A program made the position numbers and the translations under genes. From Skermania sp. ID1734 (GTDB lineage Bacteria; Actinomycetota; Actinomycetes; Mycobacteriales; Mycobacteriaceae): a stretch of 64,000 bases of DNA. The notes beneath the pieces were generated by a model that was given only the letters and a program-made list of their open reading frames with translations, was not told the DNA's origin and searched no databases. The DNA lies in contig NZ_VLIY01000005.1 in the NCBI RefSeq assembly GCF_007489285.1, positions 1 through 64,000 of the forward strand. The letters run 5' to 3'. Positions 1-64,000 of this stretch are shown here, piece after piece; within the stretch, counting starts at the first letter, position 1; each line of letters begins with the position of its first letter.

Positions 1-302
1 ATCCCGAGCGCGGCGGTGTTCTCGGCGATGGTGCGTGAACAGCCCAACCGCAGCCCGATCTCGGCCAGCGCGTTGTTGCCGCAATCGTGGAAATCGCCGT
101 TGCCCAGTTGCACGTCGCGTTCGATCCAGGCCTCCCACAACCCCGCACAGGCGCTCACCTTCCGGTAGGCGGCCCGATTCTCGATGACCGCGTCGGCGGC
201 CAACTCGGCCAACACCACCCGATCCGCCTCGGTGGCCGCCGTCGAAGAACTCCCCCTACCCCACATACCAAGATCATACCCGAACAAACGTTCGAGTGCC
301 AT
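1..302 (-). CDS. DUF222 / 13E12-type HNH endonuclease family protein, N-terminal part (cut by window edge)
   Basis: An open frame on the minus strand starts at the ATG at 302 and runs off the left edge without a stop. About 100 residues are visible. They include a helix-rich stretch with ENRAAYRKVSACAGLWEAW and then CGNNALAEIGLRLGCSRT, which resembles the start of the DUF222 domain found in actinobacterial 13E12-repeat proteins; these usually end in an HNH nuclease domain that would lie outside the window. An alternative start is the in-frame ATG at 266. No Shine-Dalgarno sequence is clear for either start. Family members are often multicopy and of unknown function. The assignment rests on a short N-terminal match and is tentative. 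Confidence 0.5.
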   Translation of the reverse strand, partial: MALERLFGYDLGMWGRGSSSTAATEADRVVLAELAADAVIENRAAYRKVSACAGLWEAWIERDVQLGNGDFHDCGNNALAEIGLRLGCSRTIAENTAALG

Positions 303-373
303 AAGAGAGTTGCCTTGAAAGTTGGCGTCGGTTTTGAAGCGGCCGTACGGCTGGAATTCAACCGCCGAAACTC

Positions 374-402
374 TTGACATGCCTTCCGTAAGTTGATACT
401 AA
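374..402 (+). promoter_or_regulatory. Promoter of the arsR-type gene (leaderless transcript)
   Basis: TTGACA at 374-379 is followed after 17 bp by TACTAA at 397-402, a good sigma-A-type promoter for mycobacteria. Seven bases downstream of the -10 lies the GTG start codon at 409, so the transcript is predicted to begin at or beside the start codon and to lack a leader. Confidence 0.65.
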
Positions 403-420
403 CGGTAAGTGGCAACTTAC
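388..420. promoter_or_regulatory. Perfect inverted repeat, likely ArsR autoregulatory operator
   Basis: GTAAGTTG at 388-395 and CAACTTAC at 413-420 form a perfect 8-bp inverted repeat separated by 17 bp. The repeat brackets the -10 box and the predicted transcription start of the adjacent ArsR gene, so a bound dimer would block initiation. That this regulator is the binder is inferred from position. Confidence 0.55.
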
Positions 421-729
421 GAGGCTGTGTTCGATGCTCTCGGACACACCACTAGGCGGGAGATTCTGGAACTGGTCCGGCGACGACCGTCGTCGGTTCA
501 GGAACTGGCCGACCAACTGCCCATCAGTCGGCCGGCGGTGTCGCAGCACCTGAAGATTCTCGGCGACGCAGGGATCGTGTCAGCAAGTTCCCTGGGAACC
601 CGACGGGTCTACTCGGTCAACAAAGGCGGCTTCGAGGTGTTGCGGCAGTGGCTCGACATCATGTGGCGCGATGCGTTGGATTCCTTCGTTTCGTTTGCCG
701 ATAGTTATCCCGAGGAAGGTGTGAAATGA
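409..729 (+). CDS. ArsR-family winged-helix transcriptional regulator
   Basis: A 106-residue protein with an ArsR-type winged helix over nearly its whole length: FDALGHTTRREILELV near residues 7-22, then the recognition helix region around ISRPAVSQHLKIL (residues 38-50) and a beta-wing with RRVYSV. No cysteine cluster of the classical metal-sensing type is present, so the signal is unlikely to be arsenic or a similar metal bound at the recognition helix. It overlaps the following SRPBCC gene by 4 bases (ATGA), so the two are co-translated. ArsR plus SRPBCC/AHSA1 pairs are common in actinobacteria, where the regulator usually controls its own operon. The GTG start fits the promoter spacing. 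Confidence 0.88.
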   Translation: MATYEAVFDALGHTTRREILELVRRRPSSVQELADQLPISRPAVSQHLKILGDAGIVSASSLGTRRVYSVNKGGFEVLRQWLDIMWRDALDSFVSFADSYPEEGVK

Positions 730-1205
730 CAACGACTGCAACGGATGTTCGACGCGGGGTCACCGTATCCGGTTCACCCGAGCGAGCATTCGATCTGTTC
801 ACCAATCACATGGCGCAGTGGTGGCCCGCGGATCATCACCTCGCCCAATCGCCAGTCACCGCAATGACTGTGGAACCACGGGTCGGCGGCCGGATCTTCG
901 ACACCTGCGCGGACGGCACTGAAAGCGCATGGGGGCAGGTCACCGACTGGAATCCGCCGTCGGGCTTTGCATTTGCGTGGATGATCACCGCTGACTGGCA
1001 ACTCGAGAGCGACGTAGAGAAGGCATCGCGGGTCTCGGTGACATTCACTGCGGAAGACGGTCGAACCAGAGTTACGCTGGTGCACAACGAGTTTTGGCGC
1101 CTCCGCGACGGTGGCGGCGCCATGGCCGCGGCCGTCGGTGATGCAAGCGGGTGGGGAAAGGGCCTAGAGCTCTTTGCCGAATACGCGGATCAGCGTGACG
1201 GTTGA
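726..1205 (+). CDS. SRPBCC / AHSA1-like domain protein
   Basis: A 159-residue protein of the START-like (SRPBCC) fold. Visible features are the opening strand (VTVSGSPERAFDLFTN), WPADHH, the GGRIFD loop, W-x-P-P-x-x-F-A-F-A-W in the middle strands and a C-terminal helix with GWGKGLELFAEYA. Proteins of this group bind small hydrophobic ligands in a helix-grip cavity; the ligand here is unknown. The gene is translationally coupled to the upstream ArsR gene, so the pair probably forms a ligand-responsive unit. Its 3' end overlaps the convergent TetR gene by 16 bases. Confidence 0.82.
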   Translation: MTTTATDVRRGVTVSGSPERAFDLFTNHMAQWWPADHHLAQSPVTAMTVEPRVGGRIFDTCADGTESAWGQVTDWNPPSGFAFAWMITADWQLESDVEKASRVSVTFTAEDGRTRVTLVHNEFWRLRDGGGAMAAAVGDASGWGKGLELFAEYADQRDG

Positions 1206-1792
1206 TCGCGCGGGGTCCCCCACATGTTCCGGATGAGTACCCACAGCTGTTCTTCATCCGGTTCCACCCCGGCTCGCAGTTGTGCTGCGCCCCGGGCGTC
1301 GCCGGCGCGCAGCACCGCCGCCGTTGCCGACACGAGCAGTTCACGATCGCAGCGCACGGTGATGAGCCCGATCTTCACGCCGTTATCCACAAAGTCGTTA
1401 ATCCAGACCAGAAATGCGCCCTGTTCGCGCAACAGAAAGGCAGGGTTGATCAGCGCTAGATCGTTCGGGTTTTCCGCCACGTGCCGGCGCAGCTGATCGC
1501 CAACGGCGGCTAGCGCAGACCAGTACTCGGCGGCGGTCTCGACGGGCTGCCAGGTGCCGAGAACGCTACCGAGCCGAGACCCGACGTCGTCGAGCACCGT
1601 GTTGAGCAAATCCTCCCGACCGTCGAAGTAGTTGTACGCGGACGTCTTCGAGATGCCGGCCGCAGCGATGATCTGGTTGTAAGAGGCGTGGTCGACGCCC
1701 TCTTCGGCGAAGAAGCGGGTAGCCACATCGAGGATTCGCCGCCGCTCAGCGTCGGGTAGGCGGGTGAATCTCGGTAGCGGCACAATTGCCAT
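1190..1792 (-). CDS. TetR-family regulator, divergent from an ABC exporter
   Basis: A 200-residue TetR protein. The N-terminal helix-turn-helix lies at about residues 15-60, with RRRILDVATRFFAEEGV and the recognition helix near ISKTSAYNYFDGREDLL. The C-terminal ligand domain is not identifiable. It is divergent from an ABC ATPase/permease pair; the set resembles M. tuberculosis Rv1219c with Rv1218c-Rv1217c, where the TetR protein represses the exporter. That resemblance is remembered, not searched. The ATG at 1792 has AGG directly in front of it, too close for ribosome binding, so the start may be leaderless. An inverted repeat overlaps this start codon. Confidence 0.85.
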   Translation of the reverse strand: MAIVPLPRFTRLPDAERRRILDVATRFFAEEGVDHASYNQIIAAAGISKTSAYNYFDGREDLLNTVLDDVGSRLGSVLGTWQPVETAAEYWSALAAVGDQLRRHVAENPNDLALINPAFLLREQGAFLVWINDFVDNGVKIGLITVRCDRELLVSATAAVLRAGDARGAAQLRAGVEPDEEQLWVLIRNMWGTPRDQPSR

Positions 1793-1803
1793 CCTAGCAA
1801 TTG
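1783..1803. promoter_or_regulatory. Inverted repeat over the TetR start codon
   Basis: CAATTGC at 1783-1789 and GCAATTG at 1797-1803 are perfect 7-bp arms with a 7-bp spacer that contains the TetR start codon. This is a candidate operator for the TetR protein acting on its own gene. Confidence 0.45.
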
Positions 1804-1828
1804 TTGACTATTCGTGCGTACTATAGGT

Positions 1829-1845
1829 GTGTACTGCTGGTACAC
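1829..1845. promoter_or_regulatory. Inverted repeat upstream of the ABC exporter
   Basis: GTGTAC, 5 bp, GTACAC (1829-1845) is a perfect inverted repeat located 26 bp before the ABC ATPase start. It follows a TACTAT -10-like box at 1819-1824. It could be a second operator for the divergent TetR regulator. Confidence 0.45.
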
Positions 1846-1870
1846 GTCGGCCGACGGAAGAGGTGATGAC

Positions 1871-2791
1871 ATGCAGCGCCTAACGGACCTTGTCATTGAA
1901 ACCAAGGCGCTGCAGAAACGCTTCGGCGATTTTGTCGCGCTCGACGGGCTTGATTTATCGGTTTCCGCCGGAGAGGTGCATGGCTTTCTGGGGCCGAACG
2001 GCGCGGGCAAGTCGACAACGATCCGCATCCTGTTGGGGTTGGTGCGTGCGACCGCCGGCACGGCCAGAGTCTTCGGAGCCGACCCGTGGACAGCTCCCAG
2101 CGGCCTTCGCACGCGAATCGGCTATGTGCCAGGCGATGTCTCGCTGTGGCCTCGATTGACCGGTGGCGAGTGCCTCGATGTTCTTGCGGCTGTGCACGGT
2201 GGGGCGAATCCCCGCCGTCGTAAGACGCTGCTCGAAAGGTTCGATCTGGATCCGACGAAGCTCAGCCAGGACTATTCGAAGGGCAACCGGCAAAAGGTCG
2301 CTTTAGTAGCGGCTTTCGCGACCGACAGCGAATTGCTCGTTCTCGATGAACCAACATCAGGCCTCGACCCACTGATGGAGCAGGTATTTCAGGACGTTGT
2401 TCGTGAACGCGCCGACGAAGGCGTCACCGTCTTGCTGTCCAGCCACATCCTCGCCGAGGTGGAGGCGCTGGCTGACCGGGTCAGCATTATCCGGAGCGGC
2501 CGCACGGTATCCACGGGAACACTGGCCGAATTGCGGCGGCATTCCGCGACGCGGGTTCACGCGGTGACTGATCGGGAACCGATCGGTTTGGCCGCCATGC
2601 ACGGTGTCGACGCCGTCCACGTTCAGCCGCACAACGGCGCGCATTCGGTTGCTTTCCACGTTGATTCGGCCGCTGTGCCGGATGCCTTCGCGGCGCTGCA
2701 AGCGGCCGGACTGGTATCTGTGACGGCGCAGCCGCCCAGTCTTGACGAGGTCTTTCTGCACAATTACGAGCGCGCGGGGGCGAGCGCATGA
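1871..2791 (+). CDS. ABC transporter ATP-binding protein (drug exporter type)
   Basis: A 306-residue nucleotide-binding subunit. Walker A GPNGAGKS is at residues 41-48, the signature is YSKGN at 135-139 (in place of LSGGQ, as often seen in this exporter group), Walker B LLVLDEP is at 155-161, and a switch His follows in LLSSHILAEVE. The C-terminal 80 residues are the regulatory tail typical of DrrA-like ATPases. I chose the ATG at 1871 because AGAGGTG lies 7 bases upstream; in-frame upstream codons have no such site. It overlaps the permease gene by 4 bases. Known relatives export polyketides or drugs; the substrate here is unknown. Confidence 0.9.
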   Translation: MQRLTDLVIETKALQKRFGDFVALDGLDLSVSAGEVHGFLGPNGAGKSTTIRILLGLVRATAGTARVFGADPWTAPSGLRTRIGYVPGDVSLWPRLTGGECLDVLAAVHGGANPRRRKTLLERFDLDPTKLSQDYSKGNRQKVALVAAFATDSELLVLDEPTSGLDPLMEQVFQDVVRERADEGVTVLLSSHILAEVEALADRVSIIRSGRTVSTGTLAELRRHSATRVHAVTDREPIGLAAMHGVDAVHVQPHNGAHSVAFHVDSAAVPDAFAALQAAGLVSVTAQPPSLDEVFLHNYERAGASA

Positions 2792-4413
2792 ACGGATTCG
2801 CCACCATGTTTTCGGTGTCTTGGCGGACCAACCGTCGCGTGCTGTTGGCCTGGATCATCGGACTGTCCGCCGCCTTCGTCGCTAGCGCGTGGTCACTGCA
2901 CGGTCTCTACGACACACCCGACAAACTCGCGACATACGCCAAGGCCACTGCCGCTGGTAGCGCGCTGTACGCGATCAATGGCCGCCCACACGGGCTAACC
3001 ACTATCGGCGGTGTGATCGCCTACGAATTCGGATTCATGAGTGCAATTGCCTTTCCGCTCATGGGAATTCATTTGATGGTCCGAATGACTCGGGGCGAGG
3101 AACGGGCCGGTCGGCTCGACTTGCTTCGTGCCGGAGACATTGGCCGATCGGCCCCCGCCGCGGCGGCGCTGACCCTCGTCACCGCCGCCTTCTCCGTCAT
3201 TGCTGGGACGATGGTGCTCACCCTCTCTGCTTTGCACGTCGGTTGGCCGGCGGCCGCTCTGTATCCGATATCGCTTGCGGTGCTTGGCTGGTGGTTCGCG
3301 GCGCTCACCGCAATGGGTGCACAGTGCGTGGCGGCTCCGAGGATGGTGACCGGAATTGGGTTGGGCGCACTGGTGGGCGCGTTCCTGCTGCGTGGCATCG
3401 GTGCTGTTCGTCACGATGGCACCGTCTGGTTTTCCCCGATTGGTTGGGCGGAACAGACCACGCCATATGACGGCCCGCGCTGGTGGCCGCTATTGCTCGC
3501 GGTCCTGACCGGCGCCCTGTTCATCGCCGCGATGGTGCGGCTCGTTGCCAGGCGCGATGTGGGCCAGGGACTGTTTGCCAGCCGTCGCGGCCGTGCCCAC
3601 GCGTCGCAAGCAATCCTGAATCCCGTCGGCTTGGCCGTACGCCAGCACCGCGGTCCGATCATCGCGTGGTGCGTCGTCACCGCCCTGGTAGCGGTTTCGT
3701 TCGGCGCCCTCACCCAGGGTGTGCAGTCGATGATGTCCGACAACGACACCCTGCAACAGGTATTCGGCACCGGCGCGAGTTCGGCCGACGCATACCTGGC
3801 CTTCACGATCGCGTTGCTGGCGTTGATGTGCGCGGCGTTCGGGGTACAGGCGGTCGGCAGTGTCGCCGACGAAGAAGGGGCCGGCCGACTCGAGTCGTTG
3901 CTAACGGGCAACGTTTCGCGATCTCGTTGGCTACGTGCGCAGGTCCTGGTGATCGGCTGCGGCCTGGTGGTGGTCGCGCTCGTCGGCGGCCTGGCGCTGG
4001 GGGTCAGCGACGCGATCGCGACGACGGACTCCGGTGCCGTCGGACGCCTGTTGTGGTCGACGCTGGCCTATGTCCCCGCCGCGGCGAGCGTACCGGCGCT
4101 CGGCGTGGTGGCCTACTGTGGCCGCGCTAGATACGTATCGGCCGGTTGGATGGCCTTCATTTTCGTCGCGGTGGTCGCGACGCTCGGCGATGCGCTGCAG
4201 TTGCCCCAATGGGTGCGCGACGTATCGCCGCTCACCTGGATCGGGAGGGTGCCGGGCGCCACGGTGGAATTGACGGGTGTTGTCGGGGCTGCGGTGTTGA
4301 CGCTGGTGTTCGCCGCGCTGGCGACGGTCGCCTTCACCCGTCGCGACGTGAGCACGGGGTCATCTGGCCTGCTGCACCGCGGCAGGTTGCGAGTCGATCA
4401 TGCGATGGCATAG
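2788..4413 (+). CDS. ABC exporter permease, fused 12-helix type (tetronasin-exporter-like)
   Basis: A 541-residue membrane protein with two homologous halves of about six hydrophobic segments each. The halves are recognisable from repeated elements: EERAGRLDLLRAGDIGRS in the first half and EEGAGRLESLLTGNVSRS in the second, each preceding a transmembrane helix. This is the pattern of large two-half ABC-2 permeases such as those annotated as tetronasin or polyketide exporters. It is coupled to the ATPase by an ATGA overlap. The pair probably forms an exporter controlled by the divergent TetR gene. Confidence 0.85.
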   Translation: MNGFATMFSVSWRTNRRVLLAWIIGLSAAFVASAWSLHGLYDTPDKLATYAKATAAGSALYAINGRPHGLTTIGGVIAYEFGFMSAIAFPLMGIHLMVRMTRGEERAGRLDLLRAGDIGRSAPAAAALTLVTAAFSVIAGTMVLTLSALHVGWPAAALYPISLAVLGWWFAALTAMGAQCVAAPRMVTGIGLGALVGAFLLRGIGAVRHDGTVWFSPIGWAEQTTPYDGPRWWPLLLAVLTGALFIAAMVRLVARRDVGQGLFASRRGRAHASQAILNPVGLAVRQHRGPIIAWCVVTALVAVSFGALTQGVQSMMSDNDTLQQVFGTGASSADAYLAFTIALLALMCAAFGVQAVGSVADEEGAGRLESLLTGNVSRSRWLRAQVLVIGCGLVVVALVGGLALGVSDAIATTDSGAVGRLLWSTLAYVPAAASVPALGVVAYCGRARYVSAGWMAFIFVAVVATLGDALQLPQWVRDVSPLTWIGRVPGATVELTGVVGAAVLTLVFAALATVAFTRRDVSTGSSGLLHRGRLRVDHAMA

Positions 4414-4422
4414 GACGGAGGT

Positions 4423-5358
4423 ATGGCTGACGGCACCGAGGAGAGCACGCTCACTGTTGTCCTGGCGTTCGTCGCCAACTTCCTCATCGCGGCCGCCAAA
4501 TCGGTGGCTGCGGTAATCACCGGCTCCGCGTCGATGGTCGCCGAAGCCGCACATTCCTGGGCGGACACCGGCAACGAGGTCCTGTTGGTCGTCGCCAACC
4601 GGCGTTCTCGGCGACCCGCAGACGCTCGCCACCCCCTCGGCTTCGGTCGCGAGGCATACGTCTGGTCCATGTTCGCCGCGCTCGGACTGTTCGCACTCGG
4701 TGCTGGGGTTTCGGTCACTCACGGCATTCAGGAATTGATGCATCCGGAGCCGTCGTCTGACTTCTTCGTTGCCTACATCGTTCTCGGTGTCTCGTTCGTG
4801 CTCGAGGCCGTGTCGTTTCGGCAAGCGGCCACCCAACTGCACGCGGAGGCGCACGAGGTCGACCGGACGCTGCTCGAGCACGCGCTGCGGACGTCGGATC
4901 CCACGACGCGTGCGGTGTTCGCCGAGGACGCTGCCGCGCTGATCGGCCTCGTTCTGGCCTTTCTGGGGATCTTGCTGCATCAGTTGCTGGATTCCCCGGT
5001 ACCCGACGCTCTCGGTTCCATCGCGGTCGGAGTTTTGCTCGCTGTGGTGGCGATCATCCTGATCGACCGCAATCGGCGCTTTCTCATCGGCGAAGAGGCG
5101 TCGTCAACGCTGCGGACCGCCACGATCGCGACGCTTCTCGACTTTCCCGAGGTGGAACGGGTCACATTTCTGCGGATGGAGTATCTGGGTCCGCGCCAGG
5201 TGTACCTCGCCGCTGCCGTGGATCTGGTCGGCGATTTCGCCGAGTCCCGCATCGCCGAGACGCTGCACGAGTTACAGGAGCGATTGGAAGCCAGCCCGCG
5301 GATTGTGCGCGCCATGCTGAGCCTGTCCCGCGCCGGGCAACCGAGCATTGTCGGCTGA
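4423..5358 (+). CDS. Cation diffusion facilitator (CDF) family efflux protein
   Basis: A 311-residue CDF protein. The N-terminal half carries transmembrane segments with the metal-site motif HSWADTGNE at about residues 44-52, and a second site motif FAEDAAALIG near 166-175, separated by a charged stretch. The cytoplasmic C-terminal domain follows NRRFLIGEEA. The motif spacing resembles the ZnT9/SLC30A9-like branch more than zinc-exporting CzcD. It begins 9 bases after the permease stop codon and may be transcribed with it. The likely role is divalent metal export, with metal identity not readable from sequence. Confidence 0.85.
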   Translation: MADGTEESTLTVVLAFVANFLIAAAKSVAAVITGSASMVAEAAHSWADTGNEVLLVVANRRSRRPADARHPLGFGREAYVWSMFAALGLFALGAGVSVTHGIQELMHPEPSSDFFVAYIVLGVSFVLEAVSFRQAATQLHAEAHEVDRTLLEHALRTSDPTTRAVFAEDAAALIGLVLAFLGILLHQLLDSPVPDALGSIAVGVLLAVVAIILIDRNRRFLIGEEASSTLRTATIATLLDFPEVERVTFLRMEYLGPRQVYLAAAVDLVGDFAESRIAETLHELQERLEASPRIVRAMLSLSRAGQPSIVG

Positions 5359-5384
5359 TCACCAACCTATTTCGGCTGATATTC

Positions 5385-5400
5385 GGTGACCGCAGTCACA
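5385..5400. promoter_or_regulatory. CRP-like binding site upstream of rpf
   Basis: GGTGACCGCAGTCACA contains a perfect inverted repeat GTGAC-N4-GTCAC and fits the mycobacterial cAMP receptor protein pattern TGTGA-N6-TCACA in nine of its ten fixed positions. M. tuberculosis rpfA is a known CRP target, which supports the reading. Confidence 0.6.
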
Positions 5401-6242
<842 letters not shown>

Positions 6243-6255
6243 TCACCCCGCTTTA

Positions 6256-6288
6256 CGTGCCCGGCTTCCCAAGAGGGAGCCGGGCACG
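6256..6288 (+). terminator. Terminator hairpin after rpf
   Basis: An 11-bp stem with perfect arms (core GTGCCCGGCT / AGCCGGGCAC) lies 14 bases after the rpf stop codon. It has no U-tract, which is normal for mycobacterial terminators. Confidence 0.75.
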
Positions 6289-6313
6289 CGGCGTTTCACC
6301 TCGGTACCGTCAG

Positions 6314-7141
6314 GTGGTGCGCGACGTTCTGGTCGAGACCCCGACCGGCTCGCTGGCTGTCCGCGACTACGGCGGTGCCGGTCCACAGGTGTTGCTGCTG
6401 CACGGCGCCGGCCACAATCTGGAGATTTGGCGTCACGTCATCGAGGCGATCGACGGTGCCGCCCGGGTCGTCGCAGTGGATCTTCGCGGACACGGTCAGT
6501 CCTGTGTCGACGCGTCGTTCACATTGGCCGATCTGGCCGACGATGTGCACCGGGTGTGCACCGCGCTGCGAATGGACTCGCCAATTCTGGTCGGTCATTC
6601 GCTCGGCGGATGGGCCGCGCTAGCCGCCGCGTCGGGCGCCGATATCACTGCCTTGGTGGTCGTCGAAGGCCCCGTGGTGGCGATGCGGAAGCTGTATGAA
6701 GCGCTCGACCTGCCGCCCGGCTACGGCCTCGATGAACTTTCCACGAATGAATTCCACGGTGACGACGCGGCGTGGCGGAAACGCGTGGATAAGTTGAGCG
6801 AACCCGGCTCGGTGGGTCGAGCGGTTCTGGAACGGGCCTGCCTGCGCGGATCGGACGGATTGCTGCACTCCCACCCGCTGACGGACGAATTGCTCGCCGC
6901 GCAGCGCTGCACGTGGCAGCTCGATCCGGCCGTCGCCTACCAGCATGTCGATGCACCGATCAGGCTGGTGCTGGGCACCGAGGTGGACGTGCCACGGCCG
7001 CGGCGGTACGCGAAATTGCGCCGCGCGGCGCTCGATGACTTCGACCGTGTGCAGGTCACCTGGCTTCCCGGCGGGCATCACCTCCCGGTCGACTGCCCGC
7101 AGGCGGTCGCCGATGTGGTGCGGTCGACGTTTCCCGGCTGA
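6314..7141 (+). CDS. Alpha/beta hydrolase
   Basis: A 275-residue alpha/beta hydrolase. The oxyanion HG lies in LLLHGAGHNLEIW (near residue 30), the nucleophile elbow is GHSLGG at 94-99 with Ser96, and the catalytic His is in PGGHHLPVD near the C-terminus. The charge-relay Asp is probably in LGTEVDVPRP. I placed the start at GTG 6314, with GTG 6317 equally possible, because the open frame upstream runs back through the terminator and the rpf gene. It is cytoplasmic with no signal peptide. The substrate is unknown. Confidence 0.85.
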   Translation: MVRDVLVETPTGSLAVRDYGGAGPQVLLLHGAGHNLEIWRHVIEAIDGAARVVAVDLRGHGQSCVDASFTLADLADDVHRVCTALRMDSPILVGHSLGGWAALAAASGADITALVVVEGPVVAMRKLYEALDLPPGYGLDELSTNEFHGDDAAWRKRVDKLSEPGSVGRAVLERACLRGSDGLLHSHPLTDELLAAQRCTWQLDPAVAYQHVDAPIRLVLGTEVDVPRPRRYAKLRRAALDDFDRVQVTWLPGGHHLPVDCPQAVADVVRSTFPG

Positions 7142-7176
7142 CCAACCCGGGAAAGCGACCCAGCGGAGGTGATCGA

Positions 7177-8490
7177 ATGACCCACCAACGCGTGGTCATC
7201 GTCGGCAGCGGATTCGCCGGGTTCGAATGCGCCCGGCGGCTGAGCCGGATCGTCCGGAAGTCGGGGGCGGACGTGAAAATCACCCTCGTCACGCCGCACG
7301 ACTACATGTTGTATACGCCGCTGCTACCGGACGTCGCCGGCGGGCTGATGGACCCGCGATTCGTGGCGATCCCGCTGATCAACGCGATGCCTGAGGTGGA
7401 ATTGTGCATCGGCGCTGCCACGGACGTCGACTTCGACGCACACACCGTGCACGTCGACATGGTCGGCTGTGATCCGCAAGAGCTGGCGTGGGATCGACTG
7501 GTGCTGACACCGGGATCGGTTACCCGCCTCTTCGACATCCCCGGGCTGGCCCAGCACGCCCGCGGCTTGAAGACCGTCGCCGAGGGCCTGTACCTGCGGG
7601 AGAAGTTCCTGCGACAGCTCGAACTTGCCGATATCGAATCGGACGCCGAGGCTCGCGCCGCTCGCCGCACAGTGGTGGTCGTGGGTGCTTCCTATGCGGG
7701 GACCGAACTGGTGGCCCAATTGCGTGCGATGGCCGATACCTATGCCCATCGGCGCGGGTTTTCGCCCGACGAGATCCGGTTCGTGCTACTCGACACCTCC
7801 AAACGCGTCATGCCGGAGGTCGGCGAAAAGCTGAGCGACAAGGTGCTCGACGTACTGCGCGGCCGGGGCGTCGACGTGCGCCTGGAAACGTCGCTCGAGG
7901 AGCTCTCCGACGATCACGTCGTTTTGACCGATGGAACCGTTGTGCCCACGCACACCGTGGCATGGGTCACCGGGGTAACCGGCGCACCGATGCTGGAAAA
8001 GTTGGGCCTGCCCATGGAAAAGGGCCGCCTGCGAGTCAACGCGGACCTCAGCGTGCCCGGCCAGTTGGGCGTCTTTGCAGGTGGCGACGCGGCTGCTGTT
8101 CCGGACGTCACCAAGCCCGGCTCTATCACCCCGCCGACCGCCCAGCACGCCACCCGGCAGGGCAAGACGTTGGCCCGCAACGTCGCCGCGAGCCTCGGCA
8201 TCGGGCGGGCCAAGAACTACAAGCATCGCGACCTCGGCCTGGTCGTCGACCTGGGCCCGCGATTCGCGGTGGCCAACCCGCTCGGCGTCCACCTGTCCGG
8301 TCGCACGGCGAAGGCGGTGACGCGGCTGTACCACGTTTATGCGGTGCCGCGAGCCACCAATCGATGGGCTATCGCGATGACCTATCTGACCAACCTGGCC
8401 GCGCCGCGGCCGCTCACCATGCTCGGCCTGGTCGAGGAGAACGAGGCCAACTTTGCCGCCAGCGAGGGAATCCCGACCGTGGGACGCTAG
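7177..8490 (+). CDS. NAD(P)/FAD-dependent oxidoreductase, type II NADH dehydrogenase-like
   Basis: A 437-residue flavoprotein with two dinucleotide-binding motifs: an FAD-binding GSGFAG at the N-terminus (VVIVGSGFAGFECA) and a second NAD(P)-binding VVVVGASYAGTE at about 166-177. The FAD-closing motif FAGGDAAAVPD is near residue 305, followed by PPTAQHATRQG, typical of NDH-2. C-terminal hydrophobic residues may hold it at the membrane. NDH-2 enzymes pass electrons from NADH to menaquinone without pumping protons. It is close to the probable dehydrogenase group around M. tuberculosis Rv1812c. It starts 35 bases after the hydrolase gene and may be in the same transcript. Confidence 0.88.
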   Translation: MTHQRVVIVGSGFAGFECARRLSRIVRKSGADVKITLVTPHDYMLYTPLLPDVAGGLMDPRFVAIPLINAMPEVELCIGAATDVDFDAHTVHVDMVGCDPQELAWDRLVLTPGSVTRLFDIPGLAQHARGLKTVAEGLYLREKFLRQLELADIESDAEARAARRTVVVVGASYAGTELVAQLRAMADTYAHRRGFSPDEIRFVLLDTSKRVMPEVGEKLSDKVLDVLRGRGVDVRLETSLEELSDDHVVLTDGTVVPTHTVAWVTGVTGAPMLEKLGLPMEKGRLRVNADLSVPGQLGVFAGGDAAAVPDVTKPGSITPPTAQHATRQGKTLARNVAASLGIGRAKNYKHRDLGLVVDLGPRFAVANPLGVHLSGRTAKAVTRLYHVYAVPRATNRWAIAMTYLTNLAAPRPLTMLGLVEENEANFAASEGIPTVGR

Positions 8491-8517
8491 TATCCGCCAA
8501 CCTCCGATGACGAGACG

Positions 8518-9375
8518 CTAGCTGCGGGCGAGGGCACCGACCTTCGCTGCCGCCGCTCGGCCATCCACCAAGCCCTTTTCGAAGAACGCCACGCGCTGGG
8601 ATTCGTCGAACGCCGAAAGCGGCGGGATGGGCCGTTCGGGTCGCAGGAGTTCGGTGCGCACCCCGCGGTCCTCCAGATCGTCGAGTTCGCGGGCGGTGGC
8701 CCGATCGGAGAATCGGCCGGCCCAGTCGTCGCCCCCGAGCGGACTGATGACCAGCACCGAATCAATGTCTTCGGGCAGCAGGTCTGCGCTCGTCGGCGAC
8801 CACAGGCCGCCGTCGACGTAGCTGCTTGCGCCGATGGTCACCGCCGGGAAGATGCCGGGCACCGCGCACGAGGACGCGACGACGGGCAGTAAATCCACGG
8901 CGTCGTCGACGGACCACAGTCTCCGTTCGCCGGTCCCGGCGTCGATCGAGACGATGCGCAGTTTCGGCGACCAGTCGAGCGGACCGATGATGTCGGCAAA
9001 CATGCCCAGCCACGCTTCTTCGGTCATGGTCAACGAGCGGGCGGCAATCTCCGCGATGGCCGCGGCCGCCGTGGGATCCATGAACTGGATCGGGCTCCAG
9101 CGGGTGAGCACCTGGAGGTTGGCCATCGCGCTGCCCTTGGTCATGGGCTGACCCGACATCCGCAGCGGCGACTGCTCGCCTGCGATGTAGCCCTTCAGCG
9201 ACGAAGGATCGGGACCGGACAGCAGCAGGCTGCCGACGATCGAGCCCGCCGACGTGCCGAGGACTATGTCGGAGTCCCGCAGGTTTACGCCTGCCTCGTG
9301 CAGACCGATGACGACGCCGCACTCCCAGGCCAAGCCGGTCAGACCGCCGCCGGCCAGGATGAGACCGAACGGCAT
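8518..9375 (-). CDS. Patatin-like phospholipase
   Basis: A 285-residue patatin-family protein. The oxyanion loop GGGLTG is at residues 9-14, the nucleophile motif GTSAGS at 40-45 has Ser43, and the catalytic dyad Asp sits in DGG at 188-190. Patatin lipases hydrolyse acyl chains from phospholipids or neutral lipids. No signal peptide is present. Its ATG overlaps the pckG stop codon (TGATG), so the two are translationally coupled despite unrelated roles. Convergent with the NDH-2-like gene. Confidence 0.88.
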   Translation of the reverse strand: MPFGLILAGGGLTGLAWECGVVIGLHEAGVNLRDSDIVLGTSAGSIVGSLLLSGPDPSSLKGYIAGEQSPLRMSGQPMTKGSAMANLQVLTRWSPIQFMDPTAAAAIAEIAARSLTMTEEAWLGMFADIIGPLDWSPKLRIVSIDAGTGERRLWSVDDAVDLLPVVASSCAVPGIFPAVTIGASSYVDGGLWSPTSADLLPEDIDSVLVISPLGGDDWAGRFSDRATARELDDLEDRGVRTELLRPERPIPPLSAFDESQRVAFFEKGLVDGRAAAAKVGALARS

Positions 9376-11234
9376 CAGCCGTTGAGCCGCTGCTTGAGCG
9401 CCTCGAACTCATCGCGGATGCCGGTCGGCAATTTGTCCCCGATGAACTCGAACCACTCTTCGATGAGCGGGATTTCTTTCTTCCATTCTTCGACGTCGAC
9501 CTTCAGCGACGCGTCGACGTCATCGCGATCCACGTTCAGACCGTCGAGGTCGAGGTGCTCCGCGGTGGGCACATTGCCGATGGCGGTGACCTCGGCGTCG
9601 GCCTTGCCCTCGATGCGGTTGACGATCCATTCCAGAACCCGCGAGTTCTCGCCGAAGCCCGGCCACAGGAATCGGCCGTCGCTGCCACGGCGGAACCAGT
9701 TGACGTAGAAGATCTTCGGCAACTTCTCCGCATCCGCATTCTTGCCGAGGTTGATCCAGTGGTTGATGTAGTCGCCGACGTGATAGCCCATGAATGGCAG
9801 CATGGCCATTGGGTCGCGGCGCACCGTGCCGACCTTGCCCTCGGCGGCGGCGGTCTGCTCAGAGCTCATCGTCGCGCCCATGAAAACGCCGTGCTGCCAG
9901 TTCAGCGACTCGGTGACCAGCGGGACCGTGGTCTTGCGGCGACCGCCGAAGAGGATCGCCGAGATGGGCACGCCCTGCGGGTCGTCCCACTCGGGAGCGA
10001 GGATCGGGCACTGCGACATCGGCGTGCAGTAACGCGAATTCGGGTGCGCTGCTTTGGTGTCCGTCTCGCGCAGGACCCAGTCGTTGCCCTTCCAATCGAT
10101 CAGGTGATCGGGCTCGCCCTCGAGGCCCTCCCACCACACGTCGTTGTCGTCGGTGAGCGCGACGTTGGTGAAGACAGTGTTGCCCGCTGCGATCGTCTTC
10201 ATCGCGTTGGGGTTCGATGACCAGTTGGTGCCGGGGGCGACACCGAAGAACCCGTACTCCGGGTTCACCGCGTAGAGGCGGCCGTCCTTGCCGAAGCGCA
10301 TCCAGGCGATGTCATCACCGAGCGTCTCGGCCCGCCATCCCGGGACGGTCGGCTGGAGCATGGCCAGGTTGGTCTTGCCGCAGGCGCTCGGGAAGGCCGC
10401 GGCAATGTAGTAGTTCTTGTTCTCCGGCGAGATCAGCTTGAGGATCAGCATGTGCTCGGCGAGCCAGCCCTCGTCGTGGGCCATGGCCGAGGCGATGCGC
10501 AGTGCGTAGCACTTTTTGCCCAGCAGCGCGTTGCCGCCGTAGCCGGAACCGAAGGACCAGATCTCGCGGTCTTCCGGGAAGTGGGTGATGTACTTCGTGT
10601 CGTTGCACGGCCACGGCACATCTTGCTGGCCCGGTTCCAGCGGCGCCCCCACGGAGTGCAGCGCCTTCACGAAAGGCCGGTCGGTGCCCAACTTGTCCAG
10701 GGCAGCCTTGCCCATACGGGTCATCACGCGCATGGAGACGACCACATAGGGCGAGTCGGTGATCTCGACGCCCAGCTTCGGGTCCTCGGCACCGAGTGGT
10801 CCCATGCAGAACGGCACCACATACATCGTGCGGCCGCGCATCGACCCACGGAATAGCTCCGTCAGGGTCTGGCGCATCTCGGTCGGATCCATCCAGTTGT
10901 TGGTCGGACCGGCGTCGGATTCCTGCCGAGAACAGATGAACGTGCGCGACTCGACGCGTGCGACGTCCGAGGGGTCCGACAGCGCCAGGAACGAGTTCGG
11001 CTTCTTGCGCTCGTCAAGTTTGCGGAAGGTGCCCGCCTCGACCAGTTCTGCGGTCAGTCGGTCCCACTCGGCGTCCGATCCGTCGGCCCAGACCACCTGG
11101 TCCGGCTCGGTGAGTTCGGCCACTTCGCGCACCCAAGCCAACAACTCGGCGTGCTGCGTCGGTGGCGTGTCGGACGCCCCCGCCCCACGGGATTCACTGT
11201 TTCCGCTTTGACCTGAAATGGTCGCTGAGGTCAT
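9375..11234 (-). CDS. pckG: Phosphoenolpyruvate carboxykinase (GTP)
   Basis: A 619-residue GTP-dependent PEP carboxykinase, the usual size for this family. It catalyses oxaloacetate + GTP to PEP + GDP + CO2, the first step of gluconeogenesis and essential for mycobacterial growth on fatty acids. Visible motifs are the GTP-specific P-loop region [13 protein letters not shown], the substrate-binding [10 protein letters not shown] near the N-terminus, and metal-site residues around LGDDIAWM. The start is ATG 11234, six bases after AGGAGA; a TTG one codon earlier is less likely. It occupies the position of M. tuberculosis Rv0211 relative to the GTPase genes and trmB. Confidence 0.97.
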
Positions 11235-11414
11235 CAAACTCTCCTGGCTGGGGCCGAATCGTTACATAGCGTGGCCTGCACCTACGATTCGATTTCCCCC
11301 TGGTTTGGCCGGGGGTTTACCCACACCTGCCGCAGGCGAAACCGATGCAGCGGATGCGGACACCGGGGTTCCTTAGACCTAGAGGTTAACTCTGTGCTAC
11401 GGGACCTTGGCGTT

Positions 11415-11436
11415 CGGGGCGAGTGCACTCACCCCG
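11415..11436 (-). terminator. Terminator hairpin at the end of the GTPase operon
   Basis: A 22-bp near-palindrome, CGGGG-x-GAGTGCACTC-x-CCCCG. On the minus strand the single mismatch becomes a U-G wobble, giving a 9-bp stem with a UGCA loop. It lies 16 bases after the stop codon of the gene ending at 11453, so it acts on the minus-strand transcript. Confidence 0.6.
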
Positions 11437-11452
11437 CTAGGTGCACGCCGAG

Positions 11453-11761
11453 CTATTTATCCAGCCTACCGTGGTCCGATTGGACCCAGTGGCCGACGCC
11501 ATCCGCCTCGCCGCGCAGCTCCCAGGCAGCGAACTCGCCGCTGCCACTCAACAGCGTCACATGATCGACGACCTCGTCGTGGTCGAGATCGGTTGCCACG
11601 ATCAAGCCGCCGTGCGAGTCCATCGTCAGCGTGTCGAGAACGCCGTCGCCGTCGATGTCCTGGATCGGATTGTGCAGTGCCACCGCGCCGAGATCGTCGA
11701 GCGACGAATGGGCGTCGAGGGCCGCGAGTTCGGGTAGCGCAAACTCGTTCGACGTCACCAT
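11453..11761 (-). CDS. Small acidic protein with Asp-rich repeat motif (DUF6802-like)
   Basis: A 102-residue protein starting at ATG 11761. It is acidic and carries IQDIDGDGVLDTLTM near residues 36-50 and DLDHDEVVDHVTL near residues 62-74, the two resembling each other and calcium-loop-like DxDxDG repeats. I recall similar small mycobacterial proteins classed as DUF6802, but this is not verified. It follows the larger GTPase gene with a 29-base gap, so it is the third gene of that operon. No signal peptide is present. Function is unknown; calcium binding would be speculation. Confidence 0.65.
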   Translation of the reverse strand: MVTSNEFALPELAALDAHSSLDDLGAVALHNPIQDIDGDGVLDTLTMDSHGGLIVATDLDHDEVVDHVTLLSGSGEFAAWELRGEADGVGHWVQSDHGRLDK

Positions 11762-11790
11762 GTTGACGGCTCCTCTCCGCGACCTATTGC

Positions 11791-13254
11791 TTAACCCTTC
11801 TGACGCGCCAACGCCGCGATCGGTTCCGTAAGAATCTGCAGATCTCGTTCGCAAACGGCCAACCGGCCGGCGCGTTTCGCCGCGATCTCGCGCAAGCGCC
11901 CGTCGAGCGCCGCGAGCCGTGCGTCAATGCGCTCGGAGTTGCGGGCGGTGATTTCCCGCAGACGCGCGGTCAACTGCGCTTCTGTCTCGACGACCAGCGC
12001 CTGCACGCGATGCTCGAGGTCCGCCTTCGCCGTGACGAGAGTGTCGGCCGCCCATTGCTGCACGTGCGCCCGGTCGGCCAGCTGCGCGCGTGAGCGGGCC
12101 AGCCACCACGCCGCGAAACCGCCGAGTGCCAGCGAGACCGGGATGGTTGCAATGTCGAGTGCTGGGATCATCGACAACGGCGACACCACCAGCCGGCTGA
12201 CACCGACCCCGGCCGAGGCGCCGAACGCCACCATGACGCGGTCCTCGATTCCGCGGTGCCGCGGTTGCGGTGCGTCCAGGGCGAGCGCTTCGACGGGCTC
12301 GGGCAACCGGAGGTCGGCGGCAATCTCATCGAGTGCCGCGACCTGTTGCAAGCGGCGCACCGCCGCCTCCTCGACGGTCGTCGTCAGCTCGGTGATCGTC
12401 TCTTGCAGCCGTCGGGGATATGCCCTCAGTGCCCGCCGATTCGCGCGGGCAATCTCGGCCCGGCTTGCCGTGTGTGCCGCGCGGACGCGATTTCCGATGT
12501 CGTGGGTCAGCTCGCCGCGGGCTAGCTGGAGCTGCGCTCGTAGTCCCGCGATGGCGTCCGCTCGCGCACCGTCACGACCGGCCAGCACGGCGGCGCGCTC
12601 GGCGCGGAGCGCCTGTGTTTCCTCGTCGCGCTGGGCCGCCGCCATCGCGGCCCGGATTCGCTCGCGGGTCCGCGCGATGAGTGCTTCTTCCGCCACCTGC
12701 AGACGACTATCCCGAGTCTCGCCGGTCTGTTCACGCAGCTCCTGCGCGATGGCGTCGAGAAGTTCGCGTATACCGCTGTGCGCCAGCACCCGATCCGAGT
12801 GCGTGTTCGCGAGTTGTCGCGCGGTGCGGGCCAGCCGGGCGGACACCGGCCACAGTCGTGCGTCCGGGTCAACCTGCGTTCGCAGGATTTCCAGGTTTCG
12901 CGCGGCGACCGCACGCCAATCGCGATGCGCATCGATCTTGTTCATTGCATAGAGCACTGGGCCGCGGATGTTCTCCGCCGCCCGCAGCGTGTCGCGGCCG
13001 ATCGGCGCGGCGGCATCAACAAGTAACACGAATACGGCGGCCTCGACCGGCGACGTTGCCCAGTCCAATTCGGGTGCAAGCAATCTCAATTCGTGCTCGA
13101 GTTCCGTCTTGCCGACGCCGCCTGGGCCGGCAATGTGGACCGCCAGTGTTGCGGGGTTGCGAACCCAAGCGCGCTGCAGCCCGTCGAGTCCTTCCGGATC
13201 CCAGCGCTGTACGACCGCCTCGACTTCTGCTGGGAGCGGTCGCGTTTCACCCAT
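11791..13254 (-). CDS. Membrane-associated P-loop GTPase with coiled coil
   Basis: A 487-residue protein. The Walker A motif GPGGVGKTE is near residues 43-51, and NKID (G4, guanine specificity) is near 114-117. A long, charged, Arg/Glu/Ala-rich helical middle part follows. Near residues 330-375 are hydrophobic segments (SLALGGFAAWWLA), and another coiled-coil stretch ends the protein. The overall plan recalls bacterial dynamin-like or Era-like membrane GTPases. The start is ATG 13254, which overlaps the upstream GTPase stop by 8 bases; open frame further upstream is an artefact. It probably corresponds to Rv0210 by position. Confidence 0.75.
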   Translation of the reverse strand: MGETRPLPAEVEAVVQRWDPEGLDGLQRAWVRNPATLAVHIAGPGGVGKTELEHELRLLAPELDWATSPVEAAVFVLLVDAAAPIGRDTLRAAENIRGPVLYAMNKIDAHRDWRAVAARNLEILRTQVDPDARLWPVSARLARTARQLANTHSDRVLAHSGIRELLDAIAQELREQTGETRDSRLQVAEEALIARTRERIRAAMAAAQRDEETQALRAERAAVLAGRDGARADAIAGLRAQLQLARGELTHDIGNRVRAAHTASRAEIARANRRALRAYPRRLQETITELTTTVEEAAVRRLQQVAALDEIAADLRLPEPVEALALDAPQPRHRGIEDRVMVAFGASAGVGVSRLVVSPLSMIPALDIATIPVSLALGGFAAWWLARSRAQLADRAHVQQWAADTLVTAKADLEHRVQALVVETEAQLTARLREITARNSERIDARLAALDGRLREIAAKRAGRLAVCERDLQILTEPIAALARQKG

Positions 13255-14125
13255 GGCATGCCTGGAGAATCCGACTGCCGGCGGCGCTGCGCAGGAACTC
13301 TTCGATGTCGTCGCGGCAATCACCACGTGCGGCGAGCCGGGCCAATTCGTCGAGGAGCGTCTGCGCCCGCCGCTGCGCATTGCGCCGTAGCTGCCCGGCG
13401 AGTGCAGCGCGCGCCGCTGGAACGCCACTTGCGCCGTGCATGACTAGGAGCAGTGCGTCCGCATCCAGCGTCGGCTCACGGCGCAGCGTGTCGATCGCGC
13501 AGCCAACTCCGAAGAAATCCCAGCGATCGAGCAGGGCTCGTCGAGCCGATGTCGGCACCGCAACGTCGGCATCAACAAAGAGGTCAGGCGAGAGCAGCAG
13601 GATCGGGTCGTTGCCGTCAGCGAGCGTGCGAAGAGAGTCCACCTCCGACGGCGTCAACCGTTGCGCCACCGTCGCCGCGGCTGTGCTCGCCACCAAGGGG
13701 ACCGTCGGCGAACCGGTGCACTCGGCAATCGAATCGGCTCGGGCCGCAGCGGCTGGCCACCCACCAGGTATGGCGTCCGCCTTGTTCAGCACGATCAATA
13801 CCCGCTCGTGTTCCACCAGAGCCGCCCGGTCCGCCGGTTGGGCGGATTCGGCAAGGACGTAGATGACCAGATCGCCGTCCAGCGCCGGCGCGGCTCCGTC
13901 GGGATGATCCGTGGTGGCAATCTCGGCACCGGCACAGTCGAGTGCCCGTGCCACCGACGAACGGCCGACGCCCGCACGCCCGGCGATCTGCACGCGCAGC
14001 GGTCGCAGAAAGTCGTCGACGACCGCTGTCGCCGACGAAGCCGATCCGGAATCGTTGCGCTGCAATCGCGTGATGAGCTGCTCGAGCTCGCTAGTCCCCA
14101 CCGTTTCCCCCTCCGGTGCGGTCAT
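13247..14125 (-). CDS. P-loop GTPase-like protein, partner of the downstream GTPase
   Basis: A 292-residue protein with Walker A GRAGVGRSS near residue 50 and NKAD (G4) near 116-119. The Lys of GxxxxGK[ST] is replaced by Arg (GVGRSS), which usually weakens nucleotide binding or hydrolysis. There is no transmembrane segment, unlike the larger downstream protein, to which it is translationally coupled by an 8-base overlap. I chose ATG 14125 over the upstream GTG because homology to the GTPase fold starts well after it. It is divergent from trmB with a 109-bp gap. Probably Rv0209 by position. The two GTPases may work as a heteromer. Confidence 0.7.
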   Translation of the reverse strand: MTAPEGETVGTSELEQLITRLQRNDSGSASSATAVVDDFLRPLRVQIAGRAGVGRSSVARALDCAGAEIATTDHPDGAAPALDGDLVIYVLAESAQPADRAALVEHERVLIVLNKADAIPGGWPAAAARADSIAECTGSPTVPLVASTAAATVAQRLTPSEVDSLRTLADGNDPILLLSPDLFVDADVAVPTSARRALLDRWDFFGVGCAIDTLRREPTLDADALLLVMHGASGVPAARAALAGQLRRNAQRRAQTLLDELARLAARGDCRDDIEEFLRSAAGSRILQACHG

Positions 14126-14234
14126 TGTTGCAGGCGAATACTTGGTCGCACGCCACGGCACCAAGCGGCATGCCTCAACAACAATCAGCAGGCCCAGGTG
14201 TCACACACGCCCGTTCATGCGTGACAATTGACGG

Positions 14235-14957
14235 GTGAACGACGCCGATCCAGCCGCTGTCGACGAGCAGCGCCGCGGCTCTCGGCTCCATCCACGCGTC
14301 ACGAGTTTTCGATCGCGCCGCGGGTCGCTGACCGACGCCCAACAGCAGGCCTGGGACCGGATGTGGCCGCGCATCGGCCGCGATGTCACCGCCCCAGACT
14401 TCGGTTCGTTCGCCTCGTGGTTCGGCCGCGATGCACCGCTGATCCTCGAGATCGGCTCCGGCACGGGAACGGCGACGGCAGCGATGGCGCTAGCCGAGCC
14501 GCACGTGAACCTCGTCGCCATCGAGGTGTACCGGCCCGGCCTGGCTCAGCTGGTGCAGCACATCGAGCGGGAAGACATCGGCAATATCCGGTTGCTGCGC
14601 GGCGACGCGGTGGAAGTGCTGGAGTCCCTGGTGGCTCCGGAATCACTCACCGGCGTGCGCGTATTCTTTCCGGATCCCTGGCCCAAGGCCCGGCACCACA
14701 AGCGGCGGCTCCTACAGCCGCCTACCGTGGCGCTCATCGCCGATCGGTTGCGTCCCGGAGGTGTGTTGCACGTCGCTACCGACCATGCGGACTACGCCTC
14801 CTACATCCGATCCGTCGGCGACGCTGAACCCCAGCTCACGGCCCTGGACTGGGAGTCGCCGATGACGCACGAGCGGCCGGTGACCAAGTTCGAACGCAAA
14901 GCCCACCGGGCGGGTAGCGCCGTCACCGAGCTGATATGGGGGAAGATCGGAGCATGA
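14235..14957 (+). CDS. trmB: tRNA (guanine-N7-)-methyltransferase
   Basis: A 240-residue SAM-dependent methyltransferase that methylates G46 in the tRNA variable loop. Visible features are the SAM motif LEIGSGTGTATA near residues 70-81, the family signature VFFPDPWPKARHHKRR near 144-159, and GGVLHVATDHADYA. A Ser/Arg-rich N-terminal 40 residues precede the domain. The start is GTG 14235. The stop codon overlaps the ATG of the next gene (ATGA), so trmB, the NYN protein and mmpL3 form one coupled unit, as in M. tuberculosis Rv0208c-Rv0206c. Confidence 0.96.
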   Translation: MNDADPAAVDEQRRGSRLHPRVTSFRSRRGSLTDAQQQAWDRMWPRIGRDVTAPDFGSFASWFGRDAPLILEIGSGTGTATAAMALAEPHVNLVAIEVYRPGLAQLVQHIEREDIGNIRLLRGDAVEVLESLVAPESLTGVRVFFPDPWPKARHHKRRLLQPPTVALIADRLRPGGVLHVATDHADYASYIRSVGDAEPQLTALDWESPMTHERPVTKFERKAHRAGSAVTELIWGKIGA

Positions 14958-15661
14958 CCCTCAGCGAAGCGCCGCCTGAACCGATGTCCGTCGGCGACGT
15001 CCTCGGCGCCCCCAGCGGCGACGGCCGCGACGTGCGCCGAGTGTTGCTGGTGTGGGACGCGCCCAATCTCGACATGGGCCTAGGGGCGATTCTCGGTGGC
15101 CGGCCCACGGCCGCGTACCGCCCGCGCTTCGACGCGCTTGGTCGTTGGCTGCTCGCCCGGACTGCAGAGATCTCGGCCGGGGCGAAGGGCCAGATCGAGC
15201 CGGAGGCGACGGTGTTCACCAACATCGCCCCCGGCAGCGCCGATGTGGTGCGGCCGTGGGTGGAGGCGCTGCGCAACGTCGGGTTCGCTGTCTTTGCCAA
15301 ACCCAAGATCGATGAAGACTCCGACGTGGACAGCGACATGCTGGCCCACATACAGTTGCGCGCTCGCGACAACGGTCTGGCCGGCATCATGGTCGCCTCC
15401 GCCGACGGGCAGGCATTCCGGCTACCGCTCGAAGACATCGCCGCCACCGGAGTTCCGGTGCAGGTGCTGGGTTTTCGTGAGCACGCCAGCTGGGCGGTCA
15501 GCTCGGAGACGCTGGAATTCCTCGACCTCGAAGACATCCCTGGCGTGTTCCGGGAACCGTTGCCCCGGATCAGCCTCGATTCTTTGCCCGACGAGGGCGC
15601 GTGGCTGCAGCCGTTCCGGCCGCTATCGGCACTGCTCACAGCCCGTCCGGGAGTGGCTTAG
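14954..15661 (+). CDS. NYN-domain (PIN-like RNase) protein, Rv0207c-like
   Basis: A 235-residue protein with an NYN/PIN-like nuclease fold. Conserved acidic residues are visible in LLVWDAPNLDM (near residues 31-41), DEDSDVDSDMLAH (near 118-130) and MVASADGQAF (near 143-152), the spacing expected of metal-binding Asp residues in NYN RNases. It sits between trmB and mmpL3 with overlaps on both sides. Conservation of this arrangement in mycobacteria suggests an RNA-processing role next to tRNA modification, but its substrate is unknown. Confidence 0.85.
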   Translation: MTLSEAPPEPMSVGDVLGAPSGDGRDVRRVLLVWDAPNLDMGLGAILGGRPTAAYRPRFDALGRWLLARTAEISAGAKGQIEPEATVFTNIAPGSADVVRPWVEALRNVGFAVFAKPKIDEDSDVDSDMLAHIQLRARDNGLAGIMVASADGQAFRLPLEDIAATGVPVQVLGFREHASWAVSSETLEFLDLEDIPGVFREPLPRISLDSLPDEGAWLQPFRPLSALLTARPGVA

Positions 15662-18297
15662 TGTTCACGCGCTGGGGAGGGCTGGTCTACCGGCTGCGCT
15701 ACACCGTCATTGGCGTGATGGTGGTGTGCTTGCTGGCGCTCGGTGGGTACGGCCTGGGACTGTCGCGCCACTTGAGTCAGAGCGGCTGGGATGATCCGGG
15801 CTCGCAGTCATCGCAGGCGGCCCAGCTGCTCGACGCCACCTACGGTCGCGATCACACGGCCGATGTCGTCGCGATCTACACGGCGCCACCGGGCAAAACG
15901 GTGGACGATCCGGTGTTCGCGCAGAAGATCAAGGACAACCTCAACAATCTGGTACGGCAGTACCCGGACCAGATCCTCAAGATCAACGGTGGCTATTACA
16001 AGACCGACACCGGTCAGCAGTTGACCATCGGCACGGTCGACAAGTCGCACGAGCACGCGATCATGAGCATCGCGATCAAGGGCGACACCGATACCGAGCA
16101 AGCGCAGAACTTCACCGATGTCGAGGACGCCTTCAACATCCCGGGCATCAACGTGCAACTGGCCGGACTGCAACCCGTTGCGGGCGGCCTCAACGCCACC
16201 ATGCAGGCCGACGTGCACCGGATGGAGATTCTGGCGATTCCCGTGGTCGCCATATTGTTGTTCTTCATCTTCGGCGGCATCGTCGCCGCGGCACTGCCGC
16301 TGATCATCGGTGGCCTCACGGTGATCGGCGCGTGGGGAATCGTCCGGATCATCACCAACTTCACCGAGGTCAACGCCTTCGTCCTGAGCGTGGTGTCGCT
16401 GATCGGGCTCGGTCTGGCCATCGACTACGGCCTCTTCATCGTCAGCCGGTTCCGGGAGGAACTCGCCGAGGGGTACGACACCGCCACCGCGGTGCGTCGC
16501 AGCGTGATGACGGCAGGGCGCACCGTGGTGTCGAGCGCGACGATGATCGTCGCCAGCCTCGGCGGCCTGCTGATCTTCCCGCAGGGCTTCCTCAAATCCG
16601 TCGCATACGGCGCTATCGCCACGGTTGGCCTGGCCGCGATATGCGCGATCACAATTTTGCCGGCGTTGCTGGGCATCCTCGGCCGCCGCGTCGACGCGCT
16701 CGGTCTGAAGTTCTTCCGCAAGACCAAATCGACCGAAGAAATCGAAAACGGATTCTGGGGCAAGCTGACCCGCTGGGTGATGAAGCACCCGCTCAAGGTG
16801 ACCATTCCGATCGTCATCGGGCTGTTGCTGCTGATCATTCCGGTCAATGCCATCCAGTTCGGCGGGATCAGCGAAAAGTATCTGCCGCCGGATAATTCGA
16901 CCCGGATGGCGCAGGAAGAGTTCGACAAGCTGTTCCCGAACCAGCGCACCAACCCCATCAAGCTCGTCGTCGAGACGTCGAACACGCTCGATGTCGGCAA
17001 GGTGCTCTCGGAAGCGAACAATGCGCCGGGTCTGGTCAGCGGCGGCTTCCAGTTGCCCACCACGCCGACCAAGGACAACCTGTGGGTGCTGCAATCCGGC
17101 CTGCAGGACACCGACCACGCCAAACCGACCATCGACTATTTACGCAGCATGCCGGTGCCGGCCGACGCGAAGGTGATGGTCACCGGAACGCCGGCGATTC
17201 AGCAGGATTCGATCACGGCGCTGCTCGACCGGATGCCGCTGATGATCGTGATCGTCCTGGCGGTGACCACGATTCTGATGTTCCTCACGTTCGGATCACT
17301 GGTCTTGCCCATCAAGGCGGCGTTGATGAGCGCCCTCGGGCTGGGGTCGACACTGGGCATCTTGACCTGGATCTTCGTCGACGGTCATGGCGCCAAGCTG
17401 CTGAACTTCACGCCCGGCCCGATCATGTCGCCGGTGTTGGTGCTGATCATCGCGATCATCTATGGTCTCTCGACCGACTACGAGGTCTTCCTGCTGTCCC
17501 GGATGGTGGAGGCGCGCACGCTCGGCGCGAGCACCACCGAGGCCGTGCGGGTGGGCACCGCACACACCGGCCGCATCATCACGGCGGCCGCGTTGATCCT
17601 GATCGTGGTGACCGGCGCGTTCGGATTCTCCGACCTCGTGATGATGCAGTACATCGCCTACGGCATGATCTCGGCGCTCATCATCGACGCAACCCTGATC
17701 CGCATGTTCCTGGTGCCGGCGACCATGAAGTTGCTCGGCGACGACTGCTGGTGGGCGCCCGCGTGGCTCAAGCGATTGCAGGAGAAGCTCGGCCTCGGCG
17801 AGCCCATCCTCGAAGACGAGCGAATCCATGGCGAGGTGCCCGACCTCGGGGCGCAATTGCCCACGCAGGCCTTCCCGGTCGGAACGTCCGAGCCACGCAC
17901 CGAGCCCTTCGGGCGCATTGCCGCACCGTCACGCATCAAGCCGCCGCCGCAGGCGAACCAACCGGCTCCCCCGCGGCCGTCGAGCACGTTCCCGGTTCCG
18001 CCGCGCCAGCCCAGCGCCCGGCCGACGCCGCCGGCGGAACCGGAATCCGCTGCGCCGGAAACTGGGCGCGAGGAGATCGCCAATTGGTTGGCGGATCTGC
18101 GTCGGCCCAAGGATCGGGTGAGCAATGGCGCTGCCGCGCCGGAGCCGGCCGAGGCCGAGCAGCCGACCGAGGTCGTCCCAGAACATCCGGCCCCGAACGA
18201 TGCGGAGACCGTCGACGAACGGGGCCGCCACCATCGCAGCGGCGGCGGCCCCGGTCTGACCGTCAGCGAGTTGCTGAAGCGGCAGAATCCGAGCTGA
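15661..18297 (+). CDS. mmpL3: MmpL3, trehalose monomycolate exporter (RND family)
   Basis: An 878-residue RND-type membrane protein. Transmembrane bundles surround two periplasmic loops, and the proton-relay Asp-Tyr pairs are seen in LGLAIDYGLF (TM4) and YGLSTDYEVF (TM10). The C-terminal 170 residues are a hydrophilic Pro/Ala-rich tail. MmpL3 flips trehalose monomycolate across the inner membrane for cell-wall mycolate synthesis and is essential in mycobacteria. The GTG start at 15661 shares one base with the TAG stop of the NYN gene; frame extending upstream lies inside that gene. The 3' end overlaps the convergent DUF2339 gene by 35 bases. Confidence 0.97.
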   Translation: MFTRWGGLVYRLRYTVIGVMVVCLLALGGYGLGLSRHLSQSGWDDPGSQSSQAAQLLDATYGRDHTADVVAIYTAPPGKTVDDPVFAQKIKDNLNNLVRQYPDQILKINGGYYKTDTGQQLTIGTVDKSHEHAIMSIAIKGDTDTEQAQNFTDVEDAFNIPGINVQLAGLQPVAGGLNATMQADVHRMEILAIPVVAILLFFIFGGIVAAALPLIIGGLTVIGAWGIVRIITNFTEVNAFVLSVVSLIGLGLAIDYGLFIVSRFREELAEGYDTATAVRRSVMTAGRTVVSSATMIVASLGGLLIFPQGFLKSVAYGAIATVGLAAICAITILPALLGILGRRVDALGLKFFRKTKSTEEIENGFWGKLTRWVMKHPLKVTIPIVIGLLLLIIPVNAIQFGGISEKYLPPDNSTRMAQEEFDKLFPNQRTNPIKLVVETSNTLDVGKVLSEANNAPGLVSGGFQLPTTPTKDNLWVLQSGLQDTDHAKPTIDYLRSMPVPADAKVMVTGTPAIQQDSITALLDRMPLMIVIVLAVTTILMFLTFGSLVLPIKAALMSALGLGSTLGILTWIFVDGHGAKLLNFTPGPIMSPVLVLIIAIIYGLSTDYEVFLLSRMVEARTLGASTTEAVRVGTAHTGRIITAAALILIVVTGAFGFSDLVMMQYIAYGMISALIIDATLIRMFLVPATMKLLGDDCWWAPAWLKRLQEKLGLGEPILEDERIHGEVPDLGAQLPTQAFPVGTSEPRTEPFGRIAAPSRIKPPPQANQPAPPRPSSTFPVPPRQPSARPTPPAEPESAAPETGREEIANWLADLRRPKDRVSNGAAAPEPAEAEQPTEVVPEHPAPNDAETVDERGRHHRSGGGPGLTVSELLKRQNPS

Positions 18298-20071
18298 CCT
18301 TGCGGTCGCCACGGCTCGCCAGCGACCGCGCATAACGGGTGCCGGCAGCCAGCAACAGCAGACCGACGGCCAGAAACGCTCCCGCCCGCAGCAACCCGTC
18401 GAGGGTGGCCAGGTCGAACAGGAACAGCTTGGCCACCGCGGCGGCGACCAGCGCCAGCCCTGTCCCGAGCGCGGCATGCGCGTTCGCCGCCGTGCGCTGG
18501 CTCCACAACACCATTGCGATGCCGACCAGCATCCACACGATCGTCGCCAGGCAGTGCCCGACCGTGAAGCCATCGGTACCGCCCACCGCGACGCACGCCG
18601 CAATGATCGCGGCCGAGGCGGCGTAGAGGCCGGCGATGGCGGCAGGCAGGCAGACCGCCTCGGCGTTCGCCCGGGCCACCAACCCGAGGTGTAGCGCCTG
18701 TCGCACGAGCAAAGCCAGGGCGCCGACACCAAGGAGGCTGGCCAGAATCGTGGACACCCCCAGCACGGCTGCCGCACGGTCTGCGGTGACCAACGCGTCG
18801 GGAGCGACCGCATCCAGGTAGGCGACCATGCCGCCCAAGGCGAACGCCAGACCCATGAAATACGCGCCCCGAGCACGCTGCTGGAACGAGACGGCAAGGA
18901 ACGCGACACTCACGGCGAACAGCGCAATCGGCAGTGTCTCGGCGCGAGTCACGACGACGCAGACATTGAGCAACGCCAACCCGGCGACGGCGGCGGCAAT
19001 CCTGATGTGCGAGGCCAGCTTTGAATACGCGCCCAAACCCAGCATGGCGGCAGCGAGCAGACCCTGCACCGCCACGGTCACCTGGTGGTCCACCAGTACC
19101 GGAGATCCCAGCAATGGCAGCGCCGAAATGGCGAGCATCGTGCTTGCCGTGACATCGGTGGCCACCCGGCGAGTGGCGGCAACGCCAGACACGGCGCCGA
19201 TCGCCGCGACAACAATGCACGCCACCAGCAACGCAACCCGGTGCTCAGTGCCGCCATTGATGAGGTGTTCGCCCAACGCGAGCAGCAGGGCAATGACGAC
19301 CGGGGCGGTCCGGGCAATGTGCACGTAGGACCAGTCCCGCAGCAACTGCACAGGCGCACAACCGAATTGCAGCACCGCCAGGAACGCGATGAGGGGGATC
19401 GTGATCCCGTCGGTGAGCGCCGGTGCCAGGACCGCTACGCCGCACAGCACGAGCACCGCCAGCCACTGCGAGCGCCAGCTCACCGCGAGTGCCATCCCGC
19501 ACGCGGCGATCGCCAGCGCGATCGCTAGACCGACGGGTGCGGCCAGCCAGCCGTAGAACACAGTCATCGCAACAACATCCAGGTAGCCGCCGGCAAAGCC
19601 GGTCGCGGCCATGGCAATTCCACCAACGTTGCCACCGGGCCGAGTGCGCACCCGTTGCCCGATGCAGACCAGCGCCGCGGATAGGGCAGCGCCAGCGCCG
19701 ACCCGAACCGCGGGCCCGAACAGTCCGGCCTGCGCCGCCAGCACCAGCAGCAACACGACACCGACGAGCGTGACGCCCGCGCCCGCCACAGCCAGCAGGC
19801 GGCTGACAACGCCCTCGCGCTGCCACCACGGCGGCCGGCGGACCACCGGTTGGGTGGGCGGCCACGGCCGCGGCGGTACGGGTTGTGGTGCTGGTTGTGG
19901 CCAGGCGCCCGGCGGGGGCGGCGCATAGCCGGGCACCGGCGGCGTGTGGCGCAGTTGGTTGCCGAGCATGTTCAACTCGGCACCAATTCCATCCACTCGT
20001 CGAGCCAACGCCGCGAGTTCGCCCGACATCCACTCCAACCGGGCGGGATCGATCAACGGTCCACTAGTCAT
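18263..20071 (-). CDS. DUF2339 multi-pass membrane protein
   Basis: A 602-residue protein starting at ATG 20071. The first 85 residues are cytoplasmic, with a short helix (RRVDGIGAELNML) then a proline-rich stretch (PPPPGAWPQPAPQ). The rest is about 16-18 closely spaced hydrophobic helices with few charges, the DUF2339 pattern. Function is unknown for the family. It is last in a minus-strand run with an AI-2E permease, a two-component system and a DUF1707 protein. It overlaps the end of mmpL3. Confidence 0.82.
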   Translation of the reverse strand: MTSGPLIDPARLEWMSGELAALARRVDGIGAELNMLGNQLRHTPPVPGYAPPPPGAWPQPAPQPVPPRPWPPTQPVVRRPPWWQREGVVSRLLAVAGAGVTLVGVVLLLVLAAQAGLFGPAVRVGAGAALSAALVCIGQRVRTRPGGNVGGIAMAATGFAGGYLDVVAMTVFYGWLAAPVGLAIALAIAACGMALAVSWRSQWLAVLVLCGVAVLAPALTDGITIPLIAFLAVLQFGCAPVQLLRDWSYVHIARTAPVVIALLLALGEHLINGGTEHRVALLVACIVVAAIGAVSGVAATRRVATDVTASTMLAISALPLLGSPVLVDHQVTVAVQGLLAAAMLGLGAYSKLASHIRIAAAVAGLALLNVCVVVTRAETLPIALFAVSVAFLAVSFQQRARGAYFMGLAFALGGMVAYLDAVAPDALVTADRAAAVLGVSTILASLLGVGALALLVRQALHLGLVARANAEAVCLPAAIAGLYAASAAIIAACVAVGGTDGFTVGHCLATIVWMLVGIAMVLWSQRTAANAHAALGTGLALVAAAVAKLFLFDLATLDGLLRAGAFLAVGLLLLAAGTRYARSLASRGDRKVSSDSAASATR

Positions 20072-20149
20072 GCCCAAAAGGCTGCCGGGTGACGGCCGAC
20101 CGCACATGAGTAGTGCTACTCGAGTACGCCCTCGGCAACTACTCGTCAT

Positions 20150-20770
20150 TCACCCCAGCAGGCGGCGAAACGTCGAACCGAAGGGGTACTTGGCGGTGAT
20201 CGAGCCGAACCGCAAGCGGCCGAAGACAACCAGATGCAGCGGGCCCATCGGCGGCCCGGTGCGAACCCGGTTGTCGGCGCTGGCGCCCATCAAATGCAAC
20301 GCGTTGAGGTTGACGGTTGCGGCGTCGGGAACGATGAGCGTGATGCCGCTGCAGTAATCGTCAACGATGATTTCGACCACCTGCGTCTGCATCACTGCGG
20401 CTGTGAAATCCAGGGTGACGCCGCAGAGCCGGCTGTTGAGGTACAGCCGGGGCGGGACATTCCACGGACCCTTGCGGGTCACGCTGGACAGGCGTCCGCG
20501 AATCACGGCGTCGCCGGTGATGTCCGAAACGGGACCGGCCGCGCGTGGCGCTTGCGACCAGGTCTCCGCGGGGCCGTCACCGATCAACCGCATTCCGGGC
20601 AGGTCGACGAGTACTGAATTCAGCTCACCGCGGGTCTTGGCGGCCAGCGCAGTGTCCATTCGTTCGGTGAATTCACCAAGCGACAACATGCCCTGGCCCA
20701 CCGCGCGCTGCAGTAATCCGCCCACGTGCTCACGTTCGGCGTCGGACACTCGCATATCCCGTGCCTGCAT
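20150..20770 (-). CDS. DUF1707 / LiaF-like domain protein
   Basis: A 206-residue protein. The N-terminal DUF1707 domain contains MRVSDAEREHVGGLLQRAVGQG and GEFTERMDTALAAKTRGEL. The C-terminal half (from about residue 85) is a beta-strand region like the LiaF/DUF2154 cell-wall-stress domain (VEIIVDDYCSGITLIVP). It has no transmembrane helix. DUF1707 proteins are often linked to envelope-stress two-component systems, and here the gene follows a NarL-type regulator by 19 bases, consistent with an output or feedback role. An internal start at 20755 is possible. Confidence 0.8.
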   Translation of the reverse strand: MQARDMRVSDAEREHVGGLLQRAVGQGMLSLGEFTERMDTALAAKTRGELNSVLVDLPGMRLIGDGPAETWSQAPRAAGPVSDITGDAVIRGRLSSVTRKGPWNVPPRLYLNSRLCGVTLDFTAAVMQTQVVEIIVDDYCSGITLIVPDAATVNLNALHLMGASADNRVRTGPPMGPLHLVVFGRLRFGSITAKYPFGSTFRRLLG

Positions 20771-20789
20771 GATGAACAGGATAGGAGGT

Positions 20790-21431
20790 CTACTCCAGTC
20801 CCTGCTCGAGCGCGTAGCGCGTGAGTTCCACGCGGTTGGCGAGTTGCAGTTTGCGTAACGTCGCCTGGACGTGGTTCTCCACGGTGCGATGGCTCAGCGA
20901 CAGCCGGGCAGCAATCTGCTTGGCCGTGAGCCCCTTCGCTACCAACCGCAGCACCTCCGTTTCCCGGTCGGTGAGTGCTGGGCCGGATTCGTTTGGAGTA
21001 CTAGCCATTCGCCGATATTCGCCGAGCACGAGGCCGGCGAGGCCCGGCGTGAAAACGGCTTGCCCAGCTGCTGTTGCCTGCACGGCGGCGAGGAGTTCTG
21101 CCGCCGATGCGCTCTTCACCAGGTAGCCCGTGGCGCCAGCCTTGACCGCTTCGAGGACATCGTCACGCTCGTCCGAGGCCGAGAGCACGAGAACGCGGCT
21201 CTCGGGCGAGGCGGCGAGCACCTCTCGAGTCGCGGTGGCGCCGTCGCCGTCGGTCAACCTCATGTCCATGAGCACCACCTGCGGCCGCGTGGCTGCGGCG
21301 CGCCGCATCGCGGTGTCGACGCCGTCGGCGGTGGCCACGACGGACATCCCGGCGTCGGCGAGATCTCTGGCCACGCCGTCACGCCACATCGGATGGTCGT
21401 CGACGACCATGACGGTGATGGGGCTACTCAC
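20790..21431 (-). CDS. NarL/LuxR-type response regulator
   Basis: A 213-residue response regulator. The receiver domain carries the acidic pair VVDDH at about residues 9-13, the phospho-acceptor Asp in VLMDMRL near 56, and the conserved Lys in GYLVKSAS near 106. The LuxR helix-turn-helix is at the C-terminus: LTDRETEVLRLVAKGLTAKQ, then SHRTVENHV. It lies 12 bases after its partner histidine kinase. Together they form a two-component system; the nearest-neighbour genes suggest envelope targets. Confidence 0.92.
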   Translation of the reverse strand: MSSPITVMVVDDHPMWRDGVARDLADAGMSVVATADGVDTAMRRAAATRPQVVLMDMRLTDGDGATATREVLAASPESRVLVLSASDERDDVLEAVKAGATGYLVKSASAAELLAAVQATAAGQAVFTPGLAGLVLGEYRRMASTPNESGPALTDRETEVLRLVAKGLTAKQIAARLSLSHRTVENHVQATLRKLQLANRVELTRYALEQGLE

Positions 21432-21443
21432 TTGCCGCGCCTT

Positions 21444-22601
21444 TCACGTATTGGTTCGGGGCACTCGCAGTTCCCATTCTGTGCCCCCACCCGGTTCGCT
21501 CGTCACGGTTGCCGTGCCGCCGAGCGCGTCGACGCGCCCGATGATCGACTTGGCGATACCGACGCGACCCTGCCCGCGGGCCTCCGCGATCCGCCCGGGA
21601 GCCATGCCGACCCCGTCGTCGCGCACGCTCACGATCACCTCGCTGCCCAGATCCTCCAGCAGCACATAGGCTTTCGCCCCGGGACCGGCGTGCAGCTCGA
21701 CATTCGCCAGCGCCGCGCCGACTGCCGCCGCGATCTCGCCGCCCACCCATCGGCCCACCAGAACAGGCTCTCCTGGGGTCGAGACCACAACCGCCGAACT
21801 TGCCTGGCTACGCAGGAGCCCACCCAGGTCGATGGCAGTGTCGGCCATGGCCACGCGCGTGCCCTGCTGGGAGATCAGTCGCCGCAGAGCTACCTCCTGC
21901 TCGCCTGCCTTCTCCGCCAGTTCCGCGGCCGCGCCGCCAATGTCATTGCCACGTCGCCGCACATACGCCAGTACTTGCAGGACGCCGTCGTGCACCTCCC
22001 GGGCCAGCCGCTCACGCTCGGCGGTCGCGGCGGAAAGCCGGGTGGCGCGCTCGAGCTGGCTGTGCGCGCGGCGCGCGGTGTTGGCGGCCAGTCCGATCGC
22101 CAGTCCCACCGAAATCAGGATCGGCGCAGTGGCGTCGGCCCACAGGTCGAACTCGAGACGGCTTCGGACCACGGCGCTGACCGCGGCTATCACGACTCCC
22201 GACAATGCGCCCACGAACGGGCCGCCCAGAATTGCCGCGGAGACAACCGCATTGGTCGCCCACAAGGTGGTTGGGAACGTCTGATGGGTGCTGTACCAGT
22301 CGTGTTCGGCCACCGCGCGGGTGGCGATCATCAATCCGATGACGACCACTTGATCCGCGGCCACCAAATAGCGATAGGGCAGGAAGTTACGAGTGAATGC
22401 CATCGCGCAGGCGCCCGACCAGATGGCCATCACGGCGATAAAGAGCCAACTCAGCCGCGGCCGCGTGTAGTTGCTCACCGCCACGAACTGGTACCCGACG
22501 GCGTAGCCGAGAGTGAGCAGCCGAAATACTCCGGCGGCGCGCCAGAGTGGGGCCTGGACGCCGTCAGTCGCGAGTGCCGACCTCACCGCGCGCCTTGTCA
22601 T
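21444..22601 (-). CDS. Sensor histidine kinase, HisKA_3 type
   Basis: A 385-residue kinase. About five to six N-terminal hydrophobic helices form a membrane sensor without a large external domain. The phosphorylated His is in RLAREVHDGVLQVLAYV near residue 210. The ATPase domain shows VRDDGVGMAPGR (N/G1 box) and PGGGTEWELRVP at the end. This layout belongs to the MacS/NarX-like family that pairs with NarL regulators, and the next gene is one. Its 5' end overlaps the AI-2E permease gene by 38 bases. Confidence 0.9.
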   Translation of the reverse strand: MTRRAVRSALATDGVQAPLWRAAGVFRLLTLGYAVGYQFVAVSNYTRPRLSWLFIAVMAIWSGACAMAFTRNFLPYRYLVAADQVVVIGLMIATRAVAEHDWYSTHQTFPTTLWATNAVVSAAILGGPFVGALSGVVIAAVSAVVRSRLEFDLWADATAPILISVGLAIGLAANTARRAHSQLERATRLSAATAERERLAREVHDGVLQVLAYVRRRGNDIGGAAAELAEKAGEQEVALRRLISQQGTRVAMADTAIDLGGLLRSQASSAVVVSTPGEPVLVGRWVGGEIAAAVGAALANVELHAGPGAKAYVLLEDLGSEVIVSVRDDGVGMAPGRIAEARGQGRVGIAKSIIGRVDALGGTATVTSEPGGGTEWELRVPRTNT

Positions 22602-23790
22602 TCTCCGGTTCCGGCTCGGGCTCGGGCTCCGGCTCCGGGTTGGGATCGCCCGCCCGTTCGTCTGGGTTATCGGGCTCGGCCGTGTACATCGGTTCGGCGG
22701 CCGCCTTTTGCTGCTTGCGGAGGATCTCCTCAGGGTCCTCGGCCAACAGCGAGCGCACCGCCGTGTTTGCCATCGCTACCAGCGGCACCGCGAGCAGACC
22801 GCCGGCGATCCCAGCCAAGACGATGCCGGCCGTGATGGACAACACCACGGCGAGGGGATGGATTCGCACGGCGCGGCCGAGGAACAACGGTTGCAGCACA
22901 TGCCCTTCGAGCTGCATGACCGCCACAATGATGCCGAGCGTGATCAGCGCGGTGATGAAGCCCTTGGTCATGAGCGCGATGAACACGGCGATGAACCCCG
23001 TCAGGAAGGCACCGACGATCGGGATGAATGCGCCGATGAAAACCAGCGAAGCCAGCGGCAGTGCCAGCGGCACCCCGAGGATGGCCAGACCGGCACCGAT
23101 ACCGATGGCGTCGACAGCGGCCACGGCGACCGTGGCCCGCACAAAGCCGACCAGCGAACGGAAGGCGGCACGTCCGGCGATCCGCACCCGGCGCCGCGCC
23201 GACGTGGGGAAGATCCGGGTGACGAACTCCCAGATCTGCGCGCCGCCATAGAGGAAGAAGATCAGGATGAACAGCGTCAGGAACGCGCCGGTGAACAGTT
23301 CGCCGATGGTGGTGGCCGTCGCGATCGCGCCACTGGTGATGGAGTCCTGGTGGGATTGAATCGTTTTCACCAGCGAATCACCCGCGTGGTCGATCTGCTC
23401 CTGCTTGAAATGCAAGGGGCCGTGGGTGAGAAAGTCCTTGATTTGGTCGATGCTGTGGGTGAATTGATCGGTCAGCCCGGGCAGGCCGTCGATGAACTGC
23501 TGCACCACGAACGTGAGGATGCCGGCGAGCACCCCGATCGATCCGAGGATCGATACGAGCACCGCGAGCGATCGCGGCAACCCATGGCGGTCCAGCCAAT
23601 CCACCAGCGGCACCAGCAGCGCGGCCGCCAGCAGCGCCAGCGCCAGTGGGATCATCACCGTCCAGAGGCGCAGGATCACGTGCCCCAGGACATACACTCC
23701 AGCTGCCAGCACCAACAGGCGCCAAGTCCACTCGGCGCCGACCCGCACCAGCGGATGCACCGAGTCAGCAGCTGACCGATTCGTACTCAT
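22564..23790 (-). CDS. AI-2E family transporter (Rv0205-like)
   Basis: A 408-residue membrane protein starting at ATG 23790. It has eight or so hydrophobic helices in the AI-2E/UPF0118 pattern, with a soluble loop around residues 110-150 (IDQIKDFLTHGPLH) and the conserved QLEGHVLQPLFLGRAV near residue 300. The C-terminal 50 residues are an unusual acidic Glu-Pro repeat (EPEPEPEPEPEPE). Family members export signals or act as Na+/H+ antiporters; no substrate is indicated here. It is the first gene of the operon leading into the two-component system. Confidence 0.88.
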   Translation of the reverse strand: MSTNRSAADSVHPLVRVGAEWTWRLLVLAAGVYVLGHVILRLWTVMIPLALALLAAALLVPLVDWLDRHGLPRSLAVLVSILGSIGVLAGILTFVVQQFIDGLPGLTDQFTHSIDQIKDFLTHGPLHFKQEQIDHAGDSLVKTIQSHQDSITSGAIATATTIGELFTGAFLTLFILIFFLYGGAQIWEFVTRIFPTSARRRVRIAGRAAFRSLVGFVRATVAVAAVDAIGIGAGLAILGVPLALPLASLVFIGAFIPIVGAFLTGFIAVFIALMTKGFITALITLGIIVAVMQLEGHVLQPLFLGRAVRIHPLAVVLSITAGIVLAGIAGGLLAVPLVAMANTAVRSLLAEDPEEILRKQQKAAAEPMYTAEPDNPDERAGDPNPEPEPEPEPEPENDKARGEVGTRD

Positions 23791-23859
23791 TGTCGCGAGC
23801 CTAGTGCTCCCGCGCCGATCATCGGACACTGCGAACCGCAGTACCGTTAAATTGTTGGG

Positions 23860-25368
23860 GTGTCAGCGCCCATGGAAGCCGTCCGACAGACGTTGCACAC
23901 GCGCTGGCCGCTCTATGTGACCTCGATGCTCGCCGCCAATGGGTTCGGCGCCGTCCTGGTTTATGCGTTCATTCGGCACGGCCTGCCGGTTCCCGAATCG
24001 GCGACGCTCGTGCAGGATCGCGACCAGAATCTGATCGCCTTCATGGTCTTGCTGGGCGTCGGTGGCGCGATCAGCCTGGCCTGCTCCGCACTGATGCTCA
24101 AACCCGTGGTCCGATGGCAATTGCGCGGCGGTCCGCCGAGCCGGCGCGAGCAGATGGCGACGCTGCATGCGCCGCTGCGGCAAGCGATCGTGCACCTGGT
24201 GCTGTGGCTGATCGGTGGCACCACGTTCGCGGCGCTCACCATCTCCGCCACTCCCGAACTTGCTGCGGCCGTTGTCATTACGATCTGCATGGCCGCCATC
24301 GTGGTGTTCGGCTTCAGTTACATGCTGGGCGAACGGATTCTGCGTCCGGTTGCGGCAAAAGCGTTGAGCGAGGCCGAGTTCGACCGGACGCTCACGCCGG
24401 GCGTCGGCACCCGCATGGCGATGACCTGGGGCCTGGGCACGCTCGCGCCGACCTCGGCGATCGTGCTGCTGTGCGTCACCCAGATTTCGACCGACCTGCA
24501 GTTCTCCTCCCGATCGTTGGCCATCGCAATCCTGCTCTTGTGCGGCGTCGTGATCCTGCAGGCCTTCGCCCTGTCCATGCTCACCAGTGCGAGCATTTCC
24601 GACCCGATCAGCCAGCTGTCGCGCGCGATCGAACGGGTCCAGGAGGGCGCTGACGACGTCCAGGTCGAAGTGTTCGACGGCAGCGAGATCGGCCGGCTGC
24701 AGGTGGGCTTCAACCGCATGATGGAGGAGGCGGCCGAGCGGCGGGTGCTGCAGGAGCTTTTCGGCCAACACGTCGGTGAGGATGTGGCGCGCCGCGCTTT
24801 GCAGTTCGGCACCGAACTCGGCGGCGAGACCCGCTTCGTCGCAGTGTTGTTCGTCGACATGGTCGGCTCCACCGCCGCGGCCGCCGAGCGCCCGCCGGCC
24901 GAAGTGGTGAGCCTGCTCAACGAGTTCTTCCGGGTGGTGGTCGAGGTGATCGACCGCCATCACGGCTTCGTCAACAAGTTCGTGGGCGACGCGGCCCTGG
25001 CGATCTTCGGCGCGCCGCTGGACCGCCCGGACGCGCCGACCGCCGCGCTGGCCGCGGGCCGGGAGTTGCGGGTCGAGCTGGAGAAGGTCGCGGGTCTCGA
25101 CATCGGCATCGGGGTCTCGGCCGGGCTTGCCGTTGCCGGCAACATCGGCGCCGCCAACCGGTTCGAGTACACCGTGATCGGTGATCCGGTTAACGAGGCA
25201 TCGCGGCTCACCGAGCTGGCGAAGGACCGGCCGAGCCGGGTGCTCGCGTCGGCGAGCGCACTGTATTTCGCGGATGCCGAGGAACAGGCGCACTGGGAAC
25301 TCGGTGACGAGGTGCAGTTGCGGGGCCGGCGCCGCAAGACGCACCTGGCCTGGCCCATTCAGGATTAG
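23860..25368 (+). CDS. Membrane adenylate cyclase with HAMP domain (class III)
   Basis: A 502-residue protein with GTG start at 23860. Six predicted membrane helices fill residues 1-250, then a HAMP segment (SDPISQLSRAIERVQEG...GSEIGRLQVGFNRMMEEA), then a class III catalytic domain. Metal-binding Asp residues are in FVDMVGST and FVGDAALAIFG, the adenine-specifying Lys in NKFVGD and Asp in YTVIGDPVN, and the transition-state Arg in NEASRLTE. All catalytic residues are present, so it should make cAMP. The layout matches M. tuberculosis Rv3645. It is divergent from the AI-2E gene. Confidence 0.9.
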   Translation: MSAPMEAVRQTLHTRWPLYVTSMLAANGFGAVLVYAFIRHGLPVPESATLVQDRDQNLIAFMVLLGVGGAISLACSALMLKPVVRWQLRGGPPSRREQMATLHAPLRQAIVHLVLWLIGGTTFAALTISATPELAAAVVITICMAAIVVFGFSYMLGERILRPVAAKALSEAEFDRTLTPGVGTRMAMTWGLGTLAPTSAIVLLCVTQISTDLQFSSRSLAIAILLLCGVVILQAFALSMLTSASISDPISQLSRAIERVQEGADDVQVEVFDGSEIGRLQVGFNRMMEEAAERRVLQELFGQHVGEDVARRALQFGTELGGETRFVAVLFVDMVGSTAAAAERPPAEVVSLLNEFFRVVVEVIDRHHGFVNKFVGDAALAIFGAPLDRPDAPTAALAAGRELRVELEKVAGLDIGIGVSAGLAVAGNIGAANRFEYTVIGDPVNEASRLTELAKDRPSRVLASASALYFADAEEQAHWELGDEVQLRGRRRKTHLAWPIQD

Positions 25369-25370
25369 GG

Positions 25371-26537
25371 ATGGGGCGCAGGCGGTTGGTTAGGCTACAG
25401 CCTGTGGCACAGCTTGGAGCGGATCCGCCGGCTGCGCGCGTGCAGCGCCGACGCGGCCGTTTCTGGTGGCTCAAGTGGGTCGCCGGTGCCGCGCTGCTTG
25501 CGCTGCTGATCGGCGAAGCGGTCTATCTGTGGCCGCGCCTGCACGAGTCCTGGCGCGCGTTAACCGAGATTCATTGGGGCTGGGTGGCCGCGTGCATTTT
25601 TGCGCAGGCTTTTTCGCTGAGCGGCTACGGCCGGATGCAGAAGCAATTGCTGCACGCGGGCGGGGTGTCGGTGAGCCAGCGCCGGTCGGTGTCGGTGATC
25701 TATGCGTCGACGGCCATGGCGGTGACGCTGCCCGCCGGTCAGGTGTTTTCGACCGCGTTCACCTACCGCGAGACACGACGCTGGGGGGCCAGCCCGCTGG
25801 TTGCGTCGTGGCAGCTGGCCATTTCCGGCGTGATCGCCGCGGCCGGACTCGCGTTGCTCGGCGTGGGCGGCGCTGTGGTGGTCGGCGGCCGGGTGAGCCC
25901 GTTTACGCTGATCGTGTCGCTGGGCGGCGTGATAGCGCTGATCTGGGCCATCCGCTATGCGTCGTCGCACCCGAACTCGATCGAATCCGCGGTGCGCTGG
26001 GTGTTGCACAGATACAACACGCTACGCAAGAACGCTCCCGAAACCGGCATGGACCGGGTCCGCGAGGTGCTGGATCAGCTCGAGTCCGTCAAGCTCGGCG
26101 CCGCCGATGCCGCGTTGTCCGGGGTCTGGGCGTTGATGCATCGGGCCGGCGACGTGGCGTGTCTGGGTTTGGCGTGCATGGCCATCGGCGGTGATCCGAC
26201 CTGGTCCGGCATCCTGATTTCGTTCGCGGTCGGCAAGGCCGTGGGCACTATTCCGTTGGCTCCGGGCGGCCTGGTGCTGGTCGACGCGACTTTGATTGCG
26301 ACCCTGACGTCGGCAGCGAGCCTGACCGCGCCGGAGGCGGTGGCCGCCGCCTTCGTCTACCGCGGCGTGAGTTTCATCCTCGTGGCCATCGTCGGGTGGA
26401 TCGTCTTCCTCTTCCTGTTCCGGCGGCACCAACGCGAGAACCTGAAGTTCGACGTCGAGATGGAACGCCGTGAAGTTGGGCGCAGCGAAAGCGAACGCCG
26501 GGCGTCGAAGCGGCTGCGGGGCGAAGGCATCAGCTAG
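25371..26537 (+). CDS. Lysylphosphatidylglycerol synthase-like transmembrane protein (UPF0104)
   Basis: A 388-residue membrane protein starting 2 bases after the cyclase stop codon. It has about eight hydrophobic segments with LPAGQVFSTAFTYRETRRWG near the middle and PLAPGGLVLVDATL near residue 295, both typical of the LPG_synthase_TM flippase-like family. The long basic C-terminal tail (REVGRSESERRASKRLRGE) is cytoplasmic. It probably moves or modifies a lipid, like M. tuberculosis Rv0204c, which sits near mmpL3. An alternative start is GTG 25404. Confidence 0.78.
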   Translation: MGRRRLVRLQPVAQLGADPPAARVQRRRGRFWWLKWVAGAALLALLIGEAVYLWPRLHESWRALTEIHWGWVAACIFAQAFSLSGYGRMQKQLLHAGGVSVSQRRSVSVIYASTAMAVTLPAGQVFSTAFTYRETRRWGASPLVASWQLAISGVIAAAGLALLGVGGAVVVGGRVSPFTLIVSLGGVIALIWAIRYASSHPNSIESAVRWVLHRYNTLRKNAPETGMDRVREVLDQLESVKLGAADAALSGVWALMHRAGDVACLGLACMAIGGDPTWSGILISFAVGKAVGTIPLAPGGLVLVDATLIATLTSAASLTAPEAVAAAFVYRGVSFILVAIVGWIVFLFLFRRHQRENLKFDVEMERREVGRSESERRASKRLRGEGIS

Positions 26538-26550
26538 AGACTCCAAATCC

Positions 26551-26596
26551 CCTGTGCGTGTTTTTTCACCGCCCGCGGTGAAAAAACACGCACAGG
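26551..26596. repeat. 46-bp palindromic element, copy 1
   Basis: Two perfect 22-bp arms (26551-26572 and 26575-26596) flank a CC centre. The shared core is GTGCGTGTTT-Y-TTCACCGC and its complement. It lies 14 bases after the stop of the upstream membrane-protein gene, where the RNA hairpin could also end transcription. The same element occurs at 42998-43043 and 43737-43782 with one arm-base difference (T to C) and a changed outer end. Confidence 0.85.
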
Positions 26597-26612
26597 CTAC
26601 GCGAGTGGCTGC

Positions 26613-26628
26613 TGTGATGCACATCACG
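26613..26628. promoter_or_regulatory. CRP-like site upstream of yceI
   Basis: TGTGATGCACATCACG contains the perfect inverted repeat GTGATG-CA-CATCAC and fits TGTGA-N6-TCACA except for the last base. It lies 84 bp before the yceI start. Confidence 0.5.
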
Positions 26629-26674
26629 AAACCACGGGGAAGCATTCGGACCGCAGTCCGGTTAAGCTAGTTGT

Positions 26675-26690
26675 AATTGAGACTTCAATT
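26675..26690. promoter_or_regulatory. Palindrome in the yceI promoter region
   Basis: AATTGA-GACT-TCAATT is a perfect inverted repeat 22 bases before the yceI start codon. It is AT-rich, unlike the surroundings, and looks like a repressor operator of MarR type. No regulator gene is adjacent. Confidence 0.4.
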
Positions 26691-26712
26691 AGATCATCGA
26701 AGGAGCAACCAC

Positions 26713-27264
26713 ATGGGCGCCAAGACTGCCGTACCGACTCTGACCGCTGGCACATGGGCGATCGACCCCAGCCACTCGCAGATCGGCTTTTCCGTTCGGC
26801 ACCTGATGGTCAGCAAGGTTCGCGGCCGGTTCACCGACTTCTCCGGCAAGCTCGTCATCGGTGAAGACGGCACCGCGCACGCCGAGGCTGAGATCAAGGT
26901 CGACTCGGTGACCACCGACAACGATCAGCGCGACGCGCACCTGCGTACTCACGACTTCTTCGGCGCCGAGGAGTTCCCGACAGCCACTTTCAAGTCCACC
27001 GGCTTCCGCGTCGACGGTGAGGACTTCGTCGTCGACGGCGAGTTCACCATCCGCGGCGTGACCCGACCGGTCAGCCTCGAGGTCGAATACCTCGGCACCA
27101 GTGCCGGCATGGGCGCCGGCGAGGTTGCCGGCTTCGAAGCGAAGACCGTGGTCAACCGCAAGGACTTCGGCATCACCATCGAGATGCCGATGGAAGGTGG
27201 CGGCGTGGTGATCGGTGACAAAATCAACCTGACGCTCGCCGTCGAGGTCGTCAAGCAGAGCTGA
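26713..27264 (+). CDS. YceI-family lipocalin-like protein
   Basis: A 183-residue YceI-domain protein: TWAIDPSHSQIGFSVRHLMVSKVRGRF at the start and the C-terminal VVNRKDFGI...NLTLAVEV are family hallmarks. YceI proteins bind isoprenoid chains in a lipocalin-like barrel. No signal peptide is visible, so it is probably cytoplasmic. The ATG at 26713 follows AAGGAG by 7 bases; the open frame extends upstream but includes the promoter palindrome. A CRP-like site and an AT-rich palindrome precede it, and a hairpin terminator follows, so it is a single-gene unit. Confidence 0.9.
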   Translation: MGAKTAVPTLTAGTWAIDPSHSQIGFSVRHLMVSKVRGRFTDFSGKLVIGEDGTAHAEAEIKVDSVTTDNDQRDAHLRTHDFFGAEEFPTATFKSTGFRVDGEDFVVDGEFTIRGVTRPVSLEVEYLGTSAGMGAGEVAGFEAKTVVNRKDFGITIEMPMEGGGVVIGDKINLTLAVEVVKQS

Positions 27265-27275
27265 CCGGACCTGTG

Positions 27276-27311
27276 AACACCCGCACGACACTGAGGTTGT
27301 GCGGGTGTTTT
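27276..27311 (+). terminator. Terminator after yceI
   Basis: AACACCCGCAC at 27276-27286 pairs perfectly with GTGCGGGTGTT at 27299-27309, followed by TT. The 11-bp stem begins 11 bases after the yceI stop. Confidence 0.8.
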
Positions 27312-27329
27312 GCGGTTACCGTCAAGGGC

Positions 27330-27710
27330 GTGAAGAAGCTACTGCCGGCGTTCGCCGTCGACCTCGTCTTGGTGATCATCTTCTGCGCTATCGGTCGGCG
27401 CAGTCACGAGGAGGCCAACGCACTTGGTGGACTCGTGCATACGGCATGGCCGTTCGTCGCGGGATTGATCGTCGGCTGGGCAGCGGTCGCCGCGGCCACG
27501 CGAGGCGCTTTCGACGGCTCATCCCTGGTGCCAGTAGGTATCGCGGCCTGGGCCGGAACTCTGGTCGGCGGCATGGTCTTGCGCGTGATCAGCGGCCAGG
27601 GCACCGCCGTGACTTTCATCATCGTTGCCGGCGTCGTGCTGGCGATTTTCTTGATCGGCTGGCGGATCGCGGCAACCGTTCTGGCGCGACGGCGTGCCGC
27701 GACGCGGTAG
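27330..27710 (+). CDS. DUF3054 membrane protein
   Basis: A 126-residue protein with four hydrophobic helices and an N-terminal VDLVLVIIFCAIGRRSHEE, the DUF3054 start. The open frame reaches back to 27273, but that would run through the yceI terminator, so I chose GTG 27330 at the usual family N-terminus. It is an actinobacterial inner-membrane family of unknown function. No partner gene is evident. Confidence 0.8.
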   Translation: MKKLLPAFAVDLVLVIIFCAIGRRSHEEANALGGLVHTAWPFVAGLIVGWAAVAAATRGAFDGSSLVPVGIAAWAGTLVGGMVLRVISGQGTAVTFIIVAGVVLAIFLIGWRIAATVLARRRAATR

Positions 27711-27780
27711 CCCCTACTTCGCTCGCCACACAGACATAGTTGTCGATCGCGGTCTCTCCAGACCCGAATAGGCTCCCGAT

Positions 27781-29280
27781 ATGAGTGAGCAGACCGCGGC
27801 ACCACCAAAGCCCCGCCAGCGCACCTTCTTCGGCCAACCGTTCGCGTTGGCGAACCTGTTCGGCGTCGAGATGTGGGAGCGGTTCAGCTTCTACGGAATG
27901 CAGGGCATCCTCATCTACTACCTATACTACACCGCCGCCCAAGGCGGCCTTGGCATTTCGGAGTCTGCGGCAGCAAGCATCGTGGGCGCCTACGGCGGCA
28001 CCGTCTACCTTTCGACGATCATCGGCGCCTGGATTTCCGATCGCCTGCTCGGCGCGGAGCGGACGCTGTTCTACAGCGCGGTCCTGATCATGTTCGGCCA
28101 CATCGCTCTTGCCATCCTGCCCGGCCTGACCGGCGTGGGCGTCGGGCTCGTTCTGGTCGCGGTCGGCAGCGGCGGGCTGAAAGCCAACGCGACGTCCATG
28201 GTCGGCGAACTCTACGACCCACCGGACGATGAAGATCCCCACGCGGCCGAGGAACTCGCCAGCCGCCGCGATGCCGGGTTCTCCATCTTCTACATGGGCA
28301 TCAACCTCGGCGCGTTCGTCGGCCCACTGCTGACCGGCCTAGCCCAGGACAAGATCGGCTTTCACGCCGGATTCGGTTTGGCCGCAATCGGAATGGCGCT
28401 GGGGCTGATCCAGTACACCGTTGGCCGCCGATACTTTCGCGGTATCGGTTCGCGCGTGCCCAATCCGCTGCCGGCAGCCGAGCGAATCCGATGGGTACTG
28501 ATCGCCGCGGTCTCGGTGATTGTCATTGCGGCACTGGTCCTCAGCGGCGTCCTGACCGCGAGCAACCTGTCGAACGTGGTGGTCGGCGCCACGGTCGTCG
28601 CCGCCGTCGGGTATTTCGCGGTGATCCTGGCCAGCCGACAGGTGAGCGGCGTGGAGCGCAGCCGCGTCGTCGCGTTCATTCCGACGTTCATTGCCAGCGC
28701 GGCGTTCTGGTCGCTGTATCAGCAGCAGTTCACCACGGTGGCGGAGTATTCGGATCAGCGGCTGAACCGCAATGTGTTCGGGTGGGAGTTCCCGGCGTCG
28801 TGGGTGCAGTCCATCAACCCGGTGTTCATCATCGTCTTTGCCGGTATTTTCGCCGCGATGTGGACGAAACTCGGTGAGCGCCAGCCCAGTACACCGATCA
28901 AGTTCGCCATCGCCAACATCATTATGGGGCTGGCGTTTCTGGCATTCCTGCCGATCTCGGGTGGTGGCGCAAACAGTGCTCCCCTGCTCGCGCTCGTCGG
29001 CATTCTGTTGCTGTTCACCTTCGCGGAATTGCTGCTCTCCCCAGTCGGCCTGTCGTTGGCGACGAAACTGGCGCCCAACGCCTTTCAGACGCAGATGGTG
29101 GCCCTGTTCTTCCTCTCCGTGGCGCTGGGCACCGCGATGGCCGGCAGCCTCGCCGGCCGCTACAACCCGCACGACGAGGTCCCGTATTTCACCTGGATCG
29201 GCCTCGCGTCGGTCGCGGTCGGCGCGGTCACCGCAGCTCTTTCGCCGTGGATCCGCAAGCAGATGGCCGGCGTTCACTAG
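27781..29280 (+). CDS. Proton-dependent oligopeptide (POT) transporter
   Basis: A 499-residue MFS protein of the POT/PTR2 family, with about 12-14 helices. The family motif is near the N-terminus (FGVEMWERFSFYGMQGILIYYL), which includes the ExxERFxYY-type element. The second signature is FSIFYMGINLGAFVGPLL near residues 180-197, followed by FHAGFGLAAIGMALGL. These proteins take up di- and tripeptides with protons. The length fits DtpT-like bacterial members. It appears to be a single-gene unit ending in a shared terminator. Confidence 0.92.
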   Translation: MSEQTAAPPKPRQRTFFGQPFALANLFGVEMWERFSFYGMQGILIYYLYYTAAQGGLGISESAAASIVGAYGGTVYLSTIIGAWISDRLLGAERTLFYSAVLIMFGHIALAILPGLTGVGVGLVLVAVGSGGLKANATSMVGELYDPPDDEDPHAAEELASRRDAGFSIFYMGINLGAFVGPLLTGLAQDKIGFHAGFGLAAIGMALGLIQYTVGRRYFRGIGSRVPNPLPAAERIRWVLIAAVSVIVIAALVLSGVLTASNLSNVVVGATVVAAVGYFAVILASRQVSGVERSRVVAFIPTFIASAAFWSLYQQQFTTVAEYSDQRLNRNVFGWEFPASWVQSINPVFIIVFAGIFAAMWTKLGERQPSTPIKFAIANIIMGLAFLAFLPISGGGANSAPLLALVGILLLFTFAELLLSPVGLSLATKLAPNAFQTQMVALFFLSVALGTAMAGSLAGRYNPHDEVPYFTWIGLASVAVGAVTAALSPWIRKQMAGVH

Positions 29281-29298
29281 TGACGCTGGCCCTTCCCT

Positions 29299-29323
29299 GC
29301 GAGTAGGGGTCCTCCCTACGCGC
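29299..29323. terminator. Bidirectional terminator
   Basis: GTAGGG-GTCCT-CCCTAC at 29303-29319 is a perfect stem, extended by GCG/CGC after one mismatch. It lies between the convergent POT transporter and PBP-like genes and overlaps the stop codon of the latter. Confidence 0.6.
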
Positions 29324-30971
29324 TAGGGTGCGCCAGCGACCGGAACATCCTTGTCACCACTTTCGCTGCCTGGTCGCGGCTGTCGGCGTCCTTGACATAG
29401 ACGGCGAATGCCAGATCGCCCCGGATCCCGACGAACCAGCGGTCCTTGCCGCTCGCGCTCGAGACGCCGATGACGTCCTGATAGTCGCGCACTGGTTCGG
29501 ACTCGGGCGCGGACAGCCCGTCGCGGAGCATGGCGCGCAGTCGCTGCGTGACGTCGGCGCGCAAGGGACCGAGGGGCGCGTCGGTGCTGGCCGGCCGGCC
29601 CTTTTCGATCATCGGCACGGCGGTGCCGCCACGCGCTATCGATGCGGCCAGCATCGCCAGCCCGAAGGGGCTCACGGTCATCGGCGAATTGTTGTGCGTC
29701 GCAGTGAGGCCTTTGCCGCCGCCGGGAACCGCTCCCGTCACTTCGTTGAATCCAGGGATCTTGTAGTCGACACCGACGCCTAGCTTTTCGCCCTCCGCAG
29801 CGATGTCGCTGGCGGATACCTTGTCGGGCGTGGTTCCCTTTTCGACCGCCGCCGCGGCCTTGAGCAGGTCGGCATTGGATCCGATCGGATACTGGCCGGT
29901 AAACGCGATCGGTCCGATCTCGTCGGCCTGATTGTCCTGCGCCGCCGCCAGCACAGCCCCGGTCGACGGCTGGATCGCGACAACAGCCGACGGCGTCGCC
30001 ACACTCACCGCGGCGTCTTCGGCCGCCAACTGCAGTTTGGGATCGAGCGTGGACGCGATGTCGGGTCCGGGCGGACCTTGGTAACCGGCCATCTGCCTGG
30101 GCGGTGCACCGTTGGGCTGCGTCATCTGCACGGACCAGCCCGCCGTGGCGTCGCGGTTGGCTTGCCACGCATTGCGCAACCCGTCGAGGATCGGCGAATC
30201 GATGCGGCGGTCCGTCGTGATCAGGCGAGGCTGCTTTTCCACGACCACGCCGGGGATCGATTCGAGTTCCGGGCCGAGGATGGCGAAATCGTCGTCACGC
30301 AGGCTGACGGCCGTGATCGGCTTGCCGCGGGCGACGACGAGTTGCTGCATCAGCGACTGACCGGTGATCAGCGGCGCCACCGGTTCGATCGCCTTGGAGA
30401 CGGCCGCCGTGGACGTGGCCGGATCCGGCATTCTGGCAGGGTCGAGAGTGATCGCGTTGATGGTCTGTTCGGCCATCATGACGTTGCCGGTGGCGTCGAG
30501 CACCCGCGGCGGCGGCGCGTCGGTGCGCACCAACTGCACCGTGCTGCCGTGGCCGAGCCCGGGCATCACGACCGAGGGGTCCCAGGAAATGCGCCAGCCG
30601 ATAGCGAGCTTGCGAACGCTGCCCTGAACGTCGTAGGACCAGTCCTTGTTTTCCCCGAAGTGCCAGGCGGCGTTGAGGGTGAAGAAACCGGACTGGTCGT
30701 CGAGACCGATGAACTGGGAAACCTTGTAATCGAGTGATTGCGGATGCAGCCCGTCGAACATTTGCTGAATCGTTGCGGTCGCTGCGTTCGGATACGAGGT
30801 CAGGGATGCTGCCCCGGCCACGTCACGACTGTCGAGCGCCTCGGTGAACTTGTCGACCAGCGCTTCCGGCTCGCTCGGTCGGTCGATCAAACTACATGCG
30901 CCCAGTCCGGCGGCCAGAATGGTCGCGGTCCCCAACGCGACCGCGCACCTGGCCTTCGTCCGGCGCGACAT
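29316..30971 (-). CDS. Penicillin-binding lipoprotein paralogue that has lost its catalytic motifs
   Basis: A 551-residue protein starting at ATG 30971, with a lipoprotein signal ending LGAC (Cys26). An NTF2-like MecA N-terminal domain is followed by a PBP dimerisation region and a transpeptidase-like domain. It aligns along its length with the neighbouring PBP at 31294-33063. The active-site STFK there is SNAD here (residues 365-368). About 45 residues including the SxN motif are missing, and KTGT is replaced by GVSSAS near 502-507. The rest (WFVGIRGDLAFAVYVK) is well kept. It is therefore a predicted non-catalytic pseudoenzyme, perhaps a regulator or scaffold. Confidence 0.85.
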   Translation of the reverse strand: MSRRTKARCAVALGTATILAAGLGACSLIDRPSEPEALVDKFTEALDSRDVAGAASLTSYPNAATATIQQMFDGLHPQSLDYKVSQFIGLDDQSGFFTLNAAWHFGENKDWSYDVQGSVRKLAIGWRISWDPSVVMPGLGHGSTVQLVRTDAPPPRVLDATGNVMMAEQTINAITLDPARMPDPATSTAAVSKAIEPVAPLITGQSLMQQLVVARGKPITAVSLRDDDFAILGPELESIPGVVVEKQPRLITTDRRIDSPILDGLRNAWQANRDATAGWSVQMTQPNGAPPRQMAGYQGPPGPDIASTLDPKLQLAAEDAAVSVATPSAVVAIQPSTGAVLAAAQDNQADEIGPIAFTGQYPIGSNADLLKAAAAVEKGTTPDKVSASDIAAEGEKLGVGVDYKIPGFNEVTGAVPGGGKGLTATHNNSPMTVSPFGLAMLAASIARGGTAVPMIEKGRPASTDAPLGPLRADVTQRLRAMLRDGLSAPESEPVRDYQDVIGVSSASGKDRWFVGIRGDLAFAVYVKDADSRDQAAKVVTRMFRSLAHPSA

Positions 30972-31293
30972 CCGATTCCCCACGGCGACATTCTCCAGTC
31001 TTGCCACCATCGCAACAAGCACGTTCACGAGGGCGATGCAATCATGACCACGTCGGATGGCGCACCAACACGCCGAGCCATTTCGAGACCGTTATCTGCT
31101 CCTCGACGAAGAGTTACCAGCCTGTGCCCCGGCATTTTTCGCGATCGAACCGCAGAACTCCTTGCCCGCGGCCTGCTTTCCAGACCGATCACTGCCACCC
31201 CATCGGTAACACCAGCCTCGGAACTGCCGCGGAAAATGCGAGCTGAGTCACACCACTTGTTTGCCGGATCGTTATGGTTACGACGGCGATTCA
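30972..31293. other. Intergenic stretch between the two PBP genes; no gene seen
   Basis: These 322 bases have no frame with coding character and no hairpin strong enough to call a terminator. The minus strand probably holds the promoter of the pseudo-PBP gene, but I could not pick a convincing -35/-10 pair. Some frame in front of ATG 30971 is open, back to a GTG at 31028. Confidence 0.4.
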
Positions 31294-33063
31294 CTATGGA
31301 TTAGCCCGCAGAAAGTCACCGGCCGCCAAGACGGCAGGCGTCGAGCTCCCGGCATCAGCGATAAAGACCGCAAAAGCCAGATCTCCACGAATCCCGACAA
31401 ACCATCCGTGCGCGTCATTGCCGGCGCCGGATTCGGCGGTGCCCGTCTTGCCCAAGACATCGGGTATGTCGCGAAGTTGCGTGGCCGTGCCCGCGGTGAC
31501 CGTTTCCCGCATCATCGTCCGGATCTCCGGCGCGATGCCGGCCGGCAGTGCCGCGGGCAGTGGCTTCGCGGTGGTCGATTGGCCCTGGATCAACGTCGGC
31601 ATCGGCACCGAGTCGTGCGCGATCGTGGCGGCGACGAGCGCCATGCCGAACGGGGAGGCGGTGACTTTCCCCTGGCCGATGCTGGCCTCCACTCGGGCGG
31701 CCGCGGTCGGCGCGTCGGGCACGTTGCCGGTCACCGTTGTCGCGCCCGGAATGGTGTAGTCGGAGCCGAGGCCGAGTTGGCCGGCAGCCTTGGCGAGTGC
31801 GTCGGAGGGCAAGTCGACGGCGAGTCGGGCCATCGTCGTGTTGCACGACTTGGCGAACGCGGTGTGCAGCGGTACCTGACCGAGATCGAAGTTGTCGTCG
31901 TTGGGGATCGTGCGCCCCTCGATGTCGGCACTGCCGGGGCAGGCCAGCACAGTGTCCGGCGTGACCTTGCCGGCCTCGAGGGCCGCGGTGGAGGTGACGA
32001 TCTTGAACGTCGACCCGGGCGGATAGAGGCCGGTCAGGGCGATCGGCCCGTGTGCGTCGGCGGCATCGTTCTGGGCGATGGCGACGAGGGCGCCAGTCGA
32101 CGGCGTGATTGCGACGATCGCGGCCTGTTGCGGCAGCTTGGCGATGGCAGCGCGGGCAGCCTTCATGGACGCGATGTTCAGGGTGGTGGTGATGTCCGGG
32201 GTCGGCTTCGGATCCTGGCCGGTCAGCGGCGTCGTCGAACCGTTGGAATGCACGGCCTGCACCGACCATCCGGCGCTGGCCTGGTGTTGGGTCTGCCAGA
32301 GATCCGCGAGACCGTTGAGAGTTGGCGAGGCCAGGTCGCGATCGGTGGTCAGCAGCCTACGTTGTTTGCTGAGCGTGACTCCCGGTTGTGCGCGAAGCGC
32401 GGCCTCGATGGGCGCGATGTCGTTCTCGCGCAAGGTGACCGCGGTGATGGTCTTGCCGGCTGCGAGTTGGCCGGTAAGCGATGGCGCGGTGATGCTCGGC
32501 ACCACCGGATTCAACAGCGCCGCAACGGCTGTCGCGTTGGCCTGTGGTGCGAGGTTGACCAGGGTCACTACCTGTTCGGTCATCAGTTGCGCGCCGGTGT
32601 TGTCGAGTATCCGGGCAGGCGCGGCATACGTCGAGATGAGCCGCAGCTTGTCCCCGGCACCTAACTGCGGCACGAGAATCGAAGGCGCCCAGGTGATTTT
32701 CCAGTTGCCACTGCTCTGCACGGCTTGTGCGGTGCTGGTGAAGCGCCAATTCCGTTGCGGAGTGCCGAGATTCCAGTCCACCGCGAAGCTGACCTTGCCG
32801 GTTGGGTCGGCGTGGGCGACCGCGAAGTGCGTTTGCTTGGTCAGCGCGTCGAATGCCTGGCTGATGGTGGTGCGGGAAGCGGCCGGATCGGTCGTCAGGT
32901 CCGCGGCGCGCTGGGCGTCACCGCTATTGAGCGCGTCGGCGAATTGCTGGGCGACGGTCTGGGGCTGGTCTTCGCTCTTGATGCAGGAACTCAGCAGCGC
33001 AACGAGCAACAGGCAAGCGGCGAGCAGGACGGGAATGCGGCGCGACTTCACCAGACTCGGCAC
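31294..33063 (-). CDS. Penicillin-binding lipoprotein (MecA-N NTF2 plus transpeptidase)
   Basis: A 589-residue class B PBP-like protein with GTG start at 33063 and lipobox LSSC (Cys27). An NTF2-like domain covers roughly residues 30-150, the PBP dimer domain 155-285, and the transpeptidase domain the rest. Catalytic motifs are complete: S351-T-F-K354, S406-C-N408 and K539-T-G-T542. It should cross-link peptidoglycan 4-3 bonds outside the membrane. The plan matches M. tuberculosis Rv2864c (PBP-lipo). It is transcribed before the catalytic-dead paralogue and divergent from a small RHH-like gene. Confidence 0.93.
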   Translation of the reverse strand: MPSLVKSRRIPVLLAACLLLVALLSSCIKSEDQPQTVAQQFADALNSGDAQRAADLTTDPAASRTTISQAFDALTKQTHFAVAHADPTGKVSFAVDWNLGTPQRNWRFTSTAQAVQSSGNWKITWAPSILVPQLGAGDKLRLISTYAAPARILDNTGAQLMTEQVVTLVNLAPQANATAVAALLNPVVPSITAPSLTGQLAAGKTITAVTLRENDIAPIEAALRAQPGVTLSKQRRLLTTDRDLASPTLNGLADLWQTQHQASAGWSVQAVHSNGSTTPLTGQDPKPTPDITTTLNIASMKAARAAIAKLPQQAAIVAITPSTGALVAIAQNDAADAHGPIALTGLYPPGSTFKIVTSTAALEAGKVTPDTVLACPGSADIEGRTIPNDDNFDLGQVPLHTAFAKSCNTTMARLAVDLPSDALAKAAGQLGLGSDYTIPGATTVTGNVPDAPTAAARVEASIGQGKVTASPFGMALVAATIAHDSVPMPTLIQGQSTTAKPLPAALPAGIAPEIRTMMRETVTAGTATQLRDIPDVLGKTGTAESGAGNDAHGWFVGIRGDLAFAVFIADAGSSTPAVLAAGDFLRANP

Positions 33064-33100
33064 AACTGACGATGATGCCGCAACGCCGGTTCGTTAGGTA

Positions 33101-33128
33101 TTGCGGACTGTTTGTACGTGCGTAATCT
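33101..33128 (+). promoter_or_regulatory. Predicted promoter of the RHH-like gene
   Basis: TTGCGG at 33101-33106 and TAATCT at 33123-33128 with a 16-bp spacer. The expected start site near 33135 falls inside the palindrome at 33128-33145. Confidence 0.45.
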
Positions 33129-33145
33129 TGTAATCATCATTACAA
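33128..33145. promoter_or_regulatory. Perfect palindrome, candidate operator
   Basis: TTGTAAT-CATC-ATTACAA is a perfect 7-bp inverted repeat in the divergent region between the PBP-lipo gene and the RHH-like gene. It overlaps the predicted start of transcription of the latter. Confidence 0.55.
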
Positions 33146-33164
33146 CGCAACATGAGGAGTAGCC

Positions 33165-33716
33165 ATGATGTGCGCAACCCGCGGCCGCGGATTCGGACGC
33201 CCGGGCGGGTGGCAACAGGCCGATGTGCCCGATGCCTCCGACGCCGCAGACTGGTTCGCCGGCCGGCTGCCGGACGATTGGTTCGCCGGACCCGCGAACG
33301 TCGAAGTCGACCGGGAAGAAATCGTCGTCACCGGCGAACTGCCGCAAACCGAAGAATCCTCCGAGTCGAAAACCGCTGGCCGCATCGCGCGGTTCCGCGA
33401 ATCCACCCGTTCGGCCCGCATGCAGATCGCCGACGAGGCAGAGGCTCGCTACGGCCGAAAGGTCGCTTGGGGTGTGCGGGTCGGGGACTCGACCGTCATG
33501 TTCACTCACCTCGCGGTACCGGTGATGACGCGGCTGCGTCAGCCCGAACGCAAGGTCCTCGACACTCTCGTCGACGCGGGCGTAGCCCGCTCCCGCGCCG
33601 ACGCGTTGGCCTGGACCGTCAAACTGGTGGGCCAGCACACCGAGCAGTGGCTCGACGAACTTCGGGAGGCGATGCGCAAGGTCGACGACCTGCGGGCAGA
33701 AGGTCCTGACCTGTAA
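33165..33716 (+). CDS. Conserved actinobacterial protein with a ribbon-helix-helix-like C-terminus
   Basis: A 183-residue protein of unknown function. The N-terminal part has WFAGRLPDDWF and VDREEIVVTGELP, followed by a basic linker (RIARFRESTRSARMQIADEAE) and KVAWGVRVGD. The C-terminal stretch RKVLDTLVDAGVARSRADA resembles the second helix of ribbon-helix-helix DNA-binding proteins (pattern LDxLVxAGxxxSRxEA). I recall this protein being conserved in actinobacteria, without a function. GAGGAG lies 6 bases before ATG 33165. A perfect palindrome over its promoter suggests it may repress itself; that is inference. Confidence 0.75.
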   Translation: MMCATRGRGFGRPGGWQQADVPDASDAADWFAGRLPDDWFAGPANVEVDREEIVVTGELPQTEESSESKTAGRIARFRESTRSARMQIADEAEARYGRKVAWGVRVGDSTVMFTHLAVPVMTRLRQPERKVLDTLVDAGVARSRADALAWTVKLVGQHTEQWLDELREAMRKVDDLRAEGPDL

Positions 33717-33930
33717 GCCGGCCGGTGCCGCATGATGTGCTTGTGACAGTACCGCCGCAATCGGCGCATCCACGGCGTCTCCGGGGTTCTGTGAGGAATT
33801 TTCCGACGATGCCGACACCGCCGCAACGCTTCCCGCGTGATCGTGCTGTGATCGGCAGCGGTATCGGCGCCTGGCGCGCCCAGCAGCAGCCCAGCCCACA
33901 GGTGTCGGTGTCGAGATGGTGGCAGACGCG

Positions 33931-35982
33931 TCACAGGGGCCGGTTCAGTGGGAGATTGACCCAACTGGGCGCCTGTGGGTCGAGCACCAGATGTTGGGGT
34001 TTGAGTTGGGATTCAAGGAGCAGTGCCGGGATCATCATGCCGCGCGGGAAGTTGGCGGCGTAGATGTCCACCCGCAGACGATGCCCGGGTTGCAGCACGG
34101 CGTCGGTGGGAACCAGGGCGATGTCGAGGGTGGTTGGCTGGCCGGGAACGACGGGTTGGCGATCCTCGAGAGTCAGCACGTGGAACGGGGCGGTGTAGTC
34201 ACCGTCAGCGGAACGCTGGCTGCGGCCGTCGTCGACCTTGCGCAGCGACGCGGTCAGTTGCCCGCTGGTCAGGACGCTCGAGTTGCCGTCGGGGGCAACA
34301 TCATTGAGGGTAGCCGACCAGTATCCGTCGGTGGCGTCGAGGACGGTGTTGAGGTGCACGTTCACCGGGCCGGAGATCAGTGTCGGGGCGGCGACGGGTC
34401 TACCGGTGAAGGTCAGGGCGGCGACTTCGGCGGTGCGTGAGTCCTTGTAGCAGGCGTCGATGATCTGCAGGCCGAAGAATCCTGCGGTGCCCTGCACCCC
34501 GTCGCGGGAGCAGATGGTGGACAGCCCCGGCGCCGCGGTGAGTGTCGTCCGGTCGGTCGGTGGTGCCGAACCGAGCGAGCCGTCATGGGCGACCGTGCCG
34601 GTGGTGCCGCTCGGGTCGGCTGTGAGGTAGTGGCGGGTGTAGGTCATACCGGGGCGTGGGAACCGGTCGGCGGTGGTCCAGTTCCCGCCCTGCTGCCACA
34701 TGGTGACCGGGCTGTAGCGGTCGATGCCGTTGTCGATGTCCTTGAGCCATTTGTCGAACCAGGCCCGCTGCAGCACGTCCACACGCGGTGGCGCACCGGG
34801 TGTGCCCAGGCCGGAGGTGGCATCGAGGTGGTACCAGTCGCCCATGATCAGCTTCTTGCTGCTGGTCGGCAGCGGAATCTCCTGGATGATTCTCGGTTCG
34901 GAGTTGGCGAAGATGTCGTGCCAGCCACCGATCACAAATGTCGGTGTGGTGATCCGTTCGGGATGACCGGTGAGACCGGTGCGGAAGTAGCCGTTCGGGT
35001 CCAGGTAGCTCTTCAGGTTGGGCGGGATGTTGTCGACGGAGGTGACGGTCAGGGCTTGCAACATCGTGTCGATGAAGGTGATCGGGCTCGCCACCCGGTC
35101 GGCCAACCATTTCCAGTCGAACCGTCCGGTCGCGATCGAGGCCAGGTCGGGAATCCACTTGCCGATGTTGATCAGCGCCGCCCACGCCGGGACGAAACCG
35201 ACATCGAATCCACCGCCGGGTGCGACGGTGTCACGCAGGAGGTCGCTGCCGGGCACGATCGGGAAGATCGCCTGTAGGCCCGGCGCATGGTGCTCGGCCG
35301 CCTGTAGCTGGTTGATCGCGGAGTAGGAGATGCCGCTCATGCCTATCCTGCCGTTCGACCACGGCTGCTTGGACGCCCACTGCACGACCTCGACGGTGTC
35401 CTGTTGTTCCCGCTCGCCGAACGCCTGCCACACGCCCTGAGAAAATCCGGTTCCGCGCACATCAACGACGATCTGGGTGTAGCCACTGCGGACCAAGTTA
35501 GGGTCGGCGGCGAAGGTCCGCCCGACGCCGCCGGACAGAGCCCGGATCTGTTCGCCCAGGCCCGACAGTGGCGTCCCCCGCAGATCGAACAGGTCGAACC
35601 GGTTCATCAATGTCACGAGCGCGTCGTAGAGGACAGGGATCGACACCGCCGAGGTGGCCAGCATCGATGCCAATTTCGTGTAGGGCGTCAGATTCACGAT
35701 CGTCGGCAGCGGGGTCTGCACGATCCGGCCCGCCGCGTCCATCGGCCGGTACACGTTGGCCTTCAGCACGGTGCCGTCGCTCATCGTGATCGGCACGTCC
35801 CAGTCGATGTGGACGCCCGGATACTGTTGCGGGCCGTCCTCGGTCGCGGTCCACCGCGCACCGTCGGCCCCGCCGGTCGGATCCGCAGACGCTACCGGGG
35901 TCACGCTCATCCCGACCGTCACCGCGGCCGCCACCACCGCCGCAACCATCTGCCATATCCGAATCGACAAATGTGCAGCCAT
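33931..35982 (-). CDS. Secreted CocE/NonD-family hydrolase (X-Pro dipeptidyl-peptidase fold)
   Basis: A 683-residue protein. A signal peptide covers residues 1-33 (VTVGMSVTPVASA). The alpha/beta hydrolase domain contains the oxyanion-Asp region VVDVRGTGFSQG, the nucleophile elbow GMSGISY and the catalytic His region MGDWYHLDA. The C-terminal jelly-roll domain (residues about 460-670) is typical of CocE/NonD acyl-peptidases and esterases, and ends near PGHRLRVDIYAANFPR. It is exported to the envelope or outside. Substrates are unknown: an ester or an X-Pro peptide. It is divergent from a TetR gene, which probably controls it. Confidence 0.9.
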   Translation of the reverse strand: MAAHLSIRIWQMVAAVVAAAVTVGMSVTPVASADPTGGADGARWTATEDGPQQYPGVHIDWDVPITMSDGTVLKANVYRPMDAAGRIVQTPLPTIVNLTPYTKLASMLATSAVSIPVLYDALVTLMNRFDLFDLRGTPLSGLGEQIRALSGGVGRTFAADPNLVRSGYTQIVVDVRGTGFSQGVWQAFGEREQQDTVEVVQWASKQPWSNGRIGMSGISYSAINQLQAAEHHAPGLQAIFPIVPGSDLLRDTVAPGGGFDVGFVPAWAALINIGKWIPDLASIATGRFDWKWLADRVASPITFIDTMLQALTVTSVDNIPPNLKSYLDPNGYFRTGLTGHPERITTPTFVIGGWHDIFANSEPRIIQEIPLPTSSKKLIMGDWYHLDATSGLGTPGAPPRVDVLQRAWFDKWLKDIDNGIDRYSPVTMWQQGGNWTTADRFPRPGMTYTRHYLTADPSGTTGTVAHDGSLGSAPPTDRTTLTAAPGLSTICSRDGVQGTAGFFGLQIIDACYKDSRTAEVAALTFTGRPVAAPTLISGPVNVHLNTVLDATDGYWSATLNDVAPDGNSSVLTSGQLTASLRKVDDGRSQRSADGDYTAPFHVLTLEDRQPVVPGQPTTLDIALVPTDAVLQPGHRLRVDIYAANFPRGMMIPALLLESQLKPQHLVLDPQAPSWVNLPLNRPL

Positions 35983-36017
35983 GACCCGGCCCCTTACTCG
36001 CTGAAGAAAACATTCGC

Positions 36018-36037
36018 GTACCCAACTAGTCGGGTAC
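36018..36037. promoter_or_regulatory. 20-bp near-perfect palindrome between hydrolase and TetR genes
   Basis: GTACCCAACTAGTCGGGTAC is symmetric except for one base pair and has a palindromic ACTAGT core. A -10-like TACAGT follows at 36035-36040. It is the likely operator for the TetR protein encoded at 36116, controlling both directions. Confidence 0.65.
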
Positions 36038-36115
36038 AGTAACGTTTGTCACTGTGGATGGCAATCAGTGGGCGGTGCCATAGCGTGGATCAGCCCCGAA
36101 TAACGGAGTTCGCCG

Positions 36116-36799
36116 ATGACTGTCGAGACCGCCGAGATGGGTCTTTCCAGTGCCCGCGCACGGTTGCCGCACGGACCGCACCGGCTCACCCGCGCCGAGG
36201 TCGCCGAGTCCCAACGTCGCCGGCTGTACAGTGCGATGCTCGAGGCCGTCGCCGAGCGCGGCTACAACGCCGTCACGGTCGCCGATCTCGTTGCCCGAGC
36301 GCAGATTTCGCGTCGAACGTTCTACGAGCTGTTCGATTCGAAAGAGGAATGCTTCGCCGCTTCCTTCGAGGTGATCATCAAGATTGTGCCGCGCCGCCTG
36401 ACCGCAGCGATCCGATCCGCGGGACAACTCGAATGGCGTGACCTCATCCGCGCATCTCTGGCCGCCTACCTCGACTTCCTCGCCAAAGAACCCGCGATCG
36501 CCCGCGCACTGCACATCGAAGCTCTCATGGCCGGTCCGTCGCTCGTCGACTACCGCAAGCGCATGATGGCGATCTTCGCCGACCGGATGCGCGACGCCCG
36601 CGACATCGCTGTACGACACGGTCAACTGACCGGTCAACTACCCGACGAGGTCTACGCCTTCCTGATCGGCGGTATCGACGACCGCATCCGCGACTGCTTG
36701 CAGACCCACGGACCCTCAGCCCTGCCCGCACTCGAACCGTCGCTGACCTCGATCGCCTCGACACTCCTGGCCAACGGAGGCGACCTGAACACGCCATAG
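36116..36799 (+). CDS. TetR-family regulator divergent from the CocE/NonD hydrolase
   Basis: A 227-residue TetR protein with a long N-terminal extension. The helix-turn-helix is at about residues 38-80: RRRLYSAMLEAVAERGYNAV, then ISRRTFYELFDSKEECF. The C-terminal half is a helical ligand domain with EPAIARALHIEAL and a conserved LIGGIDDRI. A near-perfect 20-bp palindrome 79 bp upstream is the probable operator. Control of the secreted hydrolase is inferred from the divergent layout. Confidence 0.87.
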   Translation: MTVETAEMGLSSARARLPHGPHRLTRAEVAESQRRRLYSAMLEAVAERGYNAVTVADLVARAQISRRTFYELFDSKEECFAASFEVIIKIVPRRLTAAIRSAGQLEWRDLIRASLAAYLDFLAKEPAIARALHIEALMAGPSLVDYRKRMMAIFADRMRDARDIAVRHGQLTGQLPDEVYAFLIGGIDDRIRDCLQTHGPSALPALEPSLTSIASTLLANGGDLNTP

Positions 36800-36964
36800 G
36801 GACTTCGTCGTCGACCAACTGTCGCGCTGCGCGGTTTGTGAACCCAGCGGCTTGTGTGGGCTGGTACGGCCGAGACCGCGTGCATTCGTAGCCGAGCCGG
36901 GCTTTTTAACTAGATAGCCCATGCTGGCAATGCCGATTCCTCAATTCCATGAGCCGTACAATGT

Positions 36965-36991
36965 CTTTACTGGAATGGAGATCTGGTAAAG
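36965..36991. promoter_or_regulatory. Inverted repeat upstream of the second TetR gene
   Basis: CTTTAC at 36965-36970 and GTAAAG at 36986-36991 form a 6-bp inverted repeat with a 15-bp spacer, 46 bp before the TetR start. The rest of the 36800-37037 gap shows nothing recognisable. Confidence 0.35.
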
Positions 36992-37037
36992 TGCGTTTGG
37001 CCGACAGGCATGCAGTGCCCGGGGAAGGAGAGTGAGG

Positions 37038-37664
37038 ATGGCAGTCGATATCCAGCCACGCGCTTCGGGGGACGACGCCTACGCCAACCGTGCGCAGAAC
37101 CTACTCAAACGCATGGCGATCGAGGCGACCGTCGAACTCATCCGAACCGTCGGTTGGGCCAACATCCGCATGACCGACATCGCCGCCAAGGTCGGGGTCA
37201 GCAAGCCGACCCTCTACAAGCACTTCGGTTCGAAAGACCATCTGGCGAGTGTGTACCTCGACCGCGAGATCGACGGAATGATCGAGGTCGCCGCGGCCGC
37301 GCTCAACCGTTACCCGGATGACCCGGAGCGCGCGCTGCGCGAGGGCCTGCGTTCTGTCATCGAGTCGTTCAGCTCCAACCCGGTCCTGCGGTCCATACTC
37401 GCCGATGACGCCGCCGCGGCCCTGCTTCCGCTCGTGGCGACGCACGGCCAGCGGCTGCTGCGGCGCGCTGCGGACGCTTTTGCGCCGATCCTCAACAACG
37501 CGATCCCCGGGCTCGACCCCGCCGACTCGCGTGCCTTCTCCGACGCGATGGTCCGCATCCTGATCTCCCACGCGGTCCTGCCGTCCTCGTCCGTCGACGA
37601 CAGTGTCGACCTGATTTTGCGCGTCACCGTCCCCGTCCTGAGAACCCATCGACCGACCAAGTAA
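37038..37664 (+). CDS. TetR-family regulator upstream of a DUF2236 gene
   Basis: A 208-residue TetR protein starting at ATG 37038, seven bases after GGAGAG; the GTG two codons earlier is less likely. The helix-turn-helix is at residues 25-65: AIEATVELIRTVGWANI, then VSKPTLYKHFGSKDHL. The gene ends 28 bases before the DUF2236 gene, so the two are probably one transcript and the regulator may act on its own operon. The inducing ligand cannot be read from the sequence. Confidence 0.87.
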   Translation: MAVDIQPRASGDDAYANRAQNLLKRMAIEATVELIRTVGWANIRMTDIAAKVGVSKPTLYKHFGSKDHLASVYLDREIDGMIEVAAAALNRYPDDPERALREGLRSVIESFSSNPVLRSILADDAAAALLPLVATHGQRLLRRAADAFAPILNNAIPGLDPADSRAFSDAMVRILISHAVLPSSSVDDSVDLILRVTVPVLRTHRPTK

Positions 37665-37692
37665 CCAGCCCCTCAACGCCGAGAGGAACACA

Positions 37693-38796
37693 ATGATCAC
37701 CCTGCCGAAAATCACCCGCGAGCAGTTCGCGGCCGACCTCGAACCAGCCGCCGACTACGGCTTCTTCGGGCCAGGCTCGGTGACCTGGAAGGTCTGGAGT
37801 TACCCGACCTCATACATCCTCGGGTTCGTCCGAGCGGTCACGATCGAGCACCTCGACCCGAACCTGACTGCCGCGGTCGTGGAGTCAGGGGGCGTAAAGT
37901 ATCGCCCGCACACACGCTACGGCCGGACCCTGCGCTACTTCGCAATGGTCGCATTCGGCGCCACCGAACCGACGGCAAAAGCTGCCGATGTCCTGGTGAA
38001 AGTGCACTCCAAGGCGATCGGCACCGACCCGGTCACCCAGCATCGCTACGACGCGAACAAGCCGTCGTCGCAGCTGTGGATCCACATGACCGCCTGGCAC
38101 TCGATCCTCTACTGCTACGAGAAGTTCGGCCCGGGCCGCCTCTCCCCCGAAGAGGAGGCGCAATTCTGGGAGGAATGCGCCCGCGCCGCCGAACTGCAGA
38201 CCATCGACCCCGACACCGTGCCCCGCACCCGTGAGGACGTCATCAAGTACTTCGACGATTGGCGCCCCCATCTCTGCGCATCGGAAGCGGCCCGGGACAT
38301 GGTCGACTTCATCCTGCACCTCGAGGTCGCGCTCCCGCCGGACCTGGCGAAGTGGCAGAAGACCGCGTTCCTGCCGATGTCGCGGTTGATCGCGCTCGGG
38401 GTCATCGCCACGTACCCGCAGTACATGCGCGATCTGTTCGGCATCAGCCAGAGCCCGGCTGTCGACCGGCTCATCACGCCGATCATCAAGAACCTGCACA
38501 CGCTGATCGACCGATCGTTGCCCCTGAAGTTCTGGCTCATGAACTTGCTCGCACCGCAGGCGGTGCCAGTCGCCGCGCCCGCAATCCTCGGCATTCCGGC
38601 CGTCAACCCGATCACTATGACCCCGCGCGAGGCCCAGCAGAAATACGGCTTCGACATCCCCAGCGAGGCGCACAAGCGTATGCGCGCCAAACAGTACGAC
38701 CGTGTCTTCAACAAGGGGCTGGCACCGAGCGACGACGGATTGCTGGAGTCCGAGATCCACATCGGAAACATGAATCCGGCCGAACGCAGCGCCTGA
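37693..38796 (+). CDS. DUF2236 / MpaB-type oxygenase domain protein
   Basis: A 367-residue protein of the DUF2236 family, which includes the latex-clearing-protein relatives and MpaB. Visible motifs are YGFFGPGSVTWKV near the start, HTRYGRTLRYFAMVAFG with the conserved Arg/Tyr pattern, and WIHMTAWHSILYCYEKFG near residue 120 with the His usually proposed for the cofactor site. No signal peptide is present. The family is thought to bind heme or metal and act on hydrophobic substrates. It is preceded by a TetR gene in the same direction and a GAGAGG ribosome site. Confidence 0.82.
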   Translation: MITLPKITREQFAADLEPAADYGFFGPGSVTWKVWSYPTSYILGFVRAVTIEHLDPNLTAAVVESGGVKYRPHTRYGRTLRYFAMVAFGATEPTAKAADVLVKVHSKAIGTDPVTQHRYDANKPSSQLWIHMTAWHSILYCYEKFGPGRLSPEEEAQFWEECARAAELQTIDPDTVPRTREDVIKYFDDWRPHLCASEAARDMVDFILHLEVALPPDLAKWQKTAFLPMSRLIALGVIATYPQYMRDLFGISQSPAVDRLITPIIKNLHTLIDRSLPLKFWLMNLLAPQAVPVAAPAILGIPAVNPITMTPREAQQKYGFDIPSEAHKRMRAKQYDRVFNKGLAPSDDGLLESEIHIGNMNPAERSA

Positions 38797-38957
38797 GACC
38801 CGAATTCCAGTGCCGCGTCAGCCTAGGGTGTGCCCGCTGTGGGCGCCACGAATACGGAAGTAACGCAACGGTCGGTGCCCTGCCGCCCAGCCTCGCCATC
38901 GCGGCTCGTCAGCGAACAGGGGACAGACGTGATGCTCGCCGAAACACGAGGTAGCCG

Positions 38958-39251
38958 GTGTTGAGTCTGGATGCGCACAACAGCCGGGTGGTGTACGGGA
39001 ATTCCGCGATCAGGTTGAGTCGCCGCGAGTTCGATGTGTTGGCGCTGCTGGTGCGGCATCGAGGCCGGACTATCGACAAAAACGAAATTCTGCGTCGCGT
39101 GTGGGGTGATTATTACGAACCGAACATCGTCGAGGTCTACATCAGCTATCTCCGCCGCAAAATCGATGTGCAGTTGGGAACCGAGTGCATCCACACCGTG
39201 CGTGGGATCGGCTACCGATTCAGCGACACCCACCTGCCGCCGGCGCCCTGA
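38958..39251 (+). CDS. Stand-alone OmpR/PhoB-type winged-helix protein
   Basis: A 97-residue protein that consists only of the trans_reg_C winged helix: LSRREFDVLALLVRHRGRTI, then ILRRVW and VYISYLRRKID, ending with the wing HTVRGIGYRF. No receiver domain precedes it. I read the upstream 160 bases in the coding direction and saw no remnant of one. It may be a truncated response regulator or a genuine short regulator. GTG 38958 is the start by frame, with GAGG upstream. The 39252-39539 gap after it shows no gene. Confidence 0.7.
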   Translation: MLSLDAHNSRVVYGNSAIRLSRREFDVLALLVRHRGRTIDKNEILRRVWGDYYEPNIVEVYISYLRRKIDVQLGTECIHTVRGIGYRFSDTHLPPAP

Positions 39252-39539
39252 CATGGCTCGTTGCCGGTACCGTGCGTCGCCGACACACCGCGTGCATCGA
39301 TGGGGCGCCCGTGGGGGACGCGGCGATGAGCCGAAGTCATCGCTCCACGACATGGTCGCCGTACGCGGTGCCGCGGACCCGTGACCAACTGTGCGCGCCG
39401 TACAAGGCATCGGGACCGTAGAGGCGGTCCTGCGGGCGTCGATGATCGTCGAACGCCTCCGCGACGAATACGAAACCGCACGAATGAAGCTGGCGCGACG
39501 GCCATCTGCGCACAACAAACGAAAGGTAAGGCTCGCCAA

Positions 39540-40337
39540 GTGAGCGAACGCATCACCCTTGAAGTCGTCGATGGCATCGCCTATGCGACCCTCAACCGCC
39601 CGGACAAGATGAATTCCCTCGACTTCCCGCTCATCGAAGCGCTGGCGTCGGTGCCGGCGAAGATCGCCAAGGACAAGTCGATCCGGGTGGTCATCCTCAA
39701 AGGGGCGGGTAAGGCGTTCAGCACAGGAATTGATTTCGCCACGTTCAAGGACACCAAGAAGACCCTCACCAGCTTCGCGAAGCTACCGACCCAGACCACG
39801 AACCTGTTCCAGAAGTGCAGCTGGCAGTGGCGGGAGCTGCCGGTTCCGGTGCTCGCGGTGACGCACGGTCATTGTTACGGCGGTGGTATTCAGATCGCTC
39901 TCGCGGCCGACTTCCGATTCACCACTCCGGACTGCAAGTTCGCGGTCATGGAAGGCCGTTGGGGGCTGATCCCGGACATGACCGGTTCAGTGACCCTGCG
40001 TGAACTCCTGCCCATGGACCTGGCCAAGCGCCTCACGATGACCGCCGAAGTCTTCAACGGAGTCAAGGCCAAGGAATACGGCCTTGTCACAGAGGTCAGC
40101 GATGACCCGATGGCGAGCGCGGAGGCGCTCGCCAAGGAGCTCATCCAGCGTTCGCCGGACGCCCTCGCCGCCACGAAAAAGCTCTTCCACCAAACCTGGA
40201 CCGAGTCGCCGCGCTCGGCGTTCTGGACCGAAACCGTTCTTCAGGCGCGACTACTGACCGGCAAGAACCACCGCATCGCGCGGTCCGCCGGGGCGAAGAA
40301 GGAACCGCCGACGTGGGTCACCCGAACTCTCGACTGA
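39540..40337 (+). CDS. Crotonase-family enzyme (enoyl-CoA hydratase-like)
   Basis: A 265-residue crotonase. The CoA-binding and first oxyanion-hole region is AFSTGIDFATF near residues 62-72, and the second oxyanion element is HCYGGGIQIALAADFRF near residues 109-125. The region EGRWGLIPDMTG is where catalytic Glu residues lie in true hydratases, so one position is Asp here (PDMTG). The start is GTG 39540 after AAGGTAAGG; frame upstream is not coding. It could act on acyl-CoA in the same catabolic block as the DUF2236 and CocE genes. Substrate is not assignable. Confidence 0.85.
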   Translation: MSERITLEVVDGIAYATLNRPDKMNSLDFPLIEALASVPAKIAKDKSIRVVILKGAGKAFSTGIDFATFKDTKKTLTSFAKLPTQTTNLFQKCSWQWRELPVPVLAVTHGHCYGGGIQIALAADFRFTTPDCKFAVMEGRWGLIPDMTGSVTLRELLPMDLAKRLTMTAEVFNGVKAKEYGLVTEVSDDPMASAEALAKELIQRSPDALAATKKLFHQTWTESPRSAFWTETVLQARLLTGKNHRIARSAGAKKEPPTWVTRTLD

Positions 40338-40382
40338 CCAACGTAGGAGCCGCCAGAAATAACCGATTGAGGAGATGTACCG

Positions 40383-40634
40383 ATGCCTTCTAGACCGCAT
40401 GTGCCGGATGATGATGTGCTTGTCACAGGTCACGACGCGCTCGCCGCCGAACTCGGTGCAGCACCACCCGCTGGACTGGCCGACTTGCCCGACGCCTACG
40501 CACAGCGGTTGGCCGACACCCTGGCAACGGCCCGGAAGTCGCAGGCCGCCGAGCTTGCGGCCGCTACCACCGAGGCGCTCCGGCATGTGCCGCGCCCGCT
40601 GCGCGGGACGGTGCGGAAGGTGGTCGGACTGTGA
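40383..40634 (+). CDS. Small hypothetical protein coupled to a helical-repeat protein
   Basis: An 83-residue protein, Ala/Leu-rich, with an amphipathic helix from about residue 38 (AYAQRLADTLATARKSQAAE) and a basic end ([11 protein letters not shown]). GAGGAG precedes the ATG by 8 bases. It overlaps the next gene by 4 bases (GTGA), so the two proteins are made together and may interact. I do not recognise the family. Confidence 0.65.
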   Translation: MPSRPHVPDDDVLVTGHDALAAELGAAPPAGLADLPDAYAQRLADTLATARKSQAAELAAATTEALRHVPRPLRGTVRKVVGL

Positions 40635-42118
40635 GTTCGCTCGCGACGCGCGCGGAGATAGCCAAGCTCGCCGCACTGCTCGGCACCTCCCCCGAGGACC
40701 TTTCCTATCTCGAGCCTTTCGATGCGGTGACGCTGCGAACACTGCGTGAGCAGGCGACCGACCGGCTTTTCGACGCGGACAAAGGCCGCCTCCTCGGCCT
40801 GGCCAAGGCGAGCAAGTTGGTGCCCACGGCGTTGACGGCGAAGATCGCGGAGCACGTTTTCGCGCCGGCGCTGGCTGCTCGGGTTGCCGACCTGGTCGAA
40901 CCGGCGCGCGCCGTGGACATGGCCAAACGGCTGCCGCTGTCGTATCTGGCCGATATGACCCCGCATCTGGATCCGCGGCGGATCGACACGCTACTGGCCA
41001 AAATGCCGATCGACCTGATCCGCGGAGTGGCCCGAATTCTGGCCCAGCGCGGCGAATACGTGACCATGGGTCGGTTCGTCGGTCACCTCGACACATCGGC
41101 CATCGAGGCAACGATCGACGAATTCAGTGATGAGGACCTGTTGCGCACCGGGTTTGTCATGGAACAGCCCGAAATGTTGCCCGAGATGATCCGGATCCTG
41201 CCCGAGGAGCGCCTCCGAGGCGTATTCCGCACGGCCTACGAGCAGCAACTGTGGCCCGAGGCGCTGAACCTGCTGGACTATCTCGACGACGCGACGCGCG
41301 GGCACATGGCAGATGTCGCCGCCGGCGAAGAGGATGCGGTGCTCAATGGGATGGTCGCCACCGCGCACGAACAAGGACTGTGGGACGTCGCCCTGCCGGT
41401 GGTCCGCTCGATGAACCCGCAATCGCGGCGCAGGTTTGCCGAGCTGTCCAGCTTCGAGGACCCGGAAGTGATCGACCGTGTCGTGCGTACGGCCGCATCC
41501 GAGCACCTGTGGGTGGAAATGCTGCCACTCGTGCCGTTGCTGCCGGTGCAGGCTCGGCGCGAAGTCGCCAGGGTGGCGCTCGGCCTCGGGCGCGAGGTTC
41601 ACGACCGTGTGCTCGCCGACGCCTCCGAGCACGACCTGTGGGCGCCGCTGGTCACCCTCGCCGCGGCGATGGGCGACGACGTGGCGTGGGAAGACCTGCC
41701 CTGGGACATCGGCGAAATCGTGGCTGGTCTCGATGAGGCAGAGATGGACACCTTCCTGTCCAACGTTGCCGAGGCGGATCTCTGGGCAGAGGTCCTGGCC
41801 GTCGCCGGGCGCGTGCCGGACGAACAGGTCACCCGCATAGCGCGCCAAGCTGTCGCCATGGACGTGGACGCGATCATCAGCCGCGTCGTCGTGGCGGCCG
41901 ATCGCACGGGTCTGTGGCGGCAGGGACTGGATCTGCTGGCGCGGTTGGACGACGCCACGCTGGAGGAATTGGCCGCGCCCGCCGCGGATCTATCGCCGGA
42001 CCTGCGCCGGCGGGTCGTTGATGCGGCGACGGAGCTGGGCATGCTGGATCAGCTCGGCGCGGTCGGCGTTGCGCTCGCGGCCGGCGTCACGGATCCCCGA
42101 GTGTCGCCGGATCAGTAG
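40631..42118 (+). CDS. Helical-repeat protein with regular 43-residue Leu-Trp repeats
   Basis: A 495-residue protein of unknown function. Residues 60-200 resemble the MgtE N-terminal helical repeats ([20 protein letters not shown]). From residue 200 a unit recurs: A-x-E-x-x-L-W-x-x-x-L-x-L followed by an L/V-rich helix. The Leu of the Leu-Trp pair is at residues 207, 250, 293, 336, 384 and 428, with a degenerate Met-Leu at 471, so spacing is 43, 43, 43, 48, 44 and 43. No membrane segment or catalytic motif is seen. It is probably a scaffold or binding solenoid. Translationally coupled to the 83-residue protein. Confidence 0.8.
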
Positions 42119-42131
42119 TACGGTTTCTCCC

Positions 42132-42572
42132 GTGGCAGCACACGGACCGATCCTCGTCCTCAACGGGCCGAACCTGAACATGCTCGGCACGCGGCAACCG
42201 GACGTCTATGGCCGGGACACTCTCGATGACGTGTTGGAGCTGTGCAGCCGGACTGCTGCTCGGCTAGACCGCGAAGTGGTTGCCTTCCAGTCGAATTCGG
42301 AAGGCGAGCTGATCGACCGGATCCATAAGGTGCGCGGATTCGAGTCTGGAATTGTGATCAATCCCGGCGGGTTGACCCACACCTCGGTCGCGCTGCGCGA
42401 CGCGTTGGTGATTCCTGAGGTGCCGATCATTGAAGTGCATATCAGCAATGTCTATGCGCGCGAAGAATTCCGGCATCATTCGTACGTGTCGCCGATCGCC
42501 ACGGCGGTGATCTCGGGGCTAGGGATTCACGGCTACGCGGCGGCGATCGAGCATCTGGCGCGGATTACGTAG
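42132..42572 (+). CDS. aroQ: 3-dehydroquinate dehydratase, type II
   Basis: A 146-residue type II dehydroquinase, the usual size. It converts 3-dehydroquinate to 3-dehydroshikimate. Conserved elements are [19 protein letters not shown] at the N-terminus with the catalytic Tyr, [30 protein letters not shown] and [17 protein letters not shown] carrying the catalytic His. The GTG start at 42132 gives the standard N-terminus; the open frame upstream lies in the previous gene. It stands alone here rather than beside aroB and aroK. Its last 8 bases overlap the convergent glycerate kinase gene. Confidence 0.95.
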
Positions 42573-43755
42573 CGCTGACATCACGGGCGATGCGTTGCCC
42601 GATGCCGCGCAACAACTCCGCTGCGTTCGCCATCGACTTCGTCTGGTCTGGCTCTCGCTCCGCGAGCGAGTAGCAGGCATCGAAACCGTACTCTCTCAAG
42701 ACTCTTGGGTTGAGAGCACACGTTCCAGCGACCGCGATCACGCGCGCGTCGGCGGCCCGGGCGGCTCTGCTCACGCCGAGCGGGGCCTTACCGGCCAGCG
42801 TCTGGGAGTCGATGCTGCCTTCGCCGGTGATGACCAGATCGGCGCCGCGGACCCGCTCGGCAAATCCGATGACGTCGAGCACCACGTCGATTCCGGGCCG
42901 CATCGCGGCGTTCAAGACCGCTAACCCCGCAAACCCGGTGCCGCCGGCCGCGCCGGCCCCAGGTTGTTCGCGGAGACCTACGCCGACCCCGCCACCCCCC
43001 GTGCGTGTTTCTTCACCGCCCGCGGTGAAGAAACACGCACGGGACCCGACGGCCTTCTCGACCACGTCGGCCCAGCGGCGCAGTGCCGATTCGAGCAGCG
43101 TGACGTCGGCCGGTGTCGCGCCCTTCTGCGGTGCAAAGACCTTCGCCGCGCCGCGCGGGCCGAGCAGCGGATTGTCTACGTCACAGGCCAAGACGAATTG
43201 GGCCCGTCGAACCCCGGGATGCAGGTGCGTCAGGTCTAGCCGGGACACTTTTGCCAATCCGGCGCCCCCGCGCCCGATCGGATGGCCGTTCTCGTCGGTG
43301 ATCACCGCACCCAGGGCCTGCAGCATTCCAGCACCACCGTCGGTGGACGCGCTCCCGCCGAGGCCGATTATCACCTCGCTGCTCCCGCGGTCCACTGCGT
43401 CGACGATGACCTCGCCGAGCCCGAAGGTGCTGGACCCCAACGGCTCTGGTTCGACTAGCGTTGCGAGCCCGACCGCGTTCGCCAGCTCCACGACAGCTCG
43501 GCCGCCACGAATCGCGTACTCGGCGGTGGTCGGCAGACCGGTCGCCCCAGACACCCGAACCGGTACGCGCTGCCAGCCCGCGCCGAGCGCCGCCGCGACG
43601 GTCCCGTCGCCGCCGTCCGCGACCGGAAGCTCCTCGACCCGCCAATCCGGGCGAACGTCCACGATGCCGCGGGCAAGGGCCGACGCCACTTCCGCCGCGG
43701 TGAGTGAGCCCTTGAACTTGTCGGGTGCGATGAGAACCCGTGCGTGTTTCTTCAC
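42565..43755 (-). CDS. Glycerate kinase carrying two palindromic-element copies
   Basis: A 396-residue glycerate kinase of the GlxK/GckA type 1 fold. The N-terminus [19 protein letters not shown] and PVADGGDGT are family signatures, as are [15 protein letters not shown] and [10 protein letters not shown]. It phosphorylates glycerate in glyoxylate or serine metabolism. Palindrome copy 3 covers the start: GTG 43755 inside its arm is the only good in-frame start. Copy 2 sits in frame and encodes [16 protein letters not shown] at about residues 237-252, between a helix and PGAGAAGG where relatives have no such segment. The enzyme may still work, since the insert falls at a domain-linking loop; this is untested. 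Confidence 0.85.
42998..43043. repeat. 46-bp palindromic element, copy 2 (inside a coding sequence)
   Basis: Perfect 22-bp arms at 42998-43019 and 43022-43043 around a CC centre. It lies inside the glycerate kinase gene and keeps its frame. The coded peptide in the minus-strand frame contains [15 protein letters not shown]. Confidence 0.88.
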
Positions 43756-43782
43756 CGCGGGCGGTGAAGAAACACGCACGGG
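43737..43782. repeat. 46-bp palindromic element, copy 3 (over a start codon)
   Basis: Perfect 22-bp arms at 43737-43758 and 43761-43782 around a GG centre. The arms are identical to copy 2 but the centre is reversed, so it is inserted in the opposite sense. It lies 28 bases after the acyl-CoA dehydrogenase stop and covers the glycerate kinase start. Confidence 0.88.
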
Positions 43783-43810
43783 AGGCGACCGCACCACCGG
43801 GAGCGGCCGG

Positions 43811-45031
43811 CTACCCGAGCAGCCCCTTGGCGATGTGCGTCACCTGCACCTCGTTCGATCCCGCGTAGATCATCAGCGACTTGGCGTCCCGGGCGAGTTG
43901 TTCCACCCGATACTCGGCCATGTAGCCGTTGCCGCCGAAGAGCTGCACCGCCTCCATGGCCACCTCGGTGGCCGCGCGCGAGGAGTACAGCTTCATGGCC
44001 GACGCTTCGGCCAGCGAGATCGGCTTCCCCGCGGCGGTTCGTTCGATGGCGGAGAACACCATGTTCTGCACGTTGATCCGGGCGATCTCCATCTCGGCCA
44101 GCTTCAGCTGGATGAGCTGGAACTTCCCGATCTCCTGGCCCCAGAGCTTGCGGCTCTTGGAGTACTCGATACACAGACGGTGGCATTCGTTGATGATGCC
44201 CAATGCGAGCGACGCAATGCCGATGCGCTCGGCGGCAAAATTCTCCCGCGCGCTGGCCTTGCCGTCATTGCGAGCCTGGTCTTCGGTCTCACCGAGCAGC
44301 CGGTCGGGCGTCAGTCGCACGTTGTCGAAGAAGAGCTCACCCGTCGGTGAGGAGTTCATCCCCATCTTCTTGAACGGCTTGGATTGGGTCAGCCCCGGCA
44401 TACCCGAATCGAGCACAAACGCGAGCACCTTGCGGTCTCTTGGATCGGCGGCCGCGTCGTCGTTCAGCTTGGCGTACACGATGATCACGTCGGCGTACGG
44501 GCCGTTGGTGATGAAGGTTTTCTGCCCGTTGAGCAGGTAGTCCGCCCCGTCGCGCTTGACTGCGGTCTTCATTCCGCCGAATGCGTCGGACCCGGAGTCC
44601 GGCTCGGTAATGGCCCATGCGCCAACCTTCTCGAACGTCACCAGGCCGGGTAGCCAGCGCTTTTTCTGCGCGAGGGTGCCGCGGCTGCGGATGGTTCCCG
44701 CGGCCAGGCGGAGGCTCACACCAAGCGAAGCGACCAGGCCCAGGCTCACCCCAGCGAGTTCGCTATTGAGCACCACACCCATCGACCCGGCTCCGCCCAG
44801 CATGCCGCCGGACCCCTTCGATGACTCACCGGATTCCTCCGCGGCCAGCGAGCGCTCCAGTGCCTCCTTCGCCATTGCGTCGATTCCAAAGGTGGCGAAC
44901 AGTTTCCGGATCAGATCGAACGGCGGTAGCTCGCCGCTTTCGAGTCGGTCCACGTTGGGACGGACTTCTTTGTCGATGAACGTGCGCAGCGCGTCGCGAA
45001 ACATCAGGTCGGTGTCGGACCACTCGTACAT
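43811..45031 (-). CDS. Acyl-CoA dehydrogenase (FadE type)
   Basis: A 406-residue acyl-CoA dehydrogenase starting at ATG 45031. FAD/substrate motifs AWAITEPDSGSDAFGG and the C-terminal signature QLFGGNGYMAEYRVEQLARDAK are present. The usual catalytic-base motif YEGT near the C-terminus reads YAGSNEVQ, so the Glu is Ala here; another Glu (for example in RLCIEYSKSR) may serve as base, as in isovaleryl-CoA dehydrogenase-like members. A KstR-like box lies 12 bp upstream, suggesting a link to steroid or branched-acid catabolism. Downstream of it come palindrome copy 3 and the glycerate kinase gene. Confidence 0.9.
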   Translation of the reverse strand: MYEWSDTDLMFRDALRTFIDKEVRPNVDRLESGELPPFDLIRKLFATFGIDAMAKEALERSLAAEESGESSKGSGGMLGGAGSMGVVLNSELAGVSLGLVASLGVSLRLAAGTIRSRGTLAQKKRWLPGLVTFEKVGAWAITEPDSGSDAFGGMKTAVKRDGADYLLNGQKTFITNGPYADVIIVYAKLNDDAAADPRDRKVLAFVLDSGMPGLTQSKPFKKMGMNSSPTGELFFDNVRLTPDRLLGETEDQARNDGKASARENFAAERIGIASLALGIINECHRLCIEYSKSRKLWGQEIGKFQLIQLKLAEMEIARINVQNMVFSAIERTAAGKPISLAEASAMKLYSSRAATEVAMEAVQLFGGNGYMAEYRVEQLARDAKSLMIYAGSNEVQVTHIAKGLLG

Positions 45032-45042
45032 GCAGCCAAATA

Positions 45043-45056
45043 TAGAACAAGTTCTC
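45043..45056. promoter_or_regulatory. KstR-like operator upstream of the acyl-CoA dehydrogenase
   Basis: TAGAACAAGTTCTC matches the KstR consensus TnnAACnnGTTnnA in seven of eight fixed positions and has the palindromic AGAAC/GTTCT core. It lies 12 bp before the start codon of the minus-strand gene. Confidence 0.5.
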
Positions 45057-45168
45057 ATTTCGTTATCGCGGTGACGCTCCAGTTGCGGCCCAACCAGGGC
45101 TGATTTCGTACCCAAGCGGCGACAACTGGCGCGTCACCGCAACCAGGCGTCGTAGGTAGGCTCAGGTC

Positions 45169-45483
45169 ATGAACACTCGGGTCGAGAAGAAGGCCGAACT
45201 CAACCGTTTCGAGGTGTATGTGGACGATCAGCTCGCCGGCCTGGCGGCCTACGAGAACGCAGGTAGTAATCGCGCCTTTACCCACACCGAGATTTATCCG
45301 CGGTACGAGGGGCAGGGCTTGGCGAAGGTGCTCATCGCCGCGGCGTTGGACCAGACCCGCGAGGAGAAGTTGGGCGTGCTGCCGTTCTGCCCGTTCGTGC
45401 ACCGCTTCGTCGGCAAGAACGACGAGTACCTCGCGCTGGTGCCGGAATGGGCGCGTGACCGCCTCGGCCTGCCAGCCGCCTGA
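45169..45483 (+). CDS. GNAT-family N-acetyltransferase, YjdJ-like
   Basis: A 104-residue compact GNAT protein. Features are the strand RFEVYVDDQLAGLAAYE, the acetyl-CoA-loop-like YPRYEGQGLAKVLI near residues 43-56, and the C-terminal CPFVHRFVGKNDEYLALVP that marks the small YjdJ/GNAT_2 group. Substrate unknown. It is convergent with the PlsC gene, the two stop codons being directly adjacent. The 137-bp gap to the acyl-CoA dehydrogenase is divergent and carries the KstR-like box. Confidence 0.88.
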   Translation: MNTRVEKKAELNRFEVYVDDQLAGLAAYENAGSNRAFTHTEIYPRYEGQGLAKVLIAAALDQTREEKLGVLPFCPFVHRFVGKNDEYLALVPEWARDRLGLPAA

Positions 45484-46239
45484 TCAGTACCGCGCGATGG
45501 CGCCGTCAACCGCGGCCTGCAATCGGGTGCGCACCATTCGGGCAATGTCGCCAGGTCGTTCCGGCAACTCGTCGGTGGGCGTGTCGATGAAGAAACTGGC
45601 CGAGCGCACCTGTTCGCGAGCCGGTTCGGTGGGCACGCCGGGACCGTAGCTGACGCCGATGAAGACGAACGTCGGTGCCACCCCGAGCTTCATGGCTCGC
45701 GCGGTGATGTGGCCGACGCCGCTGCCGACGGCCTGGACCTGCGCCGGGTCGACGTCGTTGCAGGTGCCTTCGGGGAAGATGGCGAGGTCGTCGCCGCGGC
45801 GCATCCGCTCGGCGCAGACGTCCATCATTCGCTGGCCGGCGGCGTTAACCTGGCGGATCCCGTAGTTCTTGCCACGGAATACCGGAATCGCGCCCATCAT
45901 TTCCACGCGCTGGCGCTGCTTGGGATCGATGAACAGCTCGTCCTTGGCCAAGACCCGCACGCGACCGATGGTCGGTCGCAGTGGCGACCGCCAGGCCACT
46001 GCCGCCACCGTGTAGGGGTCGCGCTGCGTCAGATGGTTCACGAGGACGACGAGTCGGCGGTCGCTCTTGACCAGTTGCGCCAGTTGTTGCTGGACGCCGT
46101 CGGCATAGCTCACGCGGGGTTGATATCGGCGGGCCAGCAGCGCGTAGGCGCTCATCGCGAGTAGCCGATTCTGCTTGTGCTCGAGGTAGTAGTCGTAGAC
46201 CGCCTCAGCGTTTTCGAGGCTTACCTCCGGTTGGGCCAT
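45484..46239 (-). CDS. 1-acylglycerol-3-phosphate acyltransferase-like protein (PlsC domain)
   Basis: A 251-residue acyltransferase with the PlsC HxxxxD motif in VNHLTQRDPYT near residues 68-78 and the FPEGT motif near residue 155. The segment between them (ELFIDPKQRQRVEMMGAIPVFRG) carries the usual block II/III residues. It has no clear transmembrane segment, so membrane contact may be peripheral. It would transfer an acyl chain to lysophosphatidate or another lipid alcohol. Confidence 0.87.
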   Translation of the reverse strand: MAQPEVSLENAEAVYDYYLEHKQNRLLAMSAYALLARRYQPRVSYADGVQQQLAQLVKSDRRLVVLVNHLTQRDPYTVAAVAWRSPLRPTIGRVRVLAKDELFIDPKQRQRVEMMGAIPVFRGKNYGIRQVNAAGQRMMDVCAERMRRGDDLAIFPEGTCNDVDPAQVQAVGSGVGHITARAMKLGVAPTFVFIGVSYGPGVPTEPAREQVRSASFFIDTPTDELPERPGDIARMVRTRLQAAVDGAIARY

Positions 46240-46507
46240 TCGATAACTGTACGGTGCGCGGTTTAAACCTGGCTACGGACAACGATTTTGCGTTGCGCCC
46301 TGGAGTCGGCAATGAAACCTGTTGTAGCACAGCACTATTCTTGGCCGCTGAGCTTGGGCCGTCGCATCTGTCCGCGACGACACTTTCTTGGTATTCCCTC
46401 AGCCAAGTTGCGCGCCGCTTGCCCGCGGTGCTCGTACTCTGGTTAGCAGACCCTCGTGTCGTTGACGACGGAGTCGGACCGGGCCGCTTATGCGGGAGGA
46501 GGATGCC

Positions 46508-47293
46508 ATGGCTGCGCCTGCTGTGCCGCACATCGACATCCACCGCGGCGGCGACCGCATGAAGACCCGGGTGTCCTGGCTGGATTCGAAGCATTCGTTT
46601 TCGTTCGGCGAGCATTACGACCCGGACAACACGCACCACGGCCTCTTGCTGGTCAACAACGACGACATCGTCGCGCCGGGTCGCGGCTTCGATACCCATC
46701 CGCATCGCGACATGGAGATCGTCACCTGGGTGCTCGAAGGCAGTCTGGTGCACCAGGACTCGCTCGACCACACCGGCGTGATCTATCCCGGACTGGCCCA
46801 GCGGATGAGCGCCGGCACCGGCATTCTGCATTCGGAAAAGAACGACTCGTGGCGCCTGGGCTTACACGGAAATGGGGCCGGGAGCGAGACCGAACCGGTC
46901 CACTTCATTCAAATGTGGGTCGTGCCCGATCAACCCGGAACCGATCCCGGTTACCAACAACTCGAAGTCGATGAGGCCCTGCGCGGCGGCAGCCTCGTTC
47001 CAATCGCGTCCGGAATGGACAAACACCGCAACGACAGCGCCATATCGATCCGTAATGCCCACGCCGCGTTGCACGTTGCCCGAATGGTCCCGGGCCGCCC
47101 CGTCGTTGTCCCCGAGGCGCCCTACGCGCACTTGTTCGTCGCGCGCGGGGTGGTGGACGCCGAAGGCATCGGGCGTCTTTATGCAGGTGATGCTGTCCGC
47201 TTGAGCCACTCCGGTGGGCAGCGCCTGATCGCCGAGGCGCCGGCCGAGGTGCTCGTCTGGGAGATGCACGCGCGCCTCGGTGGTCTGCGCTAG
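46508..47293 (+). CDS. Pirin-family protein
   Basis: A 261-residue bicupin of the pirin family. The metal-binding motif HPHRDMEIVTWVLEG is near residues 58-72, with further ligands in HTGVIYPG and GILHSEKN. VHFIQMWVVP and a C-terminal RGVVDAEG cupin complete the pattern. Pirins bind iron or other metals and some act as quercetin 2,3-dioxygenases. The ATG at 46508 follows GGAGGAGG by 5 bases, better than the upstream ATG 46490. The 268-bp gap before it shows no gene. Confidence 0.88.
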   Translation: MAAPAVPHIDIHRGGDRMKTRVSWLDSKHSFSFGEHYDPDNTHHGLLLVNNDDIVAPGRGFDTHPHRDMEIVTWVLEGSLVHQDSLDHTGVIYPGLAQRMSAGTGILHSEKNDSWRLGLHGNGAGSETEPVHFIQMWVVPDQPGTDPGYQQLEVDEALRGGSLVPIASGMDKHRNDSAISIRNAHAALHVARMVPGRPVVVPEAPYAHLFVARGVVDAEGIGRLYAGDAVRLSHSGGQRLIAEAPAEVLVWEMHARLGGLR

Positions 47294-47299
47294 CCCACC

Positions 47300-47351
47300 G
47301 GAAGCAGGGCCCCTACTTGCGTCAGGATGCAGCAAGGGGGCCACTGCTTCC
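47300..47351 (+). terminator. Long terminator hairpin after pirin
   Basis: GGAAGCAG-GGCCCC (47300-47313) pairs with GGGGCC-A-CTGCTTCC (47337-47351), giving 14 bp with a one-base bulge, 7 bases after the pirin stop. Confidence 0.75.
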
Positions 47352-47409
47352 AGCAGGTAAGTAAAAGGCCGTCCCCTAAGAGCTATTGCGCCCACTGCTC
47401 GCTACCGAG

Positions 47410-47425
47410 TACTCTATTTCGAGTA
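47410..47425. promoter_or_regulatory. Palindrome upstream of padR-like gene
   Basis: TACTC-TATTTC-GAGTA, flanked by matching bases, lies 13 bp before the PadR start. PadR regulators usually bind such AT-rich dyads in their own promoters. Confidence 0.45.
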
Positions 47426-47438
47426 TTAGGATGTGAGT

Positions 47439-48143
47439 ATGCCGCGCCGGACACTGTCGAACCCACTCGCTTTAGCCGTGCTGAGCTGCCTGTTCGAGCG
47501 TCCGATGCACCCGTACGAGGTGTCCACGACACTGAAACGCCGACGCAAGGACGACAGCATCAAGCTCAACTACGGGACGCTGTACTCGGTGGTCGCGTCG
47601 CTGGAAAAGCGCGGCTTGATCGTGGCGGAAGGCACCTCGCAGGAGGGCAACCGGCCCCAGCGCACGGTCTACGCCATCACCGCCGACGGCGAGGATCAAC
47701 TCGTCGACTCCCTGCGCGAATTGCTGTCGACCCCGAGCAAGGAGTATCCGGCGCTGGAGGCCGCACTCTCGCTGATGCCGGTATTGCCACCCGAGGCGGT
47801 GGCAACCCTGCTGCAAGACCGTGCCGTACGACTGGCCGGCCAGATCGCGGCCCTGGAAGCAGAGGCGGCCGAGGCGGTCAAGCTGGGACTGCCGCGACTG
47901 CTGGCTATCGAAAGCGAATACGCGTTGGCGATACTGCGTGCCGAACGCGAGTTCGTCGACTCCCTGCGCGCGGACATCGAGAGCCGCACGCTCGGCGGCT
48001 ACGACTTCTGGGCGCGCCTGCACGAACTGCGCGCCGCAGGCGTCACCCCCGGTGACATCCAGGAAAACCCAACCAAGTACTTCGCAAAGGAGGACGTCGA
48101 CTGGATCGCTCGGGTCAACGAGGCGATTCCAACCCCTGAGTAA
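47439..48143 (+). CDS. PadR-family transcriptional regulator
   Basis: A 234-residue PadR protein. The N-terminal winged helix spans about residues 5-85, with LAVLSCLFERPMHPYEV, the recognition region YGTLYSVVASLEKRGLI and wing QRTVYAITADG. The C-terminal helical domain is long and Ala/Glu-rich, for dimerisation. ATG 47439 was chosen over GTG 47433. It sits just upstream of a DrrAB-type exporter, and such pairs are usual for PadR/LmrR-type control of drug efflux. Confidence 0.87.
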   Translation: MPRRTLSNPLALAVLSCLFERPMHPYEVSTTLKRRRKDDSIKLNYGTLYSVVASLEKRGLIVAEGTSQEGNRPQRTVYAITADGEDQLVDSLRELLSTPSKEYPALEAALSLMPVLPPEAVATLLQDRAVRLAGQIAALEAEAAEAVKLGLPRLLAIESEYALAILRAEREFVDSLRADIESRTLGGYDFWARLHELRAAGVTPGDIQENPTKYFAKEDVDWIARVNEAIPTPE

Positions 48144-48147
48144 CGAA

Positions 48148-48179
48148 CGTGGCCCGCGTGCTGCAACACCCGGGCCACG
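48148..48179 (+). terminator. Hairpin between padR and drrA-like genes
   Basis: CGTGGCCCG at 48148-48156 pairs with CGGGCCACG at 48171-48179, a perfect 9-bp stem, 4 bases after the PadR stop. The exporter pair downstream therefore probably has its own promoter. ACTACAG/CTGTAGT at 48215-48251 is a looser dyad in the same gap. Confidence 0.6.
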
Positions 48180-48321
48180 CCCAACCTCGAGTCGACCCGC
48201 GAACGGGTCTCGCCACTACAGCGGTTTCTCGAAGCGCACCACCACTGTAGTCGCGGGCACAGCAGTTCGATGGGTGACTCTTTTCCCGCAGCGCCCTGCG
48301 CTGCATTCGAAGGAGTGCATT

Positions 48322-49341
48322 GTGACTACCACCCGCATCGCGGTCGCCTCGGCCCTCGAGGCCGTCGACCTGGTCAAGACCTACCCGACGGGTCGCGGCA
48401 AGCCGCCCGTCAAAGCCCTTGCCAGCTTGAGCTTTTCAGTTCAGCCGGGCACCGTTTTCGCGCTGCTCGGGCCCAATGGCGCCGGCAAGTCGACCACCGT
48501 CAAGATTCTCACCACGTTGGCGCGACCGGATTCCGGAACGGCCACCGTCGCGGGTTTCGATGTTACGGGCCAACCGGATAAGGTGCGTCGCGCCATCGGC
48601 TTCGTAGCCCAGAAGCCGGTCACCGACCCGATGGACACCGGTCGGGAAAACCTGGAACTGGCCGGCCGCATTCACGGGCTCTCTCGCCGCGACGCGCGCG
48701 CCCGGGCGACGGAGCTGCTGGACCGCTTCGACCTCGCCGAGGCCGCCGACCGCCTGGTCAAGACGTACTCGGGCGGGATGGCCCGCAAGCTCGACGTCGC
48801 GCTCGGGCTCGTGCACAGGCCGCAGGTGCTGTTTCTCGACGAGCCGACAACCGGCCTCGATCCACAGGCACGCACCCAGATGTGGCGCGAAATCGAGCGG
48901 CTGGCCGCCCACGAGCGGATGACGATCCTGCTGACCACGCACTACCTCGATGAGGCGGACCGGCTCGCGGCCCGGTTGGCCATCATCGACCGCGGTCGCG
49001 TGGTCACCTCCGGCACGCCGGACGAGCTCAAGAGCGAATTGCAAGGCGACACAATTCTTCTCGAATGCCTGCGAGACGAACAGGCGGGTGCCGCACGAAA
49101 CGCCTTGGGCAGGCTGGACCTCGGTGAGGTCACGGTCGAGGGACGAGTCCTGCGGGCGCGGGCCGGCAGCGGCGCCCGGTTGCTACCAGCCGCCCTCGCG
49201 GCGCTCGACAACGCGGGCGTCACGGTTGCGGCGGCAACGGTCGCCCGGCCCTCGCTCGACGACGTCTATCTCAAGCACACCGGCCGCACATTCGCCGCGG
49301 CCGGCAACGACACCACCGCTAACGAAGGAATCCCGGCATGA
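48322..49341 (+). CDS. DrrA-type ABC transporter ATP-binding protein
   Basis: A 339-residue ABC ATPase. Walker A GPNGAGKST is near residues 52-60, the signature YSGGM near 151-155, Walker B VLFLDEPTTGLDP near 171-183, and the switch His in LLTTHYLDEADRL. The C-terminal regulatory region is typical of DrrA proteins that export antibiotics such as daunorubicin. GTG 48322 follows AAGGAG by 8 bases; frame upstream is noise. It overlaps the permease gene by 4 bases. Confidence 0.92.
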   Translation: MTTTRIAVASALEAVDLVKTYPTGRGKPPVKALASLSFSVQPGTVFALLGPNGAGKSTTVKILTTLARPDSGTATVAGFDVTGQPDKVRRAIGFVAQKPVTDPMDTGRENLELAGRIHGLSRRDARARATELLDRFDLAEAADRLVKTYSGGMARKLDVALGLVHRPQVLFLDEPTTGLDPQARTQMWREIERLAAHERMTILLTTHYLDEADRLAARLAIIDRGRVVTSGTPDELKSELQGDTILLECLRDEQAGAARNALGRLDLGEVTVEGRVLRARAGSGARLLPAALAALDNAGVTVAAATVARPSLDDVYLKHTGRTFAAAGNDTTANEGIPA

Positions 49342-50123
49342 CCACCGCATTCATCACCCAGTCCACCCTGCTGACAGCCCGTTCCCTACGCGGAATGCGC
49401 AGGGTCCCAGTCTTTCTCGTCATGACGATCATCCAGCCGATCATGTGGCTGTTGCTATTCGGTCAACTGTTCAAATCGGTGGTAGCCATTCCCGGCTTCG
49501 ACCCGCACGCCGGCGACTACCTCGAGTTCCTCACCCCGGGCGTGGTGATCATGACGGCGCTGTTCGCGTCTGCCTGGGCGGGCACCACCTACGTCCAGGA
49601 CTCCGAGCGCGGCGTGATGGACCGATTGCTCACCTCACCGGTCAACCGCGGAGCAATGATGGTGTGCACCTTGGCTTATCAGGCGGTGACCACCATCATC
49701 CAGACCCTGATCATCTTCGTCATCGCCTACGCCGCGGGCGCCCGCTTCCCGGGCGGCGTGGGCGGGATGTTGCTCACCATCGTTGCGGCGACGCTGCTTT
49801 CGCTCATCTTCGCGGCACTGTCCAACGCCGTCGCACTGCTCACCCGGCAGCAGGAGGCGCTGATCGGAATATCTCAGTTGATCACACTGCCGTTGATGTT
49901 CCTCAGTTCGGCGGTGATGGACACGTCGCTGTCCCCGTCCTGGGTGCAGACCGCGGCGCGCTACAACCCGGTCGAATGGGCCGTGATCGCATCGCGGTCG
50001 GCGCTGCAGTCGGATCCGAACTGGTCGGTGGTCGGGACCCGACTCGCGCTGCTGGCGGTCGTGGCACTAGTCATGGGTGCGCTGTCGACCAGCGCTTTCC
50101 GCGTGTATCAGCGCAGCGCATGA
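49338..50123 (+). CDS. DrrB-type ABC-2 permease
   Basis: A 261-residue permease of the ABC-2 type with six hydrophobic helices and the family region ERGVMDRLLTSPVNRGAMM near residues 94-112. It pairs with the preceding ATPase by an ATGA overlap, the typical DrrAB layout. In mycobacteria DrrAB-like pairs export lipids or drugs; substrate unknown. Expression is probably under the upstream PadR protein. It is convergent with efeB, 3 bases apart. Confidence 0.92.
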   Translation: MTTAFITQSTLLTARSLRGMRRVPVFLVMTIIQPIMWLLLFGQLFKSVVAIPGFDPHAGDYLEFLTPGVVIMTALFASAWAGTTYVQDSERGVMDRLLTSPVNRGAMMVCTLAYQAVTTIIQTLIIFVIAYAAGARFPGGVGGMLLTIVAATLLSLIFAALSNAVALLTRQQEALIGISQLITLPLMFLSSAVMDTSLSPSWVQTAARYNPVEWAVIASRSALQSDPNWSVVGTRLALLAVVALVMGALSTSAFRVYQRSA

Positions 50124-50126
50124 GAT

Positions 50127-51356
50127 CTAGGCCAGCATCTTCGCGGCGTACCAGTCCGATTCGTCGCGCACGCCGGGCAGGGCGAAGAAGTATCCGCCGC
50201 CGAACGGTTCGACGTAGTCGACCAGCGGTTCACCCTTGAGCCGGGCTTGGATCGTCTCGAACTGCCGCTCGACGTCCTGCTGGAACGCCGTGAAGATGTG
50301 ACCGGCCGAAATATTGCCGTTGGGGTCGATGCCGAGGTCGTAGTTGTAGGACCGGCGGATCAGCCGCTGGTTGGCCGTTTCGGTGGTTCGGGGATTGGCA
50401 AGGCGCATATGCGAATCCAGTGGAATGACCGATCCCTTCGGGTCGGCCGCGAAGTTCGGGGTGTCGAATTCGGCATTGCCGTCCAGTGGGGCGCCGGAGT
50501 CGCGGCGGCGGCCGAACATACGCTCCTGCTCGTTGATGGACACTCGGTCCCAGAACTCGACGAGCATCCGGATCAACCGGACCACGTGGTAGGTGCCGCC
50601 GATCGCCCAGGCCGGCTCGCGCGGGTCATCGACCCACACCAGACTCGATGCATCTCCGCCGGTCGGGTTTGCAGTGCCGTCCTTGAAGCCCAACAGGTTT
50701 CGTCCCGTACCCGTCGGTCGTGACGGTGACGCATATCCCTCGATCTTCCAGCGCAACTGCATCGCACCCCGGGTGTGCCGAGTGATGTCGCGAATCGTGT
50801 GGTGAATCGTGTCGGGGCTGTGCGCGCACATCTGCACGAGCAGATCGCCACCCATCCAGGCGGGATCAGGGGTGTCGTCGGGGAATATCGGCATCGGCTT
50901 GAGCACGCGCGGCTTGCGGTCGGCCAGCCCGAACCGATCATCGAAAAGGCTGGCGCCGACGCTGACCGTGAGCGTCAACCCATCGGCCGGAATGACCGGC
51001 CCGAGCACGTCGTTGTCCGAAGGCGGCTGGGCCACACCGAGATTGGGTGGGGTGCCGCCAGCGGTCAGGAAGCGTGCCCGAGCGGTCAGGGTCTTGAACA
51101 ACCCGGCCAGGTCTTTGCGGTCGCGCGCAATGACGTCGAAGGCCGCGTAGCAGGAGAACGCCTGCTTGTACGACGGGCCGGGGGTGAGGATGCCGGCCTG
51201 GTTGACGCCATGAAAGGGGTAGGAGGGCGGGTTCGCGGATTGTGGGGTGGCAGTGCCGTCAACCTGGGCACCATGCACCAGCGTCGCCCCGGTGATCGCG
51301 GCGCCGGACACGCCGACCGCGGCGCCCTTGAGGAAGTTTCTGCGGTTAACGTCCAT
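50127..51356 (-). CDS. efeB: Dyp-type heme peroxidase EfeB with Tat signal
   Basis: A 409-residue Dyp peroxidase. The Tat signal is NRRNFLKG at residues 4-11, so it is folded before export. The Dyp motif GFKDGTANP is near residue 223, the heme axial His lies in DSHMRLANPR near 318, and a C-terminal RQFETIQ helix follows. In EfeUOB systems EfeB is the third component and supports ferrous iron uptake. It is the second gene of the operon, 43 bases after the fused efeU-efeO gene. Confidence 0.93.
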   Translation of the reverse strand: MDVNRRNFLKGAAVGVSGAAITGATLVHGAQVDGTATPQSANPPSYPFHGVNQAGILTPGPSYKQAFSCYAAFDVIARDRKDLAGLFKTLTARARFLTAGGTPPNLGVAQPPSDNDVLGPVIPADGLTLTVSVGASLFDDRFGLADRKPRVLKPMPIFPDDTPDPAWMGGDLLVQMCAHSPDTIHHTIRDITRHTRGAMQLRWKIEGYASPSRPTGTGRNLLGFKDGTANPTGGDASSLVWVDDPREPAWAIGGTYHVVRLIRMLVEFWDRVSINEQERMFGRRRDSGAPLDGNAEFDTPNFAADPKGSVIPLDSHMRLANPRTTETANQRLIRRSYNYDLGIDPNGNISAGHIFTAFQQDVERQFETIQARLKGEPLVDYVEPFGGGYFFALPGVRDESDWYAAKMLA

Positions 51357-51399
51357 GTCTTCTCTACTTAAGTTCCTTCGTCGACGGTCGGTGCGGCAG

Positions 51400-53505
51400 T
51401 CAGTGCTGCAGCGGCACCTCGAGCAGGTTGGGAACGGAGGCGAGGGTTTCCAGCACGGCCCCGAGGGCGCCGGTGACCTCTTGCCTCGCGCGCAGCGGCG
51501 TCTGCGCCGGGCTCATCCAATCGCCTTGCGGTGAGCGGGTTTTCTGCAGTGCCTCCGCCAGCGTGTCCAGTTGTTGGTTGATCGTGGCGAGCAGGTGCGG
51601 GCTCCGAGCGTTGATCAGCGGCGCCAGTTCGGCCAGCACGCTGCGGGTGCCGTCGATGTCGGCGCTGGTCTGCGCGTACGCGGCCCCGGCGCCGAGATCG
51701 TCGTTGCCGGAAAGGTGGTCGCGCAGCGCGTCTTCGAGGATCTCGTGGGCGCGGATCGGCAGGTTGGTGGGATCACCGGCTATGTCGGTGCTGGAAAGAT
51801 TGGCGCTGATTGCCTCGATGTTCTGGCCGAGCTTGTCGAGCACCGGCAGCAACTCCGCCGCCGATTGACCGTGCCACAGGCCGTATTCCACGCGATGCAG
51901 GCCCGTGAAGTCCGGGTCATTGACACCGCCGGGCAGCCCATTGGGCAAGCCGTCCACGGCCGTGCCCATGTCGCCGAAGCTGTTGTAGGACGCACCGACC
52001 CGTTCCCAGGTCATGGCCGCCGTCAACCAATCCGCTTTGGCCTGATCCGTGTTGCCCGCCGCGACATCGGCTTGCAGTGCACTGACCTGGCCACGCAGCG
52101 CCTCGAGCTCGGACCGCGCGTAGTCCTGGTAGGCGTTGTTCGGCGGGGTCAGGTCATCGACGCTGACCGGTTTGACGGCCATTGCCGCGGTGCTGTCGGT
52201 GCTGCCCGATACCTGAGCCGCCGCCGACGTCCGGGCCGGTTCACCGGCGAGCATGCACTTGATGGTGTAGGTGCCATCGCTCAGCGTGGCCGTCATGTCG
52301 GCGGTGGTCGCCGGGCCGAGGGTTTCGATTTCGGCGACTATCGCGCCGCTGGAATCGACCAGATTGATCTCGCCGGCCTTCGACGAGTGGTTCGTTACCG
52401 AAATGGTGCGGGTGCCGGCCTCGACACCGTGCCAGTCGGACGCACAGTCCTTCTCGGTCACCGAGACCGCCAGGTTCTTGCCCGATTTCGACCCGGGCAG
52501 CGCGGCAATGACGATCGCGGCAATGGCGATCGGAACGATGACCAGCACCCCGGCGGTGAGCCACAGTCGTTTGCCGGCTCGCTCCTCCCAGCGGGCGAAG
52601 GCCGGAACGAGCGGCGCACGCAGGCGGCTGCGCGCCCTTTCCCGGCCGCCGGAAGCCGCGGCTTGGTTTGCGGGGGCGGTTTGCCGGCGGCCGGCGGCAA
52701 CGAACGCATAGGTGACCACCACCAGGTAGCACGCCCAGGCGGTCACCTGCAGCACCGTCATCCGCACGTTGAGTTCGGTGACGCCGATGATGAGAGTGGC
52801 CCACCACGATCCCGCGTCGATGTGCCCACTCAGGTCGAAGGCGACCCAGTTCTGCCCCGGCAGTAACCCGGCACTCTGCAGGTCGCCGAGCCCGTAGGAC
52901 AGGACGCCGGCCGCGATGATGATCAACAGAATCGCGGTGCGGGAGAAGAACTTCCCCAGGTTCAGCTTGACCGCGCGCCGGTAGAGCAACCAGCACAACG
53001 CCACCGCGATCGCGATGCCGATCGTCGCGCCGACAATCGGAGCGATGGTCTGCCCGGACGCCTTGGCCGCGGTCCACAGGAACAGCGTCGTCTCCAGACC
53101 TTCGCGCCCGACCGCGAGAAAGGCCGTCAGCGCCAGCGCTCCGGCGCCGACCTGGAGCGCGGCGGCCACCTCGCCGCGAATCCGGCTCGACAGCTGAGCC
53201 GAGGTTCGGCGCATCCAGAAGATCATCGCCGTCACCAGCGCGACCGCCAGCACGCTCAGCGTTCCGCCGATGGCTTCCTGCAGCCGACTCGACAGTTCGC
53301 TCGTCGAGATCGACAGCACCGCGGCGAAGCTGAACGCGAGCGACAAGGCGCCCAGCACACCCAGCCACACGGGCGCGGCGGAGACGCGGGTATCGCCGTC
53401 GGCGGACTTCGCGACGGCGGCCAACAGAATGGTGACGATCAAGCCGGCCTCGAGGCCCTCTCGAAGCCCGATCAGCAGGTTTGGTATCGCATCAGCCCAC
53501 AGCAC
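51400..53505 (-). CDS. EfeU-EfeO fusion: iron permease joined to cupredoxin and M75 (imelysin-like) domain
   Basis: A 701-residue protein with GTG start at 53505. Residues 1-275 are the FTR1/EfeU permease with two REGLE iron motifs at 15-19 and 134-138 and about seven helices. A basic linker and an eighth helix (residues 314-337) place the C-terminal half outside. Residues 340-430 are an EfeO cupredoxin-like domain (Cys354 and Cys417), and residues 445-700 are the M75/imelysin-like domain with HRVE at 537-540. E. coli has efeU and efeO as separate genes. An IdeR-like iron box lies 6 bp upstream, so expression should rise when iron is scarce. efeB follows. Confidence 0.92.
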   Translation of the reverse strand: MLWADAIPNLLIGLREGLEAGLIVTILLAAVAKSADGDTRVSAAPVWLGVLGALSLAFSFAAVLSISTSELSSRLQEAIGGTLSVLAVALVTAMIFWMRRTSAQLSSRIRGEVAAALQVGAGALALTAFLAVGREGLETTLFLWTAAKASGQTIAPIVGATIGIAIAVALCWLLYRRAVKLNLGKFFSRTAILLIIIAAGVLSYGLGDLQSAGLLPGQNWVAFDLSGHIDAGSWWATLIIGVTELNVRMTVLQVTAWACYLVVVTYAFVAAGRRQTAPANQAAASGGRERARSRLRAPLVPAFARWEERAGKRLWLTAGVLVIVPIAIAAIVIAALPGSKSGKNLAVSVTEKDCASDWHGVEAGTRTISVTNHSSKAGEINLVDSSGAIVAEIETLGPATTADMTATLSDGTYTIKCMLAGEPARTSAAAQVSGSTDSTAAMAVKPVSVDDLTPPNNAYQDYARSELEALRGQVSALQADVAAGNTDQAKADWLTAAMTWERVGASYNSFGDMGTAVDGLPNGLPGGVNDPDFTGLHRVEYGLWHGQSAAELLPVLDKLGQNIEAISANLSSTDIAGDPTNLPIRAHEILEDALRDHLSGNDDLGAGAAYAQTSADIDGTRSVLAELAPLINARSPHLLATINQQLDTLAEALQKTRSPQGDWMSPAQTPLRARQEVTGALGAVLETLASVPNLLEVPLQH

Positions 53506-53510
53506 TTATT

Positions 53511-53529
53511 TAAGGTAATCCATACCTAA
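53511..53529. promoter_or_regulatory. IdeR/DtxR iron box upstream of efeUO
   Basis: TAAGGTAATCCATACCTAA fits the 19-bp consensus TwAGGTwAGsCTwACCTwA at 17 of 19 positions. It ends 6 bp before the efeUO start codon on the minus strand, where bound IdeR-Fe2+ would block transcription. A second AAGGTGTTAG-like half site lies just beyond. Confidence 0.75.
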
Positions 53530-53626
53530 TTCAAGGTGTTAGCCCGAGTGGCGACCAGACGGGAATGTCCGATTTTTCACCAGGTGACTCGGTCGGCGGT
53601 CACTGTCCGGTCGGCATACTGGACCA

Positions 53627-55624
53627 ATGACCGCTGAGTTGACTAATCACCAGGCAACCAACTCCGACCGCCACTCCGGTATCGACCTGCGCTTTGTCGA
53701 CAGCGCGACCAGGGTTCAGGACGACCTGTTCGGCCACGTCAACGGCCGCTGGCTGGCCGATTACGAGATTCCCGCGGACCGTGCGGTCGATGGCGCCTTC
53801 CGGACGCTGTATGACCAGGCAGAAGTCGACGTGCAGCGCATTATTCAAGAGGCGCATCAGGCCGACGGTGCGGATGCCCAGCGGATTGCCGATCTATACG
53901 AAAGCTTCATGGACGAAGCCGCCGTCGAAGCCGCCGGTCTGGATCCGATTGCCGCCGAACTCGCGGCGATCGCCAACTGCACCGATCGCGACGAACTTGC
54001 GGCGGTGCTCGGGCGGCTGCAGCGGGTCGGCGTCGGCGGCGCGGTGGGACATTACGTCGACACCGATGACAAGGACTCGACGCGGTATCTGGTGCACTTC
54101 ACCCAGTCGGGTCTCGGTCTGCCCGACGAAAGCTATTACCGCGACGACGAATACGCCGAGACTCGCGCGGAGTATGTGCGGCACATGTCGCGGATGTTCG
54201 CACTGGCCGGTCTCCCGGATGCCGCGCAGACGGTCTTCGAACTGGAAACCAAACTCGCTGCGCAGCACTGGGACGTGGTGCGCCGCCGCGACGCCGAACT
54301 CAGCTACAACCTGCGCACCTTCGACGCCGTGACCGGCGACAACCCCGGTTTCGACTGGCACGGTTGGGCGCGGGCGTTGATGAGCACCGACGACGGCGAC
54401 CTGGTCGCCCAGCGGCTGGCCGAAGTAGTGGTGCGTCAGCCCAGTTTCCTCGCCGGTTTCGCCGAACTGTGGCGCAGCGAGCCGCTCGACGCCTGGCAGG
54501 CATGGGCGCAGTGGCGGGTCGTGCGTTCCCGGGCGCCCTTCCTCACCAAGGCGCTGGTCGCGGAAAACTTCGCGTTCTACGGGACGACGCTGACCGGCGC
54601 CGAGGAGAACCGGGAGCGCTGGAAGCGCGGGGTTTCGCTCGTGCAGGATCTGCTCGGCGAGGCCGTCGGAAAGCTCTACGTGCAGCGCCACTTCCCGCCC
54701 GAGTCCAAGGACCGCATGGTCGAGCTGGTCGGCAACCTCATGGAGGCTTATCGGCGCAACATCAGTGACCTGGAGTGGATGAGCCCGGCGACCCGCAAGG
54801 CGGCGCTGGCCAAGCTGGAGAAGTTCACCCCGAAGATCGGCTATCCGAGCAAGTGGCGGGACTATTCCGGCGTCGACATCTCGGCCAACGACCTGGTGGG
54901 CAACTACCGCCGCGGCTACGCGCACGAGTACGACCGCGACCTGGCCAAGCTCGGTGGTCCGGTGGACCGCGACGAATGGTTCATGACCCCGCAAACGGTG
55001 AACGCCTACTACAACCCCGGGATGAACGAGATCGTCTTCCCGGCCGCGATTCTGCAGCCGCCGTTCTTCGACCCCAACGCGGATGACGCGGCCAACTACG
55101 GCGGCATCGGCGCGGTGATTGGCCACGAGATCGGGCACGGGTTCGACGACCAGGGCGCCAAGTACGACGGCGACGGCAACATGATCGACTGGTGGACGGA
55201 CGACGACCGCACGGAGTTCGGCAAGCGCACCAAGGCGTTGATCAACCAGTACGCCGAGTTCGAACCGCGCGCATTGCCCGGTCACAAGGTCAACGGCGAG
55301 TTCACCATCGGCGAGAACATCGGTGACCTCGGCGGGCTGTCCATCGCGCTGGAGGCCTACAAGATAGCGCTGGACGGCGCGGACGCGCCGGTCCTCGACG
55401 ACCTGACCGGGTTGCAGCGGGTGTTCTTCGCCTGGGCGCAGATCTGGCGGACCAAGGCCCGCGACGCGGAGGCGATCCGTCGGCTGGCCGTGGACCCGCA
55501 CTCGCCGCCGGAGTTCCGGTGCAACGGCGTCGTCCGCAACCTCGACAGCTTCCACGAGGCGTTCGGCGTCCGCCCGGGTGACGCGCTGTACCTGGACCCT
55601 GCCCAGCGCGTCAGAATCTGGTAG
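53627..55624 (+). CDS. zmp1: M13-family zinc metallopeptidase (Zmp1/neprilysin-like)
   Basis: A 665-residue peptidase, the same size as M. tuberculosis Zmp1 (Rv0198c). The zinc site HEIGH is near residue 501 with ENIGDLGG (third ligand Glu) further on, and NAYYNPGMNEIVFPA supplies the M13 substrate-binding Asn-Ala-x-Tyr. The C-terminal Trp is characteristic. There is no signal peptide, as in Zmp1, although Zmp1 is active outside the cytosol. In M. tuberculosis it influences phagosome maturation. It is divergent from the iron-uptake operon, so the iron box may touch its promoter too. Confidence 0.93.
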   Translation: MTAELTNHQATNSDRHSGIDLRFVDSATRVQDDLFGHVNGRWLADYEIPADRAVDGAFRTLYDQAEVDVQRIIQEAHQADGADAQRIADLYESFMDEAAVEAAGLDPIAAELAAIANCTDRDELAAVLGRLQRVGVGGAVGHYVDTDDKDSTRYLVHFTQSGLGLPDESYYRDDEYAETRAEYVRHMSRMFALAGLPDAAQTVFELETKLAAQHWDVVRRRDAELSYNLRTFDAVTGDNPGFDWHGWARALMSTDDGDLVAQRLAEVVVRQPSFLAGFAELWRSEPLDAWQAWAQWRVVRSRAPFLTKALVAENFAFYGTTLTGAEENRERWKRGVSLVQDLLGEAVGKLYVQRHFPPESKDRMVELVGNLMEAYRRNISDLEWMSPATRKAALAKLEKFTPKIGYPSKWRDYSGVDISANDLVGNYRRGYAHEYDRDLAKLGGPVDRDEWFMTPQTVNAYYNPGMNEIVFPAAILQPPFFDPNADDAANYGGIGAVIGHEIGHGFDDQGAKYDGDGNMIDWWTDDDRTEFGKRTKALINQYAEFEPRALPGHKVNGEFTIGENIGDLGGLSIALEAYKIALDGADAPVLDDLTGLQRVFFAWAQIWRTKARDAEAIRRLAVDPHSPPEFRCNGVVRNLDSFHEAFGVRPGDALYLDPAQRVRIW

Positions 55625-55632
55625 TTCGCCAA

Positions 55633-55704
55633 AACGCCGCGCGCGACTTTGCGTGTATGCGCGCCCCTCAGGTGGGGCGGCACCGCAAAACCGCGCGCGG
55701 CGTT
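55633..55704. terminator. Large bidirectional hairpin between zmp1 and L,D-transpeptidase genes
   Basis: AACGCCGCGCGCG at 55633-55645 pairs perfectly with CGCGCGCGGCGTT at 55692-55704. Inside, TTTGCGTG pairs with CACCGCAAA (one bulge) and GCCCC with GGGGC, so nearly the whole 72 bases fold. It separates convergent genes and probably ends both transcripts. It could also be another repeat family, but only one copy is visible. Confidence 0.65.
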
Positions 55705-55716
55705 GAAAGCTGAACG

Positions 55717-56556
55717 TCAGGCGTTCTGGATGGTGACCTGGTCGCCGACCTGAACGTTGTCGAAGTACCACTTCGCGTTGTCTGTGCTCAGGTTGATGCA
55801 CCCGTGGCTGACGTTGCGGTGGCCCTGGTCATCGACCGACCACGGGGCCGCGTGCACGTACACGCCGTCCCACGTCAAACGGGTGGCGTAGTCGACCTTG
55901 ACCCGGTAGCCCTGCGGCGAGTTCACCGGCACGCCGTAGGTAGACGAATCCATGATCACCGTCCGGTCCTTCTCCAGCACCGGGAAGGTGCCGTTCGGTG
56001 ACGCGTGGCCGGGCTTGCCGAGGGAAGCCGGGAAGGTGCGCACCACGTCGTCGCCGACCTTGACGGTGAACGTGTGCGCGGCGGCGTCGGCGACGCCGGT
56101 GAAGCTGTTGCTGACGTTGAAGTGCGAGCTGTTGCCGTCGGCGTTCACCGTGACGGAGGTGCCCCGCGGCCAGTAGTCGTTGGGCACCCACTGCAGGAAG
56201 CTGTCGTTGACCCACTGGAAGTGGCCGGCGACGTTGTTGGACGAGGTGACCTGGACCGAGTTCTCGGCGGCCGTGCGGTCGGTCACCGGGCCGCGGAAGT
56301 GGATGTCGACGGCACGCTTGCCGCCCACGACCTCACCGTTGCCCGGGGCGATGCCGGGTGCCTGGATGTTCGACTGCGGGAACGGCACCACCGGCGGCTG
56401 GCCGGCGGGCGGCGCCGGGATGATGGCGGGGACACCAGGGATGTCCGGTCCGCCTGGCCACAGTGGTTCCGCGACTGCGGGCGTTGCCAGCACCATGCCG
56501 GCAGCCGCTGCTACGGCGAAACCCAGTGCGGCGCGTCGGATGCGACTTGCTGCCAT
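55717..56556 (-). CDS. L,D-transpeptidase (YkuD domain), secreted
   Basis: A 279-residue protein starting at ATG 56556; frame upstream is not coding. A signal peptide ends near TPAVAE (residue 29), then comes a proline-rich linker. Residues 65-145 are an Ig-like domain (DIHFRGPVTDRTAAENSVQV), and the YkuD domain follows with VYVHAAPW and the catalytic HGCINL near the C-terminus. It makes 3-3 peptidoglycan cross-links. Among M. tuberculosis paralogues it is closest in position to Rv0192 (LdtMt4). It may share transcription with the P450 gene 206 bp upstream. Confidence 0.93.
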   Translation of the reverse strand: MAASRIRRAALGFAVAAAAGMVLATPAVAEPLWPGGPDIPGVPAIIPAPPAGQPPVVPFPQSNIQAPGIAPGNGEVVGGKRAVDIHFRGPVTDRTAAENSVQVTSSNNVAGHFQWVNDSFLQWVPNDYWPRGTSVTVNADGNSSHFNVSNSFTGVADAAAHTFTVKVGDDVVRTFPASLGKPGHASPNGTFPVLEKDRTVIMDSSTYGVPVNSPQGYRVKVDYATRLTWDGVYVHAAPWSVDDQGHRNVSHGCINLSTDNAKWYFDNVQVGDQVTIQNA

Positions 56557-56762
56557 CAGTACCCCTTGCTCTTCTTGTGGCGGACGGCTCTCCTTGTGGA
56601 GAGCTGAGTGCAAACTCCGCCTCTGAGACCATTTCGTAATCTGGCCGCCAATCATTAACACACACTGCGGCGGCCTCAGCCAAACCAGAATGCCCCCCGA
56701 ATTGATGCTTGGGGGTCGGATGTGACGATTGTCAATATTTGAGCCGGAAATTTGATCTTTGT

Positions 56763-58076
56763 TCACCCGGCTGTTTGCAGTGACATTACGTCGAGCAGTA
56801 GCGGTCGTCGTGACCGGGTCGCAATACCGTGCGGGACGGCCGGTGGGATGGGCCGAACCCGATCAGGAGCGGGCAGGGCAAGCCTGGATTGGCTCAGAAT
56901 CGTCGCGACGACGATCCGCATCTCGTACTCGGCGAGAGTGGCACCGATACACCTGCGGTGGCCGCCACCAAAGGGCGCGAACTCGAAGGGTGTCGCCCGC
57001 TCGGTATCGAATCGGTCCGGATTGAAGGCGGCGGCGTCACTGCCCCACGCCGCGGGGTCGGTATGCAGCAGCGGCAGCGCCACCCCCGCGACGTGGCCTG
57101 CGGGGATTCGCTGACCGCGCACCTCGAGTGGTTCGGTCAGCTGGCGCAGCACGATCGGCACCGGCGGGTGCAGCCGCAAGGCTTCGTCGCAGACGGCCCC
57201 GAGCAGCGGCAAGTCGGCGAGTTGCGCGGGTTGAACGGAATCGACGTGCTGGTCCAGTTCGCCGCGCACTCGGTCCAACAGCAGCGGGTCGCGATGCAAG
57301 CGGTACAACGCCCACCCCACCGCGGTGGCGGTCGTTTCGTGACCGGCAATCAGCAGCGTGACCAACTGTGCGCGCAGTTCCGGACGTGCTGCGCCGGCGG
57401 CGAGCAGCGAGCTGGCGATGTCACGACCCGCCGTCGCCGGGCGCCGCTGCGCGAGGTCCGCGTCGAGAAGTCCGTTCAGACTGTCGCGGGCGCGGCAGAA
57501 TCGATCCCAGCCCGATCGCCCGAAGAACCGCTGGCGCAGTGGAGGTAGGAACATCAGCGGCCCGGTGTAAGCATTCAGCAACTCGCTGACCGCACCAACG
57601 TATTCGGCCCGCCGCCGGGCGTCGTCGACGCCGAGTACCGCCTCGAGGATGACCCGCAGCGTGATGGACCGCGCCGCGGCACCGACCTCGACCCGCCCGC
57701 CGGGCCGCCACCGTGCGGTCTCCGCACGGGCGGCCGCGGCGATGATGTCGGCGTAACCGCGAATCTGCGCGCGATGAAACGCCGGACCGAGCAACTTGCG
57801 CACATGTTGGTGGGCGGCACCGGACAACAGGATCAGTGACGATGAACCGACCAGTGGCGCAATGGGATTCGGAGTGGGCGGTTCGAGCGACTCGAGGGGC
57901 GCGCGAAATATCTCCCGCGCGCCATCGGGGTGTCCGGTGAACCAGACCGGCGGCAGCCCGGGGAAGCGCACCCGAAAGGGATCACCGTCGTGGGCGGCGC
58001 GCCAGCGCAGATAACCCTCGGGATTGCCAATCGCGGCAACCGTGTGGAGCGCGTTGCGCGCCTGCGTACCGATCAC
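56763..58076 (-). CDS. Cytochrome P450
   Basis: A 437-residue P450. The I-helix motif AGHETTATA is near residue 248, the ExxR motif EALR near 308, and the heme loop FAPFGGGHRRCIG near 383-395 with the axial Cys. The fold and the LHPPVPIVLRQL region resemble the CYP138/CYP135-type class. Substrate is unknown. GTG 58076 is the start by frame. It follows the dodecin gene by 31 bases and probably shares its transcript. Redox partners are not encoded here. Confidence 0.92.
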   Translation of the reverse strand: MIGTQARNALHTVAAIGNPEGYLRWRAAHDGDPFRVRFPGLPPVWFTGHPDGAREIFRAPLESLEPPTPNPIAPLVGSSSLILLSGAAHQHVRKLLGPAFHRAQIRGYADIIAAAARAETARWRPGGRVEVGAAARSITLRVILEAVLGVDDARRRAEYVGAVSELLNAYTGPLMFLPPLRQRFFGRSGWDRFCRARDSLNGLLDADLAQRRPATAGRDIASSLLAAGAARPELRAQLVTLLIAGHETTATAVGWALYRLHRDPLLLDRVRGELDQHVDSVQPAQLADLPLLGAVCDEALRLHPPVPIVLRQLTEPLEVRGQRIPAGHVAGVALPLLHTDPAAWGSDAAAFNPDRFDTERATPFEFAPFGGGHRRCIGATLAEYEMRIVVATILSQSRLALPAPDRVRPIPPAVPHGIATRSRRPLLLDVMSLQTAG

Positions 58077-58107
58077 ACCTATGCCACGAGACGTCGCGCG
58101 TCGTGGT

Positions 58108-58329
58108 TCAGCTCAGCTCGCCGGCTTCGATCCGAAAGCCGATCTTGAGCGTCACCTGCGTGTGCGCGACACGCCCCTCGACGATGTGCCCGCGCGTTTC
58201 GACCACCTCGAACCACTCGAGGCTGCGCACCGTTTCCGCCGCCCGTGCCACGGCGTTCGCGATAGCGGCGTCCGTGCCCTCGCTGGAGGAGCCGACAACT
58301 TCGATCACCCGATAGACATGATCACCCAT
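58108..58329 (-). CDS. Dodecin, flavin-binding protein
   Basis: A 73-residue dodecin starting at ATG 58329. The family pattern [20 protein letters not shown] and [14 protein letters not shown], with the flavin-sandwiching Trp, is intact, followed by [10 protein letters not shown] with the conserved Gln. Twelve copies form a hollow sphere that stores FMN or FAD. It lies between a secreted-protein gene and a P450 gene in one minus-strand run; a flavin store next to a redox enzyme is a sensible pairing, but the link is inferred. Confidence 0.93.
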
Positions 58330-58347
58330 GCCGAGCATCTTCCTCCC

Positions 58348-58860
58348 TCAGTGCAGTTGCCACACCCCGATCGCGGTGGACAAACACGCCAGTCCGGCCA
58401 GCGAATTCCAGGCGAACGCCGCCGGCCCCTGGCAGATCACGCCTTGGTCGGCGTTCGCCACCAAGGACTGCGACGGTCCGAAGGCCAGCGCAAGCGACAG
58501 CGCGCCGTTCTCGACCGAAGCGATGGCGACGCTTCCCTTTCCGATTCCCAACGCGGCCGGGAAACCGCCGCGTCCCTGGCTGGCGCCGACGCCGCCGTCG
58601 CCGCCGATGCCGAGCGCGTGTGCGCCGAACTCGCCCTTGGCGTAGCCGACCCCGTCGAACGCGAATGCAGCGGCCTGGCCGGTGGCATCCGCCTCCGAAC
58701 CGCATGCGGACCGGTCAACGATCACTGTCGATTGCTGACCGCTGTTACTCACACATTGCAGCGGTTGGGCGTTCGCGCCACCGGGCGCCACCGCGGCTGC
58801 AGTGCACGCGGCCGATGCGCACACCAACATTGCCGCGGTCCGGTTGCCGCCTAGGCGCAT
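58348..58860 (-). CDS. Secreted small protein of unknown function (DUF6764-like)
   Basis: A 170-residue protein with a signal peptide ending near GGANA (residue 31). The mature part is rich in Gly/Ala and has four Cys residues (QPLQCVSN, SACGSE, VICQGP, LACLST) that could form two disulfides. It resembles a mycobacterial secreted family I recall as DUF6764, not checked. It is upstream of dodecin by 18 bases, and the ATG at 58860 is its start. No enzymatic motif is seen. Confidence 0.7.
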   Translation of the reverse strand: MRLGGNRTAAMLVCASAACTAAAVAPGGANAQPLQCVSNSGQQSTVIVDRSACGSEADATGQAAAFAFDGVGYAKGEFGAHALGIGGDGGVGASQGRGGFPAALGIGKGSVAIASVENGALSLALAFGPSQSLVANADQGVICQGPAAFAWNSLAGLACLSTAIGVWQLH

Positions 58861-59101
58861 GATCCCCCCTCCCCTAGCGGACCAATATGCTCGACAGTAC
58901 CCGTATTGGGCCCGCCTGAATCCGGGGAAATGAGTGACGAATTCGCGTCAGTTCTTGGCCGCGCGCCTGCGCCTGCTGGCTACTCGGTCGGCTCCCGCTG
59001 AACTCACTGCCTGGCCACCGCGCTCGCGGGACGCATAGGATTTCGACAGACGGCCCGCGTACACCGACGATCTGCTACTTCACAGCTGAATCGAGCCACC
59101 G

Positions 59102-60478
59102 ATGCGTTTGATGTCCCCAACAGACTCGGTCTTCCTGCTCGGCGAAAGTCGCGAGCATCCCATGCACGTGGGTGGACTGCTGCTGTTCGAGCCGCCGCCC
59201 GACGCGGGCCCGGACTATGCACGCATGGTGTACGAGGATGCGCTGGCGCAGACCGAGTCCACTCGGCTGTTTCGCACCCATCCGGCCAATCCCGTTGGCC
59301 TGCTGGGAACTGTCGCCTGGACCACGGACAAAGAACTTGACCTCGATTACCACATCCGGCACAACGCCCTGCCGAAGCCGGGCCGCGTGCGGGAGTTGCT
59401 CGCACTGGTCTCCCGGATGCACGGCTCACTGCTGGACCGGCATCGGCCACTGTGGGAACTACATGTCATCGAGGGCCTCGAGGACGGCCGAATTGCGCTG
59501 TACACCAAGGTGCACCACGCCCTTGTCGACGGCGTCTCGTCGATGCGACTACTGCAGCGCTCGCTCTCGGAGGATCCGGACAAGCGTGACTGTCCCCTGA
59601 TGTGGTCGCCGAGCGGTCGCCATCGACGCAACGATGTTTCCGTCGACCCGGTCGAGCTACTGCGCTCCGGTGCGGCGATATTGCGCGATGCCGCGGGACT
59701 GGCTCCGGTGACCGCGCGCATCGTCAACAAGGCGCTCAACGACAAGGATCTGGTGCGTCCGCTGCAGGCGCCGCACACCATGTTCAACGTCGGTATCGGC
59801 GGCGCTCGCCGATTCGCCGCGCAGTCGTGGCCGATCGATCGCTGCCGGTCCGTCGCCCGATCGACCGGCACCAAGCTCAACGACGTGGTGTTGGCGATGT
59901 GCGCGGGAGCGCTGCGCGAATACCTCTTGGAACGCAACGCGTTACCGGAAGATCCGCTGATTGCCGCGGTACCGGTGTCGCTGCATTCGCGGCGCAACAG
60001 CAACGACGACGGCGACGGCGGCGGAAATGCCGTCAGCGTACTGCTGTGCAACCTTGCGACCGACGTCGCCGATCCCCTCGACCGGCTCGCGGCCATCAAC
60101 AATTCGATGAACCAGGGCAAGGACATGATGGCCGGGCTGACGCAGTTGCAGGCTACGGCCGTCGGTGCGGCCAGCATTGCCTCGCTCACCCTCGCGCAGC
60201 TGCCTGGTCTGGCCGAGCACGCACCGGCGTCGTTCAACCTGTTCATCTCCAACGTGCCGGGTCCCAAGGAGGAGATGTACTACAACGGCGCGCGGCTCGA
60301 CGGCTTCTACCCGGTGTCCATCGTGCTCGACGGGTTCGCGCTGAACATCACGCTGACCAGCCGAGCCGGATACCTTGACTTCGGCCTGATCGGTTGTCGG
60401 CACAGCGTGCCGCACCTGCAACGGCTGCTGACTCATCTCGACGATTCGCTCACGGAGTTGGAGAAGGCCGCCAGTTGA
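59102..60478 (+). CDS. Wax ester synthase / diacylglycerol acyltransferase (WS/DGAT)
   Basis: A 458-residue WS/DGAT enzyme. The catalytic motif HHALVDG is near residues 139-145, and [11 protein letters not shown] precedes it. The C-terminal [16 protein letters not shown] matches the second conserved block (N-x-P-G-P). It transfers acyl-CoA to diacylglycerol or fatty alcohol to make storage lipid. An insertion of Gly/Asp residues (DDGDGGGN) lies in the middle loop. An alternative start is ATG 59111. It runs 38 bases ahead of ilvD, a gene of unrelated role, probably in one transcript. Confidence 0.93.
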
Positions 60479-60515
60479 CCGCAGAGGCCCGGTTGCGAGG
60501 AGAAAGGTGCATGCC

Positions 60516-62213
60516 ATGACCGAGAGTGTCGACATCAAGCCGCGCAGCCGGGATGTCACCGACGGACTCGAAAAGGCCGCCGCCCGAGGCATGTTGCGGG
60601 CCGTCGGCATGGGCGACGAGGACTTTGCCAAGCCGCAGGTGGGCGTCGCCTCGTCGTGGAACGAGATAACGCCGTGCAACCTGTCGCTGGACCGGCTCGC
60701 AAAGGCCTGCAAGGACGGCGTTTTCGCGGGCGGCGGTTATCCGCTGGAATTCGGGACCATCTCGGTTTCCGACGGCATCGCGATGGGTCATGAGGGCATG
60801 CACTTTTCGCTGGTATCGCGCGAGGTCATCGCCGACAGCGTGGAGACCGTCATGCAGGCCGAGCGGCTCGATGGCGCGGTCCTGCTCGCGGGTTGCGACA
60901 AGTCGCTGCCCGGAATGCTCATGGCCGCAGCACGTTTGAACCTTGCCAGCGTGTTCCTCTATGCCGGGTCGATTCTGCCCGGGGTCGCCAAGATGCCCGA
61001 CGGCACGCAACGCGAGGTGACGATCATCGACGCGTTCGAGGCCGTCGGTGCCTGCGCGCGCGGGCTGATCACGCGCGCGGACGTCGACGCGATCGAGCGC
61101 GCGATCTGCCCGGGCGAAGGTGCCTGCGGCGGCATGTACACCGCCAACACCATGGCGAGTGCGGCTGAGGCACTGGGCATGTCGTTGCCCGGCAGCGCGG
61201 CACCGCCAGCGACCGACCGGCGCCGCGACGGCTATGCGCGACGCAGCGGGCAAGCGGTGGTGGAACTGTTGCGCCGCGGCATCACCGCGCGTGACATCCT
61301 CACCAAGGAGGCGTTCGACAACGCGATCGCCGTCGTCATGGCGTTCGGCGGCTCCACCAATGCGGTGCTGCACCTGCTGGCCATCGCCGCCGAAGCCGAC
61401 GTCAAGCTCTCCCTCGACGACTTCGTCCGCGTCGGCATGAAGGTTCCGCACTTGGCCGACGTGAAGCCGTTCGGCCGCCACGTCATGACCGACGTCGACC
61501 GCATCGGCGGCGTGCCGGTGGTGATGAAGGCGCTGCTCGACGCGGGGCTGTTGCACGGCGACGCATTGACCGTCACGGGAGCGACCGTCGCGGAGAACCT
61601 GGCGGCCATCGCGCCACCGGATCCGGACGGGAAGGTTTTGCGGGCGATGTCGGCACCGATTCACCCGACCGGTGGGATCACCATTCTGCGCGGCTCGCTG
61701 GCCCCGGACGGCGCGGTGGTGAAGTCTGCAGGCTTTGATTCCGATGTATTCACCGGCACGGCAAGGGTTTTCGACCGGGAACGGGCGGCGATGGACGCGC
61801 TCGAGGACGGCACCATTACGAGCGGTGATGTCGTCGTCATTCGATACGAGGGGCCGAAGGGGGGTCCGGGGATGCGCGAAATGCTCGCCATCACCGCGGC
61901 CATCAAGGGCGCCGGCCTGGGCAAGGATGTCCTGCTGCTCACCGACGGCAGGTTCTCCGGCGGTACAACCGGGCTCTGCGTCGGTCACATCGCGCCCGAG
62001 GCGGTCGACGGTGGTCCGATCGCGTTCGTCCGCGACGGTGACACCATCACCCTGGACGTCGCCAACCGAACTCTCGACGTGGATGTGAGCGAACAAGAAT
62101 TCGCCGCCCGCCGCGAGGGCTGGTCCCCGCTGCCGCCGCGCTATACCCGGGGCGTGCTAGCCAAATACGTCAAGCTCGTCGGCTCGGCCTCGGGCGGCGC
62201 AGTCTGCGGTTAG
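60516..62213 (+). CDS. ilvD: Dihydroxy-acid dehydratase
   Basis: A 565-residue IlvD/Edd enzyme that dehydrates 2,3-dihydroxy-3-methylbutanoate and -pentanoate in branched-chain amino acid synthesis. Cluster Cys residues are in [19 protein letters not shown] and [14 protein letters not shown], and the C-terminal [15 protein letters not shown] is the family signature. ATG 60516 is preferred because ATG 60507 is closer to the ribosome site GGAGAAAGG; either is possible. It corresponds by name and size to M. tuberculosis Rv0189c. Confidence 0.97.
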
Positions 62214-62309
62214 TGGAGATGAAGCGCCGGTGAGGACCCGCAGCGTAGCGAGGACCGGAGCCGGTGCGGAATCGACCGGGCGTGACCGAGCAGCGAGCCA
62301 TCACAGCAA

Positions 62310-62350
62310 CAAGTAACGCGCGGGGCCTGCTGGCCGCCGCGCGTTACTTG
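62310..62350. terminator. Bidirectional terminator between ilvD and protease genes
   Basis: CAAGTAACGCGCG (62310-62322) and CGCGCGTTACTTG (62338-62350) form a perfect 13-bp stem with a nested GGCC/GGCC pair inside the loop. It lies between convergent genes. The 62214-62309 stretch before it has no gene. Confidence 0.8.
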
Positions 62351-62369
62351 TAGGTGCAGATCGCCGCTG

Positions 62370-63023
62370 TCAGATCGGGCGGTACCCGGACCCGACCCCG
62401 CCGCGGGCATTCATGTCGCCCAGGACTGCGTTGATGTTGGTGCCGACCTCCGGGCCGATGCAGGGGGTGGCCAGGTAGGCATTGACCATGCCCACCAGTG
62501 TCGAGCCGATGACCACCGGTGAGCCGGAGTCCCCCTCGACCACACAGACCTGGCTCCAGGTCTCTTGGTTGGTGTTGAAGACGTCGCCCCACACGATTCC
62601 GCAGGTGTTGCCGGTGGTGCGGCCTTCCTTGCAGACGACATTGCCGAACTGGGCCGGGTTGCCCATGCCAGTGATGGTCACGTGGCCGACGTGATTGACC
62701 GGGATGACAGCTGCAGGGTCGAACCGGATGACCGCATAGTCGAGATCATGGTTGGAGTAGACGAAGCGGCCGACAACCTCGCGGTTGTATTCGGCTTTCA
62801 CCACCGCACCAGCGTCACCGCAGTGGCCGGCGGTCAGGCCGACAAGATTGCCGGCACCATCGTGGCCGATGGTGGTCAGCGTGCACTCGAATTCGTCGTC
62901 GATGATGATGCCCGAGCCTCCGCCGAGGGTTGAAGGTGCAGGCGCGGCCGCGGCGCCGCCCACCCCGACAAGCGCCGACGCTGCACCCACAGCCATGACC
63001 ATCGTTGCTAGCTTCTTGAACAT
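62370..63023 (-). CDS. Secreted trypsin-like serine protease (S1 family)
   Basis: A 217-residue protein with a signal peptide ending near GGAAAA (residue 27). The catalytic triad is visible: His in LTAGHCGD (near 66), Asp in HDLDYAVIRF (near 95) and Ser in EGDSGSPV (near 167). Two pairs of Cys fit disulfides. The short size matches the alpha-lytic/streptogrisin-like S1 group, but no pro-domain is present. The target is unknown. Convergent with ilvD. Confidence 0.9.
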   Translation of the reverse strand: MFKKLATMVMAVGAASALVGVGGAAAAPAPSTLGGGSGIIIDDEFECTLTTIGHDGAGNLVGLTAGHCGDAGAVVKAEYNREVVGRFVYSNHDLDYAVIRFDPAAVIPVNHVGHVTITGMGNPAQFGNVVCKEGRTTGNTCGIVWGDVFNTNQETWSQVCVVEGDSGSPVVIGSTLVGMVNAYLATPCIGPEVGTNINAVLGDMNARGGVGSGYRPI

Positions 63024-63269
63024 TTCCCTCCAGACGTCGATCGCACCCTACCAACAAGTTGCGCTTGCTGAAGAACGGTGATCTGAGAGGGCATCTCTGA
63101 CGGTTCGCCGTTCGTCGTATTTGGTATCGGTGGTGACATTTGGGTGTTTTCCCAGGTACCGCCGATGCCGGAAAATCTGCTGAAGATATCTGTACGAATG
63201 ACAATGTTGTTTCACCTAGTTTTCGATCGGCAATTCTTCGCGCACCCGCAACTCGCAGAGGAGCTAGCG

Positions 63270-64000
63270 ATGGCAACCCACGACCAGGCGGCGCAAGTCC
63301 TTTCCGAACTCGAGCCGCTCCTGCTCGGTGGTCGGTCCCGGCTGAATCGCAACGAGGTTGCCGCCGCGGCCGGCGTACCGCTGGAGCGGGCTGAGAAGCT
63401 TTGGATCGCACTGGGTTTCCCGCGGGCTGAAGGCTCCGAGGAACGGCGCTACACCGATGCCGACGCGGAGGCGCTGCGCACGGCGCGACGACTCGTCGAG
63501 GAGGGGGTAATCAGTGCGGATCTCGAGGTGGCGGTGACGCGCACGATGGGGCAAGCGATGGCCCGCCTCGCCGAATGGCAGGTCGACGTGGTGGTAGCCA
63601 ACGTGCTGCGAGACCTCCCGAGCGAGGAGTCGACGCAACGCGATGCCGATGAGGTGCGGCGCCGGATATCGGAAGTCACCGCCGCCGTGCTGCCCGCACT
63701 TGAGAGCCTGCAGAACTATGCCTGGCGCCGGCACCTGCTCGCGGCCGCCGATCGGTACTTCGCGAGTCAGGACGATCAAGCCTCAGAACCGAGCAGCCGA
63801 ACCCTGGTCGTCGGGTTTGCCGACATGGTCGGTTACACCAGCCGTACCCGGCATTTGGCCACCGATGAGCTGACCCGGCTGCTCGAATCGTTCGAGTCGA
63901 CAGCCACTGAAACGATCACCTCGGGCAAGGGGTGGGTGATCAAGAACGTGGGCGACGAGGTGATGTTTGCCGCCCACGAGCCCGCCGATGCCGCTCGAAT
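63270..64000 (+). CDS. Class III adenylate cyclase with N-terminal regulatory domain (cut by window edge)
   Basis: Starts at ATG 63270 after GAGGAG and runs off the right edge without a stop; about 243 codons are seen. The N-terminal 150 residues are helical, begin with ATHDQAAQVLSELEPLL and contain a MerR-like stretch (RLNRNEVAAAAGVPLERAEKL, RRYTDADAEALR). The catalytic domain starts with VVGFADMVGYTSRTR (metal Asp) and includes WVIKNVGDEVMF (adenine-specifying Lys, second Asp). The layout is that of Rv1264/Rv2212-type cyclases, in which the N-terminal part senses pH or fatty acid. It should make cAMP unless the missing part is altered. Confidence 0.88.
   Translation, partial: MATHDQAAQVLSELEPLLLGGRSRLNRNEVAAAAGVPLERAEKLWIALGFPRAEGSEERRYTDADAEALRTARRLVEEGVISADLEVAVTRTMGQAMARLAEWQVDVVVANVLRDLPSEESTQRDADEVRRRISEVTAAVLPALESLQNYAWRRHLLAAADRYFASQDDQASEPSSRTLVVGFADMVGYTSRTRHLATDELTRLLESFESTATETITSGKGWVIKNVGDEVMFAAHEPADAAR

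Follow-up and report, generated by a model that had tools for sequence, protein, structure and literature searches.

Two adjacent genes, coding for an 83-residue protein and for a 495-residue helical repeat protein, represent an unnamed two-gene family which occurs both in Actinomycetota and in Gammaproteobacteria. They are located in the window, that is, in the whole analysed stretch of 64,000 nucleotides from Skermania sp. ID1734. The explanation we prefer, held with slightly less than even confidence, is that the two genes encode a cytoplasmic scaffold or adaptor complex with a groove that can be extended and a cap subunit that can detach, and serving most likely lipid or hydrophobic-compound metabolism. 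Taken separately, it is very probable that the small and the large proteins form one physical complex, a scaffold or adaptor role is about evenly balanced, and the lipid setting is rather less likely than not.

The gene of the small subunit (83 amino acids, 40383-40634, plus strand) begins with ATG, and that of the large subunit (495 amino acids, 40631-42118, plus strand) begins with GTG; both were defined by their open reading frames and translations, the large one, a predicted alpha-solenoid, also by an AlphaFold2 model. The two frames have four nucleotides in common, GTGA, in which the GTG start of the large gene overlaps the TGA stop of the small one. An enoyl-CoA hydratase gene (Pfam ECH_1, 39381-40337) ends 45 bases upstream of the small frame. 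This hydratase is 89% identical to one in Smaragdicoccus (about 5727-6524 of locus L042), where a distance of about 1.4 kb separates the latter from a module copy that belongs to a different group; this may be a coincidence. The frame downstream of the large gene, with a possible GTG start at 42132, is presumably a type II 3-dehydroquinase. It was also observed that a palindrome, in which GTGCGTGTTT[CT]TTCACCGC is separated by 2 nt from its reverse complement, is present three times in the window (26554-26593, 43001-43040 and 43740-43779). Two of these copies fall within the span of a minus-strand frame which we take, by its sequence, to be glycerate-kinase-like, and among the loci examined the exact 16-base core of the palindrome was found only in the window's own.

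The association of the two genes was followed in 25 genomes, chosen because they hold the family, which were searched with a profile of the large protein (A6) and separately with a profile of the small one (A7). Once split matches had been merged, the large profile gave 64 large-gene places, and the small profile gave 59 hits. The small gene was found directly upstream and on the same strand in 58 of the 64 places, at a distance of 3-176 bases from match to match. Conversely, a large gene adjoined 58 of the 59 small hits. The earlier note had supposed that the 83-residue protein may be a partner and had recommended a search for co-occurring genes; this search has now been performed, and it establishes the small gene as a genuine partner gene. 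The lone unpaired small hit had E = 0.003, the weakest paired one 0.006. Rows of A7 came from 14 of the 58 pairs and not from the remaining 44, some of which, in the sister genome G031, are closely orthologous to contributing pairs. Of the six large genes lacking a small gene, four are cut by contig ends, and the other two are an orthologous pair from the genus Smaragdicoccus (L038 in G001:C7 and L063 in G031:C161), preceded by a gene that we consider TetR-like from its sequence. A previous run on 20 genomes of the class had yielded five small hits in the own genome and one other, weak partial hit (E 9e-4). Furthermore, the distances between small proteins and between large proteins were correlated over 37 non-redundant pairs (rho 0.39; null of 2000 permutations with sd 0.06 and maximum 0.21), a value in which co-evolution and shared descent are not separated.

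The large protein had not been recognised earlier as a member of a named family, and the present searches agree, since no match above the cut-off was obtained in Pfam, NCBIfam, PADLOC or PHROGs. For both window proteins Pfam gave sub-threshold matches only and NCBIfam none, and the sequence search of the PDB with the window large protein returned no relative at E <= 1. The N-terminal half had been described as MgtE-type. On the level of the family this finds some support, since 15 of 33 members match Pfam MgtE_N at E <= 0.1, the best of them at 2.1e-6; the window protein itself stayed below the cut-off (E = 0.6, residues 68-128). FliG_M was matched by three of the 33 members at E <= 0.1, the best value being 0.015. 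The absence of an attached transporter domain, also claimed before, was confirmed by the family scans with Pfam and NCBIfam, in which no transporter domain, no CBS domain and no MgtE channel was matched. FliG_C gave no match with the window protein or in the family scan, and the string EHPQ is absent from the window protein. HEAT/ARM families of Pfam were not found at E <= 0.1 in the 33 members, and eight proteins or segments searched with the limit relaxed to E <= 10 gave no such match either. When the family profile was compared with the PDB, PP2A scaffold proteins appeared with E = 0.001 and FliG chains weakly, with E 0.14.

The AlphaFold2 model of the window large protein (16 rows) consists of helices only, with a mean pLDDT of 85.8 and a pTM of 0.72, in line with the helical solenoid that had been anticipated. 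The structures best matched by this model were importin and armadillo ARM proteins with Z of about 10 over about 280-320 residues, and the other rows were designed repeat proteins; all of these are at background level, since with this structure tool Z below about 13 may be background for repeats, a limit that covers the importin, FliG and MgtE rows alike. Viral protein structures gave nothing at E <= 0.001 with the window model. A homologue from Solimonas was modelled together with its small protein as a single read-through chain (pLDDT 82.9; below 50 in the tail and linker, 68-83). Its top structure row was FliG 4fhr_B (Z 11.2, 87 residues, 2.5 A), followed by the MgtE cytosolic domain 8gpv (Z 10.5, 119 residues, 3.3 A) and, on the following stretch, MgtE 8gps (Z 9.9, 98 residues); importins reached Z 8.6 and a third MgtE row, 2yvy, stood level with them at Z 8.3. 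The MgtE and FliG rows were obtained only with this shorter model, and their absence from the list of the window model proves nothing. On the basis of the Solimonas structure rows and the Pfam matches the core (about residues 50-192; 40778-41206, plus strand) may be read as consecutive MgtE_N/FliG-type units, and we read the large protein as a probable core of such ARM-like helices, extended C-terminally by the Leu-Trp repeats. In the window protein the hydropathy of 19-residue stretches is highest near the C terminus, at 1.45. In the Nevskia homologue a 19-residue stretch has a mean hydropathy of 2.2, and closer contact with the membrane would be possible there.

The C-terminal part is occupied by Leu-Trp helical repeats of 43-48 residues, six of them and a degenerate seventh (residues 193-485; 41207-42085, plus strand), which were delimited by shuffling, autocorrelation and a repeat model. 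The Leu-Trp pairs stand at residues 207, 250, 293, 336, 384 and 428 with spacings of 43, 43, 43, 48 and 44, precisely as the earlier note had given them; position 471, which it had already called degenerate, is Met-Leu and has no Trp. A chance origin of the array is excluded, because none of 20,000 shuffles of residues 195-495 produced a chain of six pairs at 41-49 spacing (six pairs at any spacing appeared in one of the 20,000) and because the self-similarity of residues 180-485, the self-alignment proposed beforehand, is highest at offset 43 (z = 7.9; next offset z = 3.2). In the relative from Stenotrophobium there are seven LW or VW pairs at a spacing of exactly 43 residues. Nevertheless, the repeat did not prove to be the mark of the family for which it might have been taken: at least three copies were detected in only 15 of 50 members, the window protein having six and the Stenotrophobium protein seven. 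The repeat model, made of 12 copies from these same two proteins, may for that reason miss diverged copies. The nearest relatives, of 358 amino acids and from the genus Smaragdicoccus, have three copies, thus between these probable orthologues of 495 and 358 amino acids the number of repeats has changed. Common to all members are the first 330 residues or so, and also the small partner, with the one orthologous exception. It is therefore the N-terminal core and the partner that define the family, since the number of the Leu-Trp repeats varies.

The 83-residue protein is mainly helical and ends in a conserved basic amphipathic tail (VPxxLRGxVRKxxGL in the alignment A7). Its last 20 residues have a net charge of +1 to +6 in all 50 small proteins, compared with a median of -3 for the rest of the chain. 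The helices predicted for the small protein of Solimonas (2-15, 21-25, 28-57 and 62-68) follow the same order as those at the N terminus of the window large-protein model (4-17, 21-27, 32-48 plus 51-61, and 66-76), a region that we designate as the N-terminal cap (residues 1-76; 40631-40858, plus strand) on the basis of profile tests and the helix order in the models. When the 50 pairs are set side by side, both proteins display a helix, the pattern LG..P..L..L, a long helix, VP and an amphipathic helix, and in the window pair the distance from LG to VP is 44-45 residues in both proteins.

Profile comparisons suggest that this resemblance reflects common descent: the small protein is likely, though not proven, to be a remote homologue of the cap. 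A profile of the 50 large N termini matched the small proteins of L108 (E 1.1e-6), L034 (3e-4) and L041 (8e-4), with the best of 1967 control pieces at E 0.04, and these three remained on top when their own large proteins were left out of the profile. With the same profile all 50 small proteins were separated from the controls with an AUC of 0.95 and from shuffled small sequences with 0.91; with a profile of gammaproteobacterial large proteins only, the AUC was 0.84 and one small protein exceeded the best shuffle. In HHalign the small protein scored 24.3 against the cap, to be compared with a mean of 10.4 (sd 2.2, maximum 18.1) for 60 shuffles and with at most 15.1 for eight later windows of the large protein. 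On the other side, most small proteins lie individually below the best control (median 4.2 bits vs 11.2), in the reverse search two control pieces outrank the best large N terminus, and the HHalign probability is 34%, or 8% when aligned globally and 6% when the full-length alignment is the target. The result rests on the larger 50-pair profiles: a first profile comparison with 15 small rows gave a probability of 1% or less, and BLASTP with the window's own pair gave no match. Against the PDB, the small-protein profile found nothing convincing (best E 0.33).

The multicopy nature of the module and its spread over two phyla are absent from the earlier note, as is the resemblance of the small protein to the cap. 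The window's own genome contains five pairs, which belong to five separate groups, and Smaragdicoccus niigatensis has 13 copies of the large gene (14 matches, one gene being split). With the window protein alone as query, matches were present in 10 of 61 genomes (the own genome and 60 relatives), several of them in four, and a single-protein scan of genome contigs revealed no relative. The pattern scan of named genomes was carried out with the closer alignment A4, since A1 and A3 were too divergent, and yielded 15 loci at 35-48% identity: in actinobacteria from Smaragdicoccus niigatensis, a Nocardiaceae MAG, Yinghuangia and Actinokineospora, and in Gammaproteobacteria from Stenotrophobium, Nevskia, Solimonas, Salinisphaera and MAGs. 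The family is rare: among genomes sampled across the window's phylum it was found in eight of 396, across the class of Stenotrophobium in seven of 369, and across the phylum of Stenotrophobium in four of 398, where two of the four matches cover the core only. All three counts include the centre genome, with at most three candidates scored per genome. One partial match (L149, in the Pseudomonadota genome G1086) is a protein of about 225 residues, corresponding only to positions 63-242 of the family profile, without the N-terminal cap and, by eye, with no small partner upstream; L150 (G1016) is a similar case.

In the tree of the 50 large proteins the window copy groups with L037 and L062 of the genus Smaragdicoccus (97/87), while the own-genome copy L033 joins nine long forms from the sister group (100/97) and the own-genome copies L036, L035 and L034 are placed in three further supported groups. 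We assume, by sequence, that the genes at 46490-47293 of the window and at 9139-9882 of L037 are pirin-like; the former lies 4.4 kb downstream of the module and the latter precedes it, and their nearness to both modules fits the orthology of the window copy and L037.

Two kinds of gene context were encountered. In nine of the 15 gammaproteobacterial loci examined the module directly follows an RND gene (seven) or a DUF1329 gene (two), and the order DUF1329-BNR-RND-small-large is readable in six of these nine. We take AmeC of the AmeABCD cluster to be a YCF48/BNR-like gene. AmeABCD itself is presented, in the accessible part of its description, as a monoterpene efflux system of Castellaniella handling apolar compounds, with AmeA belonging to DUF1302, AmeB to DUF1329 and AmeD to the HAE3 RND proteins (PMC6394551). 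Genes of the DUF1302 and DUF1329 type are, in the excerpt available of another report, needed for the use of Tween 20 in Pseudomonas putida (PMC10866462). Around the actinobacterial modules no common neighbour emerged, as among 112 neighbours of 28 loci, with genes called by a script of our own, no Pfam family was present at more than six. A WS/DGAT wax-ester/TAG synthase adjoins one module; acyl-CoA dehydrogenases or an enoyl-CoA hydratase lie next to others. Altogether the context gives a rather tentative hint at lipid or hydrophobic-compound metabolism as the setting.

The same context has to be weighed for two other explanations. The MgtE_N-like core and the nine loci with an RND or DUF1329 gene immediately upstream would agree with a cytoplasmic role in regulating or coupling the RND/MMPL transport of apolar compounds, with sensing in the manner of the MgtE N domain; but these nine loci are related, coming from Nevskiaceae or from MAGs whose large proteins group with Nevskia, and at E <= 1e-10 no DUF1329 or RND-type gene was matched in the other six gammaproteobacterial loci or in any of the 46 actinobacterial loci examined (two of them duplicates). 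We regard such a role as improbable. Alternatively, the complex could coat or organise lipid inclusions or storage granules inside the cell, as a structural element whose tail lies on the lipid and whose solenoid recruits lipases and acyltransferases. Here one can point to the lipid-related neighbours just mentioned, to the basic tail shared by all 50 small proteins and to patatin-like genes, which in 24 genomes were found within 2.5 kb of four modules against 0.64 expected and within 6.5 kb of six modules against 1.38 expected. Patatin-like phospholipase genes stand within about 1 kb of L034, L041, L051 and L033, the patatin frame at L034 and at L041, two orthologous cases, being about 600 residues long. 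The corresponding P of about 0.004 is optimistic, however, because the family was picked post hoc, from a tally covering 141 families, and because the four loci include two orthologues. The numbers near the modules (TetR six, patatin four) exceed those of the control, at most one each among the matches listed, in a small comparison whose 120 genes came from 20 regions of two genomes, hand-picked away from modules. Other copies adjoin citrate-synthase, TGT and further housekeeping genes. In our judgement the coat is rather unlikely.

Tightly coupled genes with the small one in front, present in several copies and distributed patchily (the eight of 396 and seven of 369 genomes given above), also recall a toxin-antitoxin-like or otherwise selfish two-gene module. 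This would, however, be a highly improbable identity: four proteins had no PADLOC or PHROGs match at E <= 0.1, the tree groups are common to genera of one family, and to our knowledge large repeat proteins of this kind are unlike the known toxins. Moreover, no relative of the window protein was found among 72,556 plasmid and 50,697 phage records, nor by pattern search in viral contigs, and as these searches were empty the mobile-element reading is without support here. A flagellar-type part, either FliG or an E-ring protein of the MotE/FlgY/FlbB type, would share the MgtE_N/FliG fold class, as far as the accessible sections of PMC13023049 describe it. Against this stand the lack of the EHPQ string and of a FliG_C match, the N terminus of the window protein, which has no strongly hydrophobic stretch, and a neighbourhood in which none of the 25 commonest of 141 families is flagellar, and we disfavour it almost completely.

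In the scaffold or adaptor complex that we prefer, the large protein would form an alpha-solenoid from MgtE_N/FliG-type helices, to which a variable number of Leu-Trp repeats of about 43 residues is added at the C terminus. The small subunit, translated just before the large one and coupled to it, would dock by its cap-like helices on the end of a solenoid, either its own or that of a neighbour; ARM motifs are known to stack between FliG subunits. The basic tail of the small protein might hold the complex on the membrane or another acidic surface, the groove of the solenoid might bind a client protein of the local pathway, and paralogues with different repeat numbers could serve different clients. 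The physical complex, the cytoplasmic place, the function of the groove, the membrane tail and the clients are what we infer. A further-reaching and rather doubtful proposal is that the pair constitutes a non-flagellar assembly system working by FliG-type ARM stacking, where the small protein, as a detached copy of the N-terminal cap, would begin, terminate or connect chains of large subunits, and where paralogous pairs differing in repeat number would form distinct cytoplasmic scaffolds, tethered to the membrane, for lipid or hydrocarbon enzymes; it would extend over actinobacteria and gammaproteobacteria such as Nevskia, Solimonas and Salinisphaera.

The fold class is known, but in the portions available of the literature searched (on the MgtE N domain and FliG, DUF1302/DUF1329, Smaragdicoccus, and Solimonas solenoids) we recognised no description of the pair as a two-gene system. 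If our explanation is correct, it would be a new recurring adaptor system of bacteria, present in two phyla, with a nearly perfect genome-wide linkage and no name in the four family databases searched. The probable homology of the small partner to the cap would offer an immediately testable assembly mechanism, and the pair would extend the MgtE_N/FliG fold beyond transporters and flagella.

Compared with the known systems, the module follows genes of the same families as those of the AmeABCD-type clusters in nine of 15 gammaproteobacterial loci; the part of the AmeABCD report that could be consulted does not mention it (PMC6394551), and the module also occurs without the cluster. As to HEAT/ARM proteins, the importin-alpha rows of the model (Z of about 10) lie within the background for repeats, the family profile reaches PP2A scaffold proteins at E 0.001, and no curated HEAT or Armadillo family is matched. 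FliG is defined by the EHPQR motif and a C-terminal torque domain. The ARM-like motifs of FliG gave the best structure row for the Solimonas homologue together with the weak profile match (E 0.14), whereas the large protein has neither the EHPQ string nor a FliG_C match, and no flagellar neighbours appeared among the 25 commonest of 141 families. The relation between the MgtE N domain and these ARM-like motifs is stated in the sections at hand of PMC13023049, according to which the E-ring proteins MotE, FlgY and FlbB (COG3334) use the MgtE_N fold, as our pair would, in a structural or adaptor role that involves no channel; there MotE is exported and FlgY consists of a long helix and a four-helix head, whereas the large protein is a long repeat solenoid of 495 amino acids, without an evident signal as judged by hydropathy only, and is accompanied by a small partner. 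Finally, the core of the family may have the helical superhelix fold of the N domain of the MgtE Mg2+ channel (PF03448). MgtE, however, also has CBS and transmembrane channel domains, neither of which is matched in the large protein, which instead carries an additional N-terminal cap and C-terminal Leu-Trp repeats and has a dedicated small partner.
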